A stretch of 64,000 nucleotides of DNA, taken from assembly GCF_000526155.1 (NCBI RefSeq), contig NZ_JAFN01000001.1:624501-688500 (forward strand), in the 5' to 3' direction. This DNA is from Deferrisoma camini S3R1. GTDB taxonomy: Bacteria; Desulfobacterota; Deferrisomatia; Deferrisomatales; Deferrisomataceae. The position numbers were made by a program, and so were the translations under genes. Positions within the stretch are counted from its first letter, which is position 1. Each line of letters starts with the position of its first letter. Below the pieces are notes generated by a model that searched no databases, had not been told where the DNA came from, and worked only from the letters and a program-made list of their open reading frames with translations. This document shows, piece after piece, positions 1 through 64,000 of the stretch.

Positions 1-314
1 TCCTGACCGGCAAGGTGCAGGACACCCTGGAGTCCGGGGTGGGCGAGATCCTGGGGTTCGACCAGTTCCACATCGACCCCGCCTACTCCCCCGCGGCCCA
101 GAGCACGGTGCCCCGGATCACCATCGGCAAGGCGATCACCCGCGACCTGTACGCCCGGTACGCGGCGACCATCGGCGCCGAGACGTCCCAGGATCTGGAG
201 GTGCAGTACCGGCTCAGCCCCCACGTGTCCGTTCTGGGTACCTGGTCCGACCGGGGCTCCGAGACATCGGGGTCCCTGGGTGGAGAGGTCCGGTTCCGGT
301 TTTCGTTCCGATGA
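1..314 (+). CDS. tamB: TamB (DUF490) C-terminal end, partial
   Basis: The frame is open from base 3 and encodes the last 103 residues of a protein that starts outside the window. The visible part has the alternating beta pattern and the aromatic/arginine-rich end (GGEVRFRFSFR) of the TamB/DUF490 C-terminal domain, which contacts an Omp85 partner at the outer membrane. The stop codon overlaps the start of the next gene, an Omp85-family protein, by 4 bp (ATGA). That pairing is the usual TamB-TamA type arrangement for lipid transport or outer-membrane protein insertion. The call rests on context plus the tail, because the diagnostic body of the protein is missing. Confidence 0.75.
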   Translation, partial: LTGKVQDTLESGVGEILGFDQFHIDPAYSPAAQSTVPRITIGKAITRDLYARYAATIGAETSQDLEVQYRLSPHVSVLGTWSDRGSETSGSLGGEVRFRFSFR

Positions 315-3016
315 GGCGGCTGGTTGCCCTTCTGCTGACGCTGGTGCTGGCGGCGGCCGCGGCCGAGGCCGGCCAGGGCGGGGACGTGGTCTCCCGGCTG
401 GTGATCGAGAACCGCACCCGGGTGCGCGACAAGGAGGTCCTGCGGCTCCTGGGATTGCGCGCCGGAAGGCCGCTGGACCGCCGGGAGATCGAGCGGGGCC
501 TGGGGCTTCTCGCCCGGAAGGTGGAGGTGGGGGAGGTCCGGGTCGAGGCCGAGCCGGGGGCCGGGGGCGAGACGGTGACCGTGACGGTGCTGCCGAGGCT
601 CCTGGTACGGTCGGTGGGGGTGCGGGGCGGGCCCCGCCGCGTCCGGGAGCGGGCCGAGGCCCGGTTGCGCACCGTGTCGGACCGGCCGGTGGTGTGGGCC
701 CGCCTCGACAAGGACCGGGCGGAGATCCGCGAGGTGTTCCGGAGGGAGGGGTACCCGCAGGCCCGGGTCACGCCGGAGGTCCGGCCCGACGGTTCCGGCC
801 AGTGGGCCGAGGTGGTGTTCCGGGTGGAGCCGGGAGAGCCCCGCCGGATCACCGAGGTGAGCTGGCCCCCGGACTTTCCGGTGGAGCCGTGGCGGCGGGC
901 GGCCCTGCTGAGACTGGGGAGGGGGGATCGGGCGAGCGAGCCCGACTTGGAGACCGGGGTCCGGCGGCTCGTGTCGTTCCTGCGGCGCAACGGCTACCCC
1001 GAGGCCCGGGCCGGCAGCAGCCGGTTCGTCCCCGCGGACGGGGGCGTCCGGCTCACCGTGGGTGTGATCGCCGGCCGGCCGATCCGCTTCCGTTTCGAGG
1101 GGGTTCCGGAGTGGCGCAAGGGGGCGCTGCGGGCCGCGCTCCGGGAACGGTTCGGCCAGCCCGTGGACCGGGCCTGGCTGGACGCCGCGGCCGGGGCCGT
1201 GGCCGAGGTGCTCCGGGCAGACGGGTACCGGGACGTGCGGGTCAGCGTGCGCCAGGAGGAGCCCGGAGACACGGGGCCGCAGGTGGTCACGTTCCGGATC
1301 GAGCCGGGGCCGCGGGTGGCGGTGAAGCGGGTGGAGTTCCGGGGGAACGAGACCATCTCGGCTCGGCGGCTCCGGCGGTACATGGCCCTGGTGCAAGGGG
1401 GGCTGCTGAGACCCCCCCCGTTCACCCAGCAGGCCCTGGAGCGGGATCTTCGGGTCCTGACCGAGTACTACGCCACCAAGGGGTTCTGGGACGCGAGGGT
1501 GTCCCTGGAGGAGATGACCGTCGACCCCGCCGGCGCGGCGTCGCTGACCCTCCGGGTTGATGAGGGCACGCGGTACCGGTGGGGCGAGGTGTCCGTGCGG
1601 GTGTCGGGGGACGAGTCGTTCCGGGCCCCGGTCGACCGGGTGCGCTCGGGGGCGTGGGCCGACGCGGGGCATCTGGAGGAGGTGCGCCGGGATCTGATCC
1701 AACGGCTCGCCGCGGCCGGGTTCCCGGAGGGGCGGGTCACCTACGAAACCCGGGTACGGCGGGGGAGCGGGGTGGTGGACGTGGCGTTTCGGGTGCAGAC
1801 CGGCCCCAGGGTCCGGTTCGGCAAGGTGGTGGTCAGCGGCAACGCCCGCACCCAGACCAAGGTGATCCGCAGGGAGCTCACGTTTCGCCCGGGCGACCTG
1901 TGGGACCCGGCCGCGATCCGGGCGTCCCGGCAGAGGCTGTACGGGCTGGGCTTCCTTCGAAGGGTGGAGGTGGTGCCGGTTCCCACGCTTGCGCCGGCCG
2001 GGGTTCGGGACGTGGAGGTGAGGGTCGAGGAGCAGGACGCGGGCCTCGTGGAGTTCGGGTTGGGGTACGGGACCGAGGAGGGGGTGAAGGGGTTCCTGGG
2101 GCTCAGTCACGGCAACCTGGGGGGCTACGGCCGGAGCCTGGGAGGCCGGTACGACTTCGACCGGCTGGAACGGTCCCTGGCGGTGAACTTCCGGGAGCCC
2201 TGGCTGTTCAACCATCCCGTGGACCTGCGGCTGAGCCTCGTGGACCGGGTGGCCGACCTGCCCGCGTACCATCTGAACGCCACGGCCCTCCAGGTGAGCC
2301 TGGACAAGCGTCTGGGCCCGAGGGCCCGGGGATCGCTCGTGTACACCTTGGAGTCGAACCGGCTGAGCGACCTGGTGCCCGAAGCCGTGGAGGCGGGCGC
2401 CCCGGTCACGAGCTATCTGCTGTCCTCGGTGGGGCCGTTCCTCGCCTGGGACTCCCGGAACGACCCCTTCCGGCCCCGCAGGGGGTTCTATCACACGCTC
2501 CAGGCCGAGTGGGCCACCGATCTTCTGGGATCCGAGGTCCAGTTCGAGCGCTACACCGGCACCGTGAGCGGATACTTCAGCTCCGGGCGCTTCACGCTGG
2601 CCCTGCTGGGGCGGGGGGGGCTGGCGCTCACCCGGGGCAAGACCGCCGAGTTGCCCGTGAACAAGCGGTTCTACTTGGGGGGCCGGAGCACGGTGAGGGG
2701 GTTCCACCGGGACGCCATCGGCCCGCGCTCAGCCGACGGGAGCCCCCTGGGGGGCGACGTCATGGTGAACCTGCGGGCCGAGCTGAGGTATCGGTGGAGG
2801 GGCGCCGTGGGGTTCGCCGTGTTCTGGGACGCCGGCAACGTGTGGAACCGATCCGTGGAGCCCCCCCAGTACACGGCGCTGCGCCAGGGGGCCGGGGTGG
2901 GGTTCCGGTACGAGACCCCCGTGGGCCCCCTGGCCTTGGACCTGGGGATCAACCTCTCCCCCCGGGAGGACGAGGACCGCACCGTCTGGCACTTCACGGT
3001 GGGAAACGTGTTCTGA
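311..3016 (+). CDS. Omp85-family outer-membrane protein with seven POTRA-like repeats
   Basis: 901 residues. A Sec signal peptide covers about residues 1-22. Seven consecutive POTRA-like units follow at about 26-96, 97-176, 177-256, 257-335, 336-420, 421-500 and 501-575, most starting just after a GxP/GxR turn. Unit 5 carries FRGNETIS and unit 7 VVSGNARTQ, typical POTRA openings. The rest is a 16-strand-type Omp85 barrel with the lid-loop motif VRGF (in STVRGFHRD) and a C-terminal phenylalanine. BamA normally has five POTRAs and TamA three, so this is neither in standard form. It follows tamB with a 4-bp overlap, so a TamA-like role with TamB is the likeliest job. No separate bamA is visible in the window. 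Confidence 0.9.
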   Translation: MRRLVALLLTLVLAAAAAEAGQGGDVVSRLVIENRTRVRDKEVLRLLGLRAGRPLDRREIERGLGLLARKVEVGEVRVEAEPGAGGETVTVTVLPRLLVRSVGVRGGPRRVRERAEARLRTVSDRPVVWARLDKDRAEIREVFRREGYPQARVTPEVRPDGSGQWAEVVFRVEPGEPRRITEVSWPPDFPVEPWRRAALLRLGRGDRASEPDLETGVRRLVSFLRRNGYPEARAGSSRFVPADGGVRLTVGVIAGRPIRFRFEGVPEWRKGALRAALRERFGQPVDRAWLDAAAGAVAEVLRADGYRDVRVSVRQEEPGDTGPQVVTFRIEPGPRVAVKRVEFRGNETISARRLRRYMALVQGGLLRPPPFTQQALERDLRVLTEYYATKGFWDARVSLEEMTVDPAGAASLTLRVDEGTRYRWGEVSVRVSGDESFRAPVDRVRSGAWADAGHLEEVRRDLIQRLAAAGFPEGRVTYETRVRRGSGVVDVAFRVQTGPRVRFGKVVVSGNARTQTKVIRRELTFRPGDLWDPAAIRASRQRLYGLGFLRRVEVVPVPTLAPAGVRDVEVRVEEQDAGLVEFGLGYGTEEGVKGFLGLSHGNLGGYGRSLGGRYDFDRLERSLAVNFREPWLFNHPVDLRLSLVDRVADLPAYHLNATALQVSLDKRLGPRARGSLVYTLESNRLSDLVPEAVEAGAPVTSYLLSSVGPFLAWDSRNDPFRPRRGFYHTLQAEWATDLLGSEVQFERYTGTVSGYFSSGRFTLALLGRGGLALTRGKTAELPVNKRFYLGGRSTVRGFHRDAIGPRSADGSPLGGDVMVNLRAELRYRWRGAVGFAVFWDAGNVWNRSVEPPQYTALRQGAGVGFRYETPVGPLALDLGINLSPREDEDRTVWHFTVGNVF

Positions 3017-3050
3017 CGACGCGGTCGGCTCGGGGTCGAGGCCGGCGTGC

Positions 3051-3449
3051 CTACGTGTTCGGAACGAGGCGCAGGCGGATCTTCGACGGATCGAAGCTGA
3101 CGACCTGGACCGGCATCTCCTGGCTTGACAACTGCTGGATCGCATCGGCCAAGGTCTGCGCCGTGCCCACGTACTCCACCTGCAGCTGACTCACCGCGTT
3201 GGCATCGAAGGACTGCTGGTAGATCCCCTTCACGCCGGGAACCGAACGGAGCTTCTGTTTGAACAGGGAGAGGGTCTGGTAGTCCACGCCTTCGATCTCC
3301 ACCGAGAGCAGAGCCGTCGCAGGGGCCCTTTTTTGCAGCGATGCGGCCTTCGGGCGTTCGGGGCCCTTGACGGCCTTGTTCGAGCTCCCCACGCAGCCGA
3401 ACAACGTCAGTGCTGCCGAGGCCAAAACGATCGCCTTCCACTTCTTCAT
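3051..3449 (-). CDS. Small putative lipoprotein, function unknown
   Basis: 132 residues. The N-terminus has a basic start, a hydrophobic stretch and a lipobox (LFGC, Cys19), so it is probably exported and lipidated. A charged linker rich in Lys and Pro leads into a compact domain of about 75 residues with alternating beta/alpha segments (TALLSVEIEGVDYQTL, then LSSQEMPVQVVSF). I do not recognise the family; the fold pattern resembles small ferredoxin-like periplasmic domains. A good ribosome site (GAGGAGG) lies just before the ATG. The gene converges on the Omp85 gene with a 34-bp gap. A weak promoter may lie at 3494-3522 on the minus strand (TTGACC with 17 bp to TAGGGG). Confidence 0.7.
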   Translation of the reverse strand: MKKWKAIVLASAALTLFGCVGSSNKAVKGPERPKAASLQKRAPATALLSVEIEGVDYQTLSLFKQKLRSVPGVKGIYQQSFDANAVSQLQVEYVGTAQTLADAIQQLSSQEMPVQVVSFDPSKIRLRLVPNT

Positions 3450-3553
3450 AGCGCCCTCCTCGTACTTGTGAGATCTGCTTCGTGTGGCCGAATCCCCTAC
3501 CAGAAACGAAGGAAAGGGTCAAGGTCGCGCGACGTGCTTCGACGAGGCCGGGG

Positions 3554-4429
3554 TCAGGGGCGGCCGGGGGTCGCAGGCACGAACCCGCCCTTCTCCTCGT
3601 CCCACTCGTACTCCCCCGCCCCCCACAGGGCTCGCAGGTCTCCGGCCGAGAGCCCCAGGCCGGCCACCGCGTCCAGCCGTTCCAGCGCGCCGAGAACCTC
3701 CGCGTCCGAGATCTCGAAGTCCGCGTCCTGGTCCGCCCAGTGCACGTACTCCAGGTCGGTCCGCACCTCTCCCCGGATCGGTTGCCCGTCCCCCCGGGCA
3801 CGGGTGACCACCCGCCCTCGGAACCGGTGGGTGCTGCCCTCGGGGCCCTCCGGAGCCCGAACCACGTATCCGATCCGGGCGGTGCCGCCTGAGACCGTGA
3901 GGATCCAACGGACCACGCCGTCGTCGCCGGGACCCTGGGCGGGGGGTGGCACCGCCCCCTCGAAGGCCCACCCCCGGGGCAGCTCCTCCCGGACCACGAC
4001 GCGGACCGGGCGGGTGCCGGCCGCCTCCACCTCGATCACCACCGGGATCCTGGTCCCCGGGGGGCAGTAGGGGGGAAGGAGCCGCCGGGCCTCCACCTCT
4101 CCGCTGCCGACCCACAGCCACCACCCGGCCGCGAGGACCAGGGCCGAGGCCACGGCCCCCACCATCCAGGCGAGGCGCCCCCTCTTTCGGTGCGGGCCGG
4201 GCCGGGTCGCCGGGAGGATCTCCTCGAGCTCCACCTCCAGGGCCCGGGCCAGGGCCTCGGCGTTCTCCCGCCGCACCGACGCGGTCCGGTTGTTCTCCCA
4301 CCGGCTCACGGTGTCCACGCTGACCCCGACCACCTCGGCCACGTAGAGCTGGGTGAGGCCCTTGGCCTCGCGGATGCTCCGCACCCGTCCGCCGTCGAGG
4401 CGCAGGGTGGGGGCGTCGGGCCGGCTCAT
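3554..4429 (-). CDS. Membrane-anchored XRE-type HTH protein with extracytoplasmic domain
   Basis: 291 residues from the ATG at 4429. That start is preferred over an upstream in-frame codon at 4582 because it places the HTH domain near the N-terminus. Residues about 10-65 form a Cro/CI-type helix-turn-helix (GLTQLYVAEVVGVSVDTVSRW). One membrane helix lies at about 81-103 and is Trp-rich at its end. The remaining 190 residues would be periplasmic: a beta-rich domain resembling DUF11-type domains, then a tail (FEISDAEVLGALERLDAV) like small modules at the ends of some secreted proteins. The layout is RodZ-like, but the DNA-binding residues look intact. It is divergent from a cytochrome gene, and half-site repeats lie between them, so it may regulate both. 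Confidence 0.8.
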   Translation of the reverse strand: MSRPDAPTLRLDGGRVRSIREAKGLTQLYVAEVVGVSVDTVSRWENNRTASVRRENAEALARALEVELEEILPATRPGPHRKRGRLAWMVGAVASALVLAAGWWLWVGSGEVEARRLLPPYCPPGTRIPVVIEVEAAGTRPVRVVVREELPRGWAFEGAVPPPAQGPGDDGVVRWILTVSGGTARIGYVVRAPEGPEGSTHRFRGRVVTRARGDGQPIRGEVRTDLEYVHWADQDADFEISDAEVLGALERLDAVAGLGLSAGDLRALWGAGEYEWDEEKGGFVPATPGRP

Positions 4430-4474
4430 GCCGGGGCCCCCCGGGCCGGGCCCACGCCGGGCCGACGCGAGACA

Positions 4475-4529
4475 GGCCCGACCCGACATCGGGCCCCATG
4501 CGGCCCGATGTGGATGGTGCCGGCCCGAT
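4475..4529. promoter_or_regulatory. Array of GGCCCGAT half-sites between HTH gene and cytochrome gene
   Basis: Four copies of GGCCCGA(T) lie in the 186-bp divergent intergenic region: at 4475-4481 (forward), 4488-4495 (inverted), 4502-4509 (forward) and 4522-4529 (forward). The second and third form a perfect inverted repeat, ACATCGGGCC with GGCCCGATGT, with a 6-bp centre at 4496-4501. The third and fourth start 20 bp apart, about two helical turns. This looks like an operator for the adjacent HTH protein. A -10-like TATAGA follows at 4538-4543, reading towards the cytochrome gene. Binding is inferred. Confidence 0.5.
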
Positions 4530-4615
4530 TCCGGCCGTATAGACGGGGGGAGAGCCCGGCGCGAGGCGCCACGCCGGACCACCGCCCCCCCAAAAACCAG
4601 GAAGGAGGATCTGCC

Positions 4616-5074
4616 ATGAGAAATCCAGCTGTGTTGACCCTGGTGCTCGTCGCTGCCGTTACGGCCGCCCCGACCGCCCGGGCCGGGGACGCGTCAACGC
4701 CCGTGCCGGAGACCCTGGAGCTCAACGTCCAGGCGAACCATGCCGAGGTGGCCGGGCTCCCCAAGGACACCAAGGCGGTGCCCGGTTTCTCCCACCGGCG
4801 CCACGCCGACGAGTACCTGAAGGGCCGCCAGGCCTTCTCCCGGTTCCCTTACGAAGACTCGTTCACGTGCGCCGCCTGCCACCACACGGCCCAAACCCCG
4901 GAACAGGCCGGATCGTGCCTGTCGTGCAAGGACGCGGACCGGATGTTCGCGGCCGTGGGCGGGCCCGGCAAGGTGAAGAACCTGTTCCACGAGGTGTGCC
5001 GAACGTGCCACAAGGCCGCGGCCAAGGCCGGGGCGGCCGAGCCCCCCACCCGCTGTTCGGGATGCCACCGGTGA
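4616..5074 (+). CDS. Class III-type periplasmic multihaem cytochrome c
   Basis: 152 residues from the ATG at 4616, which has GGAGG 10 bp upstream. A Sec signal peptide covers about residues 1-22 (ends TARAGD). The mature protein has three standard haem sites, CAACHH, CRTCHK and CSGCHR, plus a fourth C-x2-C followed by Lys (CLSCKD) where the second haem site of cytochrome c3 would be. The motif FSHRRH before the first site matches class III cytochromes (c3/c7 fold), which shuttle electrons in the periplasm. Whether the CxxCK site binds haem is uncertain: it could be a degenerate c7-like protein with three haems or an unusual Lys-ligated haem as in NrfA. It is divergent from the HTH gene. Confidence 0.88.
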   Translation: MRNPAVLTLVLVAAVTAAPTARAGDASTPVPETLELNVQANHAEVAGLPKDTKAVPGFSHRRHADEYLKGRQAFSRFPYEDSFTCAACHHTAQTPEQAGSCLSCKDADRMFAAVGGPGKVKNLFHEVCRTCHKAAAKAGAAEPPTRCSGCHR

Positions 5075-5115
5075 GCCCCGCCGCCCACGGGCCGGTCGGC
5101 CCGGGGGTCATTGTT

Positions 5116-5160
5116 GTTACCCCGGCGGACAAGCAGGCGCTATCGCTCCCTTGCCCCGCC
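5116..5160 (+). repeat. Deleted relative of the 268-bp inverted-repeat element
   Basis: The first 35 bp match the left end of the element at 43762 (GTTACCCCGGCGG, then CAGGCGCTATCGCTCCC). The sequence then jumps straight to TTGCCCCGCC, which in the full element lies 180 bp further on near the right end. This looks like an internal deletion. It ends just before the stop codon of the HDAC-fold gene (5169). Confidence 0.65.
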
Positions 5161-5168
5161 CCATCCTC

Positions 5169-6497
5169 CTACCCCCCTGCCCGGCGCTTGCGCTCGACCC
5201 GGTCGTGGGGCCGGTCGTGGAGCTCCACCAGGGCGTACTCGTCGGTGGTGGCCCGGTGGAAGGCGTCCTCCCCTTGCGCCCGGCAGGCGGGGCAGCACCG
5301 CCGGGGCAGCTCCACGGTGAGCACCTTGCGGGCGGGGTTCTCCCAGCTCTCCAGGACCACGGCGCCCCCGCAGTCGTCGCACACCCGCACCCGTTCGTGC
5401 TGCTGCTCCCGGATGCCGGCTCCGTCGTAGAACACGCTGCGGGTCTCCTCCAGGTGGGTGCGGCCCCGGACCGCTTCGGCCCGCAGGGCGTCACGCCGCA
5501 GGAACTTCTCCAGCATCAGCTCGCACAGCCGTTCGATGTATTGGCGCGATCGTTCCCCCATGCGCAGCAGGTCCGGGTGGTAGTCGGGCTCGACCACCGC
5601 GCTGGTGTCCAGGCCCGCCATGGCCAGAAGGATGCCCGTGTTCACGTAGGGCAGCGCGCTCTGCACGGAGTAGCCCCCTTCCAGCACGGCCACGTGGGCA
5701 CGAAGCCGGCGGGTCAGGGTGGCGTAGCCCTGGGCCGTGATCGCCATGTCGGTGATCGGGTCGGTGAAGTGGTTGTCCTGACCGGCGGAGTTCACGACCA
5801 GATCGGGCTTCCACTCCTCGAGCACCGGCAGCACCAGGTGGTCGACCACGTGCAGCAGGCCGTCGTCCGTGGTGCCGGGGGGCAGGGGGATGTTCAGCGT
5901 GGTGCCGAAGGCGTTGGGCCCGCCGAACTCATCCGGGAACCCCGAGCCCGGGTAGAGGGTGCGCCCGTCCTGGTGGATCGAGATGAACAGAGTGTCCGGG
6001 TCGTGCCAGTAGATGTCTTGGGTACCGTCGCCGTGGTGGCAGTCGGTGTCCACCACGGCCACCCGCAGGTCGCCGTAGTGGCTCCGGAGGTGCTCGATCA
6101 TGACGGCCTCGATGTTGATCACGCAGAACCCCCGCAGGCCGTGGACCACCCGCCGGGCGTGGTGCCCGGGCGGCCTCACCAGGGCGAACGCCCTCTCCAC
6201 GTCCCCGTCGAGGACCCGGCGGGCCGCCTCGATGGCCCCCCCGGCCGACACCAGGTGGGAGGGGCTGGTGTGGGTCTCCAGGTCCGGCACCCCGGTGTGG
6301 ACCCGCTCCACGTCGGCCATCGCGGCCACCCGGGGCGGGTACTCGACCACCCCCTCGATGTCCAGGAGCCCCTCCTCGAAGATCTGGTCCCGGGTGTACA
6401 GGAGCCGCTCCTCCCTCTCCGGGTGGGTGGGGTCGATGGCCCAGTCGAACGCCGGAAAGAACACCACCCCCGTGCGTTGGGGCGCGCGAAGCCGCAT
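5169..6497 (-). CDS. Histone deacetylase-fold (AcuC/HDAC family) deacetylase with C-terminal zinc ribbon
   Basis: 442 residues. The arginase/HDAC fold has its catalytic signatures: RPPGHHA (about residue 108), the Zn-binding VVDTDCHHGDGT (about 150), and the late VLEGGYS. Bacterial members deacetylate proteins, acetylpolyamines or small amides; the substrate here cannot be told. After the HDAC domain (about 1-320) comes a helical linker and a four-cysteine ribbon (CDDC, then CPAC about 30 residues later), which is not part of the usual HDAC fold. The protein is cytoplasmic, with no signal peptide. The gene lies 138 bp after the hydantoinase-family gene on the same strand, separated by an octamer array, so it may be transcribed separately. 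Confidence 0.9.
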   Translation of the reverse strand: MRLRAPQRTGVVFFPAFDWAIDPTHPEREERLLYTRDQIFEEGLLDIEGVVEYPPRVAAMADVERVHTGVPDLETHTSPSHLVSAGGAIEAARRVLDGDVERAFALVRPPGHHARRVVHGLRGFCVINIEAVMIEHLRSHYGDLRVAVVDTDCHHGDGTQDIYWHDPDTLFISIHQDGRTLYPGSGFPDEFGGPNAFGTTLNIPLPPGTTDDGLLHVVDHLVLPVLEEWKPDLVVNSAGQDNHFTDPITDMAITAQGYATLTRRLRAHVAVLEGGYSVQSALPYVNTGILLAMAGLDTSAVVEPDYHPDLLRMGERSRQYIERLCELMLEKFLRRDALRAEAVRGRTHLEETRSVFYDGAGIREQQHERVRVCDDCGGAVVLESWENPARKVLTVELPRRCCPACRAQGEDAFHRATTDEYALVELHDRPHDRVERKRRAGG

Positions 6498-6507
6498 GAC
6501 AGACTCC

Positions 6508-6566
6508 TTGGGCCTTCGGCCCGCTGGAAGGCGCGAAGGCTGGAAAGCCGGAAAGCTGAAAACCTC
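6508..6566. repeat. Hairpin plus 8-bp-period array upstream of the HDAC-fold gene
   Basis: A GGGCCTTCGGCCC hairpin (6510-6522) is followed by five exact 8-bp units of the form GCYRGRRR at 6523-6562 and then the tail AACCTC. It lies between two minus-strand genes, so in gene orientation the complementary array precedes the HDAC start codon. It is almost the same composite as 17738-17797. Confidence 0.8.
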
Positions 6567-6635
6567 ATCCGCCCCCTGACCCCATGCCCCCGCCGGAAAC
6601 CCTCCCGGCCCTGGCAGGACGCGGGGAGGGGTTCC

Positions 6636-8294
6636 TCAATCGACCCGGCTCAGGATGCCGGGCCGGATCTGGGCCCGGAGCCGGTGGATCCGGCCCACGG
6701 TGGCGAACCCCTCGATCACGTTGAAGCTCTCGACGTCCGCGATGTCCACCGGGGCCGCCGGGTCCAGCTCCCCCTTGGACCTCGCGGCCACGAGCGCGGC
6801 CTCGGTGGCCCGGGTCTGGAGGTCTGCCAGGGGGAAGGAGGAAGGGATCTCCTCGTACACGCCGGCTTCGGGAATGGACAGGTACCCGCGGGCCGTGTCC
6901 GCCACCGCGTGGACCTCGGCGTTCACCCGGGCCACGGCAGCGCCCACGGCGTTGGCCACGTCGAAGTGGTTGGGCACGGTCACCGGCAGCCCGATCGCCT
7001 CCTCCACGTAGGGCGCGATGGCCCGGGCCGGGCCGCCCACGGCCAGGATGCGGGCGGGCCGCACCCGGTGGCCCTCCAGGAGCTCGTGCAGGGTGTAGAC
7101 GGGCCGGGCGTTCACCTCGTCCAGGGTGCGACGCACGGCCCGGGCGATCTCGGCGGCCCAGGCCTGCAGGATCCGGCGGGCGGCCTCCTCCGGCAGCACG
7201 CCCAGCCCGTCCGCCAGGGGCGCCAGGGCCTCCAGGGCCCGCTGGCGGTTCCCCACGGCCCGGCCCAGCACCACCAGGGCGTCGGTGGGGGTGGGGTGGG
7301 TGCCCCCGAGGGCCGCCGGGGGACCGAACCGACGGGGCCCCACCCGGATCTCCCCGTCCTCCAGCCGGACCCAGCTGTCCCCCCCGGCCGGCGCCGACCG
7401 GGTGAACAGGGCCCGGATCTGGGTGAGGTACGGGCCGATGGTGGCCCCCTGGGGCTCCAGCAAGGGCGCGCCGGCCGAGAACAGGCAGATGTCGGTGGTG
7501 GTGCCTCCGATGTCGAGGCCGACGGTCTCGGCGGCCACGGTGTCGAGGGCCAGGGTGCCCAGGGCGCTCGCCGCCGGGCCCGACAGGGCGGTCTCGGCCG
7601 GGTTGGCCAGGGTGCGGGCGGCGTGGGTGCCGCCGTCGGCCCGCAGCAGGTACAGGGGGGCCAGCACGCTGAACCGCCGCAGGGCGTCGGTCATGGACGC
7701 CACGAAGGTCCGATGGAGCCGCCACGCGCCCGCCGCCAGGTAGGCCGTGGCGATGCGGCGGGGGAAGTTCAGGGTGCCGGCCAGCTCGTGGCCCAGGGCG
7801 ACGAAATCGAACCGGTCGCCGGCCAGCTCGGCCAGCCGGCGCTCGTGGGTGGGGTTGCGGGTGGAGAACTTGCCGGCCACGGCCAGCACCCGGATGCCGG
7901 CGGCCGCGAGCTCGTCCAGGAGCCGCCGGGCCGCCTCCTCGTCCAGGGGCACGATCTCCCGTCCCCGGTGGTCCACGGCGCCGGGCACCACCCGGAACCG
8001 GTCGTCCAGGGCGAGCAGCCGGGGCGAGATGCCCGGCCCGGCCGTCACCAGGGTGCCGGTGGGCTCCAGGTCCCCCTGGACCACGGCGTTGGTCACCAGG
8101 GTGGTGCTCAGCACCACCCGGCGCACCGCCCGGGGGTTGATGCCGTCCAGCAGCTCCTCCAGGGCGTCCAGGGTGCACTCCCGAAGGTCGGCGTGGGTAG
8201 GGACCTTGACCTTGTGGAGGACCCGTCCCTCCTCCACGGCCACGCCGTCGGTATGGGTGCCTCCCACGTCGATGCCGAGAAAGATCCCCCTCAT
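6636..8294 (-). CDS. Hydantoinase/oxoprolinase HyuA-like protein (ASKHA ATPase)
   Basis: 552 residues. The N-terminus has the phosphate-1 loop GIDVGGTHTDGV and a second loop at about 260, VGLDIGGTTTDICLF, both typical of the ATP-dependent hydantoinase/oxoprolinase A (acetone carboxylase beta-like) family. A late VGGPARA adenosine-binding motif (about 425) is present. Classic members work with a HyuB-type partner to open cyclic amides or carboxylate ketones; no HyuB gene is near, so this is one of the stand-alone versions and the substrate is unknown. Its start overlaps the stop of the DUF362/ferredoxin gene by 4 bp, so the two proteins probably act together. Confidence 0.85.
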   Translation of the reverse strand: MRGIFLGIDVGGTHTDGVAVEEGRVLHKVKVPTHADLRECTLDALEELLDGINPRAVRRVVLSTTLVTNAVVQGDLEPTGTLVTAGPGISPRLLALDDRFRVVPGAVDHRGREIVPLDEEAARRLLDELAAAGIRVLAVAGKFSTRNPTHERRLAELAGDRFDFVALGHELAGTLNFPRRIATAYLAAGAWRLHRTFVASMTDALRRFSVLAPLYLLRADGGTHAARTLANPAETALSGPAASALGTLALDTVAAETVGLDIGGTTTDICLFSAGAPLLEPQGATIGPYLTQIRALFTRSAPAGGDSWVRLEDGEIRVGPRRFGPPAALGGTHPTPTDALVVLGRAVGNRQRALEALAPLADGLGVLPEEAARRILQAWAAEIARAVRRTLDEVNARPVYTLHELLEGHRVRPARILAVGGPARAIAPYVEEAIGLPVTVPNHFDVANAVGAAVARVNAEVHAVADTARGYLSIPEAGVYEEIPSSFPLADLQTRATEAALVAARSKGELDPAAPVDIADVESFNVIEGFATVGRIHRLRAQIRPGILSRVD

Positions 8295-9412
8295 TCTGGC
8301 CTCCTGCGCCCGGGGCGGCCCCCGAGCGAAAGCATCCGCCGCCGGGGCACCCAGGCGGCCCCGGTGGGACACAGCTCCTGACAACAGTAGCACCGAATGC
8401 ACTGCCGGGGCGAGAAGCGGGGAGGAATGCCGGGCCCCAGGGCCTGGGCCGGGCAGCCTTCCACGCACACCCCGCACCCCGTGCAGGTGGCGGCGTCGAA
8501 CCGGGGAAGCGGGGCGGTGAGCGCCCGGGCCAGGCTCCGCAGGGGCGCCGGAAGCCGCCAGTCGCAGGGGCTGCCGGGCGCCGGCCGGAACCGGATCGGG
8601 GCGGCCGGGTCGCCCACCACCCGGATGCGGTCGGGCGAGATCCGGCCGGTGCGTCGGCTCACCGCCACGGTGGGCACGTCGTCCGGCCGGAACCCCGACA
8701 GCCGCGTGGCCACCCAGTCGAGGGCCGGCGCATCGGCCGACGCGAGCACCAGCCCCCGGTCGATGGGACGACCCCGCCCCGGTCCCGGCCCCTCCATGGC
8801 GACGATCCCGTCCAGCAGGGTCACGGCGGGCCGGACCACGCCCTCCAGGTCCAGCAGGTGCTGGGCGAACGTCTCCGGAGTGCGGCCGGCCCGGAAGTGG
8901 AGGCGGACCTTGCGCCGGCCGGGCACGCACCCGAACAGGTTCTTCACCCCCAGGGTGAGGCCCATCATGGTGTGGGTCTTCCACTTGGCCAGGTTCCACA
9001 CGCGGTCCGCCTCGAGGACCCGCGCCGACACCGACACGGCCTTGTACACCCGGCCGTGGGCCAGGGCCACGGGACCGTCGGCCAGGTCCACCACCTCCAC
9101 CCCGTGGCGGCGGCACACCGCGGCCACGCCCGACACCTGGGCGGCCCGGCGGGCCGTGCCCAGCCCGGGGGAGTCGGCCACCACGGCGCGGGCCCCCAGG
9201 TCCGCCAGCACGCCGAGCACGGCGTCCACCACGGCCGGGTGGGTGGTGACGGCGGTCTCGGGCTTCCGGGGCGCCAGCAGGTTGGGCTTCACGAGCACGG
9301 TGTCCCCCCGGGCCGCGAACCGTTCCGGTCCTCCGAGGAGGTCCAGGGCCCGCCGGACCGCGCCTGCGGCGCCGGCGTAGTCGGGTGCGGCGACCACGGC
9401 GACCCGGGTCAC
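8291..9412 (-). CDS. DUF362 protein with C-terminal 2x[4Fe-4S] ferredoxin domain
   Basis: 373 residues from a GTG start that overlaps the pabC stop as GTGA. The first 280 residues are DUF362: KPNLLAP (about 45), THPAVVDAV, KTHTMMGLTLGVKNLFG (about 145). The end holds two ferredoxin motifs, CTGCGVCVEGCPAQAL and CIRCYCCQELCPTGAA, for two [4Fe-4S] clusters. DUF362 proteins are widespread in anaerobes and their reaction is mostly unknown; a redox role is inferred from the clusters. No signal peptide is seen. It sits between pabC and the HyuA-like gene, overlapping both, so it is part of the same transcript. Confidence 0.9.
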   Translation of the reverse strand: MTRVAVVAAPDYAGAAGAVRRALDLLGGPERFAARGDTVLVKPNLLAPRKPETAVTTHPAVVDAVLGVLADLGARAVVADSPGLGTARRAAQVSGVAAVCRRHGVEVVDLADGPVALAHGRVYKAVSVSARVLEADRVWNLAKWKTHTMMGLTLGVKNLFGCVPGRRKVRLHFRAGRTPETFAQHLLDLEGVVRPAVTLLDGIVAMEGPGPGRGRPIDRGLVLASADAPALDWVATRLSGFRPDDVPTVAVSRRTGRISPDRIRVVGDPAAPIRFRPAPGSPCDWRLPAPLRSLARALTAPLPRFDAATCTGCGVCVEGCPAQALGPGIPPRFSPRQCIRCYCCQELCPTGAAWVPRRRMLSLGGRPGRRRPE

Positions 9413-10266
9413 GGTCGGCGCGTCTCCGCTTGCACGAGGCGGGCGTACGCCCGTTGAAACCAGCGGGTGTGGGGGCCGGGCTCCCCGGATCCCACCGGCC
9501 GGCCGTCCACGCGGACCAGGGGCACCACCTCGACCACCGAGTTGGTGAGAAACGCCTCGTCGCTCCCGGCCAGGTGACGGGGCTCGTAGAACCCCTCGTC
9601 CACCCGGAGGCCGGCGTCCCGGGCCAGGCGGAGGATCACCTCCCGGGCGATCCCCGGCAGGCACCCGGTGTCGGGGTGGGGGGTGAACACGCGCTCCCCC
9701 CGGATCCAGAACAGGTTCGAGGTGGCCCCCTCGGCCAGGTGGCCCTCGGTGGTGGTCAGAAGGGGCTCGGCGCCGGGGGGAACCCGGCCCAGGGCCAGCA
9801 CCGAGTCCAGGTAGGCCAGGGTCTTGTGCCCCTGGAGCGGCAGGCCCCGGGCCCGAAGGGGCCAGGGGAGGGTGCGGGCCTCCACCCCCCGGTCCTGGCG
9901 ATCGGCCAGGTCGGCCGGCAGGGGCCGCAGGGTGGCGAGCAGCAAGGGCCGCCCGGCCGGGCCCGGCCGGGGGCCGGCCGGCAGGGGGCCGCGGGTCCAG
10001 GTGAATCGGATCACCCCGTCGGGGCTCCCGTTCGCCGCAACCAGATCCTCCACCACCGGGGCCGGGTCCGGGGGCGGGGGAAGCCCCAGGAACCGGGCCG
10101 AGGAGGCCAAACGGGCCCAGTGCTCGGCCAGCCGGAACGCTCGGCCGCCGTAGACCCGCACGGTCTCGAACAGGCCGTCGCCGTACAGGAGCCCCCGGTC
10201 CGCGGCCGGCACCGCGGCCTCGGCCTCGGGCACGATCCGGCCGTCGATCCAGGCGTAACGGGTCAC
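9409..10266 (-). CDS. pabC: Aminodeoxychorismate lyase (class IV PLP aminotransferase fold)
   Basis: 285 residues from a GTG overlapping the pabB stop. The fold-type IV signatures are clear: an N-terminal GLLYGDGLFET, the PLP lysine in LQGHKTLAYLDSV (about 160), EGATSNLFW (about 190) and the late EAFLTNSVVEVVPL. The protein could be a branched-chain or D-amino-acid aminotransferase, but the 4-bp overlap with a PabB-type gene makes 4-amino-4-deoxychorismate lyase, which makes p-aminobenzoate for folate, the best call. The protein is cytoplasmic. Confidence 0.85.
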   Translation of the reverse strand: MTRYAWIDGRIVPEAEAAVPAADRGLLYGDGLFETVRVYGGRAFRLAEHWARLASSARFLGLPPPPDPAPVVEDLVAANGSPDGVIRFTWTRGPLPAGPRPGPAGRPLLLATLRPLPADLADRQDRGVEARTLPWPLRARGLPLQGHKTLAYLDSVLALGRVPPGAEPLLTTTEGHLAEGATSNLFWIRGERVFTPHPDTGCLPGIAREVILRLARDAGLRVDEGFYEPRHLAGSDEAFLTNSVVEVVPLVRVDGRPVGSGEPGPHTRWFQRAYARLVQAETRRP

Positions 10267-11651
10267 GCTCCCCTCCACACTCGGCCCTCGCCCGTGAGCA
10301 CCTTCAGGAACGACTGGGCCTTGGTCACGGTCTCCTCGTACTCGGCCTGGGGGTCCGAGTCGGCCACGATCCCCCCGCCCACCTGGAAGTAGATCCGCCC
10401 TTTGCGGACCACGGCGGTACGGATGGCGATGTTCAGGTCCATCCGGCCCGAGAAGTCGATGTAGCCGATGGAGCCGCAGTACACCCCCCGGGAGGTGGGC
10501 TCCAGCTCGTCGATGATCTCCATGGCCCGCACCTTGGGGGCGCCGGTGATCGATCCGCCGGGGAACGAGTTTCGCAGGCAGTCCACCACGTCCCGGTCGG
10601 GGTGGATCCGGCCCGCCACGGTGCTCACCAGGTGGTGGACGTTGGCGTAGGACTCGATGATCAGGAACTCGGGAACGTGCACCGAGGTGTAGGTGCACAC
10701 CCGGCCCAGGTCGTTGCGCTCCAGGTCCACGATCATGACGTGCTCGGCCCGGTCCTTGGGGCTCGCCGCCAGGGCCTCGGCCAGCCTGCGGTCCTCCTCG
10801 GGGGTGCGGCCCCGGGGCACGGTGCCCTTGATCGGGCGGGTCTCGATGTGGTCCCCGTCGATCTTCAGGTAGCGCTCCGGAGAGTTGCTGAGCACCGCGA
10901 ACCCGTCGGGGAACAGGCAGGCCCCGAACGGGGCCGGGCTGGTGGAGCGCAGCCGGTCGTAGAACCCCAGGGGGTCCCCGTCGAACGGCGCGGTGAACCG
11001 CTGGGAGAGGTTGGCCTGGTAGATGTCGCCGGCGGCGATGTACTCCTTGGCCCGCCGGATCGCCTCGCAGTAGGCCTCGCGGGTGAAGTTGCTCTCCAGG
11101 CGCGCGCGGTCCACCAGCGGGGGAGGAGGTGGCGCGGGCACCTCCCGGCCGGTGAGGGCCTCCCAACGGTCCCGGCTCTCCTCGCGGTCGCCCGGCGGGC
11201 CGGCCAGGCACAGGCAGGCCTTGCCCGTGGCCGGGTCGAACGCGGCCACGGCGTCGTAGAACCCGAAGAACAGATCGGGCATCCCCAGGTCGTCCAGGGT
11301 GGTGGGCCGCACGGCCTCCAGGTGGCGGAACAGATCGTAGGCCAGGTACCCGATGGCCCCGCCCGGAGCCATGGGAAACGGGCCGGGGGGCCTCCGGTGC
11401 TGGAGGAGCAGCTCCCTCAGGAGCTCGAAGGGGTTGCCCTCCCAGTGCTCGGTGCGACCGGCGCGGAGCCAACGGAGCTCGGCCCGTCGGCCCTTGGCGT
11501 GCACGACCAGGAAGGGGTCCGACGCCACGAACGACCGGCGGCCCAGGGGCCCCGGCGCGGCGCTGTCGAGAAACGCCGGGTAGGGCCGGCGGGCCAGACC
11601 GTAGAAGGCCCGCTCGGGGGCGGGCGCCGGTTGGATCTCCACGATGTCCAT
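10263..11651 (-). CDS. pabB: Aminodeoxychorismate synthase component I
   Basis: 462 residues from the ATG at 11651. The chorismate-binding domain fills residues about 190-455, with AGDIYQANLSQRF, SNSPERYL, LERNDLGRVC, FPGGSITGAPK and GGGIVADSDP. The motif RPIKGTVPRG has Lys at the position where PabB-type enzymes carry it; anthranilate synthases have Ala there. With pabC next door this supports aminodeoxychorismate synthase rather than TrpE. The glutamine amidotransferase subunit (PabA/TrpG) is not in the window. The gene starts 11 bp after the penicillin-binding protein gene ends. Confidence 0.9.
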   Translation of the reverse strand: MDIVEIQPAPAPERAFYGLARRPYPAFLDSAAPGPLGRRSFVASDPFLVVHAKGRRAELRWLRAGRTEHWEGNPFELLRELLLQHRRPPGPFPMAPGGAIGYLAYDLFRHLEAVRPTTLDDLGMPDLFFGFYDAVAAFDPATGKACLCLAGPPGDREESRDRWEALTGREVPAPPPPPLVDRARLESNFTREAYCEAIRRAKEYIAAGDIYQANLSQRFTAPFDGDPLGFYDRLRSTSPAPFGACLFPDGFAVLSNSPERYLKIDGDHIETRPIKGTVPRGRTPEEDRRLAEALAASPKDRAEHVMIVDLERNDLGRVCTYTSVHVPEFLIIESYANVHHLVSTVAGRIHPDRDVVDCLRNSFPGGSITGAPKVRAMEIIDELEPTSRGVYCGSIGYIDFSGRMDLNIAIRTAVVRKGRIYFQVGGGIVADSDPQAEYEETVTKAQSFLKVLTGEGRVWRGA

Positions 11652-11662
11652 TGCGGTTCCGT

Positions 11663-13657
11663 TCAGGGGGTGGGCGGCATCAGGGTCAGGCGGCCGGCCA
11701 GGCGGGGCCAGCGCAGGGTCCGATGGTCGCAGGGACGGGTCGGTGCGGAGCCCCGGGCAAAGGCGGCGTTGGCGGTCTCGGGGCAGTCGGGCCCGGCCCT
11801 CCGACCCGTGCGGGTGTCGATCTCCACGAACACCACCCCCGGCGGCACCGGCCACGGTGGGGGGAGCTCGGTCCCGGCCGCCGCGGCCATGGTGGCCTTC
11901 CAGATGGGGAGGGCGGCCCGGGCCCCGGTCTCCCCCCGGCCCAGGGGCGTGTTGTCGTCGCACCCCACCCACACGGCCAGGGCCAGCCGGCTCGAGAACC
12001 CCACGAACCAGGCGTCGCGTTGGTCGTCGGTGGTGCCGGTCTTGCCGGCCACCGGAAACGGGAGGTCCCGGGCCCCGCGGCCGGTGCCCTCCTGGACCAC
12101 GGCCCGGAGCATGTCGGTGATCAGGTATGCGGTCACCGCATTGAGGACCCGCCGGGGCGCGGGAGGGCGGGGCCAGAGGTTGCGGCCGTCGGGGCCGTAG
12201 ACCGCTCGGACCCAGTGGGGCTGGGGCAGCATCCCTCCCGAGCCGGCCGCGGCGTAGGCCCGGGCCAGCTCCAGGGGGCTCACCCCTCCGACCCCGAGGG
12301 CCTCGGCCGGCCCCTGCCCCAAGGGCCCCGTGAGGCCCAGGCGGCGGGCCGTGGCGTCCACCCGCTGGCGACCCAAGGCCTGGAACAGCCGCACGGCAGG
12401 CAGGTTGCGGCTGCGGGCCAGGGCCCGGCGCAGGGTCATCTCGCCCTCGAAGGTGCCGTCGTAGTTCGAGGGCTTCCAGGGCCTGAGGGGATGGGCCCCC
12501 GGAAACGAGCCGGGCGCGTCGATCAAGGTGTCGGCCTGGGTGTACCCTTGCTCCAGGGCGGTGAGGTACACGAAGTACTTGAAGGCCGATCCCGGCTGCC
12601 GCCGGGCCTGCAGGGCCCGGTCGAAGGGGCTCTCGGACCAGCTCCGGCCTCCCACCTGGGCTCGCACCGCCCCCGTGCGCAGGTCCAGGGCGATCACCGC
12701 GCCCTGTGCGGGGCGCTTGCGGCGGGGATGCCGCCGGTCCACGGCCCGGAGCCCCTCGGCCAGGGCTGCCTCGGCCGCCTCCTGCACCGCGGACGACAGG
12801 GTCGTATACACCCGGAGCCCGCCCTCGTACACGGGATCGAGGCCCAGGGTCTCCACCAGGCGACGGCGTACCGTCTCCACGAAGTAGGGCGCGCGCACCT
12901 TGGGCCGGCCGGCCGGCCGGGGCAGGGGCTGGGCGCGGGCCCGGGCCACGGCCTGGGCGTCGCCCCAGCCGAGGTCCTGCATCCGCCGCAGCACCAGGTC
13001 GCGCCGGGCCCGGGCCCGGTCGGGGTTGCGGAACGGATCGTACCGGGACGGGGCCTTGGGCAGGGCCGCGAGCAGGGCCGCCTCTGCCAGGCCGAGCTCC
13101 GAGGCCGGCTTACGGAAGTACACCTGGGCCGCGGCGCCCACCCCGTACGCGCCGTTGCCCAGATAGATCTGGTTCAGATAGAACTCCAGGATCTCCTGCT
13201 TGGTGTACCGCCGCTCGATCTCCAGGGCGAGCAGGGCCTCCCGGAGCTTCCGGGCCAGGGTGCGCTCGGGGGTGAGAAACAGCACCTTGGCCAGCTGCTG
13301 GGTGATGGTGGACCCCCCCTCCACCACCCGGCCCTCCAGCACGTCCACGGCGAGGGCCTTCAGAATCCGGCCCACATTGAGCCCGAAGTGCTCGAAGAAC
13401 CGATGGTCCTCGATGGCCAGGAACGCGCGGATCACGTGGGGAGGGAGCTCCTCCAGGGTCACGGGGATCCGCCTCTCCACGCTGAACTCGGCCAGCAGGC
13501 TGCCGTCTGCCGCGTACACCCGCGTGGCCGCCGGGGGCCGGAAGGTCTCCAGGCGCGACACCTGGGGAAGCCCCTGGGCGAGGAGCCACAGGGCCGACAC
13601 GACAAAGCCCAGGCCCGCGCCGGCCGGCAGGGCCAGCAGCAGCACGAGGCGTCTCAA
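11663..13657 (-). CDS. Class A penicillin-binding protein (PBP1A-type)
   Basis: 664 residues from a TTG that overlaps the phoH stop (TTGA). An N-terminal membrane helix (about 2-25) is followed by the GT51 glycosyltransferase domain (about 55-230) with EDHRFFEHFG and GGSTITQQLAK. The transpeptidase domain has the SxxK serine in QPGSAFKYF (about 370), the SRN triad and KTGTTDD (about 555). It polymerises lipid II and cross-links peptidoglycan on the outer face of the inner membrane. It is somewhat short for PBP1A and lacks a clear OB insert or C-terminal extension. Its place between phoH and pabB with almost no spacing implies co-transcription. Confidence 0.92.
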   Translation of the reverse strand: MRRLVLLLALPAGAGLGFVVSALWLLAQGLPQVSRLETFRPPAATRVYAADGSLLAEFSVERRIPVTLEELPPHVIRAFLAIEDHRFFEHFGLNVGRILKALAVDVLEGRVVEGGSTITQQLAKVLFLTPERTLARKLREALLALEIERRYTKQEILEFYLNQIYLGNGAYGVGAAAQVYFRKPASELGLAEAALLAALPKAPSRYDPFRNPDRARARRDLVLRRMQDLGWGDAQAVARARAQPLPRPAGRPKVRAPYFVETVRRRLVETLGLDPVYEGGLRVYTTLSSAVQEAAEAALAEGLRAVDRRHPRRKRPAQGAVIALDLRTGAVRAQVGGRSWSESPFDRALQARRQPGSAFKYFVYLTALEQGYTQADTLIDAPGSFPGAHPLRPWKPSNYDGTFEGEMTLRRALARSRNLPAVRLFQALGRQRVDATARRLGLTGPLGQGPAEALGVGGVSPLELARAYAAAGSGGMLPQPHWVRAVYGPDGRNLWPRPPAPRRVLNAVTAYLITDMLRAVVQEGTGRGARDLPFPVAGKTGTTDDQRDAWFVGFSSRLALAVWVGCDDNTPLGRGETGARAALPIWKATMAAAAGTELPPPWPVPPGVVFVEIDTRTGRRAGPDCPETANAAFARGSAPTRPCDHRTLRWPRLAGRLTLMPPTP

Positions 13658-14637
13658 GGCGGGTTCTCCGCCCCCGCCTCCCGGTCCCGGGCCTCGTAGG
13701 CCTCGATGATCTCCTGCACGAGGGGGTGGCGCACCACGTCGTCCCGGGTGAACCGGCAGAACCGGATGCCCGGGATGTGGGCGAGCAGTCCCTCGGCCTC
13801 GACCAGGCCCGACACGGTGCCCGGCGGCAGGTCCACCTGGGTCACGTCGCCCGTGATGACCGCCTTGCTGTCGAACCCCAGGCGGGTCAGGAACATCCGC
13901 ATCTGCTCCGAGGTGGTGTTCTGGGCCTCGTCCAGGATCACGAACGAGTCGTTCAGGGTGCGGCCCCGCATGAAGGCGAGCGGCGCCACCTCGATCGAGC
14001 CCCGCTCGATCAGCGCGGAGGCCTTCTCGAAGTCCATCATGTCGTGGAGGGCGTCGTAGAGGGGGCGCAGGTAGGGGTTCACCTTCTCGTAGAGGGTTCC
14101 GGGCAGGAACCCGAGCTTCTCCCCGGCCTCCACGGCCGGCCGGGTCAGGATGATGCGCTTGACCTGGCGCTTGGCGTGGGCCGAGATGGCCATGGCCATG
14201 GCGAGGTAGGTCTTTCCGGTGCCCGCCGGGCCGATGCCGAACACGATATCGTGGGTGCGGATCGCCTCGATGTACTCCTTCTGGGCCAGGCTCTTGGGGC
14301 TGATCACCCGGCGGTCGGCGGCGATGTAGACGGCGTCGAGAAAGATGTCCTTGAGGCGTGCCCGGCGGTTGGCCCGGAGGATGCGCACGGCGTGGTCGAT
14401 ATCGGCCCGGAACAGGGGATACCCCTCCTCCACCAGCTCGTAGAGCTGCTCCACCACCGCGGCGGCCAGCTCCACGCCCACCGGATCTCCCCGCACCAGG
14501 ACCACGTTGCCCCGGCACGACACCGAGATGTCGCGCACCACGTGGGCCAGCTCCCGGAGGTGGGCCTCCCGCTCCCCCACCAGGGCCTGCACGTGCCGGG
14601 GGTCATCGAGAACCACGCGTTGGATCGCCTCGCTCAT
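13654..14637 (-). CDS. phoH: PhoH-family ATPase
   Basis: 327 residues. The core has the Walker A motif GPAGTGKTYLAMAMA (about 137), the Walker B FVILDEAQN (about 228), and the conserved LTRPAVEAGEKLGFLPG and ITGDVTQVDLP, all hallmarks of PhoH/YbeZ. The N-terminal 110 residues are the small KH-like domain of this family (VRGDPVGVELAAAVVEQL). PhoH proteins are linked to RNA and ribosome quality control, usually beside ybeY; ybeY is not adjacent here. The start overlaps the yjbQ stop by 4 bp. Confidence 0.92.
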   Translation of the reverse strand: MSEAIQRVVLDDPRHVQALVGEREAHLRELAHVVRDISVSCRGNVVLVRGDPVGVELAAAVVEQLYELVEEGYPLFRADIDHAVRILRANRRARLKDIFLDAVYIAADRRVISPKSLAQKEYIEAIRTHDIVFGIGPAGTGKTYLAMAMAISAHAKRQVKRIILTRPAVEAGEKLGFLPGTLYEKVNPYLRPLYDALHDMMDFEKASALIERGSIEVAPLAFMRGRTLNDSFVILDEAQNTTSEQMRMFLTRLGFDSKAVITGDVTQVDLPPGTVSGLVEAEGLLAHIPGIRFCRFTRDDVVRHPLVQEIIEAYEARDREAGAENPP

Positions 14638-15071
14638 GGTTCCGTCTGCCCGGGGGTGCCGATCACCTGCACCTCGATCCTGCGAGTACGCGGCCGGTTG
14701 TCGAAGTCGCACAGCACGAACTGCTGCCAGGTTCCCCTGACCAGCCGCCCGTCCCGGACCAGGAACGACAGGGAGGGGCTCACCAGGGCGGCGCGCACGT
14801 GGGCGTACCCGTTGCCGTCGCCCCATGCCCGGTCGTGGTGGTAGGGAACCCCGGCCGGGGCGGCGCGTTCCAGCGCCTCGGCCAGGTCCCGGACCACGCC
14901 GGGCTCGAACTCGATGGTGGTCAGGGCCGCCGTGGATCCCGGCACGAAGCACACCCCGTTGCCCTGCCGTACCCCCCACGAGGCGATCACCCGCTCCAGA
15001 TCGGGGGTGAGGTCCAGGGTGTGGCCCCCTCCCCGGGTCTCGTAGGTAAGGGTCGCGTTCCAGATCCGCAC
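14634..15071 (-). CDS. yjbQ: YjbQ/UPF0047 family protein
   Basis: 145 residues with no signal peptide, the full length of the YjbQ/UPF0047 family. Key conserved blocks are visible: VPGSTAALTTIEFEPGVV (about 43) and the late HDRAWGDGNGYAHVRAAL followed by GTWQQFVLCDFDN. Members have weak thiamine-phosphate synthase activity and are annotated as secondary thiamine-phosphate synthases; the physiological role is not settled. It overlaps phoH by 4 bp and starts 9 bp after the HDOD gene, so it is part of the same minus-strand transcript. Confidence 0.9.
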   Translation of the reverse strand: MRIWNATLTYETRGGGHTLDLTPDLERVIASWGVRQGNGVCFVPGSTAALTTIEFEPGVVRDLAEALERAAPAGVPYHHDRAWGDGNGYAHVRAALVSPSLSFLVRDGRLVRGTWQQFVLCDFDNRPRTRRIEVQVIGTPGQTEP

Positions 15072-15080
15072 GGCCGTCGG

Positions 15081-15929
15081 TTACGAGAGGGTGAACAGGT
15101 CCTGGGCGGCGCGGACCCGCTCGGCCAGCCGGGCCAGCACCTCCTCCACGTCGGCCGTGTCCTTCAGGCCCAGGGAGGCCAGGCTGGCCTCGTCGAGGCG
15201 ATAGGCCAACCCGTCGGCCCCGACCCCCTGGCCCAGGGTCATGGTGAACGCGTCGGCCAGGTGGGAGATCTGTGCCAACGTCGGGTCGATCCGGGCCTCA
15301 GCCGGCCGGTGGTGGTACCGGACGGACTCCACCAGGGTGTCGGGGAAACCCCAGCGTTCCAGGAGCCGGGCCCCGACCTCCGGGTGGGGCACCCCCACCA
15401 CCCGCCTTTCGGCCTCCTGCCAGGAGATGCCTTCCTCCTCGGTCAGCCGCCGGATCTCCCGGATGGACGGGGCCACGAACTCGGCGAGCACGATCTTGCC
15501 GAGGTCCTGCAGCAGCCCGGCCGTGTACGCGGTGCCCGGCGCTGGGTAACGGATCCGTTCGGCCAGCAGCTCGGCGGCCAGGGCCGAGGTGACGCTGCTT
15601 CGCCACAGGTCCCCGGCCGCCAGGGCATACCCCTCCTGGGCCGGGGTGAGGTAGCGGCTCGCGAGAACCGTGAGCGCGATCTGCACGATCTTGCGCAGGC
15701 CGAGCAGGCCGGTCGCCTGGCGCACCGAGGTGACCCGGGCCCGCAGCCCGTAGATCGGGGCGTTGCAGGCCCGCAGCACGTTGGCGGTCATGGCGGGGTC
15801 CCGTTCGATCCAGCCCGCCACCTGACCCAGGTTGGCATCGGGGTCCTGGGCGGCGGTGAGCAGACGAACCGCCACGGCCGGCATGGGAGGCAGGGCCTCC
15901 AGTTGGCTCAGGATCTGCTGGACGTTCAA
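15081..15929 (-). CDS. HDOD-domain signalling protein
   Basis: 282 residues from a TTG that overlaps the cheD stop (TTGA) and has GGAGG upstream. HDOD core: LPPMPAVAVRLL (about 13), IERDPAMTANVLRACNAP, VTSVRQATGLLGLRKI and the degenerate HD site GLLQDLGKIVLAEF (about 142). HDOD proteins lack the metal-dependent phosphodiesterase residues of HD-GYP and often act in chemotaxis, motility or stress signalling through protein binding. The direct coupling with cheD suggests a chemotaxis or motility link here. Confidence 0.9.
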   Translation of the reverse strand: MNVQQILSQLEALPPMPAVAVRLLTAAQDPDANLGQVAGWIERDPAMTANVLRACNAPIYGLRARVTSVRQATGLLGLRKIVQIALTVLASRYLTPAQEGYALAAGDLWRSSVTSALAAELLAERIRYPAPGTAYTAGLLQDLGKIVLAEFVAPSIREIRRLTEEEGISWQEAERRVVGVPHPEVGARLLERWGFPDTLVESVRYHHRPAEARIDPTLAQISHLADAFTMTLGQGVGADGLAYRLDEASLASLGLKDTADVEEVLARLAERVRAAQDLFTLS

Positions 15930-16411
15930 AGGACCTCCTCCCCCACCCCCAGAAGCCGGACCCGGACCTGCCCGTCGGTGAGGCGCAGCTCCATCGATCG
16001 TCCCACGGTGCCGCCGAGGCTCGTTGCGACGATGGGAATCCGTTCCAGGCGGCACAGCCCCACCAGCGCCTCGGCGTTGCGGCTGCCGATGTCGAAGATG
16101 GCGGTCTGCCCGAGCATGTTGGCGCCGCCGGCCAGCTTGGCCACCAGGTCGGCCTTGCGGGCACCGGCGTCCTCCAGGGCCCGAAGCAGCTCGTAGAAGC
16201 CGCTGTCCGCATACATGAACGGGTTGAACTCCCGGCTGGAGGAGCGGTACCGGGAGTCTGGGAGCATCACGTGCACCAGGCCTCCCACCCGGCGGGCGGG
16301 GTCGTACAACGTCAGGCCCACGCAGGACCCGAGGGCGTACGTGATCACGGTGTCATCGGCGTCCGCGCTGACCTTTGCGTCCGAAATCCCTACCACGAGC
16401 GTCTCGGCCAT
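15926..16411 (-). CDS. cheD: Chemoreceptor glutamine deamidase CheD
   Basis: 161 residues from the ATG at 16411, preceded by AGGAGG. The catalytic triad region is present: ALGSCVGLTLYDP (Cys about 29), GLVHVMLPDS (His about 46), and the Thr/Ser in KLAGGANML. CheD deamidates glutamines in methyl-accepting chemotaxis receptors and feeds back with CheC/CheY. No other che gene is in the window. It is the first gene of the minus-strand chain that runs to 8291 or 6636. Its promoter would lie in 16412-16577, shared with the divergent cytidylate-kinase-like gene. Confidence 0.92.
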   Translation of the reverse strand: MAETLVVGISDAKVSADADDTVITYALGSCVGLTLYDPARRVGGLVHVMLPDSRYRSSSREFNPFMYADSGFYELLRALEDAGARKADLVAKLAGGANMLGQTAIFDIGSRNAEALVGLCRLERIPIVATSLGGTVGRSMELRLTDGQVRVRLLGVGEEVL

Positions 16412-16493
16412 GGGTCCTCCTGGGATCGTAGAGTCGAGCATAGCAAAACGTGAGTGGAAAGCGAAAGCATCGGCCGACCTCCCAGCCGTCGCC

Positions 16494-16557
16494 TTGAAGC
16501 CCCCCCCGCCCTTTGTTATAAAGGGCGCCGAATTTTGGCCGGCCTCCGGGGCCGGCC
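16494..16557 (+). promoter_or_regulatory. Promoter, overlapping palindrome and leader hairpin for the cytidylate-kinase-like gene
   Basis: A sigma70-type promoter reads TTGAAG (16494-16499), 17 bp, TATAAA (16517-16522). The -10 lies inside a perfect 8-bp inverted repeat, CGCCCTTT (16507-16514) and AAAGGGCG (16520-16527), which could be an operator. The transcript would then carry a strong hairpin, GGCCGGCC (16537-16544) with GGCCGGCC (16550-16557), about 10 nt before the ribosome site. All function is inferred from pattern. Confidence 0.55.
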
Positions 16558-16577
16558 CTGTCCGCTGAGGAGGAGCG

Positions 16578-17282
16578 ATGCCTGTCATCACGATTTCGAA
16601 TCAGTTCGGGGCCGGCGGGCCGGAGATCGGGCGAGAACTCGCCAAACGGTTGGGGATCGACTACCTGGACAAGGAGATCCTCCACCGGGTGGCGCTCGAG
16701 GTGAACGTGCCGGACGAGGAGGTGGAGGAGTTCGAGGAGGAGCACCACAGCAAGTTTCGCAGTTTCTTCTCCACGATCTTCGATCTGGACGCCCTGAAGA
16801 AGAAGGCCAAGGCCCCGCCGGAGGAGTTCGCCCAAGGATACGACGATCGGGACAAGATTCCGTTCCATTACCGGGTGGACGGCTGGATCGACAGCGACAT
16901 CTACAAGCAGATGATCGTCAAGGTCATCACGGCCTTGGGGCGGCGCCGGGGTGTGGTGATCGTGGGCCGCGGCGGGCAGGTGGTGCTCCAGGACAACCCC
17001 CGCACCGTGCACGTGCGCATCGTGGCGGACGAGGAAGACCGGGTCGCCTGGACGGCCCAACGGCGGAACCTGTCGTCGGAGGAGGCCCGGGACTTCGTGC
17101 ACCTGGTGGATGCGCGCAGCCACGACTACCTGCGGTTCTACTTCGATGTGGACCCGGACCAACCCACCCTGTACCACGCGGTTCTGAACACGAGCCGCAT
17201 CCCCCGGGAGCGGTGCGTGGAGATCATCGAAGGGCTGGCCAGGGATCTGGCAGCCCAGGAGGAGCCCACCGGCGAGGGCTAG
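16578..17282 (+). CDS. Cytidylate kinase-like family protein
   Basis: 234 residues, ATG with GAGGAGGAG just upstream. The N-terminus ITISNQFGAGGPEIGRELAKRL replaces a standard P-loop with the GAGG-type loop of the cytidylate-kinase-like family (PF13189). VVIVGRGGQVVLQDNPRTVHVRIVA (about 134) is the conserved second block. A charged helical insert (about 48-90, EEFEEEHHSK) lies where NMP kinases have their lid or binding region. The substrate is not established for this family. It is monocistronic or paired with the small exported protein downstream. Confidence 0.85.
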   Translation: MPVITISNQFGAGGPEIGRELAKRLGIDYLDKEILHRVALEVNVPDEEVEEFEEEHHSKFRSFFSTIFDLDALKKKAKAPPEEFAQGYDDRDKIPFHYRVDGWIDSDIYKQMIVKVITALGRRRGVVIVGRGGQVVLQDNPRTVHVRIVADEEDRVAWTAQRRNLSSEEARDFVHLVDARSHDYLRFYFDVDPDQPTLYHAVLNTSRIPRERCVEIIEGLARDLAAQEEPTGEG

Positions 17283-17380
17283 CCCGTACCCCCCCCGCCC
17301 CGTCGGCTCAAGAGACCGGTGCCCTCGGCCGATCGGACGACCTGAGAGGGTCGTGGATCGGGCGAGCCGAGGAGGTCCCC

Positions 17381-17725
17381 ATGGCTTTCGGACGCGCGGT
17401 GTCGCTGGGGGCGGTTGGGGTCCTGCTCTGGACCCTGTGTGGCGGCGCATGGGCCGGAGGGGTTTCCCAGTACCTGGTCGAAGGTCGGGTCTACGTGGCC
17501 GTGGTGTTCGGTCCGGACGGTCGAGCAGGGGAGGTGGCCTGGACCGACACCGTCACGGGGAAGCGGGGGGATGCCCCGTTCCGTCTGGACGAAGGGGGTC
17601 GCCTCGTGGTCCGGTTGCCGCGCGGCGAGACCGCCCGGGTACACGTGCTGCCCCGCCTGGCCCTGGTGGTGGAGTCGCCGCCCTGGGGCGGTGACGAGCC
17701 TGCCCTGGGGGTGAGCCTGGACTGA
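17381..17725 (+). CDS. Small exported protein, function unknown
   Basis: 114 residues, ATG with GGAGG 5 bp upstream. A clear Sec signal peptide covers about residues 1-26 (ends GGAWAGG). The mature part of about 88 residues is beta-rich and low in Cys (EGRVYVAVVFGPDGRAGEVAW, then RLVVRLPRGETARVHVLPRL), consistent with a small periplasmic beta-sandwich. I do not recognise a family. It lies 98 bp after the cytidylate-kinase-like gene. A hairpin/octamer repeat begins 15 bp after its stop. Confidence 0.7.
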   Translation: MAFGRAVSLGAVGVLLWTLCGGAWAGGVSQYLVEGRVYVAVVFGPDGRAGEVAWTDTVTGKRGDAPFRLDEGGRLVVRLPRGETARVHVLPRLALVVESPPWGGDEPALGVSLD

Positions 17726-17737
17726 TCCCGCCTGACG

Positions 17738-17797
17738 TTGGGCCTTCGGCCCGCTAGGACGCTAGGAAGCTGGGAGGCTAGGAGGCTTGAAAACCTC
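17738..17797. repeat. Hairpin plus 8-bp-period array after a stop codon
   Basis: GGGCCTTCGGCCC (17740-17752) can form a hairpin directly downstream of the stop at 17725. Five exact octamers follow (17753-17792, units such as GCTAGGAA and GCTGGGAG) and the tail AAAACCTC. It is the same composite as 6508-6566. The hairpin could act as an RNA end or terminator, but no T-run follows. Confidence 0.8.
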
Positions 17798-17873
17798 CTT
17801 GATCTCCGAGCATTCCAAGCACAGCCACGCCTCTTTGTTACCACCTCACAGTCCGGGGGGCATGGGGTCTGCC

Positions 17874-18046
17874 GGAGAGCCGGGCGCGGCTCCTATGCTC
17901 GCCGCGCAGTGCCTCCTGCGTCCGGACCGCGAAATGGTACCCCTTGCACGCAGCTGTGATGAAACCAACTCCCCTGTCCTGTGCCTGCGCGGCGAATCTC
18001 AACGCCCGGCTTCGCGCACGGCCGGAGGCAGACCCCATGCCCCGCC
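17874..18046 (+). repeat. Diverged copy of the core of the 268-bp inverted-repeat element
   Basis: This 173-bp stretch aligns without gaps to 43821-43993, with about 32 differences by eye (about 81% identity). Shared landmarks are GGAGAGCCGGGCGCGG at the start, GGACCGCGAAATGGT in the middle, and CGGCCGGAGGCAG near the end. The outer arms and terminal repeats of the full element are not recognisable here, so this copy is probably degraded. Confidence 0.8.
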
Positions 18047-18123
18047 GCCGGCAACGGCCCCGGACCCCATCAGTTACCTTCCCTTGTTGCCCGGCCCCGC
18101 GGGGGCCTGAGGGGGCTTCCTCG

Positions 18124-18147
18124 CCTCCCAGCTTCCCAGCCTCCTAG
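18124..18147. repeat. 8-bp-period array (complement orientation) upstream of lexA
   Basis: Three exact octamers (CCTCCCAG, CTTCCCAG, CCTCCTAG) end 10 bp before the lexA -35 element. They are the reverse complement of the array at 17753, so the intergenic gap is bracketed by an inverted pair. Confidence 0.75.
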
Positions 18148-18157
18148 CCCTCCATCC

Positions 18158-18186
18158 TTGACTTACGCAAAACTTACGCATATGCT
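18158..18186 (+). promoter_or_regulatory. lexA promoter with direct-repeat operator
   Basis: The -35 TTGACT (18158-18163) and -10 TATGCT (18181-18186) are 17 bp apart. The promoter contains two perfect direct repeats ACTTACGCA, at 18161-18169 and 18172-18180, spaced by 11 bp, one helical turn. This is the natural position for LexA self-repression. The -10 covers the upstream in-frame ATG at 18182, so transcription should begin near 18193-18194, at or next to the ATG at 18194. Confidence 0.7.
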
Positions 18187-18193
18187 CTCCGCC

Positions 18194-18808
18194 ATGGCGA
18201 CCCCGAGACTCACCCCGAAACAGAAGCAGGTTCTCGACTTCATCCGGCAGTACTGGGACCGACACGGCGTGGCCCCCACCCAGCAGGAGATCGCCCACCG
18301 GTTCGGGTTCCGCTCGTTGGGTACGGTGCAGAACTACCTGAAGCGGCTCGAGGCGGAAGGGGTGCTCGAGCGTCGTTGGAACGGGAAGCGCTCCCTGCGG
18401 GTGGTGGAGACCCAGCCCGGCCGGTCGGCCGCTGAGCTGCCGCTGCTGGGCACCGTGGCGGCCGGCCGCCCCATCGAGGCGGTGGAGGTGCCCGACACGT
18501 TCGAGGTGCCCGCGCCCATGGCGGCCGGGGGCGAGCGGTTCGTGCTGCGGGTGCGGGGGGATTCGATGGTGGAGGACGGCATCCTGGACGGGGACTACCT
18601 CGTGGTGGAACGCCGGCCCACGGCCCGGCCGGGGGAGACGGTGGTGGCCCTGGTGGACGGGGAGGCCACGGTGAAGCGCTTCCACCCGGTGCCGGGGGGG
18701 GTGGAGCTCAGGCCGGCCAACGCCGCCATGGAGCCGATCCGGGTGGAGCCGGACCAGGAACTGCGGATCGTGGGCCGGGTGGTGGGGGTGATCCGGTTTT
18801 GCCGGTGA
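18194..18808 (+). CDS. lexA: SOS repressor LexA
   Basis: 204 residues from the ATG at 18194. An in-frame ATG at 18182 lies inside the -10 box and neither has a ribosome site, so a leaderless start at 18194 is preferred. The N-terminal winged helix (about 1-65) reads TPKQKQVLDFIRQYWDRHG and GTVQNYLKRLEAEGVL. The autolysis domain has the Ala-Gly cleavage site in TVAAGRPIEA (about 91), the serine in GDSMVEDGI and the lysine in GEATVKRF. RecA-stimulated self-cleavage would free the SOS genes. A small membrane-protein gene follows 11 bp after the stop. Confidence 0.95.
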   Translation: MATPRLTPKQKQVLDFIRQYWDRHGVAPTQQEIAHRFGFRSLGTVQNYLKRLEAEGVLERRWNGKRSLRVVETQPGRSAAELPLLGTVAAGRPIEAVEVPDTFEVPAPMAAGGERFVLRVRGDSMVEDGILDGDYLVVERRPTARPGETVVALVDGEATVKRFHPVPGGVELRPANAAMEPIRVEPDQELRIVGRVVGVIRFCR

Positions 18809-18819
18809 GGAGGTGAGCG

Positions 18820-19119
18820 GTGGAGCGATGGACCCGGACGGCCCAGGGGGTGGCGGCGGGGCTGGGATTCTTTGCGGGATTCCTGTGGGCCCTGGAGCAG
18901 TGGGCCCCCGGCCTGGCCCCGGTGTTCGCGGCCGCCGTGGCCCCGGGGCTGGTCCTGGCGGCGGGGTACGGCGCGGGGGTGGGATGGTTGTGGAGGCCGG
19001 CGTGGGCCGCAGCGGGCGGTGGGCTACGGGTGGTGATCGCCCCCGTGGGGTTCGGGGGATCGTTCGCCCTTGCTGCCACGTTAACGATCGGGCTCCTACG
19101 GCTGGCGGGGGGGGGATAG
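18820..19119 (+). CDS. Small hydrophobic membrane protein, function unknown
   Basis: 99 residues from a GTG with GAGGAGG 6 bp upstream. Three hydrophobic segments are likely membrane helices (about 10-28, 33-55 and 70-92). I do not recognise the family. It follows lexA by 11 bp and is presumably on the same transcript, so it may be SOS-controlled. Its last 24 bp overlap the end of the convergent sensor-kinase gene. Confidence 0.6.
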   Translation: MERWTRTAQGVAAGLGFFAGFLWALEQWAPGLAPVFAAAVAPGLVLAAGYGAGVGWLWRPAWAAAGGGLRVVIAPVGFGGSFALAATLTIGLLRLAGGG

Positions 19120-20742
19120 GCGACCTTCCTCCCCGCGGCGCGAGCCCGAGGCCGGCACCCCGGCCGGGGGAGTGCCGGAGGCCAAGGGAAGGCGGATCCG
19201 AAACTCGGTGCCGCGGCCGGGCCGGGAGTCCACCTCGATCTCGCCCCCGTGGAGGTGGACGATGCGCTCCACCATGGCCAACCCCAGGCCGGTGCCGATC
19301 CCCGGTGGTTTCGTGGTGAAGAACGGCTGGAAGATGTGGGGAAGAACGTCCGGGGGGATGCCGGGCCCGTCGTCCGCCACCGCCACCACGGCCCATCGCC
19401 GGCCGTGGTCGTCTTCCGCCGTGTCGACCCCCAGCCAGATGGTGCCCCGTTGGCCCAGGGCGTCCTTGGCGTTCATGATGAGGTTCAGCAGGGCCTGCTG
19501 AAGCTCGCCCGGGGCGGCGTCGACCGTCGGGCGGGCCCGTATCGCCAGTTGGAGCCGGACCCCGGACCCCAGTGCGGGCCGGGCCAGGGTCGCCGCCTGC
19601 TCCAGAACATCGGCCACCGACACGGCCGAACGGGGGATGTCGGTCCGGGCGAGGGCTAGCAGGCTCTGGAGGAGCCGGGAGGCCTGGTCCAGGCCGTCGC
19701 GGGCGGCGGGGAGGCACCGCTCCGGCGGGAGGCCCTGCTCCAACAGGTCCAGGTGGCCCCGGACCACATGGAGAAGGTTGCGGAAGTCGTGGGCCAGCCC
19801 GCTGGCCAGCCGCCCCATGCTCTCCATGCGCTGGGCGTCTGCCATCTGACGCTCGAGGGACCGCCGTTGCTCCGCCGCCCGACGGGCCTCGGTCACGTCG
19901 GCCACCAACCCGAACACCCGGCGGCCCTGGGGCCGGACCCAGTCGCGCACCCACAGCACCTGGCCCGAGGGGCCGGTGATGCGGTACTCGCGGGAGCCGG
20001 GCTCGCTCGCCGTCACCCGTTCGCGGAACCACCGCAAGGCGGCGGGCCGATCCTCGGGCAGGATCCAGTCGCCCCACCGGCCGCCGTCGTTCCCTGGAGC
20101 CACCAAGGGGCCACGCCGGAACAGGAGCCGGCCCTCGGGGGTCGCGAGATAGGTGGACACCCCGAGGGACCCGAGGATCAGGTCGTTGTGGATCTCGTGG
20201 CGGGCCAGACGTCTCGAGAACCGGCGGTTGCGCACCCACTGGGCCACCAGGACCTGGATGTAGGCCAGGAGGCCGGCGGTTCCCAGACCCACCGCGAGAA
20301 GGGCCAGCACGGCCCCCGCCAACAGCCGCCGTCTGGGGCGGCGGGGGGAGAGCACCAGCCGCAGGGTGCCGATGGGTCTTCCGCGATGGACGATCGGCCG
20401 TTCGAAGGTGACGAACCCATCGGACTCGGTGGGGAAGGTCGCGCCGGCAGGGCCTTCCCATCGGGCCGCCACCACCCCCCCGGCGTCCCGCACCTCGACC
20501 CCCACCACGTCCGGATCCAGGAGCAGTGCGTCCAGGCCGGCGGCCAGGTCTTCCATCTCCAGGTTCCATAGGGGACGCTGGAGCAACCTGGCCGCCACGG
20601 CCGCACCCCGGTTGCCCTTCTCCTGGAGCAGCCGTTCTTCCCGGAGGTGGTCGACCCAGAGGACCGCAGCGGCGGCAACCCCCGCCAGGAGGGCGGCGTA
20701 GGGGATCCACAGTCGTCGGATCCAGCGCCCCCGCCGCGGCAC
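19096..20742 (-). CDS. Membrane sensor histidine kinase
   Basis: 548 residues from a GTG 3 bp after the preceding gene ends. Two membrane helices (about 10-30 and 140-165) frame a periplasmic sensor of about 105 residues. A PAS-like domain (about 190-300, ending VFGLVADVTEA) leads to the HisKA dimerisation helix with the phospho-His in GLAHDFRNLLHVVRGHL (about 325). The HATPase domain has the N box LNLIMNAKDAL, DDGPGIP and GTGLGLAMV. It belongs with NtrB-like or hybrid-free kinases. No response regulator is adjacent. The periplasmic binding protein immediately upstream is probably its ligand sensor. Confidence 0.92.
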   Translation of the reverse strand: MPRRGRWIRRLWIPYAALLAGVAAAAVLWVDHLREERLLQEKGNRGAAVAARLLQRPLWNLEMEDLAAGLDALLLDPDVVGVEVRDAGGVVAARWEGPAGATFPTESDGFVTFERPIVHRGRPIGTLRLVLSPRRPRRRLLAGAVLALLAVGLGTAGLLAYIQVLVAQWVRNRRFSRRLARHEIHNDLILGSLGVSTYLATPEGRLLFRRGPLVAPGNDGGRWGDWILPEDRPAALRWFRERVTASEPGSREYRITGPSGQVLWVRDWVRPQGRRVFGLVADVTEARRAAEQRRSLERQMADAQRMESMGRLASGLAHDFRNLLHVVRGHLDLLEQGLPPERCLPAARDGLDQASRLLQSLLALARTDIPRSAVSVADVLEQAATLARPALGSGVRLQLAIRARPTVDAAPGELQQALLNLIMNAKDALGQRGTIWLGVDTAEDDHGRRWAVVAVADDGPGIPPDVLPHIFQPFFTTKPPGIGTGLGLAMVERIVHLHGGEIEVDSRPGRGTEFRIRLPLASGTPPAGVPASGSRRGEEGRLSPPRQP

Positions 20743-20745
20743 GGT

Positions 20746-21516
20746 TCAGCGCTCCGGTTTCTCGGCCGTGGGGTCGGGGAACGACGGCAACGGCGGGATG
20801 CTTCCCCGGGCCCGCAGGGCTTGCAGGGCGGCCTCCACCCGGTCCAGGTCCTGGCGGGAGCAGGTCTTCCGGGAAAGGGCCAGACGGGCCCACCCCATGA
20901 AGACCGCCTCACCCACCGGGACCACCCGGCCCTGCAGGCCGAGGGCTTCGATCTCCCGGAGGGTGGGGTCCCTCATGTCCACGAAGGCGGCGATCCGGGC
21001 CGCCAACAGCTTGTGGATGTTGGTGCGGGTCGAAGCCTCCTCCTCGGCCAACCCCCTTTGCCGTAGGCGATCCCGAATGCCGTCGAGGCGATCGCCGAAG
21101 GTGAACCCCCGGATGAATCCCACCGGCCGTCCGAGGTTCTCGAGGTCCTCGGGGCGGTCGAGCCGCAGGTCCGGGGGGCCGAACACCTGGGCCACCTTGG
21201 CATGGATCGGGGAGGTGAACCACAGGATCTCGGCCCTCTGGGGGGTGCGAGCGGGGCCGGTGAGCACGTCGAGCTCGCCCGTACGGATCTCGTGGAACAC
21301 CCGAGCCGGGGGCCGGATACAGAACTCCACCTCGTACCCCGCCTCCTCCAGCACCAGTCGGGCCAGGTCCACGTCCAGCCCGGAGACCCGCTGGCCCTCC
21401 ACCACCATGTACGGCCGGTGGTCGAACACCCCCACCCGGAGCACCCGCCGGGGTTGGGCCGCGGCGGAAGCGGCACACAGGCATCCCAGAACCGTGAGCA
21501 GGATGCGTGTTCCCAT
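20746..21516 (-). CDS. Periplasmic solute-binding protein (SBP family 3), probable sensor partner
   Basis: 256 residues. A signal peptide covers about residues 1-20 (AASAAAQ). The SBP_bac_3 fold shows VLRVGVFDHRPYMV, GLDVDLARLVLEEAGYEVEF and GELDVLTGPARTPQRAEILWF. This family usually feeds amino-acid ABC importers, but no permease or ATPase gene is near. Instead it lies 3 bp before a membrane sensor kinase. In many bacteria this domain is fused to such kinases, so a split two-protein sensor is the best inference. The first gene of a minus-strand pair, it is divergent from dgt; an AT-rich stretch at 21535-21575 probably holds its promoter. Confidence 0.85.
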   Translation of the reverse strand: MGTRILLTVLGCLCAASAAAQPRRVLRVGVFDHRPYMVVEGQRVSGLDVDLARLVLEEAGYEVEFCIRPPARVFHEIRTGELDVLTGPARTPQRAEILWFTSPIHAKVAQVFGPPDLRLDRPEDLENLGRPVGFIRGFTFGDRLDGIRDRLRQRGLAEEEASTRTNIHKLLAARIAAFVDMRDPTLREIEALGLQGRVVPVGEAVFMGWARLALSRKTCSRQDLDRVEAALQALRARGSIPPLPSFPDPTAEKPER

Positions 21517-21688
21517 GGCGTTCTCCTGTACGGAAAATGTAACGGTGGCCACAAAAATATACGATTTGTGCATTAGGGGAAAAGGGGGGGCGGGTTTGGG
21601 AGGGCGGCCCCGGGTCGGTTGCTCCGGACCGGGGCGTCTGCTAGGGTATCGCGCCGCCCGAGGGGCAGCGGGGGGAAGGAGGCGGAGC

Positions 21689-22840
21689 ATGGCCGGCACC
21701 GGCCGCGGAGAGAGACCCGACCTGGCACCCTATGCCGCCCGAAGTGCCCAGAGCCGGGGGCGGGCCCACGAAGAGCCGTTCAAGGACGACCGACCGGCGT
21801 TCGAGCGGGACCGGGACCGGATCATCCACTGCGAGGCGTTCCGCAAGCTCGAGTACAAGACCCAGGTGTTCCTGAACCACGAGGGCGACTACTACCGGAC
21901 CCGGCTGACCCACAGCCTGGAGGTGGCCCAGATCTCCCGGGGGTTGGCGCGGCGCCTGGGCCTGAACGAGGAGCTGGCCGAGGCCCTGGCTCTGGCCCAC
22001 GACCTGGGCCACACCCCCTTCGGCCACACCGGCGAGGAGGTGCTCCATCGGTTGGCCTCCGACGAAGGGGGGTTCGAGCACAACCTTCAGGGCCTGCGGG
22101 TGGTCACCCGGCTCGAGGAGCGGTATCCGGGCTTCCCGGGGTTGAATCTGACCTGGGAGGTGCGCGAGGGAATCGTGAAGCACGCCTCGAGCTGGGACCG
22201 GCCCCTGACGGAGGGGCTCGATGAGTACGAGCTCCCCCTGCAGCCCACGCTGGAGGCCCAGCTGATCGATCTGGCCGACGAGATCGCTTACAACAATCAT
22301 GACATCGACGACGGGCTGGAGGCCGGGTACATCACTTTGGACGAGCTGGACGGGGTCGAGGTCTGGCGCGAGACCCGGGCGCGGGTGCGTCGGAAGTTCC
22401 CCGGGATCTCCGGGCGTCGGGAGATCTACCAGACCATCAGCCACCTGATCGGCCGCATGATGTCGGACGTGGTGGAGGCCACGACCCGAGAGCTGACCGA
22501 GGCAGGGGTCGAGACCCTCGACGACGTGCGTCGGGCCGGCCGGAGGCTCGTGGTTCGCTCGCCCGAGATGGAGCGCCGGAACCGGGAGCTCAAGGAGTTC
22601 TTGTACCAGAGGCTGTACCGCCACCCCAAGGTGGAGGCGATGAGGGTGAAGGCCGAGCGGTTCCTCACGGAACTGTTCCACGCCTACGTGGACAACCGGG
22701 GGCTCTTGTCCCGGGTCGACCAGGAGCGGGCCGAGCGCGAGGGGTTGAAGCGGGTGGTGTGCGACCGGATCGCGGGCATGACCGACCGCAGCTGCCTGGA
22801 GGAGTACCGCCGCCTGTTCGACCCGTTCCAGAAGGTGTGA
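21689..22840 (+). CDS. dgt: Deoxyguanosinetriphosphate triphosphohydrolase-like protein
   Basis: 383 residues from the ATG at 21689 with AAGGAGGCGGAG upstream. It is an HD-superfamily dNTPase: the metal site residues are in RTRLTHSLEVAQI (about 71), HDLGHTPFGHTGEEVL (about 108) and IDLADEIAYNNHDIDD (about 195). It hydrolyses dGTP or other dNTPs to the deoxynucleoside and triphosphate, and length and motifs fit the short (type 2) branch. The next gene starts with a GTG 1 bp after its stop, so dgt appears to head the LPS block transcript. A possible promoter is TTGCTC (21618) with TAGGGT 18 bp later. Confidence 0.93.
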   Translation: MAGTGRGERPDLAPYAARSAQSRGRAHEEPFKDDRPAFERDRDRIIHCEAFRKLEYKTQVFLNHEGDYYRTRLTHSLEVAQISRGLARRLGLNEELAEALALAHDLGHTPFGHTGEEVLHRLASDEGGFEHNLQGLRVVTRLEERYPGFPGLNLTWEVREGIVKHASSWDRPLTEGLDEYELPLQPTLEAQLIDLADEIAYNNHDIDDGLEAGYITLDELDGVEVWRETRARVRRKFPGISGRREIYQTISHLIGRMMSDVVEATTRELTEAGVETLDDVRRAGRRLVVRSPEMERRNRELKEFLYQRLYRHPKVEAMRVKAERFLTELFHAYVDNRGLLSRVDQERAEREGLKRVVCDRIAGMTDRSCLEEYRRLFDPFQKV

Positions 22841-22841
22841 G

Positions 22842-23732
22842 GTGGGCGCGGCCGAGCCCCTGGAGCATGCCCTGGTGCGTCTGGGCGCCGCCCTGGCGGG
22901 ACGGATCGCCTGGGAGACCCGGCTGGCATGGGGGCGCCGGCTGGGACGCCTGTGGTGGGGGGTGGACCGCCGGCATCGCCGGATCGCCCAGGGGAACCTG
23001 ACCCAGGCGTTTCCGGACCGACCGCAGGAGTGGGTGCGCGAGATCGCCGTGGCGAACTTCGAGCACCTGGGGATCACGGCGGTGGAGTTCGGTGGGATGT
23101 TCGCCGAGAGCCCCGAGAGCCTGCTGGCGCGGTACCGGTTCGAAGGCCGCGAACGGCTGGACCGTGTTTTGGAGGAGGGACGGGGGGCGCTGCTGCTCAC
23201 CGCCCACCTGGGAAACTGGGAGCTGGCCGGGCTCGCCATGGCCGCGCTGGGGTACCCCGTTCACGCGGTGGGGCGCCGGCTCCGGAACCCCAGGATCGAC
23301 GCGTGGGTTCGCTCGATGAGGGAGCGCTTCGGCGGGCGGGTGATCCCCCACCGCCAGGCGGTGCGGCCGGTGCTGCGGGCGCTGCGCTCGGGCGGGCTGG
23401 TGGCGTTCCTGCTGGACCAGAGGGCCCTGTCCCGCGAGGGGGTGCCCAGCGTGTTCTTCGGGCGGCCGGTCTCCACGAACCGGGGGCTGGCGACCCTGGC
23501 CCTGCGCACCGGGGCTCCCGTGCTGCCCGCGTTCGACCGGAGGGAGGGGGCCGGCCATGTGGCGTGGTGCGAGCCTCCGCTGGAGCCTCCGCCGGACGGG
23601 CCGGCCGAGCAGCGGATCCGGGAGCTCACCCGCCGGTTCGACCGGGTGATCGAGGAGGCGGTCCGCCGCGTTCCGGAGCAGTGGTTCTGGGTGCACCGGA
23701 GGTGGCGGCTGCCGAAGGGAATGACGCGGTGA
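22842..23732 (+). CDS. LpxL/HtrB-type lysophospholipid acyltransferase
   Basis: 296 residues from a GTG 1 bp after dgt. Acyltransferase motif I is HLGNWE (about 126), followed by ALREGG-type RALRSGGLVAFLLDQ (about 183) and a substrate block SVFFGRPVSTNRGLATLA. The family adds secondary acyl chains to lipid A at the inner face of the inner membrane. An N-terminal hydrophobic helix is weak. The end (WVHRRWR) is typical of LpxL-like enzymes. The stop overlaps the gmhB start (GTGA). Position at the head of an LPS block supports lipid A acylation. Confidence 0.88.
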   Translation: MGAAEPLEHALVRLGAALAGRIAWETRLAWGRRLGRLWWGVDRRHRRIAQGNLTQAFPDRPQEWVREIAVANFEHLGITAVEFGGMFAESPESLLARYRFEGRERLDRVLEEGRGALLLTAHLGNWELAGLAMAALGYPVHAVGRRLRNPRIDAWVRSMRERFGGRVIPHRQAVRPVLRALRSGGLVAFLLDQRALSREGVPSVFFGRPVSTNRGLATLALRTGAPVLPAFDRREGAGHVAWCEPPLEPPPDGPAEQRIRELTRRFDRVIEEAVRRVPEQWFWVHRRWRLPKGMTR

Positions 23733-24289
23733 GGCCGGCCGTGTTCCTGGATCGGGACGGGACCCTGATCCGGGAGACCGACTACCTTTCGGACCTGGCC
23801 GATCTGGAGGTGCTGCCCGGGGTGGACCGGGCCTTGGTCCGGCTGCGCCGGGCCGGGTTCGCCCTGGTGGGGGTCACGAACCAGTCCGGGGTGGCCCGGG
23901 GGTACTTCGATCTGGGGTTCGTGGAGCGCGTCCACCGGGAGATCGACCGCCGGCTCGGGGCCGCCGGGGGCCTGGACGCCTGGTACGTGTGCCCCCACCA
24001 CCCGGAGTTCACGGGGCCGTGCGGCTGCCGGAAGCCGGCTCCCGGCCTGGTGCTTCGAGCCGTCCGGGACCTGGGGATCGACCTGGCCCGGTCGTGGATG
24101 GTGGGTGATAAGGCCTCGGACGTGGAGCTGGGACGTCGTGCGGGGTGCCGGTCGGCCTTGGTGCGCACGGGGTACGGCCGGGAGACCGAGGCTTCCCTCG
24201 TGGGAACGGGGTCGCGGCCCGAGGTGGTCGCGGACGATCTCTCCGCCGCGGTGGAGGCGATCCTGAACCGAACCGAGGATGCGAGATGA
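23729..24289 (+). CDS. gmhB: D-glycero-beta-D-manno-heptose 1,7-bisphosphate 7-phosphatase
   Basis: 186 residues from a GTG overlapping the upstream stop. The HAD phosphatase signatures are FLDRDGTL (nucleophile about residue 8), VTNQSGVARG, and MVGDKASDVELG. The zinc-binding loop has CPHHPE, then CGCRKPAPG, as in GmhB. It removes the 7-phosphate from heptose bisphosphate on the way to ADP-heptose. RfaE1, the preceding enzyme, is encoded at 40469 in the same block. Confidence 0.93.
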   Translation: MRPAVFLDRDGTLIRETDYLSDLADLEVLPGVDRALVRLRRAGFALVGVTNQSGVARGYFDLGFVERVHREIDRRLGAAGGLDAWYVCPHHPEFTGPCGCRKPAPGLVLRAVRDLGIDLARSWMVGDKASDVELGRRAGCRSALVRTGYGRETEASLVGTGSRPEVVADDLSAAVEAILNRTEDAR

Positions 24290-25449
24290 GCCGTTCCGAG
24301 TGGCCCGTGGTGGAAGGGTTCGGGCCGTACGCCGCGGACTGCCGGTACTTTACCGGGTACAAACCCTGCCGGTTCCGCCGGCTGTGCGACGGATGCCCGG
24401 AGTACCGCCCCCGGGGCACCCGGATCCTGCTGATCAACCTGGACGCCATGGGCGACGTGGTGCGCACCACCGCGCTGCTCCCGGCCCTCAAACGGGTCTA
24501 TCCCCAGAGCTTCGTCTCCTGGGTCACTCTGAAAAATGCGGCCCCGATCCTGGAGCACAACCCCTACGTGGACGAGGTGCTCCTCTACGGCCCCGACACG
24601 GTCCTGGAGCTGGAGCCGCGGCGGTTCGAGCTGGTGCTCAACGTGGACAAGACCCGCCGCTCGGCAGCCCTGGCCCAGCGGGTGCAAGCGGCCGAGCGGC
24701 GGGGGTTCGGGGTGAACGAGCACGGGGCCATCGTGCCCCTGACCCCTGAGGCCGGGTATCAGTACTGGACCGGCCTGGACGATGATCTCAAGTTCCACCG
24801 CAACCGGAAGAGCGAGCAGCAGATGTTGGCCGAGACCATGGGCCTGGAGTTCCGGCGGGACCCCTACGTGCTCGTGCTGGGCCCGGAGGAGCGCTCGTTC
24901 GTGGAGCGGACGCGGCGGGCCTGGGGGCTCGGGGGCGAGGTCGTGGTCGGGCTCAACACGGGCTGCTCCACCTTGTTCCCTTACAAGAAGCTGCCGGTGG
25001 AGTACCAGGCCCGGCTGGCCGAGGAGCTCGTCGACCGGTTCCCCGGGGTCCGGGTCCTCCTGCTGGGGGGGCCCGAGGACGCGGAGCGCAACCGGGAGAT
25101 CGCCCGCCTGACGCGGGCGCCGGTGCTGGAGACCCCCTGCACCGAGGGGCTCCGACGGGGCATCCAGTACATGGACCTGGCTGACGTGGTGATCACGGGC
25201 GACTCCCTGGGCATGCACCTGGCCATCGGGCTGGGCAAGCGGGTGGTGGCCTGGTTCGGGCTTACCTGCGAGCAGGAGATCGATTTTTTCGACCGGGGCG
25301 AGGCGGTGCTGGCCCGGGTCGACTGCCGGCCGTGCTGGCGACGGGCCTGCAACCGGCCGGTCAAGTGCTACGAGCGCGTGGACATGGAGGAGCTGCTGGG
25401 GGCGGCCGGCCGCCAGATCGAGGCGGCGCACAGGGAGAAGGCGGGGTGA
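24286..25449 (+). CDS. GT9 heptosyltransferase-like protein with Cys-rich N-terminus
   Basis: 387 residues, ATGA overlap with gmhB. Residues 1-43 carry four cysteines in a C-x8-C-x5-C-x2-C pattern (Cys19, 28, 34, 37) that ordinary heptosyltransferases lack. The GT9 core then starts with ILLINLDAMGDVVRTTALLPAL (about 46). The C-terminal half has VVVGLNTGCSTLFPYKKLP and a late ITGDSLGMHLAIGLGKRVVAWFG (about 303). Three more Cys occur near the end (CRPCWRRAC), common in GT9. It transfers heptose or a related sugar from a nucleotide donor at the inner-membrane face. The cysteines could bind a metal or FeS cluster. Confidence 0.88.
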   Translation: MSRSEWPVVEGFGPYAADCRYFTGYKPCRFRRLCDGCPEYRPRGTRILLINLDAMGDVVRTTALLPALKRVYPQSFVSWVTLKNAAPILEHNPYVDEVLLYGPDTVLELEPRRFELVLNVDKTRRSAALAQRVQAAERRGFGVNEHGAIVPLTPEAGYQYWTGLDDDLKFHRNRKSEQQMLAETMGLEFRRDPYVLVLGPEERSFVERTRRAWGLGGEVVVGLNTGCSTLFPYKKLPVEYQARLAEELVDRFPGVRVLLLGGPEDAERNREIARLTRAPVLETPCTEGLRRGIQYMDLADVVITGDSLGMHLAIGLGKRVVAWFGLTCEQEIDFFDRGEAVLARVDCRPCWRRACNRPVKCYERVDMEELLGAAGRQIEAAHREKAG

Positions 25450-26012
25450 GCGAGGACATCGGTCGGGTCGACGAATCGTCGTGGTTCTACCGGACGTTCG
25501 TGAAGAAGCGGGTCACCTGGGGGTTCGTGGCCGGGGCGCTGTTCGTGCTGTTCGCCGAGCCCACCCGGCAGAGCGTGTTCTGGGGGTTCTGGATCGCGCT
25601 CCTGGGTGAGGCCATCCGGACCTGGGCCTCCGGAACCATCGTCAAGACGAAGCAGCTCACCACCCATGGGCCCTACGGCCTGGTGCGCAACCCCCTCTAC
25701 TCGGGCAGCTTCTTGATCGGGCTCGGGGTCTCGATCATGGGGGGGCGATGGTGGTTCGTGCCGCTGTTCCTCGTGGCGTTCGTGCCGGTGTACCGTGGGC
25801 TGGTGCGCAAGGAGGAACGGGTCCTGCTGGAGCGTTACGGCGATGCCTTCCGCGAGTACTGCCGACGGGTGCCCCGGTTCGTTCCCCGCCGGCTGCCCGG
25901 CCCCGGGGACCGGGCCCCCTACGACGCCCGGCGCATGTGGAGCAAGCACAAGGAGTGGCAGGCCTGGCTCGGCCTGTACGCGGTGACCCTGTATCTGCTG
26001 CTCCGGGCGTAG
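25446..26012 (+). CDS. ICMT/PEMT-family membrane methyltransferase
   Basis: 188 residues, GTGA overlap. Four or five hydrophobic segments, two near the N-terminus (about 24-60), a pair around 85-115, and one at the C-terminus. The SAM-binding signature of the isoprenylcysteine carboxyl methyltransferase/phospholipid methyltransferase family is visible: [22 protein letters not shown] (about 75) and [25 protein letters not shown] (about 120). Bacterial members methylate lipids or other membrane substrates. Its target here may be an LPS or lipid component, judging only by position. Confidence 0.87.
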
Positions 26013-26059
26013 AACCGGGGTATACTCACTGCGCCTTTCCGAGGACCGAGGAGGAACCC

Positions 26060-26233
26060 ATGGCCCTACCGCAGGATCTTCTTGACATCCTGGCCTGCCC
26101 CCAGTGCAAGGGCGAGCTGGAGTACCGGGAGGCGGAGAACGCGCTGCTGTGCCACGCCTGCCGCCTTCGGTACCGGGTGGAGGACGACATCCCGGTCATG
26201 CTGATCGACGAAGCCACCCCCCTGGAAGACTAG
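26060..26233 (+). CDS. Trm112-family zinc-ribbon-like protein
   Basis: 57 residues, ATG with GAGGAGG upstream. The full protein is a Trm112p-like module: [14 protein letters not shown], then [20 protein letters not shown]. Four Cys in two CxxC pairs suggest a zinc site. In bacteria such proteins often sit beside lpxK or LPS methyltransferase genes; in eukaryotes Trm112 activates methyltransferases. The methyltransferase gene just upstream is a possible partner. A -10-like TATACT (26021-26026) suggests an extra promoter. Confidence 0.9.
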
Positions 26234-26275
26234 CCCCAGCGCCGGTCCACCCCCACCACGCCCCCCGGAACCGCC

Positions 26276-27118
26276 ATGCCCCGAGCCCGCCGGCCCGTGC
26301 CCCGGCTCTCCGCCACCGTGATCTGCCTGAACGAGGCCGAGAAGATCCGCGGCTGCCTGGAGAGCGTGCGGTTCTGCGACGAGGTGGTGGTGGTGGACTC
26401 GGGCAGCACCGACGGCACCGTGGAGATCGCCCGGCAGCTGGCGGACGTGGTGATCGAACGGGACTGGCCGGGGTACGTGGCCCAGCAGAACTTCGCCAAG
26501 GATCAGGCCCGGGGAGAGTGGGTCCTGTCGATCGACGCGGACGAACGGGTCACGCCGGCGTTGGCCCGGGAGATCCAGCAGGTCCTCGCGCGCGAGCCGG
26601 CCGAGGACGGGTTCCGGATCACCCGGCACGTGCACTACCTGGGCCGGTGGATCGACCACTCCGGATGGTATCCGGAGCCCAGGGTGCGGCTGTTCCGGCG
26701 GAAGAAGGGGCGGTGGGAGGGGGTGGACCCCCACTACGACGTGGTGGTCCCGGGCGGGGTCGGACGTCTGGGCGGCGAGATCGTCCACTACACCTACGAC
26801 GACATGGCCGACCATGTCCATACCCTGAACCGGTTCAGCTCGATCCTGGCCCAAGAGCATCACCGGCGCGGTCGCCGGTTCTCGTGGGGGAGCCTGCTAC
26901 TTCGTCCCCCTCTGGAGTTCCTGAAGAAGTACGTGCTCAAGAGGGGGTTCCTGGACGGCCCCCAGGGGTTCTACGTGGCATCGCTCTCGGCGTTCTACGT
27001 GTTCCTGAAGCTCGCCAAGCTCTGGGAGCTCGAGCGGGTGGGGCCGGAACGACCCTGGCACCGGGAGGGGGCCGGGAGCGGGTCCCGTCCCCCCCTTCGC
27101 CGCGATCCGGGCCCGTGA
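26276..27118 (+). CDS. GT2 family glycosyltransferase (WaaE/KdtX-like)
   Basis: 280 residues. GT-A fold: SATVICLNEAEKIRGCLESV (about 12), VVVVDSGSTDGTVEIA and the DxD-type IDADERV (about 84). The conserved GGWYPE-type block reads SGWYPEPRVRLFRR, and HYTYDDMADHV follows, both typical of the WaaE/KdtX group, which add glucose to core heptose. Length and the C-terminal region (LEFLKKYVLKRGFLDG) also fit. Start ATG lies 42 bp after the Trm112 gene; the stop overlaps the next start (GTGA). Confidence 0.9.
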   Translation: MPRARRPVPRLSATVICLNEAEKIRGCLESVRFCDEVVVVDSGSTDGTVEIARQLADVVIERDWPGYVAQQNFAKDQARGEWVLSIDADERVTPALAREIQQVLAREPAEDGFRITRHVHYLGRWIDHSGWYPEPRVRLFRRKKGRWEGVDPHYDVVVPGGVGRLGGEIVHYTYDDMADHVHTLNRFSSILAQEHHRRGRRFSWGSLLLRPPLEFLKKYVLKRGFLDGPQGFYVASLSAFYVFLKLAKLWELERVGPERPWHREGAGSGSRPPLRRDPGP

Positions 27119-28125
27119 ACCGCGTCCTCGTCATCCAGACCGCGTTCCTGGGGGACGTGGTGCTGACCACCCCGCTGTTCCGGGCCCTGCGGAGGCGGTT
27201 TCCCGACGCGCGCCTCGACGTGCTGGTGACCCCGGCGGCCGCGCCGCTGGTCGAGGAGGACCCCCACCTGGACGAGGTGCTGCGCTACGACAAGAAGGGG
27301 GGAGAGCGGCTGGGCTCCGTGGCCCGCAGGCTCCGGGGCCGGGGGTACGACCTGATCGTGGCTCCCCACCGGTCCCACCGCACGGCCCTACTGGCCCGGT
27401 GGATCGGGGCGGTCGTGCGGGTGGGGTTCCGGGATGCCGGCCTTTGGTGGCTCTACACCCGAAGGGTGACGAGGCCGGCGGCCCTGCACGAGGTGGACCG
27501 GAACCTGGAGCTCCTGAGGGGCCTGGGGCTCCACCCGGAGCCCGAGGATCGGGTCCTCCACGTAGGGTATACGGAGCGTGAGGTCGAAGAGGTGGAGCGG
27601 GTGCTGGCAGAGGCGGGGGGGGAGGCCCACGAGCCCCTAGCCGCCTTGGCGCCGGGGTCGGTGTGGGCCACGAAACGCTGGCCGGCCGAGCGGTTCGCCG
27701 AGGTGGGGCGCGGTCTGCAGGCGCGCGGTTTGCGGGTGGTCGTGCTCGGCGGGCCCGACGACCGGGCGGTGGCCCAGGCGGTGTGTGCGGCGGTCGGGGC
27801 CGGGGCCGTGAACGCGGCCGGGAAGACGTCGCTCAAGGCCCTGGCCGCGTGGATGGACCGCGTGAGGCTTCTGGTGACCAACGACTCGGCCCCGCTCCAC
27901 GTGGCCGCGGCCCGGGGCACGCCCACGGTCGCGGTGTTCGGCGCCACCACCCTAGACCTGGGGTTCGGCCCGTTCCACGCGGCATCCCGGGTGGTGGAGG
28001 CGGAGGTGGAGTGCCGCCCGTGCGGCCTCCACGGGGGGCGCAGGTGCCGAAAGGGGCATTTCCGGTGCATGCTGGAGGTGACCCCCGAGGAGGTGCTGGC
28101 GGCGTGCCGGGAGCTGGTCCGTTGA
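27115..28125 (+). CDS. waaF: LPS heptosyltransferase II-type GT9
   Basis: 336 residues from an overlapping GTG. GT9 signatures: RVLVIQTAFLGDVVLTTPLFRAL (N-terminal), ALAPGSVWATKRWP (about 180) and VTNDSAPLHVAAARGTPTVAVFG (about 257). The ATKRWP block and the late DLGFGP are characteristic of WaaF, which adds the second heptose to the inner core. C-terminal cysteines (CRPCGLHGGRRC) are usual. It ends in an overlap with a TTG-started GT4 gene. Confidence 0.88.
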   Translation: MNRVLVIQTAFLGDVVLTTPLFRALRRRFPDARLDVLVTPAAAPLVEEDPHLDEVLRYDKKGGERLGSVARRLRGRGYDLIVAPHRSHRTALLARWIGAVVRVGFRDAGLWWLYTRRVTRPAALHEVDRNLELLRGLGLHPEPEDRVLHVGYTEREVEEVERVLAEAGGEAHEPLAALAPGSVWATKRWPAERFAEVGRGLQARGLRVVVLGGPDDRAVAQAVCAAVGAGAVNAAGKTSLKALAAWMDRVRLLVTNDSAPLHVAAARGTPTVAVFGATTLDLGFGPFHAASRVVEAEVECRPCGLHGGRRCRKGHFRCMLEVTPEEVLAACRELVR

Positions 28126-29234
28126 GACCGGCAGAGGGGCTGCGGGTGCTCCACGTGGACACCGGCAGGACGTGGCGCGGCGGCCAGCGCCAGGTGTTCC
28201 TGCTCCACCGGGGCCTGCGGGAGCGAGGGGTGGACAGCCTGCTGGTCTGCTCGGCCGGCGGGGTCCTCCACGACCGGGCCCGGGCGGCCGGGCTGCCGAC
28301 CCGGGGCATGGGGCTGCGGGGCGAATGGGACCTGGTGTCGGCCTGGCGGGTCTCCCGGCTCGCGAGGCGGTGGGGAGCCGGGGTCCTCCACGCCCACTCC
28401 TCCCACGCCCACACCCTGGCCCTGCTGGCTCGCGTGCTCGGCGCGTCGGCCCCGGTGGTGGTCACCCGGCGGGTGGACTTCGTGCCCCGGCCCCACCCGT
28501 TCAACCGGTGGAAGTACGGCCGGGCCGACCGGATCGTGGCCATCAGCCGGGCCGTGGAGGGGATCCTCCGGGAGATCGGGGTGGCCCCGGATCGGATCCG
28601 TCGCATCCCCAGCGGGGTGGAGCCCCATCCCGTGGAGCCGGGGGACGGGCAGCGGTTCCGCAGGGAGATCGGGGTGGCCCCGGACGAGATCCTGGTGGGA
28701 AACGTGGGCCACCTGGTGGACCACAAGGGGCAGCGGTACCTGGTGGACGCCGTGCCCCGGGTGGTGGAGGCCGAGCCGCGGGCCCGGTTCGTCATCGTGG
28801 GCGAGGGCGAGCTGGAGGGCGACCTCCGGGCCCAGGCGGAGCGGCTGGGGCTGGGCGACCGGCTCGTGTTCGCCGGGCTGCGCACGGACATCGGCGCGGT
28901 CCTGGACGGCCTGGACGTGTTCGTCATGTCGTCCCACCTGGAGGGCCTCGGAACCTCGGTGATCGACGCCATGCTGGCCGAAAAGCCCGTGGTCGCCGCG
29001 GCCGCCGGAGGGATCCCGGACATCCTGAGGGACGGGGTGGACGGGGTGCTCGTGCCGCCCCGGGATCCCGAGGCCCTGGCCCGGGGGATCCTCCGGGTCC
29101 TGGGGGACCCGGCCGGCGCCGCGCGAATGGCCCGGACCGGCCGGGAACGGGCGGCCTCGGAGTTCGGGGTGGACCGCATGGTGGACCGGTACGTGGCCCT
29201 GTACCGGGACCTGGCGGGGAGGGGGCCGGGGTGA
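28122..29234 (+). CDS. GT4 family glycosyltransferase
   Basis: 370 residues from a TTG overlapping the waaF stop (TTGA). GT-B fold: an N-terminal acceptor domain with DTGRTWRGGQRQVFLL and LHAHSSHAH, and a donor domain with VGNVGHLVDHKGQRYLVDA (about 190) and the EX7E motif in HLEGLGTSVIDAMLAEKPVV (about 288). The donor sugar cannot be told. It lies in the core-oligosaccharide gene run between two heptosyltransferases. Confidence 0.9.
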   Translation: MRPAEGLRVLHVDTGRTWRGGQRQVFLLHRGLRERGVDSLLVCSAGGVLHDRARAAGLPTRGMGLRGEWDLVSAWRVSRLARRWGAGVLHAHSSHAHTLALLARVLGASAPVVVTRRVDFVPRPHPFNRWKYGRADRIVAISRAVEGILREIGVAPDRIRRIPSGVEPHPVEPGDGQRFRREIGVAPDEILVGNVGHLVDHKGQRYLVDAVPRVVEAEPRARFVIVGEGELEGDLRAQAERLGLGDRLVFAGLRTDIGAVLDGLDVFVMSSHLEGLGTSVIDAMLAEKPVVAAAAGGIPDILRDGVDGVLVPPRDPEALARGILRVLGDPAGAARMARTGRERAASEFGVDRMVDRYVALYRDLAGRGPG

Positions 29235-30235
29235 GGGTCCTCTTGATCCGGCTCTCGTCCCTGGGAGACGTGGTGCTGGCCACCGCTGCCGTGGAGGCCT
29301 TGGCCGAGGACCGCCTGGACGTGGAGATCCACGTGCTCACCAAGCCGGCGTTCCGGGAGGTGTTCCGGAACCACCCGGCCGTGGCCCGGTGCTTGGAGTG
29401 GGAGCCCGGCGAGGGCCTGGCTTCGCTGGCCGACCGGGTTCGGCGGGGCGGGTACGACCGGGTGGTGGACCTCCACGGGAACCTGCGCACCCGGGCCCTG
29501 CGGGCGCTGACGCCCAGGGTGCGGTGGAGCCGGTACCGCAAGGGCAGCGTTCGGCGCAGGGTGGCCGTGTGGCTGCGAAAACCGGCCCTCCTGGACCGAA
29601 CGCACGTGGTGGACCGCTACGTCCGCGCCCTCGCCCCCCTGGGGGTGCGGCCGGTCCGGCGCCTGCCCCGGGTGTTTCCGGCCGAGGCCGATTACGGCCG
29701 GGTCGAGGCCCTCCTCCGGGCTTCGGGGTGGGCCGGCCAGCCCCTGATCGCGTTGGCGCCGGGGGCCCGGTGGGCCACCAAGGTGTGGCCGGAGACCCAC
29801 TGGATGGATCTGGTGTCCCGGATCCGCGGAGAGGGCCGGGGGTTTCCCGTGGTGATCGGCGGAGCCGGGGACCGGGACCTGGCCGCGCGCGTCCTCGCCG
29901 GAGGGCCGGGCGCGAACCTGGCCGGCGAGACCTCGATCCTCGAGACCGCGGCCGTGCTGGAGCGCTGCGAGGTCCTGGTGACCAACGACTCGGCCCCCCT
30001 TCATCTGGCCACCGCCGTGGGCACCCGGGTGGTGGCCCTGTTCGGCCCCACGGTCACCGGGTTCGGGTTCTACCCGCTAGGCCCCCTCGACCGGGTTCTC
30101 GAACGGCCCGAGCCGTGCCGGCCGTGCAGCCTGCACGGGGGGGATCGTTGTAGGCTGGGAACCCTCTCGTGCCTCGAAGGCGTGTACCCCGAGACGGTGT
30201 GCGAGGAGCTGGCGCTCGGGGAGGGGGCTCCGTGA
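29231..30235 (+). CDS. GT9 heptosyltransferase (WaaC/heptosyltransferase I-like)
   Basis: 334 residues from an overlapping GTG. Begins RVLLIRLSSLGDVVLATAAVEAL, has ALAPGARWATKVWPE (about 175) and VTNDSAPLHLATAVGTRVVALFG (about 248), and ends with the usual Cys set (CRPCSLHGGDRC). The RLSSLGD start is frequent in heptosyltransferase I, which adds the first heptose to Kdo. I cannot separate WaaC from a further WaaF-like enzyme with confidence. It overlaps genes on both sides by 4 bp. Confidence 0.87.
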   Translation: MRVLLIRLSSLGDVVLATAAVEALAEDRLDVEIHVLTKPAFREVFRNHPAVARCLEWEPGEGLASLADRVRRGGYDRVVDLHGNLRTRALRALTPRVRWSRYRKGSVRRRVAVWLRKPALLDRTHVVDRYVRALAPLGVRPVRRLPRVFPAEADYGRVEALLRASGWAGQPLIALAPGARWATKVWPETHWMDLVSRIRGEGRGFPVVIGGAGDRDLAARVLAGGPGANLAGETSILETAAVLERCEVLVTNDSAPLHLATAVGTRVVALFGPTVTGFGFYPLGPLDRVLERPEPCRPCSLHGGDRCRLGTLSCLEGVYPETVCEELALGEGAP

Positions 30236-31293
30236 AAATCGCCTTCGTCAACTCCACCCGGAAATGGGGGGGCGTGAAGTCCTGGACCCTCACGTTCGGG
30301 CGGGCCCTCGCCCAGAGGGGTCACCGGGTCCTCGCGGTGGTTCGTCGGGAGAACCCGTTCGAGGCGGCGTGCCGGAAGGCGGGGTTTCGGGTCTACCCCG
30401 TGCGGTTCGGGTTCAAGTACGATCCCGTGGCCACGGCGCGGTTGGTCCGGGTGTTCCGGCGGGAGCGGCCCGACGTGGTGGTGGTGAACATCTCGCGGGA
30501 TCTGGAGGTGGGGGCGGTGGCGGCCCGTCTCTGCGGGGTGGCGGTGGTGCGACGGGTAGGCCTGGTGGAGGATCTCCGGGGCACCGCCGAGGAGAGGTTG
30601 CAGCACCGTTGGCTCGTGAACCGGGTGGTCGTGCCGGCCCGATGGATGGCCGATGCCCTGGTGTCTGCGCATCCCTGGGTTCCCCGGGGGGCCGTGCGGG
30701 TGGTCCTGAACGGGCGGAATCTCGAGGCGTATCCACCCGCAGGGGGCTCGGGAGAGGGGGCGGTGGTGTTCGGGGTGACGAGCCAGCTGAGCCCGAGCAA
30801 GGGACACGGGGTCCTCCTCGATGCGGCAGAGCGGTTGGCCAAGGAAGGGACTCCCTTCCGGCTGAAGGTGGCCGGCACCGGAGGGCTCCGCGCAGAGCTC
30901 GAAAACGGGGTCGCGTCCCGCGGCCTGGGTGAGCGGGTGGAGTTCGTCGGGTTTCTCGGAGACGTCCGGCCGTTCTTGCAGGGGGTGGATGCGTTCGTGC
31001 TTCCGAGCCTCAAGGAGGGGCTCCCCAACGCGCTTCTGGAGGCCATGGCCACGGGCCTGCCGTGCGTGGCGTCGGACCTGCCGGGCACCCGGGAGGTGGG
31101 GGGCGATGCGGTCCTGCTGGTCCCCTCCGGGGATCCGGGGGCCCTGGCCGAGGCGATGGCCCGGGTGTCGAAGGACCCTCGGCTTCGCCGGACCCTGGGG
31201 CCGAGGGCCCGGGCGCGCGTGGGCACGGTCTTCGCTCTCGAGGGCCAGGTCTCGGTGCTGGAGCAGGTGTTGCAGGAGGTGGCCCCGCGGTGA
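30232..31293 (+). CDS. GT4 family glycosyltransferase
   Basis: 353 residues from an overlapping GTG. The N-terminal domain opens IAFVNSTRKWGGVKSWTLTFG. The donor domain has VFGVTSQLSPSKGHGVLLDA (about 180) and the EX7E motif in SLKEGLPNALLEAMATGLP (about 261). DVVVVNISRDLEVGAVA in the middle suits sugar acceptors of the inner core. The donor is unknown. It overlaps both neighbours by 4 bp. Confidence 0.9.
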   Translation: MKIAFVNSTRKWGGVKSWTLTFGRALAQRGHRVLAVVRRENPFEAACRKAGFRVYPVRFGFKYDPVATARLVRVFRRERPDVVVVNISRDLEVGAVAARLCGVAVVRRVGLVEDLRGTAEERLQHRWLVNRVVVPARWMADALVSAHPWVPRGAVRVVLNGRNLEAYPPAGGSGEGAVVFGVTSQLSPSKGHGVLLDAAERLAKEGTPFRLKVAGTGGLRAELENGVASRGLGERVEFVGFLGDVRPFLQGVDAFVLPSLKEGLPNALLEAMATGLPCVASDLPGTREVGGDAVLLVPSGDPGALAEAMARVSKDPRLRRTLGPRARARVGTVFALEGQVSVLEQVLQEVAPR

Positions 31294-32444
31294 GGCCGAT
31301 CCGGGTGGTGCGGGTGTACAAGCGGGTCGGGGGCGGCGGGGTGGCCCGGCGTCTGGTGGAGCTGCTTCCACGCCTCCGCGAGGAACTGGAGGTGCGGGTC
31401 CTGTGCTACCGGGGTCGGGGAGACCTGGCCGGGGTCCTGGAACGGGACGGGATCCCGGTGGACGTGATCCCGATGGGCTCGAAGTGGTCGCCCTGGAACG
31501 TGTGGCGGTACGTGGCCTACTTCCGGAGGATCAGACCCCACGTGGTCCACACCCACGAGTACACGGCGAACACGTTGATGATTCATGCGGCGTGGATGGC
31601 TCGGGTACCGGTTCGGATTCGGCACCTCCACAGCATGGCCCCCTGGGGGTGGAATGGACCGGTGCGAACGCGACTTCGGGTCTTGGCCGACCGACGAGCC
31701 GCCAGGCGGGCTCACCTTACCCTGGCCGTGAGCGGGGCCGTGCGACAGGTGTTTCTGGAGACGAGCGGGCTCCCGCCCTCGTCCTGCCGGGTGTTGTACA
31801 ACGGGGTGGACCTGGCCTCCTATGCCGAAGCCAGGGAAGAGGGCAAGAGGTTTCGTGCGGAGATGGGGATCCCTGCGGATGCCCCGGTGGTGGGGGTTGT
31901 AGGCCGGCTGTCACGCGGCAAAGGGCACGAGAATTTCCTTCGGTCCGCGCGGTGGATCAGCCAGGAGGTGCCAGGAACGCGGTTCCTGGTGGTGGGGGAA
32001 GGGGGAAGACGGTCGAAGCTGGAGACTCTGGCGGAAGATCTCGGTCTCCGGGATCGGGTGGTGTTCACGGGCCACCGGCAGGATGTGCCGGCGGCCCTCG
32101 GGGCCATGGACGTCTTCGTGTTTGCCGGAGAGGCCGACTCCCAAGGCCGGATCCAGGACGGGCTCCCGGGAGTCGTGATCGAAGCACTGGCCGCGGGGAC
32201 CCCAGTGGTGGCGTTCGATCTGCCGATGATGGGGGAGATCCTGGGGCCAAGCGTGCCAGGCTTCGTGGTACCACGCGGAGACGTGGACTCGCTGGCCCGG
32301 GCTGTGGTGGGTTTTCTGGATGGAAGAGGGCCTGACACTGAGGTGCGAGAGGCGGCGAGACGGGGGGTATCGCGTTTTTCCCTGGATCGATGTGTGAAAG
32401 AGACCGTTAATATTTACAAGACGTTATTGGCCACTGCCGAGTGA
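31290..32444 (+). CDS. GT4 family glycosyltransferase
   Basis: 384 residues from an overlapping GTG. GT-B fold with VRVYKRVGGGGVARRLVELL at the start, VHTHEYTANTLM in the acceptor domain, NGVDLASYAEA before the donor domain, VVGVVGRLSRGKGHENFL (about 193), and IQDGLPGVVIEALAAGTPVVAF (about 287). The end of the gene (32390 on) is more AT-rich than its neighbours, starting a patch of unlike composition that recurs in the pyruvyltransferase-like gene. The next gene starts 7 bp after the stop. Confidence 0.9.
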   Translation: MRPIRVVRVYKRVGGGGVARRLVELLPRLREELEVRVLCYRGRGDLAGVLERDGIPVDVIPMGSKWSPWNVWRYVAYFRRIRPHVVHTHEYTANTLMIHAAWMARVPVRIRHLHSMAPWGWNGPVRTRLRVLADRRAARRAHLTLAVSGAVRQVFLETSGLPPSSCRVLYNGVDLASYAEAREEGKRFRAEMGIPADAPVVGVVGRLSRGKGHENFLRSARWISQEVPGTRFLVVGEGGRRSKLETLAEDLGLRDRVVFTGHRQDVPAALGAMDVFVFAGEADSQGRIQDGLPGVVIEALAAGTPVVAFDLPMMGEILGPSVPGFVVPRGDVDSLARAVVGFLDGRGPDTEVREAARRGVSRFSLDRCVKETVNIYKTLLATAE

Positions 32445-32451
32445 GACTCCT

Positions 32452-33546
32452 TTGGAATCCAGGCTGACCATCGTCCAGGTGACGAACTCGTCAAATCAAA
32501 GCGGCGGTACCCGCCAGGCAATTCTGCTGACGCAGGGGCTCGTGGAACGGGGCCACCGAGTGGTGTTCTGTGCCCCATCGGGATCCCACGCTCTCCGTGG
32601 GGCCGGGGCCGCTGGTGCAGAGCCGCGGGCTCTCGAGTTCGGGGGACTGGCGGCGCAGTGGCGGGCCTCCCGGCAGCTTCGGAGGATCGTTAGGGAAGCC
32701 GAGGCCCAGGTGGTCCACGCTCACCACACAAAGGGCCACAACGTGGCACTTCTGGCCACGTTCGGGGGGAGGTTCCCGCCCGTGGTGGTGAACCGGGGGG
32801 TGCTGTTCCGGCCGGAGTTCCCGGTGAAGTTCCGAACCCGGCGAACCGCGGCGATCATCACGAACTCACGGAAAGTGGCCGGAGTCTTGGAAGGATGCGG
32901 CGTGGATCCGAAAAAGATCCACGTGGTGTACAACGCGCGGGTACCGGCGGACCGGGAGAGCCTGCGCCGGGCCGGCACCGCCCTCCGGGAGGAGCTCCGG
33001 CTCGGCAACGGGCCGGTGGTGGGGGCGGTGAGCAGTGCGAGGCCGGAGAAGGGCATGCAGTTCCTGGTGGAGGCCGCGCCCCAGATCCTTCGTCACCATC
33101 CCGGGGCGCAGTTCGTGTTGGTGGGGGCGGGCACGGACCGGTTCGTCCCCCGGCTCGAGCAGCTGGGGGTTCGCGATCGGTTCCGGCTGCCCGGGCATCG
33201 ATCCGACGCCGTGGCGATCATGGCGCTGTTCGACGTGTTCGTGCTCCCTTCCGTGGACATGGAGTCGTGCCCCAACGTGCTGCTCGAGGCCATGGACGTG
33301 GGGGTGCCGGTGGTCGGGTCGGACGTGGGGGGGGTGGGAGAGATCGTCGAGCACGGTCGCACGGGCCTCGTGGTCCCGAGGGGGGACCCCGGTGCCCTGG
33401 CAGACGCCGTGTGTACGATCCTGTCGCTCCCGGACAGGGGGCAGGCGATGGGCGAGGCGGGCCACCGAAAGATCTCCGAGCATTTCACCCCGCAGGACAA
33501 GTGCCAAAGGACCCTCGCGGTGTACGAGCGGGTCCTGGGGAGGTGA
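32452..33546 (+). CDS. GT4 family glycosyltransferase
   Basis: 364 residues from a TTG 7 bp after the preceding stop; no ATG or GTG gives a better start and the N-terminal strand (LTIVQVTNSSNQSGGTRQAI) begins at once. Acceptor domain VVHAHHTKGHNVALL; donor domain VVGAVSSARPEKGMQFLVEA (about 186) and the EX7E motif in VDMESCPNVLLEAMDVGVPVV (about 266). It sits in a run of overlapping core-sugar genes. The substrate is not known. Confidence 0.9.
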   Translation: MESRLTIVQVTNSSNQSGGTRQAILLTQGLVERGHRVVFCAPSGSHALRGAGAAGAEPRALEFGGLAAQWRASRQLRRIVREAEAQVVHAHHTKGHNVALLATFGGRFPPVVVNRGVLFRPEFPVKFRTRRTAAIITNSRKVAGVLEGCGVDPKKIHVVYNARVPADRESLRRAGTALREELRLGNGPVVGAVSSARPEKGMQFLVEAAPQILRHHPGAQFVLVGAGTDRFVPRLEQLGVRDRFRLPGHRSDAVAIMALFDVFVLPSVDMESCPNVLLEAMDVGVPVVGSDVGGVGEIVEHGRTGLVVPRGDPGALADAVCTILSLPDRGQAMGEAGHRKISEHFTPQDKCQRTLAVYERVLGR

Positions 33547-33549
33547 TGC

Positions 33550-34443
33550 GTGGTGCGGGTGGCGTGGGTCCGTGACTTCGTGCGCGCCGTCCCTTACCTT
33601 CTGACGCCGAGGACCGTGGTGCTGCGGAGGTTCTCTCGTGCGTTGGGAGACAACCTCATGTTGACCCACCTGGCCCGCCGGCTGAGAGCCAGATGGCCCG
33701 GCCTGCGCATCGTGGTGGAGACGAACTGGCCGGAGCTGTTCTGGAACAACCCCCACGTGGCCGTGGCGGTCCGCTCCAAGGTGGCGCCGCGTTACGTTCG
33801 CCCGGCGTACCGGATCGACAGGGCCACCCAGGATCACATCCTCGATCAGCTGGCCCGGAGCATCGGTCTGCCCGACGACGACGGTGAAAGGGCGGTGGAG
33901 GTGTATCTCAGCCAAGAGGAGCGGGAAAAGGCCCTCGAAGGCCTCCCCCGGAGCTATGTCGTGATCTGCCCGGTCGGAAAACGGACGGTGGCCGGGAACC
34001 GGAAGGACTGGGGGTTCGAGCGGTTCCAGCAGGTGGTCCGTTCCGAAAGGGGTGTGAGGTTCGTGCAGATCGGCTCCCGGTCGGATCCCCTGCTCGAGGG
34101 GGTGATCGACCGGAGGGGCCTCCCCATCCGGGCAAGCGCCGCGGTGCTGGAGGGGGCGGAGACCGCCCTGTTGCTGGAGGGCGGGTTGATGCACCTGGCT
34201 CGCGCCGTGAACACGTCGGCCATCGTGATCTACGGTGGGACCGTGGCCCCCGAGGTGAGCTGTTACCCCGAGCACCTGAACGTGGCGGTGCGCGCGCCGT
34301 GCGGGCCCTGTTTTCGATCCCACGGCCGGGTCGGGGACTGCCACCGCCACGAGTGCATGGCCAAGATCCGTCCGGAGCTGGTTCAGGAGCTGCTGTCCCG
34401 GGTGCGGAGCGGGGTGAAAGGCGTGGTCGAGATCCCCTGGTAG
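33550..34443 (+). CDS. Short GT9-family glycosyltransferase-like protein
   Basis: 297 residues, shorter than the other GT9 members. Starts from a GTG; the N-terminal block LRRFSRALGDNLMLTHLARRLR (about 25) is a diverged form of the GT9 GD motif. Middle VVICPVGKRTVAGNRKDWGF replaces the usual GAR/GS-KRW block. The late region has LLEGGLMHLARAVNTSAIVIYGG instead of NDSGxxHLA, and the Cys cluster CGPCFRS...CHRHEC. Fold assignment is good; activity as a heptosyltransferase is doubtful, and another sugar donor is possible. Confidence 0.8.
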   Translation: MVRVAWVRDFVRAVPYLLTPRTVVLRRFSRALGDNLMLTHLARRLRARWPGLRIVVETNWPELFWNNPHVAVAVRSKVAPRYVRPAYRIDRATQDHILDQLARSIGLPDDDGERAVEVYLSQEEREKALEGLPRSYVVICPVGKRTVAGNRKDWGFERFQQVVRSERGVRFVQIGSRSDPLLEGVIDRRGLPIRASAAVLEGAETALLLEGGLMHLARAVNTSAIVIYGGTVAPEVSCYPEHLNVAVRAPCGPCFRSHGRVGDCHRHECMAKIRPELVQELLSRVRSGVKGVVEIPW

Positions 34444-34531
34444 CGGGTTGGGGGAGCCGTGGATTCGCCGTCCCTGGGGCGTGACCCCGCTAGGCGGCAG
34501 AAAAGGAGACCGAGGAGGCAAGGGGCCGCCC

Positions 34532-35368
34532 GTGATACTCTATTCCGTCCGTCGGCTGGATCGTCAGAATGTGGGAGATCTCTACTGTTCTCCGTTTACG
34601 TATTTTTCCTTCGGGGGAACGGAGGTCGTGGAGGTCGATATCGACGTCAAGGGGTGTTTTCGAGAGATACCGAAAGGAGAGACGGTCATCGTCGGTGGGG
34701 GAGGGCTCCTGAATGCTAGAAATAAGTGGAACAACAATCTAAAAAAGATTTTTGCCAGGAACAGGGTGGTCGTTTGGGGGGCTGGGTTTAATAGGCACTA
34801 TGATAGATCGGTTCGGAAGCCTCTGGACCTGATGGATGTGTTCCTGCTTGGGATTCGGGATTACACGGCGAAGTACAACTTCGTCCCTTGTCCGTCCTGC
34901 ATGTTGCCGTTTCTGGAGGACCGTTACGAGGTGCGCCGTGAGATCGGGGTGTACGAGCACAAGAACGCGCCCATCTCGGACGAGAGCCTTGCCGGCTTCG
35001 AACGGATGAGCAACAAGACCCAAGACGTGGAAGGGGCGATCCGCTTTCTGGGGGAGTCGGGGGCCGTCGTGACCAACACTTACCACGGAGCGTACTGGGG
35101 GCTGCTCTTGGGGAAACGGGTCGTTCTGTACCGAAAGTTCTCGACCCGCTTCGACGGGTTCCCGTTTCCCCTGGCCGAGTTCAGCGGGAACCTGGACCGC
35201 GACCTCTCCCGAAGCGCGCCGGCCCACGGGTACCTGGAGGCGTGCCGGAAGGCCAACGAATGGTTCGCCGGCCGGGTGGCCGAGGCGTTGAGCTGCCCGG
35301 TCTCCAGCCGGCCGTTCCCAGGGCAGCCCCGTCTGGGATCCGTGGAGAGAGAGGACGACACCGCGTGA
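34532..35368 (+). CDS. Polysaccharide pyruvyl transferase-like protein
   Basis: 278 residues from the GTG at 34532; an in-frame TTG at 34448 would add 28 residues of Arg/Gly-rich sequence unlike the family. The pattern fits PF04230: LDRQNVGDLYCSPFTYF at the start, TVIVGGGGLLN (about 50), VVVWGAGFNRHYDR (about 75) and VVTNTYHGAYWGLLLGKRVV (about 180). Such enzymes add pyruvate ketals or act as glycosyltransferase-like sugar modifiers. From 34540 to about 34870 the DNA is clearly more AT-rich than its surroundings, with TTT/AAA codons rare elsewhere, which suggests acquisition from another genome. Confidence 0.78.
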   Translation: MILYSVRRLDRQNVGDLYCSPFTYFSFGGTEVVEVDIDVKGCFREIPKGETVIVGGGGLLNARNKWNNNLKKIFARNRVVVWGAGFNRHYDRSVRKPLDLMDVFLLGIRDYTAKYNFVPCPSCMLPFLEDRYEVRREIGVYEHKNAPISDESLAGFERMSNKTQDVEGAIRFLGESGAVVTNTYHGAYWGLLLGKRVVLYRKFSTRFDGFPFPLAEFSGNLDRDLSRSAPAHGYLEACRKANEWFAGRVAEALSCPVSSRPFPGQPRLGSVEREDDTA

Positions 35369-36372
35369 GAGCCCTGGTGATCCAACTGCGCCAGATCGGG
35401 GACGTGGTGCTCACCACCCCGGTTCCCCGGATCCTCAAGGAGGCGCGGCCGGGGTGCCGGGTCACGTTCCTGACGGAGCGGCCGAGCGACCAGCTGCTGG
35501 AAGGGAACCCCCACATCGACGAGATTCTGCTGAACGACCGCAGGGCGCCCTGGTGGCGGACCCTGCGGCTCGGCCTTGCCTTGCGGCGGCGCCGGTTCGA
35601 CGTGGTGCTCGACTTCATGGGCAATCCCCGGTCGGCCATCCTCGCGTTTCTGTCGGGCGCGGGCACCCGGGTCTCGTACCGGGCGCCGGGACGGGGCGTT
35701 CTGTACACCCATCGGGTTTCCGGTGCCGGGAACTACGCCGTCGAGATCAAGAAAAACCTCCTGGAGCCGCTCGGCATCCGGTCGGAGTGGGACCGGCCGG
35801 AGATCTTCCTCACGCCCGAGGAGCAGGAATGGGCGCGTTCGGAGCGAAGGCGGCTGATCCGGGAGGGGTCCGACCGGCTGGTGACCGTGGATCCTTCCCA
35901 CCGGCGGGTCACCCGGCGCTGGCCGTCCGAGCATTACGGAAGACTCTGTGTTTGGATGGCCGAGCAGGGCTGGACCCCGGTGGTGCTGTGGGGGCCCGGC
36001 GAGGAGGGGGTGGCCCGGGCGGTGGTGGAGGCCTCCGGGGCCCGGGCGGTTCCGGCGCCGGCCACGACCCTTCGGCAGATGGCCGCCCTGATCGGGGCGG
36101 CGGACCTTCACGTGGGGAACTGCTCCGCGCCCCGGCACATCGCCGTGGCCGTGGGCACGCCGTCGTTCACGATCCTGGGGTCCACCAGCGTCGGCTGGAC
36201 CCATCCGGCGCCCGAGCACACCCAACTCGCCCTGGGGCTCGACTGCCAGCCGTGCAACCGGAACCGCTGCAGCCGGGACGACCTGGCCTGCCTCCGGGGT
36301 CTCACGCCGGAGCGGGTGGCCGGGGCGATCGGCGAGTGGGTGACGGGCACCCTGGGTTGGAGGACGGCGTGA
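35365..36372 (+). CDS. GT9 family glycosyltransferase (heptosyltransferase-like)
   Basis: 335 residues from an overlapping GTG. Opens RALVIQLRQIGDVVLTTPVPRIL and has VTVDPSHRRVTRRWPSEHYG (about 172). The usual NDSGPMHLA block reads VGNCSAPRHIAVAVGTPSFTILG (about 250), so the first Asp is Cys and the Ser-Gly pair is changed. The C-terminal Cys set (CQPCNRNRC) is normal for the family. It transfers heptose or another sugar to the core; donor not certain. Confidence 0.87.
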   Translation: MRALVIQLRQIGDVVLTTPVPRILKEARPGCRVTFLTERPSDQLLEGNPHIDEILLNDRRAPWWRTLRLGLALRRRRFDVVLDFMGNPRSAILAFLSGAGTRVSYRAPGRGVLYTHRVSGAGNYAVEIKKNLLEPLGIRSEWDRPEIFLTPEEQEWARSERRRLIREGSDRLVTVDPSHRRVTRRWPSEHYGRLCVWMAEQGWTPVVLWGPGEEGVARAVVEASGARAVPAPATTLRQMAALIGAADLHVGNCSAPRHIAVAVGTPSFTILGSTSVGWTHPAPEHTQLALGLDCQPCNRNRCSRDDLACLRGLTPERVAGAIGEWVTGTLGWRTA

Positions 36373-37466
36373 GGATCGCGGTGGTGCAGCCCAAGGTGGA
36401 CCGGTCCGGCGGGGCGGAGCGGTACGCCCTGGCGCTGGTGACCGGTCTGGCCGCCCGCGGCCACGAGGTCCACGTGTTCGCACGCCGGGCCGAGGGACTC
36501 CCCGAAGGGGTGCGGCTCCACCGGATCCCGTCGGTTCCGTTCGGCCGGGCTTTGAAGACCTACAGCTTCTGGCGGCTCACGGCCCGGCGGATCCGGCCCC
36601 ACCACTACGACGTGGTGCACGGATCGGGCAAGACCACCTGCCAGACGGTGCACCGGGCCGGTGGGGGGGTGCACCGGGCGTACCTGGAGCGGACGGCCGA
36701 AGCCGGGCGGCCGACCGGCTATGATCGGGTCGTCCTCGGGATCGAGCAGCGGCTCTTCTCGTCCCCCCACCTGCGGGCCGTGATCTGCCCGTCCCGCTGG
36801 GTGGCCCGGGAGGTGGAGCGGTTCCACCCCGAGGTGGTCTCCAAGATCGAGGTGATTCCCAACGGAGTGGACACGGAGCGGTTCCGGCCCGAGGGGCGCG
36901 AGGGCGACCGCCGGAGCGTGGGGGAGAGCCTGGGGATCCCCCCGCAGGACCCGTTGCTGCTGTTCGTGGGAACGAACTTCCGGCTGAAGGGGCTGGAGGC
37001 AGCCCTTGGAGCCCTGGCCCGCTTGCCCGGGGCCCATCTGGTGGTGGTCGGGGGCGACGACCCCGACCCGTTCCGGGAGCACGCCCGGTCCCTGGGGTGC
37101 TTGGATCGGGTTCATTTCGTGGGGGCCCGAGACGACACTCCTCGGTGGTACCGGGCGGCGGACGTGCTCGTCCATCCCACCGAGTACGACCCGTTTGCCA
37201 ACGTCTGTTTGGAGGCGCTGGCCTCGGGAACCCCGGTGGTGACCACCCCGGCCAACGGCGCGGCCGACGTGCTGGAGGGGGCCCCGCTGGCGGGCGCCGT
37301 GGTGGAGGCGGAGCCGGAGGGGCTGACTCAGGCCATCTCGGGGCTCCTGGCCGCGGGACGGGCAGCCCGAGAGGCGGCTCGGGCGTTGGCGGAGGCGAGT
37401 TCGTTGGATGGGCACGTCTCGGCGGTCGAGCGAGTATACCGGCGGACGAGGGAAGGGGCATCATGA
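36369..37466 (+). CDS. GT4 glycosyltransferase (WaaG-like)
   Basis: 365 residues from an overlapping GTG. The N-terminal block VVQPKVDRSGGAERYALALV and HGSGKTTCQTVHRAGGGVHR (about 77) match the WaaG (LPS glucosyltransferase I) group, which has the conserved region around the HRAGGG segment. IPNGVDTERFRP precedes the donor domain; LLLFVGTNFRLKGLEAAL (about 197) and YDPFANVCLEALASGTPVV (about 275) follow. WaaG adds the first outer-core glucose to heptose II. Its stop overlaps the start of a very short open frame (ATGA). Confidence 0.88.
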   Translation: MRIAVVQPKVDRSGGAERYALALVTGLAARGHEVHVFARRAEGLPEGVRLHRIPSVPFGRALKTYSFWRLTARRIRPHHYDVVHGSGKTTCQTVHRAGGGVHRAYLERTAEAGRPTGYDRVVLGIEQRLFSSPHLRAVICPSRWVAREVERFHPEVVSKIEVIPNGVDTERFRPEGREGDRRSVGESLGIPPQDPLLLFVGTNFRLKGLEAALGALARLPGAHLVVVGGDDPDPFREHARSLGCLDRVHFVGARDDTPRWYRAADVLVHPTEYDPFANVCLEALASGTPVVTTPANGAADVLEGAPLAGAVVEAEPEGLTQAISGLLAAGRAAREAARALAEASSLDGHVSAVERVYRRTREGAS

Positions 37467-37543
37467 ACGGGTGCACAGCCCTCGGGGAGGCGGGAGGGGG
37501 CGGGGGCACCGCAATCTCGAACCGTGGTGCTGGTGCCCCATGA
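37463..37543 (+). CDS. 26-residue bridging open frame
   Basis: An ATG that overlaps the WaaG-like stop (ATGA) opens a 26-codon frame whose TGA overlaps the ATG of the deacetylase gene, again as ATGA. The peptide is Gly/Ala-rich (five Gly in a row) and resembles no family I know. Its likely use is to carry ribosomes across the 73-bp gap so that the deacetylase is translationally coupled. It could also be a chance frame. Confidence 0.35.
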   Translation: MNGCTALGEAGGGGGTAISNRGAGAP

Positions 37544-38616
37544 TCTCGATCCCGGTCCTGACTTATCACAGCGTAGATCCTGGGGAGCGGATTTCTCCGG
37601 CTTGCCTCGCCGGGCACCTCGAGACCCTCGTGCGGTTGAGTCTTCCGACCCTCCTGCCGAGCGAGCTCGATCGCCCCAGCAGGGGATGTCTTCTCACCTT
37701 CGACGACGGGTTCGCAGACCTGTGGACACACGGGTTGGAGGTTCTGGAGCGCCACGGGGTGCGGGCGGTGGTGTTTGCGATCCCGTCCCGTGCGGGCGAG
37801 GGGCCGGTACGGCCCCGGGGAAGGCCCGCTTGGGCGGGCCGGGCCGAGGGGGCCCATGCGGAGGCGGCTTGCGACGGCGGCCCGCACCCGGGGTTCCTGC
37901 GTTGGTCGGAACTGGCCGCCCTGGAGGCGAGCGGCCTCGTGGAGGTCCAGTCCCACTCCTGGGGGCACGCCATGGGGTGGGTCTCGAACGAGATCGTGGG
38001 GTTTCACCTGGGCCGGTTCGGCCGGGCCCACTGGTCGCTGCCCCAGTGCACCGGCGGGGACCTTCGGCTGGGGGTCCCGCTCTATCGCCGGGGCTCGGCC
38101 CTGGCCCACCGGCTTTACCGGGACGACCCGGCCCTCCGGGACCACCTGGCCGGGTGGCTCGATGCCCGAGGGGGCGAGGGGTACGTGGCCGAGCGGGGGG
38201 CCGAGGCGGTGACTCGGGAGCTCCGGGAGGAGCTGGATCGGTACCGGAGCCGGCACGGCGACCGGGGTGGTTGGGAGAGCGAAGGGGAGCGGGAGCGCCG
38301 CACCGTGGAGGACCTGGCCCGCGCCCGGCAGGCGCTGGAGTCGCGCCTGGGCGGACGGCGGGACCACCTCGCCCTGCCCTGGGGGCAGTACGACGCCGTG
38401 ACCCTGGAGTGCGCGAGGCGGGCCGGGGTCCGGCGGGTATTCACCCTGGACCGTCGGCCGAACCCGGCGGGCCGGGTGGGGTTCCTGGTGCACCGGTTCG
38501 AGCCCCGGCCCAAGGGGGCGTGGTGGCTGCGCACCCGGCTGTGGATCTACCGCTCCACCTGGCGCACCACGATCTACGGCATCGTGTCGGGGCGGCGCAA
38601 CGCGGGGAGAAGTTGA
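37540..38616 (+). CDS. Polysaccharide deacetylase-family protein
   Basis: 358 residues from the ATG at 37540. NodB-type motifs are visible: VLTYHSVDPG (about 6), LTFDDGFADLW (about 50, catalytic Asp) and HSWGHAMGW (about 138, HxxxH metal ligands). A charged insert (about 88-115) and a long middle region separate the motifs. It probably removes N-acetyl or N-formyl groups from a surface glycan. No signal peptide is evident, so it may act at the inner face. The Asp-Asp and His-x3-His sets appear intact. Confidence 0.85.
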   Translation: MISIPVLTYHSVDPGERISPACLAGHLETLVRLSLPTLLPSELDRPSRGCLLTFDDGFADLWTHGLEVLERHGVRAVVFAIPSRAGEGPVRPRGRPAWAGRAEGAHAEAACDGGPHPGFLRWSELAALEASGLVEVQSHSWGHAMGWVSNEIVGFHLGRFGRAHWSLPQCTGGDLRLGVPLYRRGSALAHRLYRDDPALRDHLAGWLDARGGEGYVAERGAEAVTRELREELDRYRSRHGDRGGWESEGERERRTVEDLARARQALESRLGGRRDHLALPWGQYDAVTLECARRAGVRRVFTLDRRPNPAGRVGFLVHRFEPRPKGAWWLRTRLWIYRSTWRTTIYGIVSGRRNAGRS

Positions 38617-38640
38617 TGTTTTCGGGGGGAGATGTATGAT
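38613..38640 (+). promoter_or_regulatory. Promoter of the VapBC pair
   Basis: TTGATG (38613-38618), 16 bp, TATGAT (38635-38640). The -10 lies in a tandem repeat (ATGTATG at 38632-38638 and again at 38639-38645), a plausible target for VapB/VapBC autoregulation. The -35 overlaps the last codons of the deacetylase gene. Confidence 0.5.
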
Positions 38641-38671
38641 GTATGTGCGGCATCGAAGAGGAGGCCTCGCC

Positions 38672-38905
38672 ATGCACCGGACCCAGATCCTCCTGGAAGA
38701 GACGCAGTACCTTGCCCTGCGGGAGCGGGCCAGGCGGGAGGGAAAGAGCATCGGGCAGCTGATTCGGGAGTTCGTGGACCTGGGGCTGTCCGGCGCTGGG
38801 GGGAAGGGGGCCCGTGAGAGGGCCTGCCTACAGAAGCTCGCGGGCCTGTTCGGCGACGGCATGGACCCGAGGGATCATGACCGGGTCCTGTACAGGGACC
38901 CGTGA
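38672..38905 (+). CDS. vapB: VapB-type ribbon-helix-helix antitoxin
   Basis: 77 residues from the ATG at 38672, chosen because AGGAGG lies 7 bp upstream. The N-terminal strand and two helices (HRTQILLEETQYLALRERAR, then GKSIGQLIREFVDLGL) form an RHH DNA-binding domain. The remaining 35 residues, including GLFGDGMDP, are the toxin-binding tail. It pairs with the PIN toxin gene that follows with overlapping start. An in-frame ATG at 38636 lies within the -10 and is unlikely. Confidence 0.85.
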   Translation: MHRTQILLEETQYLALRERARREGKSIGQLIREFVDLGLSGAGGKGARERACLQKLAGLFGDGMDPRDHDRVLYRDP

Positions 38906-39321
38906 TGGCCGAGCTGTTCGTGGATACGAGTGCGTGGTTTGCGTTTTTCGACCGGGACTGCCGGGAGCACTCTGCAGTGGTCGATGTCTTGTCGTCTTGG
39001 GACGGGAGACTGGTTCTCACGGACTACGTCTTGGACGAGCTCCTGACCCTCACCCGGGTGCGGGTCGGACATTGGGCTGCCGTGCGGGTGGGGGAGGGGC
39101 TCCTGTCCGGAGAGGCCGCCCTGGTCGTGGAGGTGGAGGCCCGGGATTTCCGCGCCGCATGGGAGCTGTTCCGCAGCCATGCGGACAAAGAGTACAGCTT
39201 TACCGACTGTACATCCTTCGTGGTGATGCGCCGGCTGGGGATCCGGAAGGCGGCTGCCCTGGATCGGCATTTCGCCCAGGCCGGGTTCGAGGTTCTCCCC
39301 CGCGGCGGCCACGCCTTCTGA
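38905..39321 (+). CDS. vapC: VapC-type PIN-domain toxin ribonuclease
   Basis: 138 residues. PIN acidic residues are present: LFVDTSAWFAFF (first Asp), YVLDELLTL (Glu), YSFTDCTSFVVM (Asp about 98) and LDRHF (last Asp). VapC proteins cut tRNA or rRNA unless bound by VapB. The ATG overlaps the vapB stop by one base (TGATG); a GTG at 38902 is an alternative. The next GT4 gene starts 3 bp after the stop, so the pair sits tightly inside the LPS operon. Confidence 0.9.
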   Translation: MAELFVDTSAWFAFFDRDCREHSAVVDVLSSWDGRLVLTDYVLDELLTLTRVRVGHWAAVRVGEGLLSGEAALVVEVEARDFRAAWELFRSHADKEYSFTDCTSFVVMRRLGIRKAAALDRHFAQAGFEVLPRGGHAF

Positions 39322-39324
39322 ACG

Positions 39325-40479
39325 ATGGCGGCTGCGCACTCCCCCCCCCCTCCCCGCATCCTCCACCTGGCCCATGTGCGGTGGTTCAACGCGGAGGCCC
39401 AGTACGCCCTGGACCTGGCCCGGGAGATGGCCCGGCAGGGCGTGGAGGTGGGGTTGCTGGGGCTCACCGGCTCCCCTGCCGTGGCCCGGGCCCGGGCCGG
39501 GGGGCTTCCGGTGTACGAGGAGGCCGGGTTCAACGCGAAGGGCATCGGTGCCTTGGGGAGCGTTCCGGCCGCGCTCCGGCTGGCCCGGATCCTGCGGCAG
39601 GAGCGGTTCGACGCGGTGGAGGTCCACCGGCCGGAGGGACTGCCACTGATCGCCTGGGCCTGCCGAAGGGCCGGGGTGCCGGTGGTCCGGGTGCGCGGCG
39701 ACATGCGCCCCGTTCGGGCGGACCCGCTCAACCGGCTGGTGTACACCCGGGTCCTCTCCGGCGTGGTCGCCTCGAACACGGCGATCGAGCGATCGCTCCG
39801 GCAGCGCCTGGGACGGACCGTCCGGGTCACCACCATCCCCGGCGGGGTGGACCCCGACCGGTTCTCCCCCGAGGGGCCGGCGGCCGACGTTCGGGGGGAG
39901 CTGGGGTTTCCGCCGGACGCGTTCCTGGTGGGGATCCTGGGCCGTCTGGGCCGGGTGAAGGGGCACGCCGACTTCCTGGCCGCGGCCCGGCAGGCCGCGG
40001 GCCGGGCCGAAGGGGCGCGGTTCGTGATCCTGGCCAAGGAGGAGGGCCCGGCCCTCGAGGCGCTCCGGCGGCAGGTGGCGGCAGACCCCGTCCTGCGCGA
40101 CCGGGTGGGGTTTGTGGGCCACCGGCACGACCTGGCCTCGGTCCTGCGGGGGTTCGACCTCGCCGTGGTGGCCAGCACGGGCAGCGAGGCCAACTGCCGC
40201 GTGGGCCTGGAGTGGATGGCCTCCGGCGTGCCGCTGGTGGCCACCCGGGTGGGGGTGCTGCCGGACCTGGTGGCCGAGGGCGAGACCGGGTTTCTGGTGG
40301 AGCCCGGCGAGGCTTCCGCCCTGGCGGAGAGGATCGTATACTTGGCCCTTCGTCCAGAGCGGGCCCGGGCCCTGGGTCGGGCGGCCCGGCGCCGGGTCGT
40401 CGAGCGGTTCACCGCGGAGCGGTGCGCCCACGCCCACCTTCGTTTCCTCTTCCCGGAACGGTTTGCGAATGGCTGGTGA
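39325..40479 (+). CDS. GT4 family glycosyltransferase
   Basis: 384 residues. Opens RILHLAHVRWFNAEAQYALDLAREM after a Pro-rich start. Acceptor-domain block VEVHRPEGLPLIAW; donor-domain VGILGRLGRVKGHADFLAAA (about 196) and EX7E motif GSEANCRVGLEWMASGVPLV (about 286). IPGGVDPDRFSPE precedes the donor domain. It is one of six GT4 enzymes in the block and overlaps rfaE1 by 11 bp. Confidence 0.9.
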   Translation: MAAAHSPPPPRILHLAHVRWFNAEAQYALDLAREMARQGVEVGLLGLTGSPAVARARAGGLPVYEEAGFNAKGIGALGSVPAALRLARILRQERFDAVEVHRPEGLPLIAWACRRAGVPVVRVRGDMRPVRADPLNRLVYTRVLSGVVASNTAIERSLRQRLGRTVRVTTIPGGVDPDRFSPEGPAADVRGELGFPPDAFLVGILGRLGRVKGHADFLAAARQAAGRAEGARFVILAKEEGPALEALRRQVAADPVLRDRVGFVGHRHDLASVLRGFDLAVVASTGSEANCRVGLEWMASGVPLVATRVGVLPDLVAEGETGFLVEPGEASALAERIVYLALRPERARALGRAARRRVVERFTAERCAHAHLRFLFPERFANGW

Positions 40480-41476
40480 CGAGCAGTTGGACCGATGGGC
40501 CCGGGCCGCCCTGGAGCGGCTGGACGGGGGAGCCCGGCCGCCCCGGATCGGGGTGGTGGGCGACGTGATCCTGGACCGGTTCGTGTACGGCGACGTGGAC
40601 CGGATCTCCCCCGAGGCCCCCGTGCCCGTGGTGGAGGTGCACCGGGAGGTGGTGCGCCTGGGGGGCGCGGCCAACGTGGCCCACAACCTGAAGGCCCTGG
40701 GCGCGGAGGTGGACCTCCTGGGGGTGGTGGGGGCCGACTCCATGGCGGGGGAGCTCACCGCGGAGCTCGAGGCCATGCGGATCTCCCCGGAGCTCCTGGT
40801 GACGAGCCCCGACCGGCCGACGGCCGTGAAGACCCGGGTCATCGCCCGGCACCAGCAGGTGGTGCGGTTCGACCGGGAGCGCAGGGGGCCCCTGCCCGAG
40901 GCGGTGCGGGCGGCGTTCTGGGAGCGGGTGGACCAACGGGCCGCCGGTTGGGACGGGATGATCGTGTCCGACTACGGCAAGGGGGTGGTGGACCGGGGCC
41001 TCGTGGAGCGGCTCGTGGGGTGGGCCGCCCGGACCGGGGCCTGGGTGTCGGTGGACCCCAAGCCGGTCAACGTCGAGGCCTACCGGGGGGCCAACGCGGT
41101 GACCCCCAACACCAAGGAGACCGAGGCCATGGCCGGCCTGCCGGCCCGGGAGGACGCCGAGGCGGCGGCCGCGGGCCGGGCGCTGCTGGATCGGCTGGGC
41201 CTTTCCGCGGTCGTGGTCACCCGGGGGGAACGGGGCATGACCGTGGTGGAGCCGGACGGCCTGACCCATCTGCCCACCCGGGCCCGGGACGTGTTCGACG
41301 TGACCGGCGCCGGCGACACGGCCATCGCGGTGTTCGCCCTGGCCAAGGCGGCCGGGGCCGGGGTGGTGGAGTCCGCGGCCCTCGCCAACGTGGCGGCCGG
41401 CATCGTGGTGGGCAAGCTCGGCACCGCCACCGTGAGCCGCGGGGAGCTCGAGGACGCCCTTGGGCCGACGCCCTGA
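40469..41476 (+). CDS. rfaE1: D-glycero-beta-D-manno-heptose-7-phosphate kinase (HldE domain 1)
   Basis: 335 residues from the ATG at 40469, overlapping the GT4 gene. PfkB/ribokinase fold: VVGDVILDRFVYGDVDRISPEAPVPV (N-terminal) and LGGAANVAHNLKALGAEV. The C-terminal signature reads VTGAGDTAIAVFALA (about 285), with the catalytic Asp. It phosphorylates heptose-7-phosphate at C1; GmhB (23729) then removes the 7-phosphate. The nucleotidyltransferase half of HldE is absent and must be encoded elsewhere. The next gene starts inside its last codons. Confidence 0.93.
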   Translation: MAGDEQLDRWARAALERLDGGARPPRIGVVGDVILDRFVYGDVDRISPEAPVPVVEVHREVVRLGGAANVAHNLKALGAEVDLLGVVGADSMAGELTAELEAMRISPELLVTSPDRPTAVKTRVIARHQQVVRFDRERRGPLPEAVRAAFWERVDQRAAGWDGMIVSDYGKGVVDRGLVERLVGWAARTGAWVSVDPKPVNVEAYRGANAVTPNTKETEAMAGLPAREDAEAAAAGRALLDRLGLSAVVVTRGERGMTVVEPDGLTHLPTRARDVFDVTGAGDTAIAVFALAKAAGAGVVESAALANVAAGIVVGKLGTATVSRGELEDALGPTP

Positions 41477-42170
41477 CCTTGGGACGGCCCCCGGCCGGTG
41501 GGTGGCGGTGGCCGGCTCCGCCCCGGGGCTTTCGTCCCTGCTGGAGCGGGGCACGTGGAAGGAGCTCGGCCGCCGGCCCGGCCGGGTCACCTTTCGGATC
41601 GAAACCCCCCGGGGACCCCTGTTCGCCAAGCGTTACGCCCCGGCCTCCCGTCTGAGGCTCGGCCGCACCCCCCACCGTGCCTTTGCCCGGGCGCGCCTGC
41701 TCCACGCCGCCGGCGTGTCCACCCCGGCGCCGTTGGGGCTGTACGTGAGGGGCCGTCTCTGGCCCCGGGAGGCGGTGCTGGTGACCGGGTGGCTGGAGGA
41801 TGCGGTGCCCTGGGCACGGTTCCTCCGGGAGGTGGCTTCGGAGCGGGAGAACGGGGCCGCGGCCGTGGCGGCCCTGGTGGCCCACCTGCACCGATTGGGG
41901 TGGGCCCACTCGAGCCTGACGGAGCATCTGGTGTTCGCCCGGCACCGGGGGGGATACCGGCCGTTCCTGCTGGGGCCCGAAGGGGTGGTCCGGCCGGCCA
42001 CGCGGCGGCGTCGGGTGGGCAACCTGGCGGAGCTGGCCCGGGAGGTCTCCCCGGAGACCCTGGGGCTGCGGGAGCGCTGGGCGGGGCTGCGGGCCTACGG
42101 GGCGGTCCTCGGCCTGGAGCGGGAGGCGCTGCGCCGGTTGTGGCGGGAGGTCCGGAGGGCCGGGGTATGA
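41460..42170 (+). CDS. Kdo/WaaP-type kinase-fold protein, probable pseudokinase
   Basis: 236 residues from a TTG 17 bp inside rfaE1. It resembles the lipopolysaccharide kinase (KdkA/WaaP/InaA) fold: RGPLFAKRYAP has the likely ATP-lysine, a helix LLHAAGVSTPAPLGL follows, and LVAHLHRLGWAHSSLTEHLVF (about 138) is the catalytic-loop position. There the expected H-G/R-D is HSS, so the catalytic Asp is missing, and the DxD/DFG region reads FLLGPEGVV without a clear Asp. The family phosphorylates Kdo or heptose of the core. If the alignment is right, this member is inactive or noncanonical. Confidence 0.7.
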   Translation: MGRRPDLGTAPGRWVAVAGSAPGLSSLLERGTWKELGRRPGRVTFRIETPRGPLFAKRYAPASRLRLGRTPHRAFARARLLHAAGVSTPAPLGLYVRGRLWPREAVLVTGWLEDAVPWARFLREVASERENGAAAVAALVAHLHRLGWAHSSLTEHLVFARHRGGYRPFLLGPEGVVRPATRRRRVGNLAELAREVSPETLGLRERWAGLRAYGAVLGLEREALRRLWREVRRAGV

Positions 42171-42231
42171 ACCCGGCGACAAGATCGGCTCGTTTTTCCG
42201 GAGATCCCCCGGTCTGGGAGGAGGGGAGCGC

Positions 42232-42789
42232 GTGAGCCGCCCTAGGCCGCCGGAGCCGGCGTTCGTGGTGATGGGGGTGCTGGTGGCCGCGGCGGTGGAC
42301 CCGGGCGCCGTGATGGACCGCATCGAGGCCGGGTTCGGACCGGCCCGGTCCTCCACGCCGTGGCTGCCCTTCGACTCGACCCGGTACTACGAGCGGGAGA
42401 TGGGCCCGGGCATCCGCCGCGCATTCCTCTGGCTGGGGGAGCCGGTGGACCCCTCGACCCTGGCCGACCTGAAGGAGCGCTCCAACCGCCTGGAGGGCGC
42501 GTGGACGGACCCGCAGGGGCGACGCCGGGTCAACCTGGATCCGGGCGTCCTGGGGCTCGCGAACCTGGTCCTGGCCACCGGCAAGCCCGCGGCCCACCGC
42601 GTCTACCTGGCCCGGGGCATCTACGCCGAGGTGGAGTACCGGTTCGAGCGGGGTTCGTTCCGTCCCCTGCCGTGGACCTATCCCGACTACCGGGCCCCAG
42701 AGACGATCGCGTTTTTCAACCGGGTGCGCGAGTCGTACCGCCAATGGCGGGCGCGGCGCGCCCCAAGCGCTGAGGAACGATCCCCATGA
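42232..42789 (+). CDS. DUF4416 family protein
   Basis: 185 residues from a GTG with GGAGGGGAG upstream. The family's conserved blocks are visible: FDSTRYYEREMG (about 46), LGEPVDPSTLADLKERSNRLE and RRVNLDPGVLGLANLVLAT (about 100), then YARGIYAEVEY-type LARGIYAEVEYRFERG. The function is unknown; members are common in Desulfobacterota and related phyla, often near yicC. The last 4 bp overlap the yicC start (ATGA). Confidence 0.88.
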   Translation: MSRPRPPEPAFVVMGVLVAAAVDPGAVMDRIEAGFGPARSSTPWLPFDSTRYYEREMGPGIRRAFLWLGEPVDPSTLADLKERSNRLEGAWTDPQGRRRVNLDPGVLGLANLVLATGKPAAHRVYLARGIYAEVEYRFERGSFRPLPWTYPDYRAPETIAFFNRVRESYRQWRARRAPSAEERSP

Positions 42790-43670
42790 TCCGGAGCATG
42801 ACAGGGTACGGCCGGGCCGAGGCCGAGGTGCTGGGAAGGTGGCTCACGGTCGAGATCAAGACCGTCAACCACCGGTTCTTGAACTTCAACGCACGGCTGC
42901 CCGGCGATCTGCAGCGGTTCGAGCATCAGATCCTCGGCCGGGTGAAGGAGCGGCTCCAGAGGGGCCAGGTGAACCTGTTCGCCGGCTGGGACGCGGCAGG
43001 GGCCGAGTGCCCGCCCGTGGTGATCAACCGCGAGGCGGCCCGGCGGGCGGCCGACCTGCTCCAGGAGGTGGCCCGGCACGTGGGCATCGAGGCCGAGGTT
43101 CGGCTGGAGCACCTGCTCGCGTTCCCCGCCGTGACCATGCCCGGGGGGCTGGCCGCGGACGCCGAGACCCTGTGGGAGGGGGTGGCGGCCCTGGTGGATC
43201 AGGCCCTGCAGGATCTGCAGGCCTTCCGGGAGCGGGAGGGGAACGATCTGGCCCGGGACATGGGTGAGCGGGTGGACGCCATCGAGGCCCACGTGGCCGA
43301 GATCGATCGGCTGCGGCCGGGGGTGCTCGAGGCCTACCGGGAGCGGCTCGCCCGCCGGGTCGAGGAGCTGGCCAGGGAGGTGCCGGAGGGGGACCTCCAC
43401 GCCCGGCTGGCCATGGAGGTGGCCCTGTTCGCCGACCGGAGCGACATCTCCGAGGAGGTGGTGCGGCTGCGCAGCCACATCGAGAAGTTCCGGGAGCTCC
43501 TGGCGGCAGGCGGCGTGGTGGGCCGGAAGCTGGAGTTCCTGCTCCAGGAGATGAACCGCGAGACCAACACCATCGGCTCCAAGGCCTCGGACGCCGAGAT
43601 CAGCCGCCGTGTAGTGGACATCAAGGCCGAGCTCGAGAAGATCCGGGAGCAGGTGCAGAATGTGGAGTGA
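42786..43670 (+). CDS. yicC: YicC-family endoribonuclease
   Basis: 294 residues. YicC N-terminal domain MIRSMTGYGRAEAEV and VEIKTVNHRFLNFNARLP; C-terminal DUF1732 end with LAMEVALFADRSDISEEVVRLRSHIEKF and FLLQEMNRETNTIGSKASD (about 250). The E. coli YicC is an endoribonuclease. It is the last gene of the long plus-strand block; no terminator hairpin with a T-run follows. In many genomes gmk (guanylate kinase) comes next, but here a repeat-filled gap and dnaE follow. Confidence 0.93.
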   Translation: MIRSMTGYGRAEAEVLGRWLTVEIKTVNHRFLNFNARLPGDLQRFEHQILGRVKERLQRGQVNLFAGWDAAGAECPPVVINREAARRAADLLQEVARHVGIEAEVRLEHLLAFPAVTMPGGLAADAETLWEGVAALVDQALQDLQAFREREGNDLARDMGERVDAIEAHVAEIDRLRPGVLEAYRERLARRVEELAREVPEGDLHARLAMEVALFADRSDISEEVVRLRSHIEKFRELLAAGGVVGRKLEFLLQEMNRETNTIGSKASDAEISRRVVDIKAELEKIREQVQNVE

Positions 43671-43714
43671 GGGCGGTCCACGGTCGCCGGTCCACGGTCC
43701 GGGCAACGGCTGGG

Positions 43715-44049
43715 CCTCCCAGCCTCCCAGCTTCCCGGCCTTCTAGCCTTCTAGCATTCTATTAACCCGGCGGATAAACAGGCGCTATCGCTCCCTGCTC
43801 GGCGGGGCAAGGGACCTGTCGGAGAGCCGGGCGCGGCCCCTTAGCTCGCCGCGCAGTGTCTCTGATGCTTGGACCGCGAAATGGTTCGGATTCCACATAG
43901 TTGCCATGAAACCAGATCTTCAGTCCCGTGCCTGCGCGGCGAATCTCAATGCCCGGCTTCGCGCCCGGCCGGAGGCAGGTCCCTTGCCCCGCCCTCCAAG
44001 GTGACGCGCCTATTTTGTCGCCGGGTTAACTAGCTTTCCAGCCTTCCAG
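43715..44049. repeat. Octamer array before dnaE, interrupted by the inverted-repeat element
   Basis: Eight 8-bp units of the form CYTYCYRG run up to 12 bp before the dnaE ATG. Five complete units fill 43715-43754. The sixth begins CATTCTA at 43755-43761 and is completed by the G at 44033, after the inserted element and a second CTA. Two more units follow at 44034-44049. With the element and one CTA removed the 8-bp period is exact. Confidence 0.85.
43762..44029. mobile_element. 268-bp MITE-like inverted-repeat element with CTA target duplication
   Basis: Ends are perfect 11-bp inverted repeats, TTAACCCGGCG (43762-43772) and CGCCGGGTTAA (44019-44029), which continue imperfectly to about 50 bp. 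A second perfect pair, GGCGGGGCAAGGG (43801-43813) and CCCTTGCCCCGCC (43981-43993), marks the inner end of the arms. CTA lies directly outside both ends (43759-43761 and 44030-44032). No protein frame is credible inside. A transposase acting in trans is inferred. Confidence 0.8.
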
Positions 44050-44060
44050 CCGAGAATCCC

Positions 44061-47555
<3,495 letters not shown>

Positions 47556-47622
47556 CGGCTCCCGCCCCGATGGGGCGGCTCTTCGCCTTGAGGGTCGGAC
47601 GGGCCTGGGGTACGATCCGCAC

Positions 47623-47961
47623 ATGACCCGAACGCATCCCCACGTCGATCTGCTCCACGAGTTCCACAGGGGCCGGCTCTCGCGCAACCGGGCCTTCGAG
47701 CGGTTCCAGGACCCGGCCGTGCGCCGGACCTGGAGGCTGTACCGGACCCTCTGCAGCCTGGCCCGGGACCTGGCCGAGCCCGGCACCCGGGTGCGGGTGC
47801 GCGACCACGGAAACCCGGGCGGCCGGGCCCTGGTGGTGGAGCGGCCGCGCCACCGCTACCGCCGGGTGGTGCTGGTGCCGGACTGGGCCCTGGGGTTCTG
47901 GCTCACCCACCTGGCCCCGCGCCCCGCACCCGACCTGCGGACCCTGGTGCCCCGGCCGTGA
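47623..47961 (+). CDS. Small Arg-rich protein, function unknown
   Basis: 112 residues, with 16 or more Arg and no signal peptide or membrane segment. The visible parts are an N-terminal helix region (HPHVDLLHEFHRGRLSRNRAF) and a beta-like C-terminal half (RVRVRDHGNPGGRALVVERP). I do not recognise it. The stop overlaps the start of the cysteine desulfurase gene (GTGA), which favours a real gene. Codon use matches its neighbours. Confidence 0.6.
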   Translation: MTRTHPHVDLLHEFHRGRLSRNRAFERFQDPAVRRTWRLYRTLCSLARDLAEPGTRVRVRDHGNPGGRALVVERPRHRYRRVVLVPDWALGFWLTHLAPRPAPDLRTLVPRP

Positions 47962-49151
47962 CCTCCCGACCGACGACCCTTTCGACGCCTCCGGTCACGC
48001 GCTCGTACCTGGACTGGAACGCCTCCGCCCCCCTGCGGCCCGAGGCCCGGGCGGCCCTGCTGGAGGCCCTGGACCGGTTCGGGAACCCCTCGAGCATCCA
48101 CGCCGAGGGGCGCGAGGCCCGGGCCCTGGTGGACGGGGCCCGGGACGCGGTGGCCGCGTTCCTGGGGTGCCGCCCCTCCGAGGTGGTGTTCACCAGCGGC
48201 GGCACCGAGGCCAACGCCCTGGCCCTTCGGAGCCTGGCCCGGTCGGCGGCCCATCGGTCCTTTGCGGCCGCCCGGGTGGAGCACCCCAGCGTGCTGCGGA
48301 CGCTGGAGCACATGGAGGCCCAGGGGTGGACGGCGTGCTGGCTGCCGGTGGACCCGGAGGGTCGGGTGGGGGTGGGCGGCATCTCCGGGCCCCTGGGGTT
48401 CGGGACCCTCCAGGCCGCCAACCACGAGACCGGCACGATCCAGCCGGTCGGGGAGTTCGCCGAGGCCATGGCCCGCGCCGGGGCGGCCTGGCACTGCGAC
48501 GCGGTACAGGCCTGGGGCCGGCTGGATCTCCGGGCGGCCGACCTGGGGTGCGCCACGGCGAGCCTGTCGGGGCACAAGCTCGGGGCCCCCAAGGGGGTGG
48601 GGGCCCTGTACGTACGGGACGGCACCGAGCTGGAGCCGTTGCTCCGGGGGGGCGGCCAGGAGAGGGGCCGCCGGGCGGGCACGGAGAACGTGCCGGGCAT
48701 CGCGGCCCTGGGGGCGGCCTGCCAGGCGGCGCTCCAGGACCGGGACGCGGACCGGCGCTGGGTCCGTGGGCTCACCGAGCGCATCCGGGCCGAGGTGCGT
48801 CGGATGGCTCCCCTGGGGCGGGTCAACGGCCCCGAGGACCCGGACGGCCGCCTGCCCAACACGCTGAACCTGAGTTTTCCGGGGGTGGAGGGGGAGACCT
48901 TGGTGCAGGCCCTGGACCTGGAGGGGGTGGCCGTGTCGGCCGGGTCGGCGTGCACCTCCGGGGCCACCGAACCCTCGCCCGTGCTCCAGGCCATGGGGCT
49001 GTCGGCGTGGAGGGTGAAAAACGCGATCCGCGTGAGCCTCGGGCCGGCCACCCGTCCCGAGGACGTGGACCGCTTCCTCTCCGCCCTGGCCACGGTGCTC
49101 CGCCGTCTGGGGGCGCTGGGCGAAAGCGATCCCGGCGATCGAGCCGGGTGA
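47958..49151 (+). CDS. Cysteine desulfurase (NifS/IscS type)
   Basis: 397 residues from an overlapping GTG. Class V aminotransferase signatures: YLDWNASAPLRPEARAAL at the start, GGTEANALAL (about 77), the PLP lysine in ATASLSGHKLGAPKGVGAL (about 203) and the active-site cysteine in SAGSACTSGATEPS (about 332). It supplies sulfane sulfur from cysteine. The next gene is mnmA, so sulfur delivery for tRNA 2-thiouridine is likely; FeS assembly is also possible. The two genes are 375 bp apart, with a structured region between. Confidence 0.92.
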   Translation: MTSRPTTLSTPPVTRSYLDWNASAPLRPEARAALLEALDRFGNPSSIHAEGREARALVDGARDAVAAFLGCRPSEVVFTSGGTEANALALRSLARSAAHRSFAAARVEHPSVLRTLEHMEAQGWTACWLPVDPEGRVGVGGISGPLGFGTLQAANHETGTIQPVGEFAEAMARAGAAWHCDAVQAWGRLDLRAADLGCATASLSGHKLGAPKGVGALYVRDGTELEPLLRGGGQERGRRAGTENVPGIAALGAACQAALQDRDADRRWVRGLTERIRAEVRRMAPLGRVNGPEDPDGRLPNTLNLSFPGVEGETLVQALDLEGVAVSAGSACTSGATEPSPVLQAMGLSAWRVKNAIRVSLGPATRPEDVDRFLSALATVLRRLGALGESDPGDRAG

Positions 49152-49288
49152 TCCGCGCCGCGACGCAACGAGGATCCTGTGGGAAAAAGGGTTGCGAGAT
49201 AGGAAAAAAAGATAGTGCTGCGTCCGACGATGGGACGAAGGGCCGACTTCCCAGTGTCATGGTTCGCAAGTTCGTGCACTTGCCGAGG

Positions 49289-49447
49289 GGTGGGGCTGGG
49301 GGCCCCTCCTTCGCTGAACGGCCTCGCAGGGGCCGCCTCGGCGCGGTTCGCTGCGGCGCGTGAGGGCACGCGCCGCGGCCGCTCCCCTGGCGCCGGGCGG
49401 CCCGGGCTGCTCGGCCGTCGCGCTTCGTCGGAGCCCCCAGCCCCACC
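49289..49447. other. 159-nt nested foldback, possible structured RNA or degraded element
   Basis: Nested inverted repeats share one axis: a perfect 15-bp outer pair (49289-49303 with 49433-49447, GGTGGGGCTGGGGGC and complement), ACGGCC/GGCCGT (49318-49323 and 49413-49418), CAGGGG/CCCCTG (49327-49332 and 49384-49389), and a perfect 10-bp apical stem GCGGCGCGTG/CACGCGCCGC (49353-49362 and 49367-49376) with an AGGG loop. The whole forms a rod. A 6S-like RNA or a foldback element are both possible. Confidence 0.5.
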
Positions 49448-49486
49448 GCCGAAATGGGTATACTTTTTTGCGTAATGGAACACTAG

Positions 49487-49510
49487 CGTCCCAGACTCTC
49501 AGCTTTCCAG
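49487..49510. repeat. 8-bp-period array (complement orientation) upstream of mnmA
   Basis: Three octamers, CGTCCCAG, ACTCTCAG and CTTTCCAG, end 16 bp before the mnmA ATG. Same family and same orientation relative to the gene as before lexA, dnaE and purH. Confidence 0.7.
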
Positions 49511-49526
49511 CCTCCCCGCAGATACC

Positions 49527-50573
49527 ATGCGCATCGCCGTGGCCATGAGCGGGGGGGTGGACTCCTCCACCGCCGCGGCCCTGCTCCTGGAGCAGGGCCA
49601 TGAGGTGGTGGGGTTCACCCTCAAGGTGTGGGACCGCTCCCGGTGCTGCTCCCTCGACGACGTGGAGGACGCCCGGCGGGTGGCGGCCCGGCTGGGCATC
49701 CCCTTTTACGTGCTCGACGCCCACGACGTGTTCGAGCGCGAGGTGGTGGAACCGTTCACGGCCGAGTATGCTTCCGGTCGCACCCCCAACCCGTGCGTGT
49801 GGTGCAACCGCCGGGTGAAGTTCCGATGGCTCGTGGAGCGGGTCCGGCCGCTGGGGTGCGAGCTCGTGGCCACCGGGCACTACGCCCGGCTGGAGGTGTC
49901 GGGGGGCCGGGTGCGGCTCCGCAAGGGCGTGGACCCCCGCAAGGACCAGAGCTACTTCCTCGTGCCGGAGCGCCCTGGGGACCTGGAGCGGGTCCGGTTC
50001 CCCGTGGGCGGGCTGACCAAGGAGCAGGTGCGGGGTCGGGCCGAGGCCCTGGGGCTGCCGGTCTCGTCCAAAGCCGAGAGCCAGGACGTGTGCTTTCTGC
50101 CCGACGGGGATCTGGCCGGGTTCCTCGAGCGCCGGCTGGGCCCGGCCCGGCCCGGCCCCATCGTGGACCCCGAGGGCCGGGTGGTGGGGACCCACCGGGG
50201 CCAGTGGGCGTACACCGTGGGCCAGCGCCGGGGCCTGGGGATCTCGGCGGCCGAGCCCCTCTACGTGGTGCGGCGGGAGGCCCGGGAGAACCGGCTGGTG
50301 GTGGGCCCCCGGTCGGCCCTGCTCGCCTCGGAGATGGAAGTGGAAGAACTCGTGTGGTTACATGGAGTAATGGAAGAAGAGCTCGAGTGTGGGGTGAAGA
50401 TCCGATCCACCGCCCCGGAGGTGCGCTGCATCGTGCGGCCCGGCCCGGGCCGGGCGCGCGTGCGGTTCGCGGAGCCCCAGTTCGGCGTGGCGCCGGGCCA
50501 GTTCGCCGCCTTCTACCGGGGCGACGAGGTCCTGGGCGGTGGTTGGATCCGGGAGGCCCGGCCCGATGAATGA
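49527..50573 (+). CDS. mnmA: tRNA-specific 2-thiouridylase MnmA
   Basis: 348 residues. PP-loop AVAMSGGVDSSTAAALL at the start; the first catalytic Cys in TPNPCVWCNRRVKF (about 92); RKDQSYFL (about 147); and the second catalytic Cys in KAESQDVCFLPDGD (about 192). The C-terminal beta-barrel contains VGQRRGLGI. It thiolates U34 of tRNA-Lys/Glu/Gln at C2, using sulfur passed from a cysteine desulfurase like the one upstream. The stop overlaps the mtaB start region by 8 bp. Confidence 0.95.
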   Translation: MRIAVAMSGGVDSSTAAALLLEQGHEVVGFTLKVWDRSRCCSLDDVEDARRVAARLGIPFYVLDAHDVFEREVVEPFTAEYASGRTPNPCVWCNRRVKFRWLVERVRPLGCELVATGHYARLEVSGGRVRLRKGVDPRKDQSYFLVPERPGDLERVRFPVGGLTKEQVRGRAEALGLPVSSKAESQDVCFLPDGDLAGFLERRLGPARPGPIVDPEGRVVGTHRGQWAYTVGQRRGLGISAAEPLYVVRREARENRLVVGPRSALLASEMEVEELVWLHGVMEEELECGVKIRSTAPEVRCIVRPGPGRARVRFAEPQFGVAPGQFAAFYRGDEVLGGGWIREARPDE

Positions 50574-51882
50574 CCGGCCGCCCCGGGTCAGCGTGGCCAC
50601 GGTGGGCTGCAAGGTGAACCGGTTCGAGTCCGAGGCCCTGGAGCAGTCCCTCAGACAGCGGGGGTTCCAGGTGGTGGGCCCGGGCGAGGCGGCCGACGTG
50701 GTGATCGTCAACTCCTGCACTGTGACCCACCGGTCCGACCGGGACACCCGGGCCCTGGTGCGGCGGGCCCGGCAGGCCCATCCGGGGGCCCGGATCGTGG
50801 TGACCGGGTGCTATGCCCAGGTGGCGCCCCAGGATCTGGTGGACGTGGGCGCCGACCTGGTGGTGGGCACCGGCGCCAAGATGTCGGTGCCCGACCTGTT
50901 GGAGCGCGGGGCCTGCGGGGTGCACCGGGACGAGCCGGCCGATCCCGTGTCCGGCCGGTTCCCCGAGGTGCGGGGCCTGCGGGGCCGGGCCCGGGCGTAC
51001 CTCAAGGTGCAGGACGGGTGCGAGGCGTTCTGCGCCTACTGCATCGTGCCCTACGCCCGCGGCCCCTCCCGCAGCCTGCCGCTGGATCGGGTGCGGGAGG
51101 GGCTGGCCTCCCTGGGGCGGGCGGGGTACCGGGAGGTGGTCCTGACCGGCGTGCACCTGGGGCTGTGGGGCCGCGACCTCGACCCGCCCCGGCCGCTCGA
51201 GGCCCTGCTCGATGCGGCCGAGTCCTCGGGGATCCCCCGGGTGCGGCTCTCGAGCCTCGAGCCCGGCGAGCTCACCCCGGCCGTGGTGGACCGGCTGGCC
51301 CGGTCCGATGTGCTCTGCCCCCACGTGCACGTCCCGGTCCAGTCCGGGTCCGACCGGATCCTCGCGGCCATGGGTCGGCCCTACGGGGCGGACCGGGTCC
51401 GGGAGCGGGTCGGCGATCTGGCCGGCCGGATCGAAGGGGTGTGCATCGGAATGGACCTGATCGTGGGGTTTCCGGGGGAAGGGGAGGCGGAGTTCGAGGA
51501 GACGGTGAGGTTGGTGGAAGAGCTGCCCGTGGCGTACCTGCACGTGTTCCCCTTCAGCCCGCGGCGGGGCACCCGGGCCTGGGACCTGCCCGGCCGGGTC
51601 CCGCCGGGGGTGATCAAGCGGAGGGCAGCCCGTCTGCGGAGCCTGTCCCAGGAGAAACGGCAGGCCTTTCGGCGCAGCCAGGTGGGCCGGGTGCTCCCGG
51701 CCCTTGCCGAGGGCCCGGCCCGCGGCGGGGCGGCCCTGCGATTTCGCACCCGAAACTACCTGGCCGTCCAGGTGGACTGGCAGGGGCCCCGGCCGGTGGA
51801 CGAGGTGCCGGTGCGGGTCGACGCCCTGGACGGCGACGTTCTCCGGGGTACGCTCGTTCCGGACGACGCGTGCGAGGAGTGA
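50566..51882 (+). CDS. mtaB: tRNA (t6A37) methylthiotransferase MtaB
   Basis: 438 residues from the ATG at 50566. MTTase N-domain with three cluster cysteines (ATVGCKVNRFES, VNSCTVTHRSD, VVTGCYAQVAP). Radical-SAM CxxxCxxC reads CEAFCAYCIVPYARG (about 149). A C-terminal TRAM domain (about 370 on) contains RTRNYLAVQV. The TVTHRSDRD and GLRGRARAYLKVQDGC blocks fit MtaB rather than MiaB or RimO. It makes ms2t6A37 in tRNA. Overlaps mnmA, so two tRNA-modifying enzymes are coupled. Confidence 0.92.
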   Translation: MNDRPPRVSVATVGCKVNRFESEALEQSLRQRGFQVVGPGEAADVVIVNSCTVTHRSDRDTRALVRRARQAHPGARIVVTGCYAQVAPQDLVDVGADLVVGTGAKMSVPDLLERGACGVHRDEPADPVSGRFPEVRGLRGRARAYLKVQDGCEAFCAYCIVPYARGPSRSLPLDRVREGLASLGRAGYREVVLTGVHLGLWGRDLDPPRPLEALLDAAESSGIPRVRLSSLEPGELTPAVVDRLARSDVLCPHVHVPVQSGSDRILAAMGRPYGADRVRERVGDLAGRIEGVCIGMDLIVGFPGEGEAEFEETVRLVEELPVAYLHVFPFSPRRGTRAWDLPGRVPPGVIKRRAARLRSLSQEKRQAFRRSQVGRVLPALAEGPARGGAALRFRTRNYLAVQVDWQGPRPVDEVPVRVDALDGDVLRGTLVPDDACEE

Positions 51883-51887
51883 GCCAC

Positions 51888-52586
51888 ATGGACATGGAAC
51901 GGCGGGAACACCTGCGGGGGCTCGAGGAGGCGCTGGGGTACCTGTTCGAGAACCCCGGGCTCCTGGACCAGGCCCTGACCCACAAGTCCTACGCCAACGA
52001 GCAGGGCCGGGGGGTCCGGGACAACGAACGGCTGGAGTTCCTGGGCGACGCGGTGCTGGACCTGGTGGTCTCCCACCTGCTGTTCGACCTGCGGCCGCGC
52101 CTGAGCGAGGGCAAGATGTCGAAGGTCCGGGCGTTCCTGGTGAGCGAGACCAGCCTGGCCGAGGTGGCCCGGTCGTTCGGCCTGGGCGGCTACCTGCGGC
52201 TGGGCAAGGGCGAGGAGCAGACCGGCGGGCGGACGAAGCCCTCGATCCTCTCGGGCGCGTTGGAGGCCCTGATCGCGGCCATCTACCTGGACGGCGGGTT
52301 CGACCTGGCCCGGGAGTTCGTGGACGCCGTGTTCCGGCCCTTGCTGGAGGTGGAGGGGCCCAGCGGGCTCGATCGGGACTACAAGACCCGGCTCCAGGAG
52401 CACTGCCAAGGCCGGTACGGCAGCGCCCCCACCTACCGCCTCGTGGGCGAGTGGGGCCCCGACCACGACAAGACCTTCGAGGTGGAGATCCGTCTGGGCA
52501 ACCGGGTCCTGGGCAAGGGGCGGGGCCGGAGCAAGAAGGAGGCCGAGCAGCGCGCGGCCCAGGACGCCCTGGCGCTGTTGGGATGA
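51888..52586 (+). CDS. rnc: Ribonuclease III
   Basis: 232 residues from the ATG at 51888 (a second ATG is at 51894). The RNase III signature NERLEFLGDAVLDLVVS (about 44) carries catalytic acidic residues, with further ones in the EALIAAIYLDGGF helix (about 125). The dsRNA-binding domain fills about 158-230, with YRLVGEWGPDHDKTFEVEI and GRSKKEAEQRAAQDAL. It processes rRNA precursors and structured RNAs. It follows mtaB by 5 bp. Confidence 0.96.
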   Translation: MDMERREHLRGLEEALGYLFENPGLLDQALTHKSYANEQGRGVRDNERLEFLGDAVLDLVVSHLLFDLRPRLSEGKMSKVRAFLVSETSLAEVARSFGLGGYLRLGKGEEQTGGRTKPSILSGALEALIAAIYLDGGFDLAREFVDAVFRPLLEVEGPSGLDRDYKTRLQEHCQGRYGSAPTYRLVGEWGPDHDKTFEVEIRLGNRVLGKGRGRSKKEAEQRAAQDALALLG

Positions 52587-52591
52587 TTTCC

Positions 52592-52623
52592 GCTGGGAGG
52601 CTAGGCAGCTGGGCGGCCGGGCG
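52592..52623. repeat. 8-bp-period array just after rnc
   Basis: Four exact octamers (GCTGGGAG, GCTAGGCA, GCTGGGCG, GCCGGGCG) begin 5 bp after the rnc stop, in the forward orientation typical of positions after stop codons. The remaining 180 bp to the convergent flavoprotein gene hold no gene or clear terminator that I can see. Confidence 0.75.
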
Positions 52624-52805
52624 GCTCTCGAACCACGCCAAAGCCTGGGGACCTGGGGCCTGGTAACGGATCTGAGGTCCCAAGTTTTCTAGAAACCTTG
52701 AAGGGCAAAACTTGTTGCAAATGCGTCAAGTTTTTGCGTGGGAGCGCAGTTCCCTTGCTCCGGTTCCCCATGCCTCGGCGGTCTGAGGCGGAGCCTCGCT
52801 AGGTT

Positions 52806-54011
52806 CTAGTCTCTGCCAGGCCCGGCAGGGGGCTGACGCGGTCCCAGGCCCAGCAGGGCCCGGGCCAGGCCCCAGGGGCTGAACACCCGGTCGGGCGAGG
52901 CAGCGCCCCTGAGCACGTCGACGAAGGTCCGGCGCAGGGCGGGGTTTCGGCGGGCCCGTCGGGCGAGCAGGTCGCACACCCAGGGCCGGGCCAGCCATCG
53001 CTCGGCCGTCCGGTACGCCCCGTAGGCCGGGGCCAGCCGGCCGGCCACCCACTGCCGGTAGGCCCGGAGGGCGCCCTCCCCGCGCTCCAGGAATCCCACG
53101 GCGGCCTCGCCGGCCCGCACCCCCGAGCGCAGGGCCGGGCCGATCCCCTCGGCCGTGAAGGGGTAGGTGGTCCCGAGGGCTTCCCCGGCCCACAGCACGG
53201 GGCCGGGGGCCACCGCGGGCCGGTCGGGGGGGCCGCAACGGATCGGGGCGGCCCGCAGGGGGCCTTCGAACGTCCCGGACCGCGCCAGATCGGCCACGGC
53301 AGGCGATCGGGCCAGGAACCGGTCGAACACCCGGCCGAGGCTCTCCCGCGGAGGCCGCCACCGGAACGCCCCGCAGCCCACGTTGAACAGGCCGTCGCCC
53401 ACCGGGAACACCCACCCGTACCCCGGGATCACGCTCGCATCGTAGGTGACGGCCACGAAGTCCCGGCCGCGCCCGGCCCGCAGGTACCGCCGCACGGCCA
53501 CGGCCTGGGGAGCCGGGGGGGCGTGGCAGCCGGCCGTTCGGGGGGCTTGGCTGCGGCGGGCGCCGGTGGCAGCCACGGCCACGCGGGCCTGCCACCCCCT
53601 GCCGTCGGCGGTCTCGACCCGCACCCCGGCGGCGCCGGGTAGGGCGGCCACGGCCCGGCCCCGCTCGAACTCGGCACCCGCCTCCCGGGCGGCCTCGAGG
53701 AGCGAGGCGTCCAGGACGCGGCGGGGGACCAGGCGCACCCGCAGGTCGAGCTCCAGCTCGACCCCCCCGGGGCTCCACAGGCGGGCCCGCCCCCCCCGGA
53801 AGGCGTGCCGTTCCACCCGCGGGGCCACCCCCAGCCGCTCGAGCTCCGCCCAGGCGTCGTCCAGTAGGCCGTCGCCGCACACCTTCTCCCGGGGGGGCGG
53901 GTCCGGGTCGAGCACCAGGGTCCGGGCCCCGGCCCGGGCCAGCACCAGGGCGGCCGCGCACCCTGCCGGGCCGGCGCCGATCACCACCGCATCGTAGCGT
54001 TTCGCCGTCAC
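52806..54011 (-). CDS. FAD-dependent oxidoreductase, geranylgeranyl reductase family
   Basis: 401 residues from a GTG with AGGAGA 8 bp upstream. Rossmann GxGxxG: YDAVVIGAGPAGCAAALVLARAG. The PREKVCGDGLLDDAW block (about 46) is the geranylgeranyl reductase (GGR) signature. VIPGYGWVFPVGDGLFNVGCG (about 208) and the GD-type LWAGEALGTTYPFTAEGIGPAL (about 280) follow. These enzymes reduce isoprenoid double bonds in lipids or quinones. The substrate may be a menaquinone or undecaprenyl-like chain, which is inference. It appears monocistronic and is divergent from typA. Confidence 0.88.
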   Translation of the reverse strand: MTAKRYDAVVIGAGPAGCAAALVLARAGARTLVLDPDPPPREKVCGDGLLDDAWAELERLGVAPRVERHAFRGGRARLWSPGGVELELDLRVRLVPRRVLDASLLEAAREAGAEFERGRAVAALPGAAGVRVETADGRGWQARVAVAATGARRSQAPRTAGCHAPPAPQAVAVRRYLRAGRGRDFVAVTYDASVIPGYGWVFPVGDGLFNVGCGAFRWRPPRESLGRVFDRFLARSPAVADLARSGTFEGPLRAAPIRCGPPDRPAVAPGPVLWAGEALGTTYPFTAEGIGPALRSGVRAGEAAVGFLERGEGALRAYRQWVAGRLAPAYGAYRTAERWLARPWVCDLLARRARRNPALRRTFVDVLRGAASPDRVFSPWGLARALLGLGPRQPPAGPGRD

Positions 54012-54040
54012 AACCGCCTCTCCTGGACTTTGGGTCTTCG

Positions 54041-54090
54041 GCCCGGCGGACAAACAGGTGCTATCGCTCCCTGCTCGGAGGGGCACGAGG
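54041..54090 (+). repeat. Left-arm fragment of the 268-bp inverted-repeat element
   Basis: CCCGGCGGACAAACAGG and CTATCGCTCCCTGCTCGG match the left arm of the element at 43766-43802 with few changes. Similarity stops after the GGGGCACGAGG that corresponds to the inner inverted repeat. The right arm is not found nearby, so this is a truncated copy. Confidence 0.7.
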
Positions 54091-54113
54091 CCTTGGCGTC
54101 GGGGCTCGGGAGC

Positions 54114-54137
54114 CGCCCGGCCGCCCAGTTGCCTAGC
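54114..54137. repeat. 8-bp-period array (complement orientation)
   Basis: Three octamers CGCCCGGC, CGCCCAGT, TGCCTAGC, followed by CCGGCCGAAGG. It is nearly the reverse complement of the array at 52600-52623. Confidence 0.65.
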
Positions 54138-54269
54138 CGGCCGAAGGCTCAAGGGTACACGAGGGGCTTTGCGGAGAAAACGGCGGGCTCGGGAGCATCG
54201 GCAGGCCCCTGCGGAGCCGGGCAACGGGGAAGCCCCCTTCGGCCGCTGCGCGACCCTGCAACGGAGAAG

Positions 54270-54314
54270 GGTAACTTGCGTTGGTCCGGGGCCATTGCCG
54301 GCGGGGGGCATGGG
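54270..54314 (+). repeat. 45-bp module shared in inverse with 18033-18078
   Basis: GGTAACTTGCG, then GGTCCGGGGCCATTGCCGGC and GGGGGGCATGGG. The reverse complement of 18033-18078 reads the same with a few changes. No function is known. Confidence 0.65.
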
Positions 54315-54478
54315 TTTCAGGAACCGGAATTCAGCGGACAGAAGACAGGAGAAGGGCAAAGACCCCGTGGCCGAAGCGGCGTCGTGGGCCGACGACCCGT
54401 CCACTGACTTCTGTCCTCTGACCCCTGATCCCCATGCCCCACCGAGCGTTTGGCGGCGGTTCGGGGAAGCGGCCCCGC

Positions 54479-54523
54479 CGCCCAGCGGCCTAGCAGCCAA
54501 GCCCCCCAGCGGGCCGAAGGCCC
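54479..54523. repeat. 8-bp-period array and hairpin upstream of typA
   Basis: Four octamers CGCCCAGC, GGCCTAGC, AGCCAAGC and CCCCCAGC lead straight into GGGCCGAAGGCCC (54511-54523), the complement of the hairpin seen after stop codons elsewhere. A different short repeat (GACGACCAAC units, 54525-54560) follows. Confidence 0.75.
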
Positions 54524-54638
54524 CCGACCGACGACCAACGACTGACGACCAACGACCGAAGTTATAAGGGGGCTTTACCCCGGGCGTGTCCGGGTGCTAC
54601 AACACGCCGCCCCCATCTGGGGCCAAAGGAGATCGGGA

Positions 54639-56450
54639 ATGCGACCGGAACAGTTTCGCAACGTGGCGATCATCGCCCACGTGGACCACGGAAAGACCAC
54701 CCTGGTGGACGCCATGCTCTGGCAGAGCGGCGTATTCCGGGAGAACCAGCGGGTGGCGGAGCGGGTGCTCGACTCCAACGCCCTCGAGCGGGAGCGGGGC
54801 ATCACCATCCTCGCCAAGAACACGGCCGTGTGGTTCGAAAGGGTGAAGATCAACATCGTGGACACCCCGGGTCACGCCGACTTCGGGGGCGAGGTGGAGC
54901 GGACCCTGCAGATGGTGGACGGGGTGATCCTGCTGGTGGACGCGGCCGAGGGGCCGCTGCCCCAGACCCGGTTCGTCCTCCACAAGGCGTTCGAGCTGGG
55001 GCTGCCGCCGATCGTGGTGATCAACAAGATCGACCGGGCCGACGCCCGGCCCGCCGAGGTCCTGGACGAAGTGTATGGGCTCTTCATCGACCTCGGGGCG
55101 TCCGACGACCAGCTGGAGTTCCCGGTGCTCTACACCGACGCCCGCCGGGGCGTGGCCCATCGGAAGTTGGGCGACGGGTCCCGGGACCTCCGGCCCCTGT
55201 TCGAGACCGTGCTGGAGCGGGTGCCCCCGCCGTCGGGGGACCCCGCGGCCCCCCTGCAGATGCTCGTCACCAACCTGGACTACAACGACTACGTGGGCCG
55301 GCTGGTCCTGGGTCGGGTGGTGAACGGCCGGCTCCGGCCGGGCCAGGAGATCGGCGTGGCCACCGAGGAAGGGGTGGTGCCCGCACGGGTGGGCACGGTG
55401 TACACCCACGAGGGGCTGCGGCGGGAGGAGGCCCAGGAGGTCGTGGCCGGCGACATCGTGGCGGTGGCAGGGCTCGAAGCCGTGTCCATCGGCGACACCC
55501 TCGTGGAGCCGTCCCAGCCCCGGCCCCTGCGCCGGATTCGGGTGGAGGAGCCCACCATTGCCATGGTGTTCTCGGTGAACACCAGCCCGTTCGGGGGCCG
55601 GGAGGGGCGGTTCGTCACCTCCCGTCAGATCCGGGCCCGGCTCGAAAAGGAGGTGCTCCACAACGTCAGCCTGAGGCTGGAGATCCTGGACACGGACGCG
55701 TTCCAGGTGGCCGGCCGGGGGGAGCTGCAGCTGGCGGTCCTGATCGAGACCCTTCGGCGGGAGGGGTACGAGCTGAGCGTGTCCAAGCCCGAGATTCTCA
55801 GCCGGGAGCGAAACGGCCGGCCGGAGGAGCCCTGGGAGATCGCGCTGGTGGACGTGCCCGAGGAGTTCGTGGGCGTGGTCACCGAGAAGCTGGGCCGCCG
55901 CAAAGGCCAGATGGTCCGCATGGATCCGGCCGGCGGCGGCCGGGTGCGGCTGGAGTTTCGGGTGCCGTCCCGGGGGCTCATCGGGTACCGGAGCGAGTTC
56001 CTCACCGACACCCGGGGCACCGGCATCCTGAACCGCCTGCTGGAGGGGTACGGTCCCTGGGCCGGGCCGATCCCGGGCCGCACCAACGGGGCCCTGGTGG
56101 CCGACCGGGCGGGTCGCGCCACCACCTACGCCCTGTACCACCTGCAGCCCCGGGGCGTTCTGTTCATCGGGGCGGGCACCGAGGTGTACGAGGGCATGAT
56201 CGTGGGGGAGCACTCCCGGGAGAACGACCTGGACGTGAACGTGGTCCGGGAGAAGAAGCTCACGAACATCCGGGCCGCGGGGTCGGACGAGGCCCTTCGG
56301 CTGTCGCCGCCGCGCGAGATGAACCTGGACCGGGCCCTGGAGTGGGTGGACCGGGACGAGTTGGTGGAGGTGACCCCCTCCGGGGTGCGCTTGCGAAAGA
56401 GGGTACTTGCCGCAAACCAGCGCCCCCGGCGGGAACGGGCGGCCGGCTGA
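54639..56450 (+). CDS. typA: Ribosome-associated GTPase TypA/BipA
   Basis: 603 residues from the ATG at 54639 with AAAGGAG upstream. G domain: [45 protein letters not shown] and [10 protein letters not shown]. Domain II beta-barrel begins about 205; EF-G-like domains III and V follow ([27 protein letters not shown]). The C-terminal domain unique to BipA has [26 protein letters not shown] and [14 protein letters not shown]. It acts in ribosome assembly and stress response. It appears monocistronic. Confidence 0.96.
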
Positions 56451-56538
56451 AACACCGTGAAACGAACGGAAACGTCGGTCCGGTTTCCCCTGGCGACGCC
56501 GGGGTAGTCAAACAAGGGTTCCATTTTTCTCTGTCGAT

Positions 56539-56580
56539 GCGGAAATCCGCTTGACACGCCGAAATCGGCTTTCCTATGAT
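56539..56580 (+). promoter_or_regulatory. Promoter with twin palindromes for the cytochrome/NrfD operon
   Basis: A strong sigma70 promoter, TTGACA (56551-56556), 18 bp, TATGAT (56575-56580). Two related palindromes flank the -35: GCGGAAATCCGC (56539-56550) directly before it and GCCGAAATCGGC (56558-56569) in the spacer. Their centres are 19 bp apart. Consensus GCSGAAATCSGC. This placement suits a dimeric repressor binding both sites. Confidence 0.65.
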
Positions 56581-56679
56581 CCGCCCTTCCGCCCGGGCCG
56601 GGCCCCGGGTTCCCCCTCGCGTTTCGTAGTGTTTCAAGTTTTTTCACCCCGCCAACCCCAAACAGGAGGGATTGGGAGC

Positions 56680-57246
56680 ATGAAGCGCCGCTGGGTTTTG
56701 GTGGCCGCCCTTGTGTGCCTGTTCGCAAGGCCAGGGCTTCGGGCGGCCGGGGCCGAGGAGGAGGTGTTCGCGGTACCACCCCCGCCTCTGAGCGAGGACT
56801 ACTATCCCTGTGCCGAGAACTGTCACGACGACCAGGAGACCGATCCCACCCCCCGGGTGCTGGAGGAGGAGCACACCGACATCAAGCTCCATCACGCCGA
56901 GCAGTTCCGGTGGTGTCTCGACTGCCACGACGCCGACAACCGGGACAAGCTGCGTCTTCAGAGCGGTGAGAAGATCGACTTCTCGGAGTCGTACCGGCTG
57001 TGCGGCCAGTGCCACGGCGCCAAGTACCGGGACTGGAAGAAGGGCATCCACGGGAAGCGCACCGGCTACTGGAACGGCAAGAAGCAGTACCTGCTGTGTG
57101 CCAACTGCCACAACCCCCACAACCCCCGGTTCAAGCCCCTGAAGCCGGAACCGCCCCCCAAGGTGCCTGGGTCGGGCACGTTGAAGTCCCATGCCAAAGG
57201 CAAGCACCTGAAGGAACAGACCCACGAAGGCGGCGAGGAAAAGTAG
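56680..57246 (+). CDS. Periplasmic tetrahaem cytochrome c of an NrfD-type complex
   Basis: 188 residues, ATG 12 bp after AGGAGGG. Signal peptide about 1-25. Haem sites: CAENCH (C-x3-C-H, unusual), CLDCH, CGQCH and CANCH. Conserved text such as RDWKKGIHGKRTGYW and CHNPHNPRFKPL is shared by cytochromes encoded beside FeS/NrfD pairs. It is probably the periplasmic electron input or output of the membrane complex encoded next (FeS protein, NrfD). The three-gene order cytochrome, four-cluster FeS protein, NrfD resembles the Geobacter cbcSTU (Cbc4) set, which is an inference from layout. Confidence 0.88.
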   Translation: MKRRWVLVAALVCLFARPGLRAAGAEEEVFAVPPPPLSEDYYPCAENCHDDQETDPTPRVLEEEHTDIKLHHAEQFRWCLDCHDADNRDKLRLQSGEKIDFSESYRLCGQCHGAKYRDWKKGIHGKRTGYWNGKKQYLLCANCHNPHNPRFKPLKPEPPPKVPGSGTLKSHAKGKHLKEQTHEGGEEK

Positions 57247-57286
57247 AGCCCGGCCGGTTCGGGACAACGGCAAGGAGAGGCGATCC

Positions 57287-58228
57287 ATGTCCAAGCACAA
57301 CGTGTCCACCGTCGACCCGAAGAAGGCGAGCCGCCGCAAGTTCCTGAAGGGGATGGCGGCGGGGGCCGCAGCGGCCGCCCTGCCGGTGAAGGCGCTTGCC
57401 CAAGGGTCCAGCGGGTTCATGACGTACGGCTCCTGGGAGGAGTACTTCCAGAAGAACTTCCAGGAGATGACCCCCGAAGAGGTGAAGGCCACCCTCAAGC
57501 GGTTGGAGGAGAAGTACACCAAGCAGTACGGCAAGAAGGTGACCGTGAAGGCCACCCCCCCGATGGAGAACGTGCTGTTCGGCTACGCCCTGGACTTGAG
57601 CCGCTGCATCGGGTGCCGTCGGTGTGTGTACGCCTGCGTGAAAGAGAACAACCAGTCCCGCCGGGATCCGCAGATCCATTACATCCACGTGCTGCGGTTC
57701 GAGAACGGCGAGATGGAGTTCGAGAAGTCGGAGCGGTACTACAACCCGGAGAGGGTGCCGGAAGAGGGCCACTACTACCTCCCGGTCCAGTGCCAGCACT
57801 GCCGCAAGGCCCCCTGCATCAAGGCCTGCCCGGTGCGGGCCACCTGGGCCGAGGACGACGGCATCGTGGTGGTGGACTACAACTGGTGCATCGGGTGCCG
57901 GTACTGCATGGCCGCCTGCCCCTACGAGGGCCGGATGTTCAATTGGCTCGACCCCAAGCTCCCGCCCGAGGAGCTCAACCCCGACACCCACTACCTGGGC
58001 AACCGGCCTCGGATGCGCGGCGTGGTGGAGAAGTGCACGTTCTGCATCCAGCGGACCCGCGAGGGCCGGTACCCGGCCTGCCTGGAGGCCTGCCCGGTGG
58101 GGGCGCGCAAGTTCGGCAACCTCTTGGATCCCGAGTCGGAGATCCGCTACATCCTGGAGAACCACCGGGTCTTCCGGCTCAAGGAGGACCTCCTCACCGA
58201 ACCCAAGTTCTATTACTTCTTCGGCTAG
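57287..58228 (+). CDS. Tat-exported [4Fe-4S] ferredoxin-like subunit (PsrB/DmsB type)
   Basis: 313 residues. A Tat signal (SRRKFLKGMAAGAAAAALP) predicts folded export. Four cluster motifs: CIGCRRCVYACVKE (about 107), CQHCRKAPCIKACPVRAT (about 170), CIGCRYCMAACPYEG (about 202) and CTFCIQRTREGRYPACLEACPVG (about 250). Family members pass electrons between a periplasmic partner and an NrfD membrane subunit. The cytochrome gene precedes it and nrfD-like follows 11 bp later. No molybdopterin catalytic subunit is encoded nearby. Confidence 0.93.
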   Translation: MSKHNVSTVDPKKASRRKFLKGMAAGAAAAALPVKALAQGSSGFMTYGSWEEYFQKNFQEMTPEEVKATLKRLEEKYTKQYGKKVTVKATPPMENVLFGYALDLSRCIGCRRCVYACVKENNQSRRDPQIHYIHVLRFENGEMEFEKSERYYNPERVPEEGHYYLPVQCQHCRKAPCIKACPVRATWAEDDGIVVVDYNWCIGCRYCMAACPYEGRMFNWLDPKLPPEELNPDTHYLGNRPRMRGVVEKCTFCIQRTREGRYPACLEACPVGARKFGNLLDPESEIRYILENHRVFRLKEDLLTEPKFYYFFG

Positions 58229-58239
58229 AGGGGTGAATC

Positions 58240-59481
58240 ATGAACACGCTGATGGAGTTTCTGGTCGGCACCTTCATCCTGGCCTTCCGGGGTGGAAAGA
58301 AGTACTACCTCTGGATGGGGTCGTTGATCCTGATCGCCCTGGTGGGACTGGGGGCGTGGGTGTACCAGCTGAAGACCGGCCTGGGCGTCACCGGCATGCG
58401 CGACCCGGTGAGCTGGGGGCTGTACATCGCCAACTTCACGTTCCTGGTGGGCGTGGCCGCGGCCGCGGTGCTCCTGGTGATCCCGGCCTATATCTACAAG
58501 TGGGGTCCCATCAAGGAGATCGTGCTCCTGGGTGAGCTCCTGGCGGTGGCCGCGATCAGCATGTGTCTGATGTTCGTGACCTTCGACCTGGGCCATCCGG
58601 AGCGGTTCTGGCACCTGATCCCGGGCCTGGGGATCCTGAACTTCCCGATCTCCATGCTGTCGTGGGACGTGGTGGTGCTGAACGTGTACCTGGCCGTGAA
58701 CCTGATTGTTCCGATCTACATCCTGTACAACGCGTACCTGGGCCGGGAGCCCAACTACAAGGTGCTGTGGCCGCTGATCATCTTCTCGATCCCGGCCGCG
58801 GTGTCGATCCACACGGTGACTGCGTTCCTGTACAACGGGTTCCCGAGCCGTCCGTTCTGGAACGCCTCGATCCTGGCCCCCCGGTTCATCGCCTCGGCGT
58901 TCTGCTCCGGGCCCAGCTTCATCATCCTGGCGTTCCAGCTGATCCGCAAACACACCCAGATCAAGATCCAGGACCGGGCGATCTTCAAGCTGGCCGAGAT
59001 CATCGCCTACGCCATGGGGATCAACCTGTTCCTGCTGATCGCCGAGGTGTTCAAGGAGTACTACAGCGCCACCGTGCACCTGGCCCCCATGAAGTACCTG
59101 TTCCAGGGGCTCGAGGGGCACAACGAGCTGGTCCCGTTCATCTGGACCGCCATCGCGTTCAACACCATCGCGTTCTTCCTGTTCCTGACCCCCAAGACCC
59201 GGGAGAACTTCTTCACCCTGAACCTGGGCTGCGTGCTGATGTTCATCGGGGTGTGGATCGAGAAGGGGCCGGGGCTGATCCTGCCCGGGTTCGTGCCCAC
59301 GCCCCTGGGCGAGATGTGGTCCTACGCGCCCACCCTCCCCGAGGTGCTGATCACCCTGGGGATCTGGGCGATCGGCCTGATCATCTACACCCTGCTGCTG
59401 AAGGTGGCCATCCCCATCGAGGTGGGCGAGTTCCGACAGATCAAGGAGCGCCTCCACGGGATCGTGGGGCAGAGCCGGTAG
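58240..59481 (+). CDS. NrfD/PsrC-family membrane quinol subunit
   Basis: 413 residues, GAGGGGTGAATC before the ATG. About ten membrane helices by eye, starting at about 20. DLGHPERFWHLIPG (about 114), LNFPISMLSWDVVVLNVYL and FPSRPFWNASILAPRFIASAF (about 202) are conserved in NrfD proteins that bind menaquinol. It would exchange electrons with the FeS subunit. Some NrfD complexes also move protons. The operon ends here at a clear terminator. Confidence 0.93.
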   Translation: MNTLMEFLVGTFILAFRGGKKYYLWMGSLILIALVGLGAWVYQLKTGLGVTGMRDPVSWGLYIANFTFLVGVAAAAVLLVIPAYIYKWGPIKEIVLLGELLAVAAISMCLMFVTFDLGHPERFWHLIPGLGILNFPISMLSWDVVVLNVYLAVNLIVPIYILYNAYLGREPNYKVLWPLIIFSIPAAVSIHTVTAFLYNGFPSRPFWNASILAPRFIASAFCSGPSFIILAFQLIRKHTQIKIQDRAIFKLAEIIAYAMGINLFLLIAEVFKEYYSATVHLAPMKYLFQGLEGHNELVPFIWTAIAFNTIAFFLFLTPKTRENFFTLNLGCVLMFIGVWIEKGPGLILPGFVPTPLGEMWSYAPTLPEVLITLGIWAIGLIIYTLLLKVAIPIEVGEFRQIKERLHGIVGQSR

Positions 59482-59507
59482 GGCCGAGAAGCTCCGAGAA
59501 CGCGGCG

Positions 59508-59545
59508 ACGAAAGGGGTCTTCCCAACGGGGGCCCCTTTCGTTTT
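59508..59545 (+). terminator. Rho-independent terminator of the cytochrome/NrfD operon
   Basis: ACGAAAGGGG (59508-59517) pairs with CCCCTTTCGT (59533-59542), a perfect 10-bp stem followed by TTTT-type sequence (the T of the stem plus TTT). It lies 27 bp after the nrfD-like stop. Confidence 0.8.
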
Positions 59546-59646
59546 GGCCGAATCCGGTTGAAATGCCCGCAGGGGCTTGACTATGATCGCCGGCGCCGGA
59601 GGGGCGGGCGGCGGGTTCCGTTCGGTTGGCAGCAGGAGGAGTCGCG

Positions 59647-60147
59647 ATGAAAAGGTGGTACGTGGGGTGCGTCGTGATGCTGGCACTGGGGGGGGGCGGG
59701 TGTGCCGGGCTGCCCGTCGCGAAGACGACCGAGCCGACCCCCGAACCCCCCAAGGTCCAGGAGAGTCAGCCCGCTCCGGAGCCGCAGCCCCCGAAGCTCG
59801 ATCCCCAGGAGGAGCGGCGGCTGGTCAGCGACCTGCTCCGGGACGTGGACGAGTACTACCGGCTGCTCAAGGAGAAGAACGTGGAGCAGGCGGCCGGGTA
59901 CGTGGACCCGGAGCACCGCCAGGAGCACATCGACAGCCTGTGGGAGTTCGCGGCCAGGTACGAGATCGTGAGCGCGGACGTGGCCAGCTACCAGCTCTTC
60001 GCCCAGCCCGACGGCGTGTTGGCCAAGGTGCGGGTCGTGCGCGTTCTGCTTCCCCGGCATTCGGTGATGCCGGAGCGTTCCGAGGTCTGGATGACCTGGC
60101 TCCGGGTGGGGGAGCGGTGGGTGCTCCAGCCGCAGCGTCAGAAATAA
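59647..60147 (+). CDS. Putative lipoprotein upstream of the Mla operon
   Basis: 166 residues from the ATG at 59647, with GCAGGAGGAG upstream. Lipobox LGGGGC (Cys19), then a Pro-rich linker (about 25-50, PEPPKVQ and PEPQPP). The mature domain of about 110 residues has a helix (ERRLVSDLLRDVDEYYRLL) and a strand-rich end (AKVRVVRVLLPRHSV, WMTWLRVGERWVLQP), a pattern like NTF2-fold domains. I do not know the family. It is 35 bp before mlaE and may work with the Mla system in the envelope. Confidence 0.75.
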   Translation: MKRWYVGCVVMLALGGGGCAGLPVAKTTEPTPEPPKVQESQPAPEPQPPKLDPQEERRLVSDLLRDVDEYYRLLKEKNVEQAAGYVDPEHRQEHIDSLWEFAARYEIVSADVASYQLFAQPDGVLAKVRVVRVLLPRHSVMPERSEVWMTWLRVGERWVLQPQRQK

Positions 60148-60182
60148 CCCGTTTCGCCCCGGCCCGCCCGGACGGTTGAGCG

Positions 60183-60953
60183 ATGATCGCGTTCCTGGAG
60201 TGGTTCGGCCGGTTGGTGGTGGAGCGGATCGAAGAGGTGGGCCGAAACGCCCTGTTCCTGGCAGAGGCGGTGCGGGCCCTGGTGACCCCTCCGCTGCGGT
60301 GGCGCCAGACGTTTCGGCAGATGGAGTTCGTGGGGGTGCGGTCCGTGTCGGTGGTGGTGCTCACCGGCACGTTCACCGGAATGGTGCTGGCCCTCCAGGC
60401 CTACTACGGGTTCCGGAAGTTCGGGGCCGAGGGACTGGTGGGCACCACGGTGGGACTGTCCATGGCACGGGAGCTGGGGCCGGTGCTCACCAGCCTCATG
60501 GTCACGGCCCGGGCCGGGTCGGCCATCGCGGCCGAGCTGGGCACGATGCGGGTGACCGAGCAGATCGACGCCCTCGAGGTGATGGCCGTGGACCCGATCC
60601 GGTATCTGGTGGTGCCCCGGATTCTGGCCGGTCTGGCCATGGTCCCCGTACTGTGCGTGGTGAGCGACTTCGTCGGGGTGCTCGGCGGCTACTTCGTGGG
60701 GGTCAAGCTCCTGGGGATCAACTCGGGGATCTACGTGGCCAACACGGTGAAGTACGTCGAGCTGGCCGACGTGCTCAACGGCCTGGTGAAGGCGGCGTGC
60801 TTCGGCTTCATCCTGGCCGTGGTCGGATGCTACAAGGGGTTCTACGCCACGGGCGGGGCCCAGGGGGTGGGGAAGGCCACCACCGAGGCCGTGGTGCTGG
60901 CCTCGGTGCTGATCCTGATCAGCGACTACTTCCTCACCGCGATCATGTTCTAG
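60183..60953 (+). CDS. mlaE: MlaE-family ABC transporter permease
   Basis: 256 residues. MlaE/YrbE fold: FVGVRSVSVVVLTGTFTGMVLALQAYYGF (about 50), then ARELGPVLTSLMVTARAGSAIAAELGTMRVTEQIDAL (about 97), and a hydrophobic end LASVLILISDYFLTAI. It is the inner-membrane permease of the Mla phospholipid transport system between the inner and outer membrane. mlaF follows after 3 bp. MlaB and MlaC are not found in the window. Confidence 0.94.
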   Translation: MIAFLEWFGRLVVERIEEVGRNALFLAEAVRALVTPPLRWRQTFRQMEFVGVRSVSVVVLTGTFTGMVLALQAYYGFRKFGAEGLVGTTVGLSMARELGPVLTSLMVTARAGSAIAAELGTMRVTEQIDALEVMAVDPIRYLVVPRILAGLAMVPVLCVVSDFVGVLGGYFVGVKLLGINSGIYVANTVKYVELADVLNGLVKAACFGFILAVVGCYKGFYATGGAQGVGKATTEAVVLASVLILISDYFLTAIMF

Positions 60954-60956
60954 GCC

Positions 60957-61715
60957 ATGGCCGATCCGATCATCGTGTTCGACGGGGTCCACAAGTCGTT
61001 CCGGGGCCAGAAGGTCCTGGACGGGCTCCACCTGGAGATCCCCCGGGGCCGGACCACCGTGATCATCGGCCGCAGCGGCGGCGGCAAGAGCGTGACCCTC
61101 AAGCACATGATCGGCCTCATGCGTCCCGACCGGGGCCGGATCCTGGTGGACGGGCAGGACATCACCCGGCTGGAGAAGGGGCCCCTGAACGAGGTCCGGC
61201 GGCGGTTCGGCATGCTGTTCCAAGAGGGGGCCCTGTTCGACTCCCTGACCGTGGGGGAGAACGTGGCGTTTCCCCTGGTGGAGCACACCCGGCTCGACCG
61301 GGCGGAGATCGAGCGGCGGGTGAGCGAGATGCTTGTCACGGTGGGGCTGCCGGGCACCGAGGGGAAGATGCCGGCCGAGCTGTCGGGGGGCATGCGCAAA
61401 CGGGTCGGCCTGGCCCGGGCCCTGATCCTGGAGCCCGAGATCGTGCTGTTCGACGAGCCCACGTCGGGGCTGGACCCTATCATGGCGGACGCCATCGACC
61501 GCCTGATCCTGCGCACCCAACAGGAGTCCGGCCGGACCTACGTGGTGATCAGCCACGACATCCGGGCCACGTTCAAGATCGCCCACAAGATTGCCATGCT
61601 CTACGAGGGGCGGATCATCGCGGAGGGCACCCCCGAGGAGATCCGCCGCAACCCGAACCCCATCCTCGCGCAGTTCCTCCGGGGGACCGCCGAGGGCCCG
61701 ATCCAGGTGCAGTGA
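60957..61715 (+). CDS. mlaF: MlaF-family ABC transporter ATPase
   Basis: 252 residues. Walker A IIGRSGGGKSVTLKHM (about 37), the Q loop FGMLFQEGALFDSLTV, the ABC signature LSGGMRKRVGLARALIL (about 144), Walker B EIVLFDEPTSGLDPIMADAI and the H loop VISHDI. It powers MlaE. The C-terminal GTPEEIRRNPNPILAQFLRGT is typical of MlaF. Overlapping neighbours on both sides suggest one operon. Confidence 0.95.
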   Translation: MADPIIVFDGVHKSFRGQKVLDGLHLEIPRGRTTVIIGRSGGGKSVTLKHMIGLMRPDRGRILVDGQDITRLEKGPLNEVRRRFGMLFQEGALFDSLTVGENVAFPLVEHTRLDRAEIERRVSEMLVTVGLPGTEGKMPAELSGGMRKRVGLARALILEPEIVLFDEPTSGLDPIMADAIDRLILRTQQESGRTYVVISHDIRATFKIAHKIAMLYEGRIIAEGTPEEIRRNPNPILAQFLRGTAEGPIQVQ

Positions 61716-61740
61716 TGCCGAAGGCAAGCGGAGCACGGGC

Positions 61741-63477
61741 ATGAAGCGCATGAGCCCCGAGGCCAAGGTGGGCCTTCTGGTGCTGGCGGGCGTGATCCTC
61801 CTCACGTACATGGCCCTGCGGCTGGGCCGGCTGGGGTTCGGATCCGGTGGGGGGTACCGGGTGACCCTGCGCCTGGAGAGCGCCGTGGGCCTGGCCCGGG
61901 AGGGCGAGGTGCTGGTGGCCGGCATCCCGGTGGGGATCGTGGAGGACATCCGGCTGAAAGGGGGCCAGGCCGAGCTGGTGCTGCGGCTGCGGGACGACGT
62001 GAAGCTGCCGGTGGACACGGTGGGGAGCCTGCGGACCCACGGGGTGCTGGGCGAGAAGTACGTGGAGCTGGTGCCGGGCCGGGCGAACCGGTACCTGAAG
62101 GACGGGGACGAGGTGTCCCCCGGCGTGCCCCCCGGGGACCTGGACCGGCTGGTGACCAGCCTCAACTCGGTGAGCGACGACGTGAAACGGGTCACCGAAC
62201 GGCTGGCCAACGTGCTGGGCACGCCGGAGGGGGAGCAGAACCTGCGGGAGATGATCGAGGGGCTGCGGGACACGGCCGTGGGGCTCCGGTCGATGATCGA
62301 GGAGAACCGGGAGGACCTGCGGCAGACCCTGGCGAACCTCAGGGGGCTCACCGCCGACCTCAGGGAGCTGGTGGCAGCGAACCGGGAGGGGATCGACGAG
62401 ACCGTGGCCAACACCCGCCGGCTCACCCGAACCCTGGCAGAGCGCACCCCGGCCATCGCCGACAACCTGGAGCGGCTCACGGGCCGGCTGGATGCGGTGG
62501 TGGCCGAGAACCGCGACGACCTGCGGGCGAGCCTGTCGAACCTGCGCCGGGCCACGGCCCGGCTGGACGAGACCCTCGCCTCGATCCGGGACCTGGCCGA
62601 GGCGGCCGGCAGCCCCGAGGGGACGCTGGGCCGGTTGATCCACGACGACTCGTTGTACCGGGAGCTGGAGGGCACCCTCGCGGACCTGCGCTCGGTGATG
62701 GGGCGGATCGAGCGGGGCGAGGGCACCCTGGGCAAGCTCATGACGGACGACACGGTGTACTCGGAACTCACCGACACCCTGGGGAACCTGCGGAGCATCA
62801 CGGACAAGATCGACCGGGGCCAGGGCACCATCGGCCGGCTGGTGAACGAGGACAGCGTCCACGAGAACCTCAACCAGACCCTGGAGGGGATCACCAACTT
62901 CGTGGCCGGGGCGAACCGGTTCCGGTTGGAGGTGTCGTACCGGGGCGAGTACCTGGCTCAGCTCGGCGAGTCCAAGAGCTACTTCGGGCTCACCATTCAG
63001 CCCCGCCAGGACCGGTTCTACTACCTGGCCTTGGTGGACGACCCCCGCGGCGACACCCGCACCAAGATCACCGAGAGGGTGGTGACGGACGACACCGGCA
63101 CCCACACGGTTCGCGAGGAGAAGACGGTCACCGACGACCGCTTCAAGTTCTCGGCCCAGGTGGGCAAGCGGTTCTCGTTCCTGACCGTGCGCGGCGGCCT
63201 GTTCGAGTCCACCGGCGGGGTGGGGGCGGACCTGGACCTCTGGTCGGACCGGCTGCGGCTCACGCTGGAGGCGTTCGATTTCGCCCGGGAGGAGGGCCCG
63301 GTGCACCTGAAGGCCTCGGCCCGGTGGCTGTTCTGGAAGCACCTGTTCGTCACGGCCGGGGCCGACGACTTCTTGGACGACCGGGGCCGGGCCGACTACT
63401 TCGTGGGCGGCGGCATCCGGTTCGTGGACGAGGACCTGAAGTACCTGCTCTCGCCGGCCGCCAACCTGGCTCGGTAG
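61741..63477 (+). CDS. mlaD: MlaD/MCE-family protein with coiled coil and C-terminal barrel-like domain
   Basis: 578 residues. N-terminal membrane anchor (about 10-30, [19 protein letters not shown]). One MCE domain (about 38-125) with [19 protein letters not shown] and [10 protein letters not shown]. Then about 270 residues of heptad-like helices rich in Asn-Leu-Arg repeats ([43 protein letters not shown]). The last 180 residues are beta-rich with alternating polar/hydrophobic strands ([52 protein letters not shown]), like a small outer-membrane barrel. E. coli MlaD is 183 residues. The whole protein could bridge both membranes. Confidence 0.85.
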
Positions 63478-63481
63478 CTTC

Positions 63482-63510
63482 GGGCCTTCGGCCCGCTGGG
63501 CGGCCGGGCG
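63482..63510. repeat. Hairpin and octamers just after mlaD
   Basis: GGGCCTTCGGCCC (63482-63494) starts 4 bp after the mlaD stop. Two octamers, GCTGGGCG and GCCGGGCG, follow. Forward orientation, as in other arrays after stop codons. Confidence 0.75.
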
Positions 63511-63526
63511 ATAATGGCTTTCAAAC

Positions 63527-63712
63527 GTATTGCCAGGGTACGGGGTGGAGGCCTGGGATTCAGGAGCCAGAGGTCAGAAGACAGAAGTTCGGGCAGATTC
63601 TCTCCTGTCCACTGCCCTCTGGATTCTGTCTCCTGATACGGCCGCACCCGGCGCTCCACCAGACCCCCACCCCGTACTCCCCAAGGGGAAGGGGGCACGG
63701 GCCTGACAATAC
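63527..63712. repeat. 186-bp inverted-repeat element, second type
   Basis: The ends are GTATTGCCAGG (63527-63537) and CCTGACAATAC (63702-63712), inverted with one mismatch. A further inner pair, GGGTACGGGGTGG (about 63536-63548) and CCACCCCGTACTCC, follows the same axis. Its interior has CAGAAGACAGAAG-type degenerate repeats in opposite orientations, also found at 54338-54425. No protein frame is credible. No clear target duplication is seen. Confidence 0.6.
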
Positions 63713-63715
63713 TTT

Positions 63716-63731
63716 ATCCCAGTTTTCCAGC
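63716..63731. repeat. Two octamers (complement orientation) upstream of purH
   Basis: ATCCCAGT and TTTCCAGC end 15 bp before the purH ATG and form an inverted pair with the octamers after mlaD at the other side of the gap. Confidence 0.6.
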
Positions 63732-63746
63732 CCAAAAGGAGGAACG

Positions 63747-64000
63747 ATGGCACCGATTCGCCGAGCGATCGTGAGCGTGTCCGACAAGACCGGGGTGGTG
63801 GAGTTCGCCCGGGGTCTGGCCGACCGGGGCGTGGAGATTCTGTCCACCGGCGGCACCGCTCGGATGCTCCGGGAGGCCGGGGTTCCCGTCACCGAGGTCA
63901 GCGCCTACACGGGGTTCCCCGAGATCCTGGACGGCCGGGTCAAGACCCTGGTGCCCAAGATCCACGGGGGCATCCTGGGGCTCCGGGACGATCCCAAGCA
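63747..64000 (+). CDS. purH: PurH (AICAR transformylase/IMP cyclohydrolase), N-terminal part
   Basis: The ATG at 63747 has AAAAGGAGG 5 bp upstream. The 84 residues before the window ends show the MGS-like IMP cyclohydrolase domain: [63 protein letters not shown]. PurH catalyses the last two steps of IMP synthesis. The transformylase part lies outside the window. Confidence 0.95.

Follow-up and report, generated by a model that had tools for sequence, protein, structure and literature searches.

The window analysed here, a 64,000-nucleotide stretch of the Deferrisoma camini S3R1 genome, contains a lexA gene directly preceded by a compact promoter (Table 1). The gene product, which we call LexA1, matches TIGR00498 with 182.5 bits (cut-off 110.95) and has both the LexA_DNA_bind (PF01726) and the Peptidase_S24 (PF00717) domains over their cut-offs, i.e., the winged helix-turn-helix and S24 combination of LexA. 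In the alignment with E. coli LexA, the segments VAAG, GDSM and TVKR of LexA1 are aligned and the Ala-Gly, Ser and Lys, which we take to be the self-cleavage residues, are matched. Two other start codons were ruled out. The in-frame ATG at 18182 overlaps the -10 hexamer and is not conserved in relatives, which leaves 18194 as the conserved lexA start; the GTG at 17981 (a 275-amino-acid frame) would put the conserved promoter inside a gene.

Table 1. Features of the lexA1 promoter and gene in the window
Feature	Position	Strand	Basis
-35 hexamer TTGACT	18158..18163	+	Sequence; sigma-70-like promoter scan; kept in relatives
Predicted LexA1 operator, two ACTTACGCA half-sites, direct repeat with 11-bp period, in spacer	18161..18180	+	Found in 11/12 genomes of the order
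Half-site 1, ACTTACGCA	18161..18169	+	Sequence
Half-site 2, ACTTACGCA	18172..18180	+	Sequence
-10 hexamer TATGCT (contains the unconserved in-frame ATG at 18182)	18181..18186	+	Sequence; promoter scan
Predicted transcription start (A of the lexA ATG)	18194..18194	+	Inferred from the -10 spacing
lexA1 coding sequence, 204 amino acids, recognition helix FRSLGTVQNYL	18194..18808	+	Profile matches; cleavage-site Ala-Gly and Ser/Lys aligned

The original prediction of a TTGACT-17 bp-TATGCT promoter upstream of this ATG is confirmed by the sequence and by a promoter scan. The spacer is 17 nt long, the ATG lies 7 nt past the -10 hexamer, and no other sigma-70-like promoter was found between 17700 and 19250 (shuffle mean 0.1). 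Two direct repeats had also been placed in the spacer. There are indeed two perfect copies of ACTTACGCA with starts 11 bp apart, but the first begins within the -35 hexamer (its ACT ends TTGACT), and together they take up the spacer and the last 3 nt of the -35. Promoters often contain short repeats, and the copies might be ascribed to chance or to the low complexity of an AT-rich promoter island. We reject this explanation, whose probability is negligible: with up to three mismatches allowed, the 20-mer operator has one match in the window and none in 100 shuffles, that match is the only one in the 4,236,551-bp genome, and the site is conserved far above its flanks (see below).

The intergenic region upstream of lexA spans approximately 470 bp. 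A non-coding element of approximately 400 bp lies there, with 34-nt inverted repeats (88%) at its ends (17753-17786 and 18115-18148) and an inner perfect 17-nt pair (17857-17873 and 18027-18043). Repeats of the CCTCCCAGC type found in this element also occur near 43715, 49495 and 52600 of the window, and it could represent a small mobile or repetitive sequence.

We examined the promoter in relatives (genomes carry G-numbers and loci L-numbers; G000 is the window's own genome and G001 belongs to the same genus). The operator precedes lexA in 11 of the 12 genomes of the order. It reads exactly HTACGC-N5-HTACGC in ten of them, while in G004 a single base of the first half deviates; in the twelfth genome, G011, no LexA was found at all. 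(The lexA upstream region of G003 was taken from L124.) Over the 29 columns that span -35 to -10, the mean top-base frequency in the 11 promoters of the order is 0.92, compared with 0.42 over the 54 columns upstream and 0.63 in the coding bases that follow. Two MAGs with labels of other phyla, Acidobacteria (L010) and Bdellovibrionota (L011), also have this promoter; such labels can be wrong, and lateral transfer may have occurred. The -35 hexamer is TTGAC[T/A] in all 11 promoters of the order and in one of the two outside it (TAGACT in the other). The conserved operator overlaps the core promoter of lexA, as would be the case for an autoregulated promoter.

The distance between the -10 hexamer and the ATG is 6-8 nt in all 13 lexA promoters (11 from the order and the two MAGs), and none of the 13 has an SD-like word from -20 to -4. 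Because both properties are kept throughout, the proposal that lexA is transcribed as a leaderless mRNA with no ribosome site is strongly supported by promoter conservation, in the order and beyond, as a prediction of the 5' end. There is a precedent in another phylum: the lexA of Mycobacterium tuberculosis is also leaderless, its translation start having been shown experimentally to coincide with the transcription start, whereas the start is predicted here (PMC2897130). The long intergenic region would leave room for an upstream promoter that gives the main lexA mRNA a normal leader, with the site still being the LexA1 operator and the promoter near the ATG a minor one. We consider this arrangement unlikely, since no sigma-70-like promoter other than the one near the ATG was found there, and the short gap and missing SD-like word are universal among the 13 promoters while clear SDs precede recA and lexA2 (a second lexA) in the same genome.

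Which protein would recognize the repeat? We compared 103 LexA proteins (106 rows, of which L051, L069 and L074 were dropped by length), 15 of which have the recognition helix SLGT[VI]QN[YF]L. The TTACGC direct repeat is found for 14 of these 15 and for none of the 88 others, where the 15 are mostly relatives and the motif-class patterns were written after viewing the sequences, the TTACGC class having been loosened to admit L027 and G004. The exception is L009, which has the helix and lacks the TTACGC operator in its upstream sequence. On a quick tree, the window LexA falls within a well-supported group of 21 rows; all 14 operator-bearers are in it, along with seven rows without the operator. 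Compared with E. coli LexA, GFRSPNAAEEHL is changed to GFRSLGTVQNYL. Identification of the TTACGC direct repeat as a LexA operator is strongly supported by these comparisons, and the original proposal of a direct-repeat operator by the conservation across the order and beyond.

The second LexA of this genome, LexA2, precedes ImuA- and ImuB-like genes (lexA2-imuA-imuB cluster: L003, L229, G000:C1 ~499943-501660). Its promoter contains a palindromic candidate operator, GCATACATTTGTCTGC, in the spacer. An inverted repeat of approximately CATACA-NN-TGTMTG lies between the -35 and -10 hexamers of lexA2 in G000, G001, G003 and G004, and is absent from the lexA2 promoters of G005 and G007. With a direct repeat at lexA1 and an inverted repeat at lexA2, the cell appears to have one LexA operator of each kind. 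The presence of a second LexA makes it conceivable that the direct repeat is the operator of another regulator controlling lexA1, either LexA2 or an unrelated repressor. This seems very improbable to us. LexA2 has the inverted repeat in its own promoter instead, the TTACGC site tracks the LexA1 helix across labelled phyla (the 14 of 15 versus 0 of 88 above), and the site also precedes lexA1 in G006, G008 and G010, in each of which a single LexA was found.

We are interested in what else LexA1 might control. In the genomes of the order there are 24 exact matches to HTACGC-N5-HTACGC, against 13 for the reversed control: ten before lexA, five in 16S rRNA, two before integron integrase genes (intI) in G007, and seven others that sit in long open frames, a weak indication at high GC content. 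Beyond lexA, clear promoter matches occur only at intI genes of two sister genera: the two exact sites of G007 and a third, with one deviant base, in G004. The sites lie approximately 65-90 bp before the intI ATG, directly past a TTGACA -35 hexamer. L182 and L183 are orthologues (approximately 80% identity) and L193 is a paralogue (52-55%), so the intI sites represent about two lineages. From the nine matches outside lexA and rRNA, we estimate approximately 7e-5 chance matches in the 100 bp before the seven intI genes. No site was found before four of the seven intI matches over cut-off in the order (G000, i.e., the window's own genome, G002, G005 and G011; the G002 contig is without the gene start). 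The association in the sister genera provides independent support for the operator. A 2011 survey that scanned intI promoters for 15 LexA motifs reports only the beta/gamma-proteobacterial palindrome (PMC3108266); a LexA site in the intI promoter would be common to both cases, as a palindrome there and a direct repeat here. Judged by sequence, the sites of G007 and G004 would be an exception to that survey, and the term "direct repeat" is absent from the available portion of a 2022 integron review (PMC8876359).

The intI of the window's own genome (L186, G000:C1:2111851; also L185) has a perfect 22-nt palindrome, CTTATGCGGACGTCCGCATAAG, just upstream of the open frame at ~996. Its promoter region also contains a stretch of TCGGCATAATGCGCTGTAG, which has a counterpart in G005; these are perhaps another control site or an att site. 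A second, partial intI copy (L194, G000:C1:1509527) has a similar promoter.

We then scored sites with a position weight matrix (PWM) derived from 12 typed sites, of which three have the same sequence as that of the window. The window site scores 39.5 bits and the lexA sites 27-40; with a matrix of the other nine alone, among them relatives from the same order, the window site retains 36.8 bits and the next non-overlapping site has 5.5. The original prediction called for matching sites before other SOS genes, and in the window's own genome no strong one was found at recA, the dinB-type polymerase, lexA2-imuAB or intI. Across the order, the maximum is 6.7 bits at recA (12 of 12 loci, scanned whole), 10.0 at the 18 IMS-polymerase loci and 7.7 at the six lexA2 cassettes. 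The one-mismatch pattern has 21 matches in the own genome, fewer than its control (53), and the 19 besides lexA and 16S rRNA all score at most 5.6 bits. Control of recA, dinB or the lexA2 cassette by LexA1 through a strong site is ruled out by these low scores, as is a canonical SOS regulon with the same strong box at recA and other SOS genes. The exclusion covers strong sites: the intI sites score only 16-21 bits, so weak LexA1 sites are possible. The scan does not refute the operator, given the link, seen across genomes, of the site with lexA and with the integron integrases of sister genera. As no other gene in the genome has a strong site, LexA1 seems to be mainly self-regulating there. 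Viral contigs scanned for TTGACTTACGCANNACTTACGC gave no matches, and in six genomes behind the loci the one-mismatch pattern mostly hits an interspersed repeat of G099.

That repeat, TTCCGCGCAGATTACGC, is abundant in G099 (the genome of L010), with approximately 100 copies. Another repeat lies upstream of the window genome's own recA (L004, 2330-2397), where 9.7 copies of the 7-bp CGACCAA stand directly before the ribosome site; no such repeat precedes recA in G001, from the same genus.

Changes of binding motif are a known trait of LexA, and the recognition helix of alphaproteobacterial LexA differs from that of Deferrisoma LexA1. The LexA of Bdellovibrio reportedly does not repress the canonical SOS genes. 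By 2021, 17 LexA motifs had been reported (PMC8565304). The closest in geometry is the alphaproteobacterial GTTC-N7-GTTC, which is likewise a direct repeat of two identically oriented half-sites with an 11-bp period, located in promoters and read by an HTH/S24 LexA; the half-site, however, is GTTC there and TTACGC here (PMC3323433, PMC8565304). In Balneolaeota, the direct repeat TTACACATATTTTWTACATA was also found from lexA upstream regions and was validated by EMSA, but its sequence and spacing are different and its regulon takes in recA and polymerases, unlike here (PMC7739468). The Bdellovibrio TTAC-N3-GTAA and Geobacter GGTT-N10-AACC boxes are, like the one described here, divergent LexA boxes of former deltaproteobacteria; both are palindromes, in contrast to the TTACGC direct repeat (PMC8565304). 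We found no TTACGC-type LexA box and nothing relevant on Deferrisoma LexA in the literature, with LexA-box work on Verrucomicrobia, Patescibacteria, Betaproteobacteria and Acidobacterium capsulatum lying outside the comparison. The suggestion of a new operator type thus holds in part. HTACGC-N5-HTACGC matches none of the motifs compared, and the TTACGC half-site is provisionally new among LexA boxes; its symmetry and period are those of the alphaproteobacterial box, which makes it a known kind of operator with a new sequence.

Is this variant part of a larger class? Among 105 lexA upstream regions, 33 contain a direct repeat of 8 bases, with at most one mismatch, at period 11, an upper figure because several of the repeats are not LexA-like by eye, whereas each of the other periods from 8 to 25 is found in 0-10 regions and shuffling (20 rounds) gives a mean of 3.5 and a maximum of 7. 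Exact 8-base repeats show the same preference (15 at period 11, at most three at any other). The half-sites associate with different helix residues: QN with TTACGC, HK with TTCGCC, HE with TTCGG, and HR or HK with GAGAAC.

We conclude that positions 18158-18194 are probably (roughly 85%) an autoregulated lexA promoter, with a LexA1 dimer on the direct repeat and a leaderless transcript; LexA1 binding, repression, cleavage and the exact 5' end are what we infer from the comparisons. The dimer would bind two half-sites of the same orientation (HTACGC-N5-HTACGC) placed 11 bp, or about one helical turn, apart. Since the half-sites fill the 17-bp spacer, bound LexA would block RNA polymerase, and upon DNA damage RecA-stimulated self-cleavage of LexA would lead to derepression. 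The transcript would start at or within one base of the ATG, so that lexA would be translated from a leaderless mRNA. The strong regulon in this genome would then consist of lexA alone, with LexA2 and its palindromic operator placed before imuA-imuB.

It is tempting to go further, although the odds lean somewhat against the broader picture. The Deferrisomatales and some bacteria of other phyla may have in common a LexA lineage whose QN-type helix recognizes TTACGC direct repeats, within a wider 11-bp class where the half-site bases appear to vary with the helix residues; its own leaderless gene would be the only strong target kept in most of the order, and integron integrases would have been recruited independently. 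The intI sites bear on SOS control of integrons outside the beta/gamma-proteobacteria, and if this picture is true there would be an SOS-integron link without the beta/gamma-proteobacterial box. Natural operator variants tied to a few recognition-helix residues would offer a testable specificity code, and a case for how direct repeats are read by a dimer that normally binds palindromes. The conserved leaderless start raises a question of its own: why should a repressor gene avoid a ribosome site?

Follow-up and report, generated by a model that had tools for sequence, protein, structure and literature searches.

The closest described counterpart of the element considered here is RUP of Streptococcus pneumoniae, a repeat of 107 bp that is described together with IS630-Spn1 (PMC2229807). 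The two are alike in being short, intergenic and multicopy, in having ends that resemble those of a resident IS630 element, in their TA target and in their capacity to fold back (PMC2229807). They differ in length (107 bp as against 268 bp), the present element belongs to a distantly related bacterium, and its core is found with other ends as well. By description, the Correia/NEMIS repeats of Neisseria (PMC2229807) are also similar, with terminal inverted repeats (TIRs) of about 24 bp, a terminal TA, a stable stem-loop and many intergenic copies. The IS630 family (NF033545) includes both the presumed helper, here called IS-A, and a second group, IS-C, whereas the 268-bp element has no transposase.

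Judged from its sequence, the element represents a new family within a known class, the IS630-type MITE. The possession of a core that is common to several transposon ends is a less familiar variant, one that we did not find described in the open-license literature, where no paper was found to report a single core with different ends. Because the core is shared across end types, the element is counted here as a variant and not just as a further member.

The 268-bp element and its putative helper

The element lies in the spacer between a gene that is presumably YicC-like, named as such from family knowledge, and dnaE, in a window (the whole stretch analyzed) of 64,000 nucleotides (Table 1). An initial annotation had described a MITE-like element of 268 bp with perfect 11-bp inverted ends, and its coordinates and ends are confirmed. 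The ends TTAACCCGGCG and CGCCGGGTTAA form perfect 11-bp inverted repeats, the 24-nt arms to which they belong are 83% complementary, and the exact 11-mer is found in the window at the two element ends only. With one mismatch allowed, it occurs at six window sites compared with 0.9 expected, a number that was reached in none of the shuffles. Folding of the element is far above that of shuffles on both strands (z of -7.1 and -9.4). A search for TTAACCCGGCGN followed after 200-230 nt by CGCCGGGTTAA gave no matches; the corresponding spacer of the 268-bp element is 246 nt, outside that range.

Table 1. Coordinates of the element, its surroundings and related copies in the window
Feature	Positions	Strand	Remarks
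A-type MITE (268 bp), IS630-type ends, foldback	43762..44029	+	full-length copies in own genome, 82-97% identity
Left terminal inverted repeat, outer 11 bp perfect	43762..43785	+	matches IS-A ends
Right terminal inverted repeat	44006..44029	-	read inward, 23 of the first 25 letters agree with the IS-A right end
TA, left copy of target duplication	43760..43761	.	CTA of the initial annotation, 43759-43761
TA, right copy of target duplication	44031..44032	.	one extra C (44030) just before it
Core hairpin cassette, about 187 nt	43804..43990	+	common to B-, C- and D/E-ended elements
8-bp-period array, left part	43714..43761	+	
8-bp-period array, right part	44030..44051	+	
Upstream gene, YicC-like	42786..43670	+	
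Downstream gene, dnaE	44061..47555	+	name from initial annotation and sequence
Other core copy, flank E on the left and D on the right, an 8-bp array on either side	17851..18046	+	
Truncated A-type left end and start of core	54041..54093	+	
Partial C-type element, left part	63640..63715	-	G000:688140-688215

Searches for further copies and for a transposase gene with the same ends had been proposed with the initial annotation, and both were successful. Many copies with the same boundaries exist in the genome itself (4,236,551 bp) and in relatives. Two species of the same genus also carry many, and A-ended copies with another core subtype are present in one species that belongs to the family but to a different genus; outside the family, just one of the other relatives searched gave matches, all weak and partial. 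The census of cores covered 60 stretches of 20 kb and the window (1.264 Mb, ~30% of the genome), in which the core model detects 76 places; 51 are near full length. Scaled to the whole genome, these counts become roughly 250 and 170, respectively. The boundaries shared by many copies, the empty sites in two sister species and the presence of an autonomous IS630 element with matching ends all bear out the MITE-like reading. The family has the properties of a prokaryotic type II MITE, being short, bounded by a 24-nt TIR, non-coding and transposase-free, similar to IS-A at the ends only and multicopy, with a target duplication and an empty site. In common with RUP, it shares its ends with a resident IS630 insertion sequence, and the duplicated target is TA.

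The family had at first gone unrecognized, but it can be identified by its ends, which match those of an IS630-family insertion sequence of the host genome. The end-pattern search returned four pairs, all of them copies of this insertion sequence; three span ~1.1 kb and the fourth 3.2 kb. IS-A is 1,107 bp long with an intact transposase of 345 amino acids (NF033545, E 3.5e-73; PF13358, E 7e-38); of its four copies, three are intact, and the fourth is interrupted by an insertion with an IS4 transposase gene. The stretch with the split copy (L134, G000:716000-720400) also holds an IS200-like Y1 transposase gene. A search of the genome for the IS630 family found two groups only, IS-A and IS-C. 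The latter has three copies, with TA-flanked ends, CTAAGACCTTCAAAAGTATTGCC and its counterpart, that are similar to the ends of the C-type core copies.

The element is very probably a non-autonomous IS630-type (Tc1/mariner-like) MITE, inserted at TA by an IS630 transposase and carrying a core of ~190 nt that is not end-specific and was probably captured and later converted. It is one of dozens of related elements, which a transposase of known type probably mobilizes, and we infer that this is the IS-A enzyme or a close relative. The ends, TTAACCCGGCG, would be recognized by an IS630 transposase encoded at another place in the genome, which would cut the element out and insert it at a TA dinucleotide that is duplicated in the process; for the window copy, the target would have been CTAG within an array octamer upstream of dnaE. 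The presence of the core within other end types would be due to capture, probably, and then to gene conversion between cores. The present IS-A may not itself have spread the MITE copies because its own copies are at least 99.4% identical to one another, whereas the MITE copies differ by 3-18%. IS-A was absent from searches of the sister genomes G001 and G002, although both have the MITE; these are draft assemblies, which often drop repeats.

A core shared between end types

The foldback core of ~190 nt occurs with end types A (IS630-A ends, TA target), B, C (the second IS630 group, IS-C, TA target) and D/E. Type B ends in TACCAAGTTGC and shows a 3-bp TNA duplication in 12 of 18 pairs, some of which are B-ended elements that lack the core. 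The D/E-ended cores are a further candidate class beside A, B and C. For the B ends, no exact pair was found at a plausible distance with a transposase, and a PF01609 search for their autonomous partner returned only seven IS4 copies and one protein of 467 amino acids. Arrays of 7-bp period (CGGTCGT type) adjoin D-type cores. A further MITE family is represented by units of ~221 bp with B-like ends and a different interior (L163:18284-18504, L196:4466-4688 and L203:1221-1440).

The chances are about even that cores are alike across end types only via gene conversion, following an ancient shared origin, and that the core has no role. An A-ended copy (L026) and a B-ended one (L234) are near-identical for about 185 nt and diverge abruptly on both sides, the pattern that a conversion tract limited by homology should leave, and A-B chimeric copies exist. 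Placed on a tree of 110 cores, the end types require at least 18 changes compared with a mean of 43 with shuffled labels; they are therefore clustered yet not separate. However, conversion leaves unexplained both the first arrival of the core between unrelated end pairs and the conservation of an internal loop within it. Gene conversion between cores, as far as the sequences indicate, accounts for their later similarity only and not for the original arrival. Chimeric copies with A on the left and B on the right (L204:18685-18928, L197:5268-5523, L022, L021 and L030) showed no target duplication where inspected by eye. Another chimeric A-B copy, L018 (G000:3619292-3619527), has a 13-bp direct repeat, CGGTCAGGCCTCT, on both flanks.

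The core might instead be the actual unit, a module of structured RNA or of single-stranded DNA under selection that is spread by whatever transposase ends it has acquired, although we think this rather unlikely. The occurrence of the same core with A, B, C and D/E ends is in its favor, as is strong covariation. The consensus fold of 39 aligned cores has 35 pairs, 15 of them with changes on both sides; 98.1% of cells are paired, 133 cells are compensatory compared with 41 in shuffles, and the covariation score of 0.302 (0.123 in shuffles) collapses on any slide. A GGA/GGA internal loop is largely conserved. Against this, correction between palindrome arms could yield covariation without selection, and the signal may reflect either selection on the fold or homogenization between the arms. 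On the 110-core tree, a strand test with the expectation set from base rates in unpaired columns gave a C-to-T (to G-U) share for G-C pairs of 0.66, equal to the 0.66 expected, with no excess over G-to-A. The test does not establish an RNA function for the core. The smaller set of A-U pairs does lean toward G-U (17 of 21 events, p 0.003). No Rfam family reached its gathering score, which again speaks against a structured unit; the best matches, MIR1437 (E 0.051) and P10 (E 0.081), were below threshold and were rejected as chance.

A further conjecture, which we consider unlikely, is that the core is a second-order parasite, its fold under selection, that spreads by pairing with several unrelated types of transposon ends (two IS630 groups with TA targets and one other type with a 3-bp TNA duplication) and is the property of none of them.

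Insertion, target duplication and the array

The reading of the locus as a non-autonomous IS630-type MITE can be followed to the insertion itself. The initial annotation had claimed an insertion event inside one octamer of the array and had pointed to empty sites in sister genomes as the check; removal of the element and one CTA does restore the octamer register, and two sister species, G001 and G002, lack the element at this site. A MAG contig (L054), which is the closest relative when upstream proteins are compared (97% identity), has the same array without it, and the same sequence was present in G002 in the search of relatives. G003 yielded no readable spacer in the comparison of these genomes; the exact length match comes from G001, in which the array, measured from GGCCTCCC through GCCGAG, is as long as that in the window minus 271 bp, as an insertion predicts. 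The target octamer of G001 is different, with GCCTTTCA in place of the GCATTCTA predicted for the window, and the exact letters before insertion are therefore deduced from the window itself.

The claim of a 3-bp CTA duplication fared less well. CTA is indeed found on both sides (the right copy at 44030-44032), which is what would be seen if this were a family with 3-bp target sites, but such a reading is very improbable. There is no 3-bp signal at any tested offset, and the family-wide duplicate is TA: for 31 A-ended copies, including four of the IS, TA stands on both sides in 15, and identical 3-mers are found in at most one at any tested offset. A copy inside another array (L007) has CTA on its left but ATA on its right, and IS-A copies have TA flanks only. 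One of these (L137) interrupts a core paralogue at CCTTAGCTC and is flanked by the duplicated TA; the same site is uninterrupted in other core paralogues. Where IS-A predicts the duplicate to lie, all four IS copies and 11 of the 27 MITE copies have TA on either side; the remaining 16 MITE copies count against an explanation by TA and IS-A. The window copy must be treated as a putative TA duplicate with one extra C, a one-base irregularity for the TA model. That the ends are chance inverted repeats of a repetitive, G+C-rich spacer can be dismissed, for although the genome is 70% G+C and rich in repeats, there are empty sites, a matching IS and full-length copies elsewhere, the last of which refute it.

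TA occurs 10.7 times per kb in the genome sample compared with 22.4 expected from base composition, and CTAG 0.56 times compared with 2.75 (stretches L154-L213 plus the window), an approximately five-fold depletion; the octamer-pattern arrays contain 35 TA and 30 CTAG per kb. Intergenic arrays of 8-bp period (GCCTTCTA type) gave 123 pattern matches in the 1.264-Mb sample, examples in the window being 43714-44051 and 17752-18149. Flanks with a 7- or 8-bp period are found for 7 of 28 copies, as against 66 of 4000 random TA sites. The richness of the arrays in CTAG and TA may help to explain the landing site, and part of the excess in arrays may be due to their being intergenic, insertions into genes presumably having been lost.

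The locus provides a clean example of the insertion of an IS630-type MITE into a tandem array, complete with empty sites in sister species, and the TA and CTAG content of such arrays is a possible reason why they gather insertions in a G+C-rich genome. Should the core be more than a relic of gene conversion, the interior of a MITE can outlive its transposase and switch to another, which, if true, would bear on the origin and persistence of MITE families.
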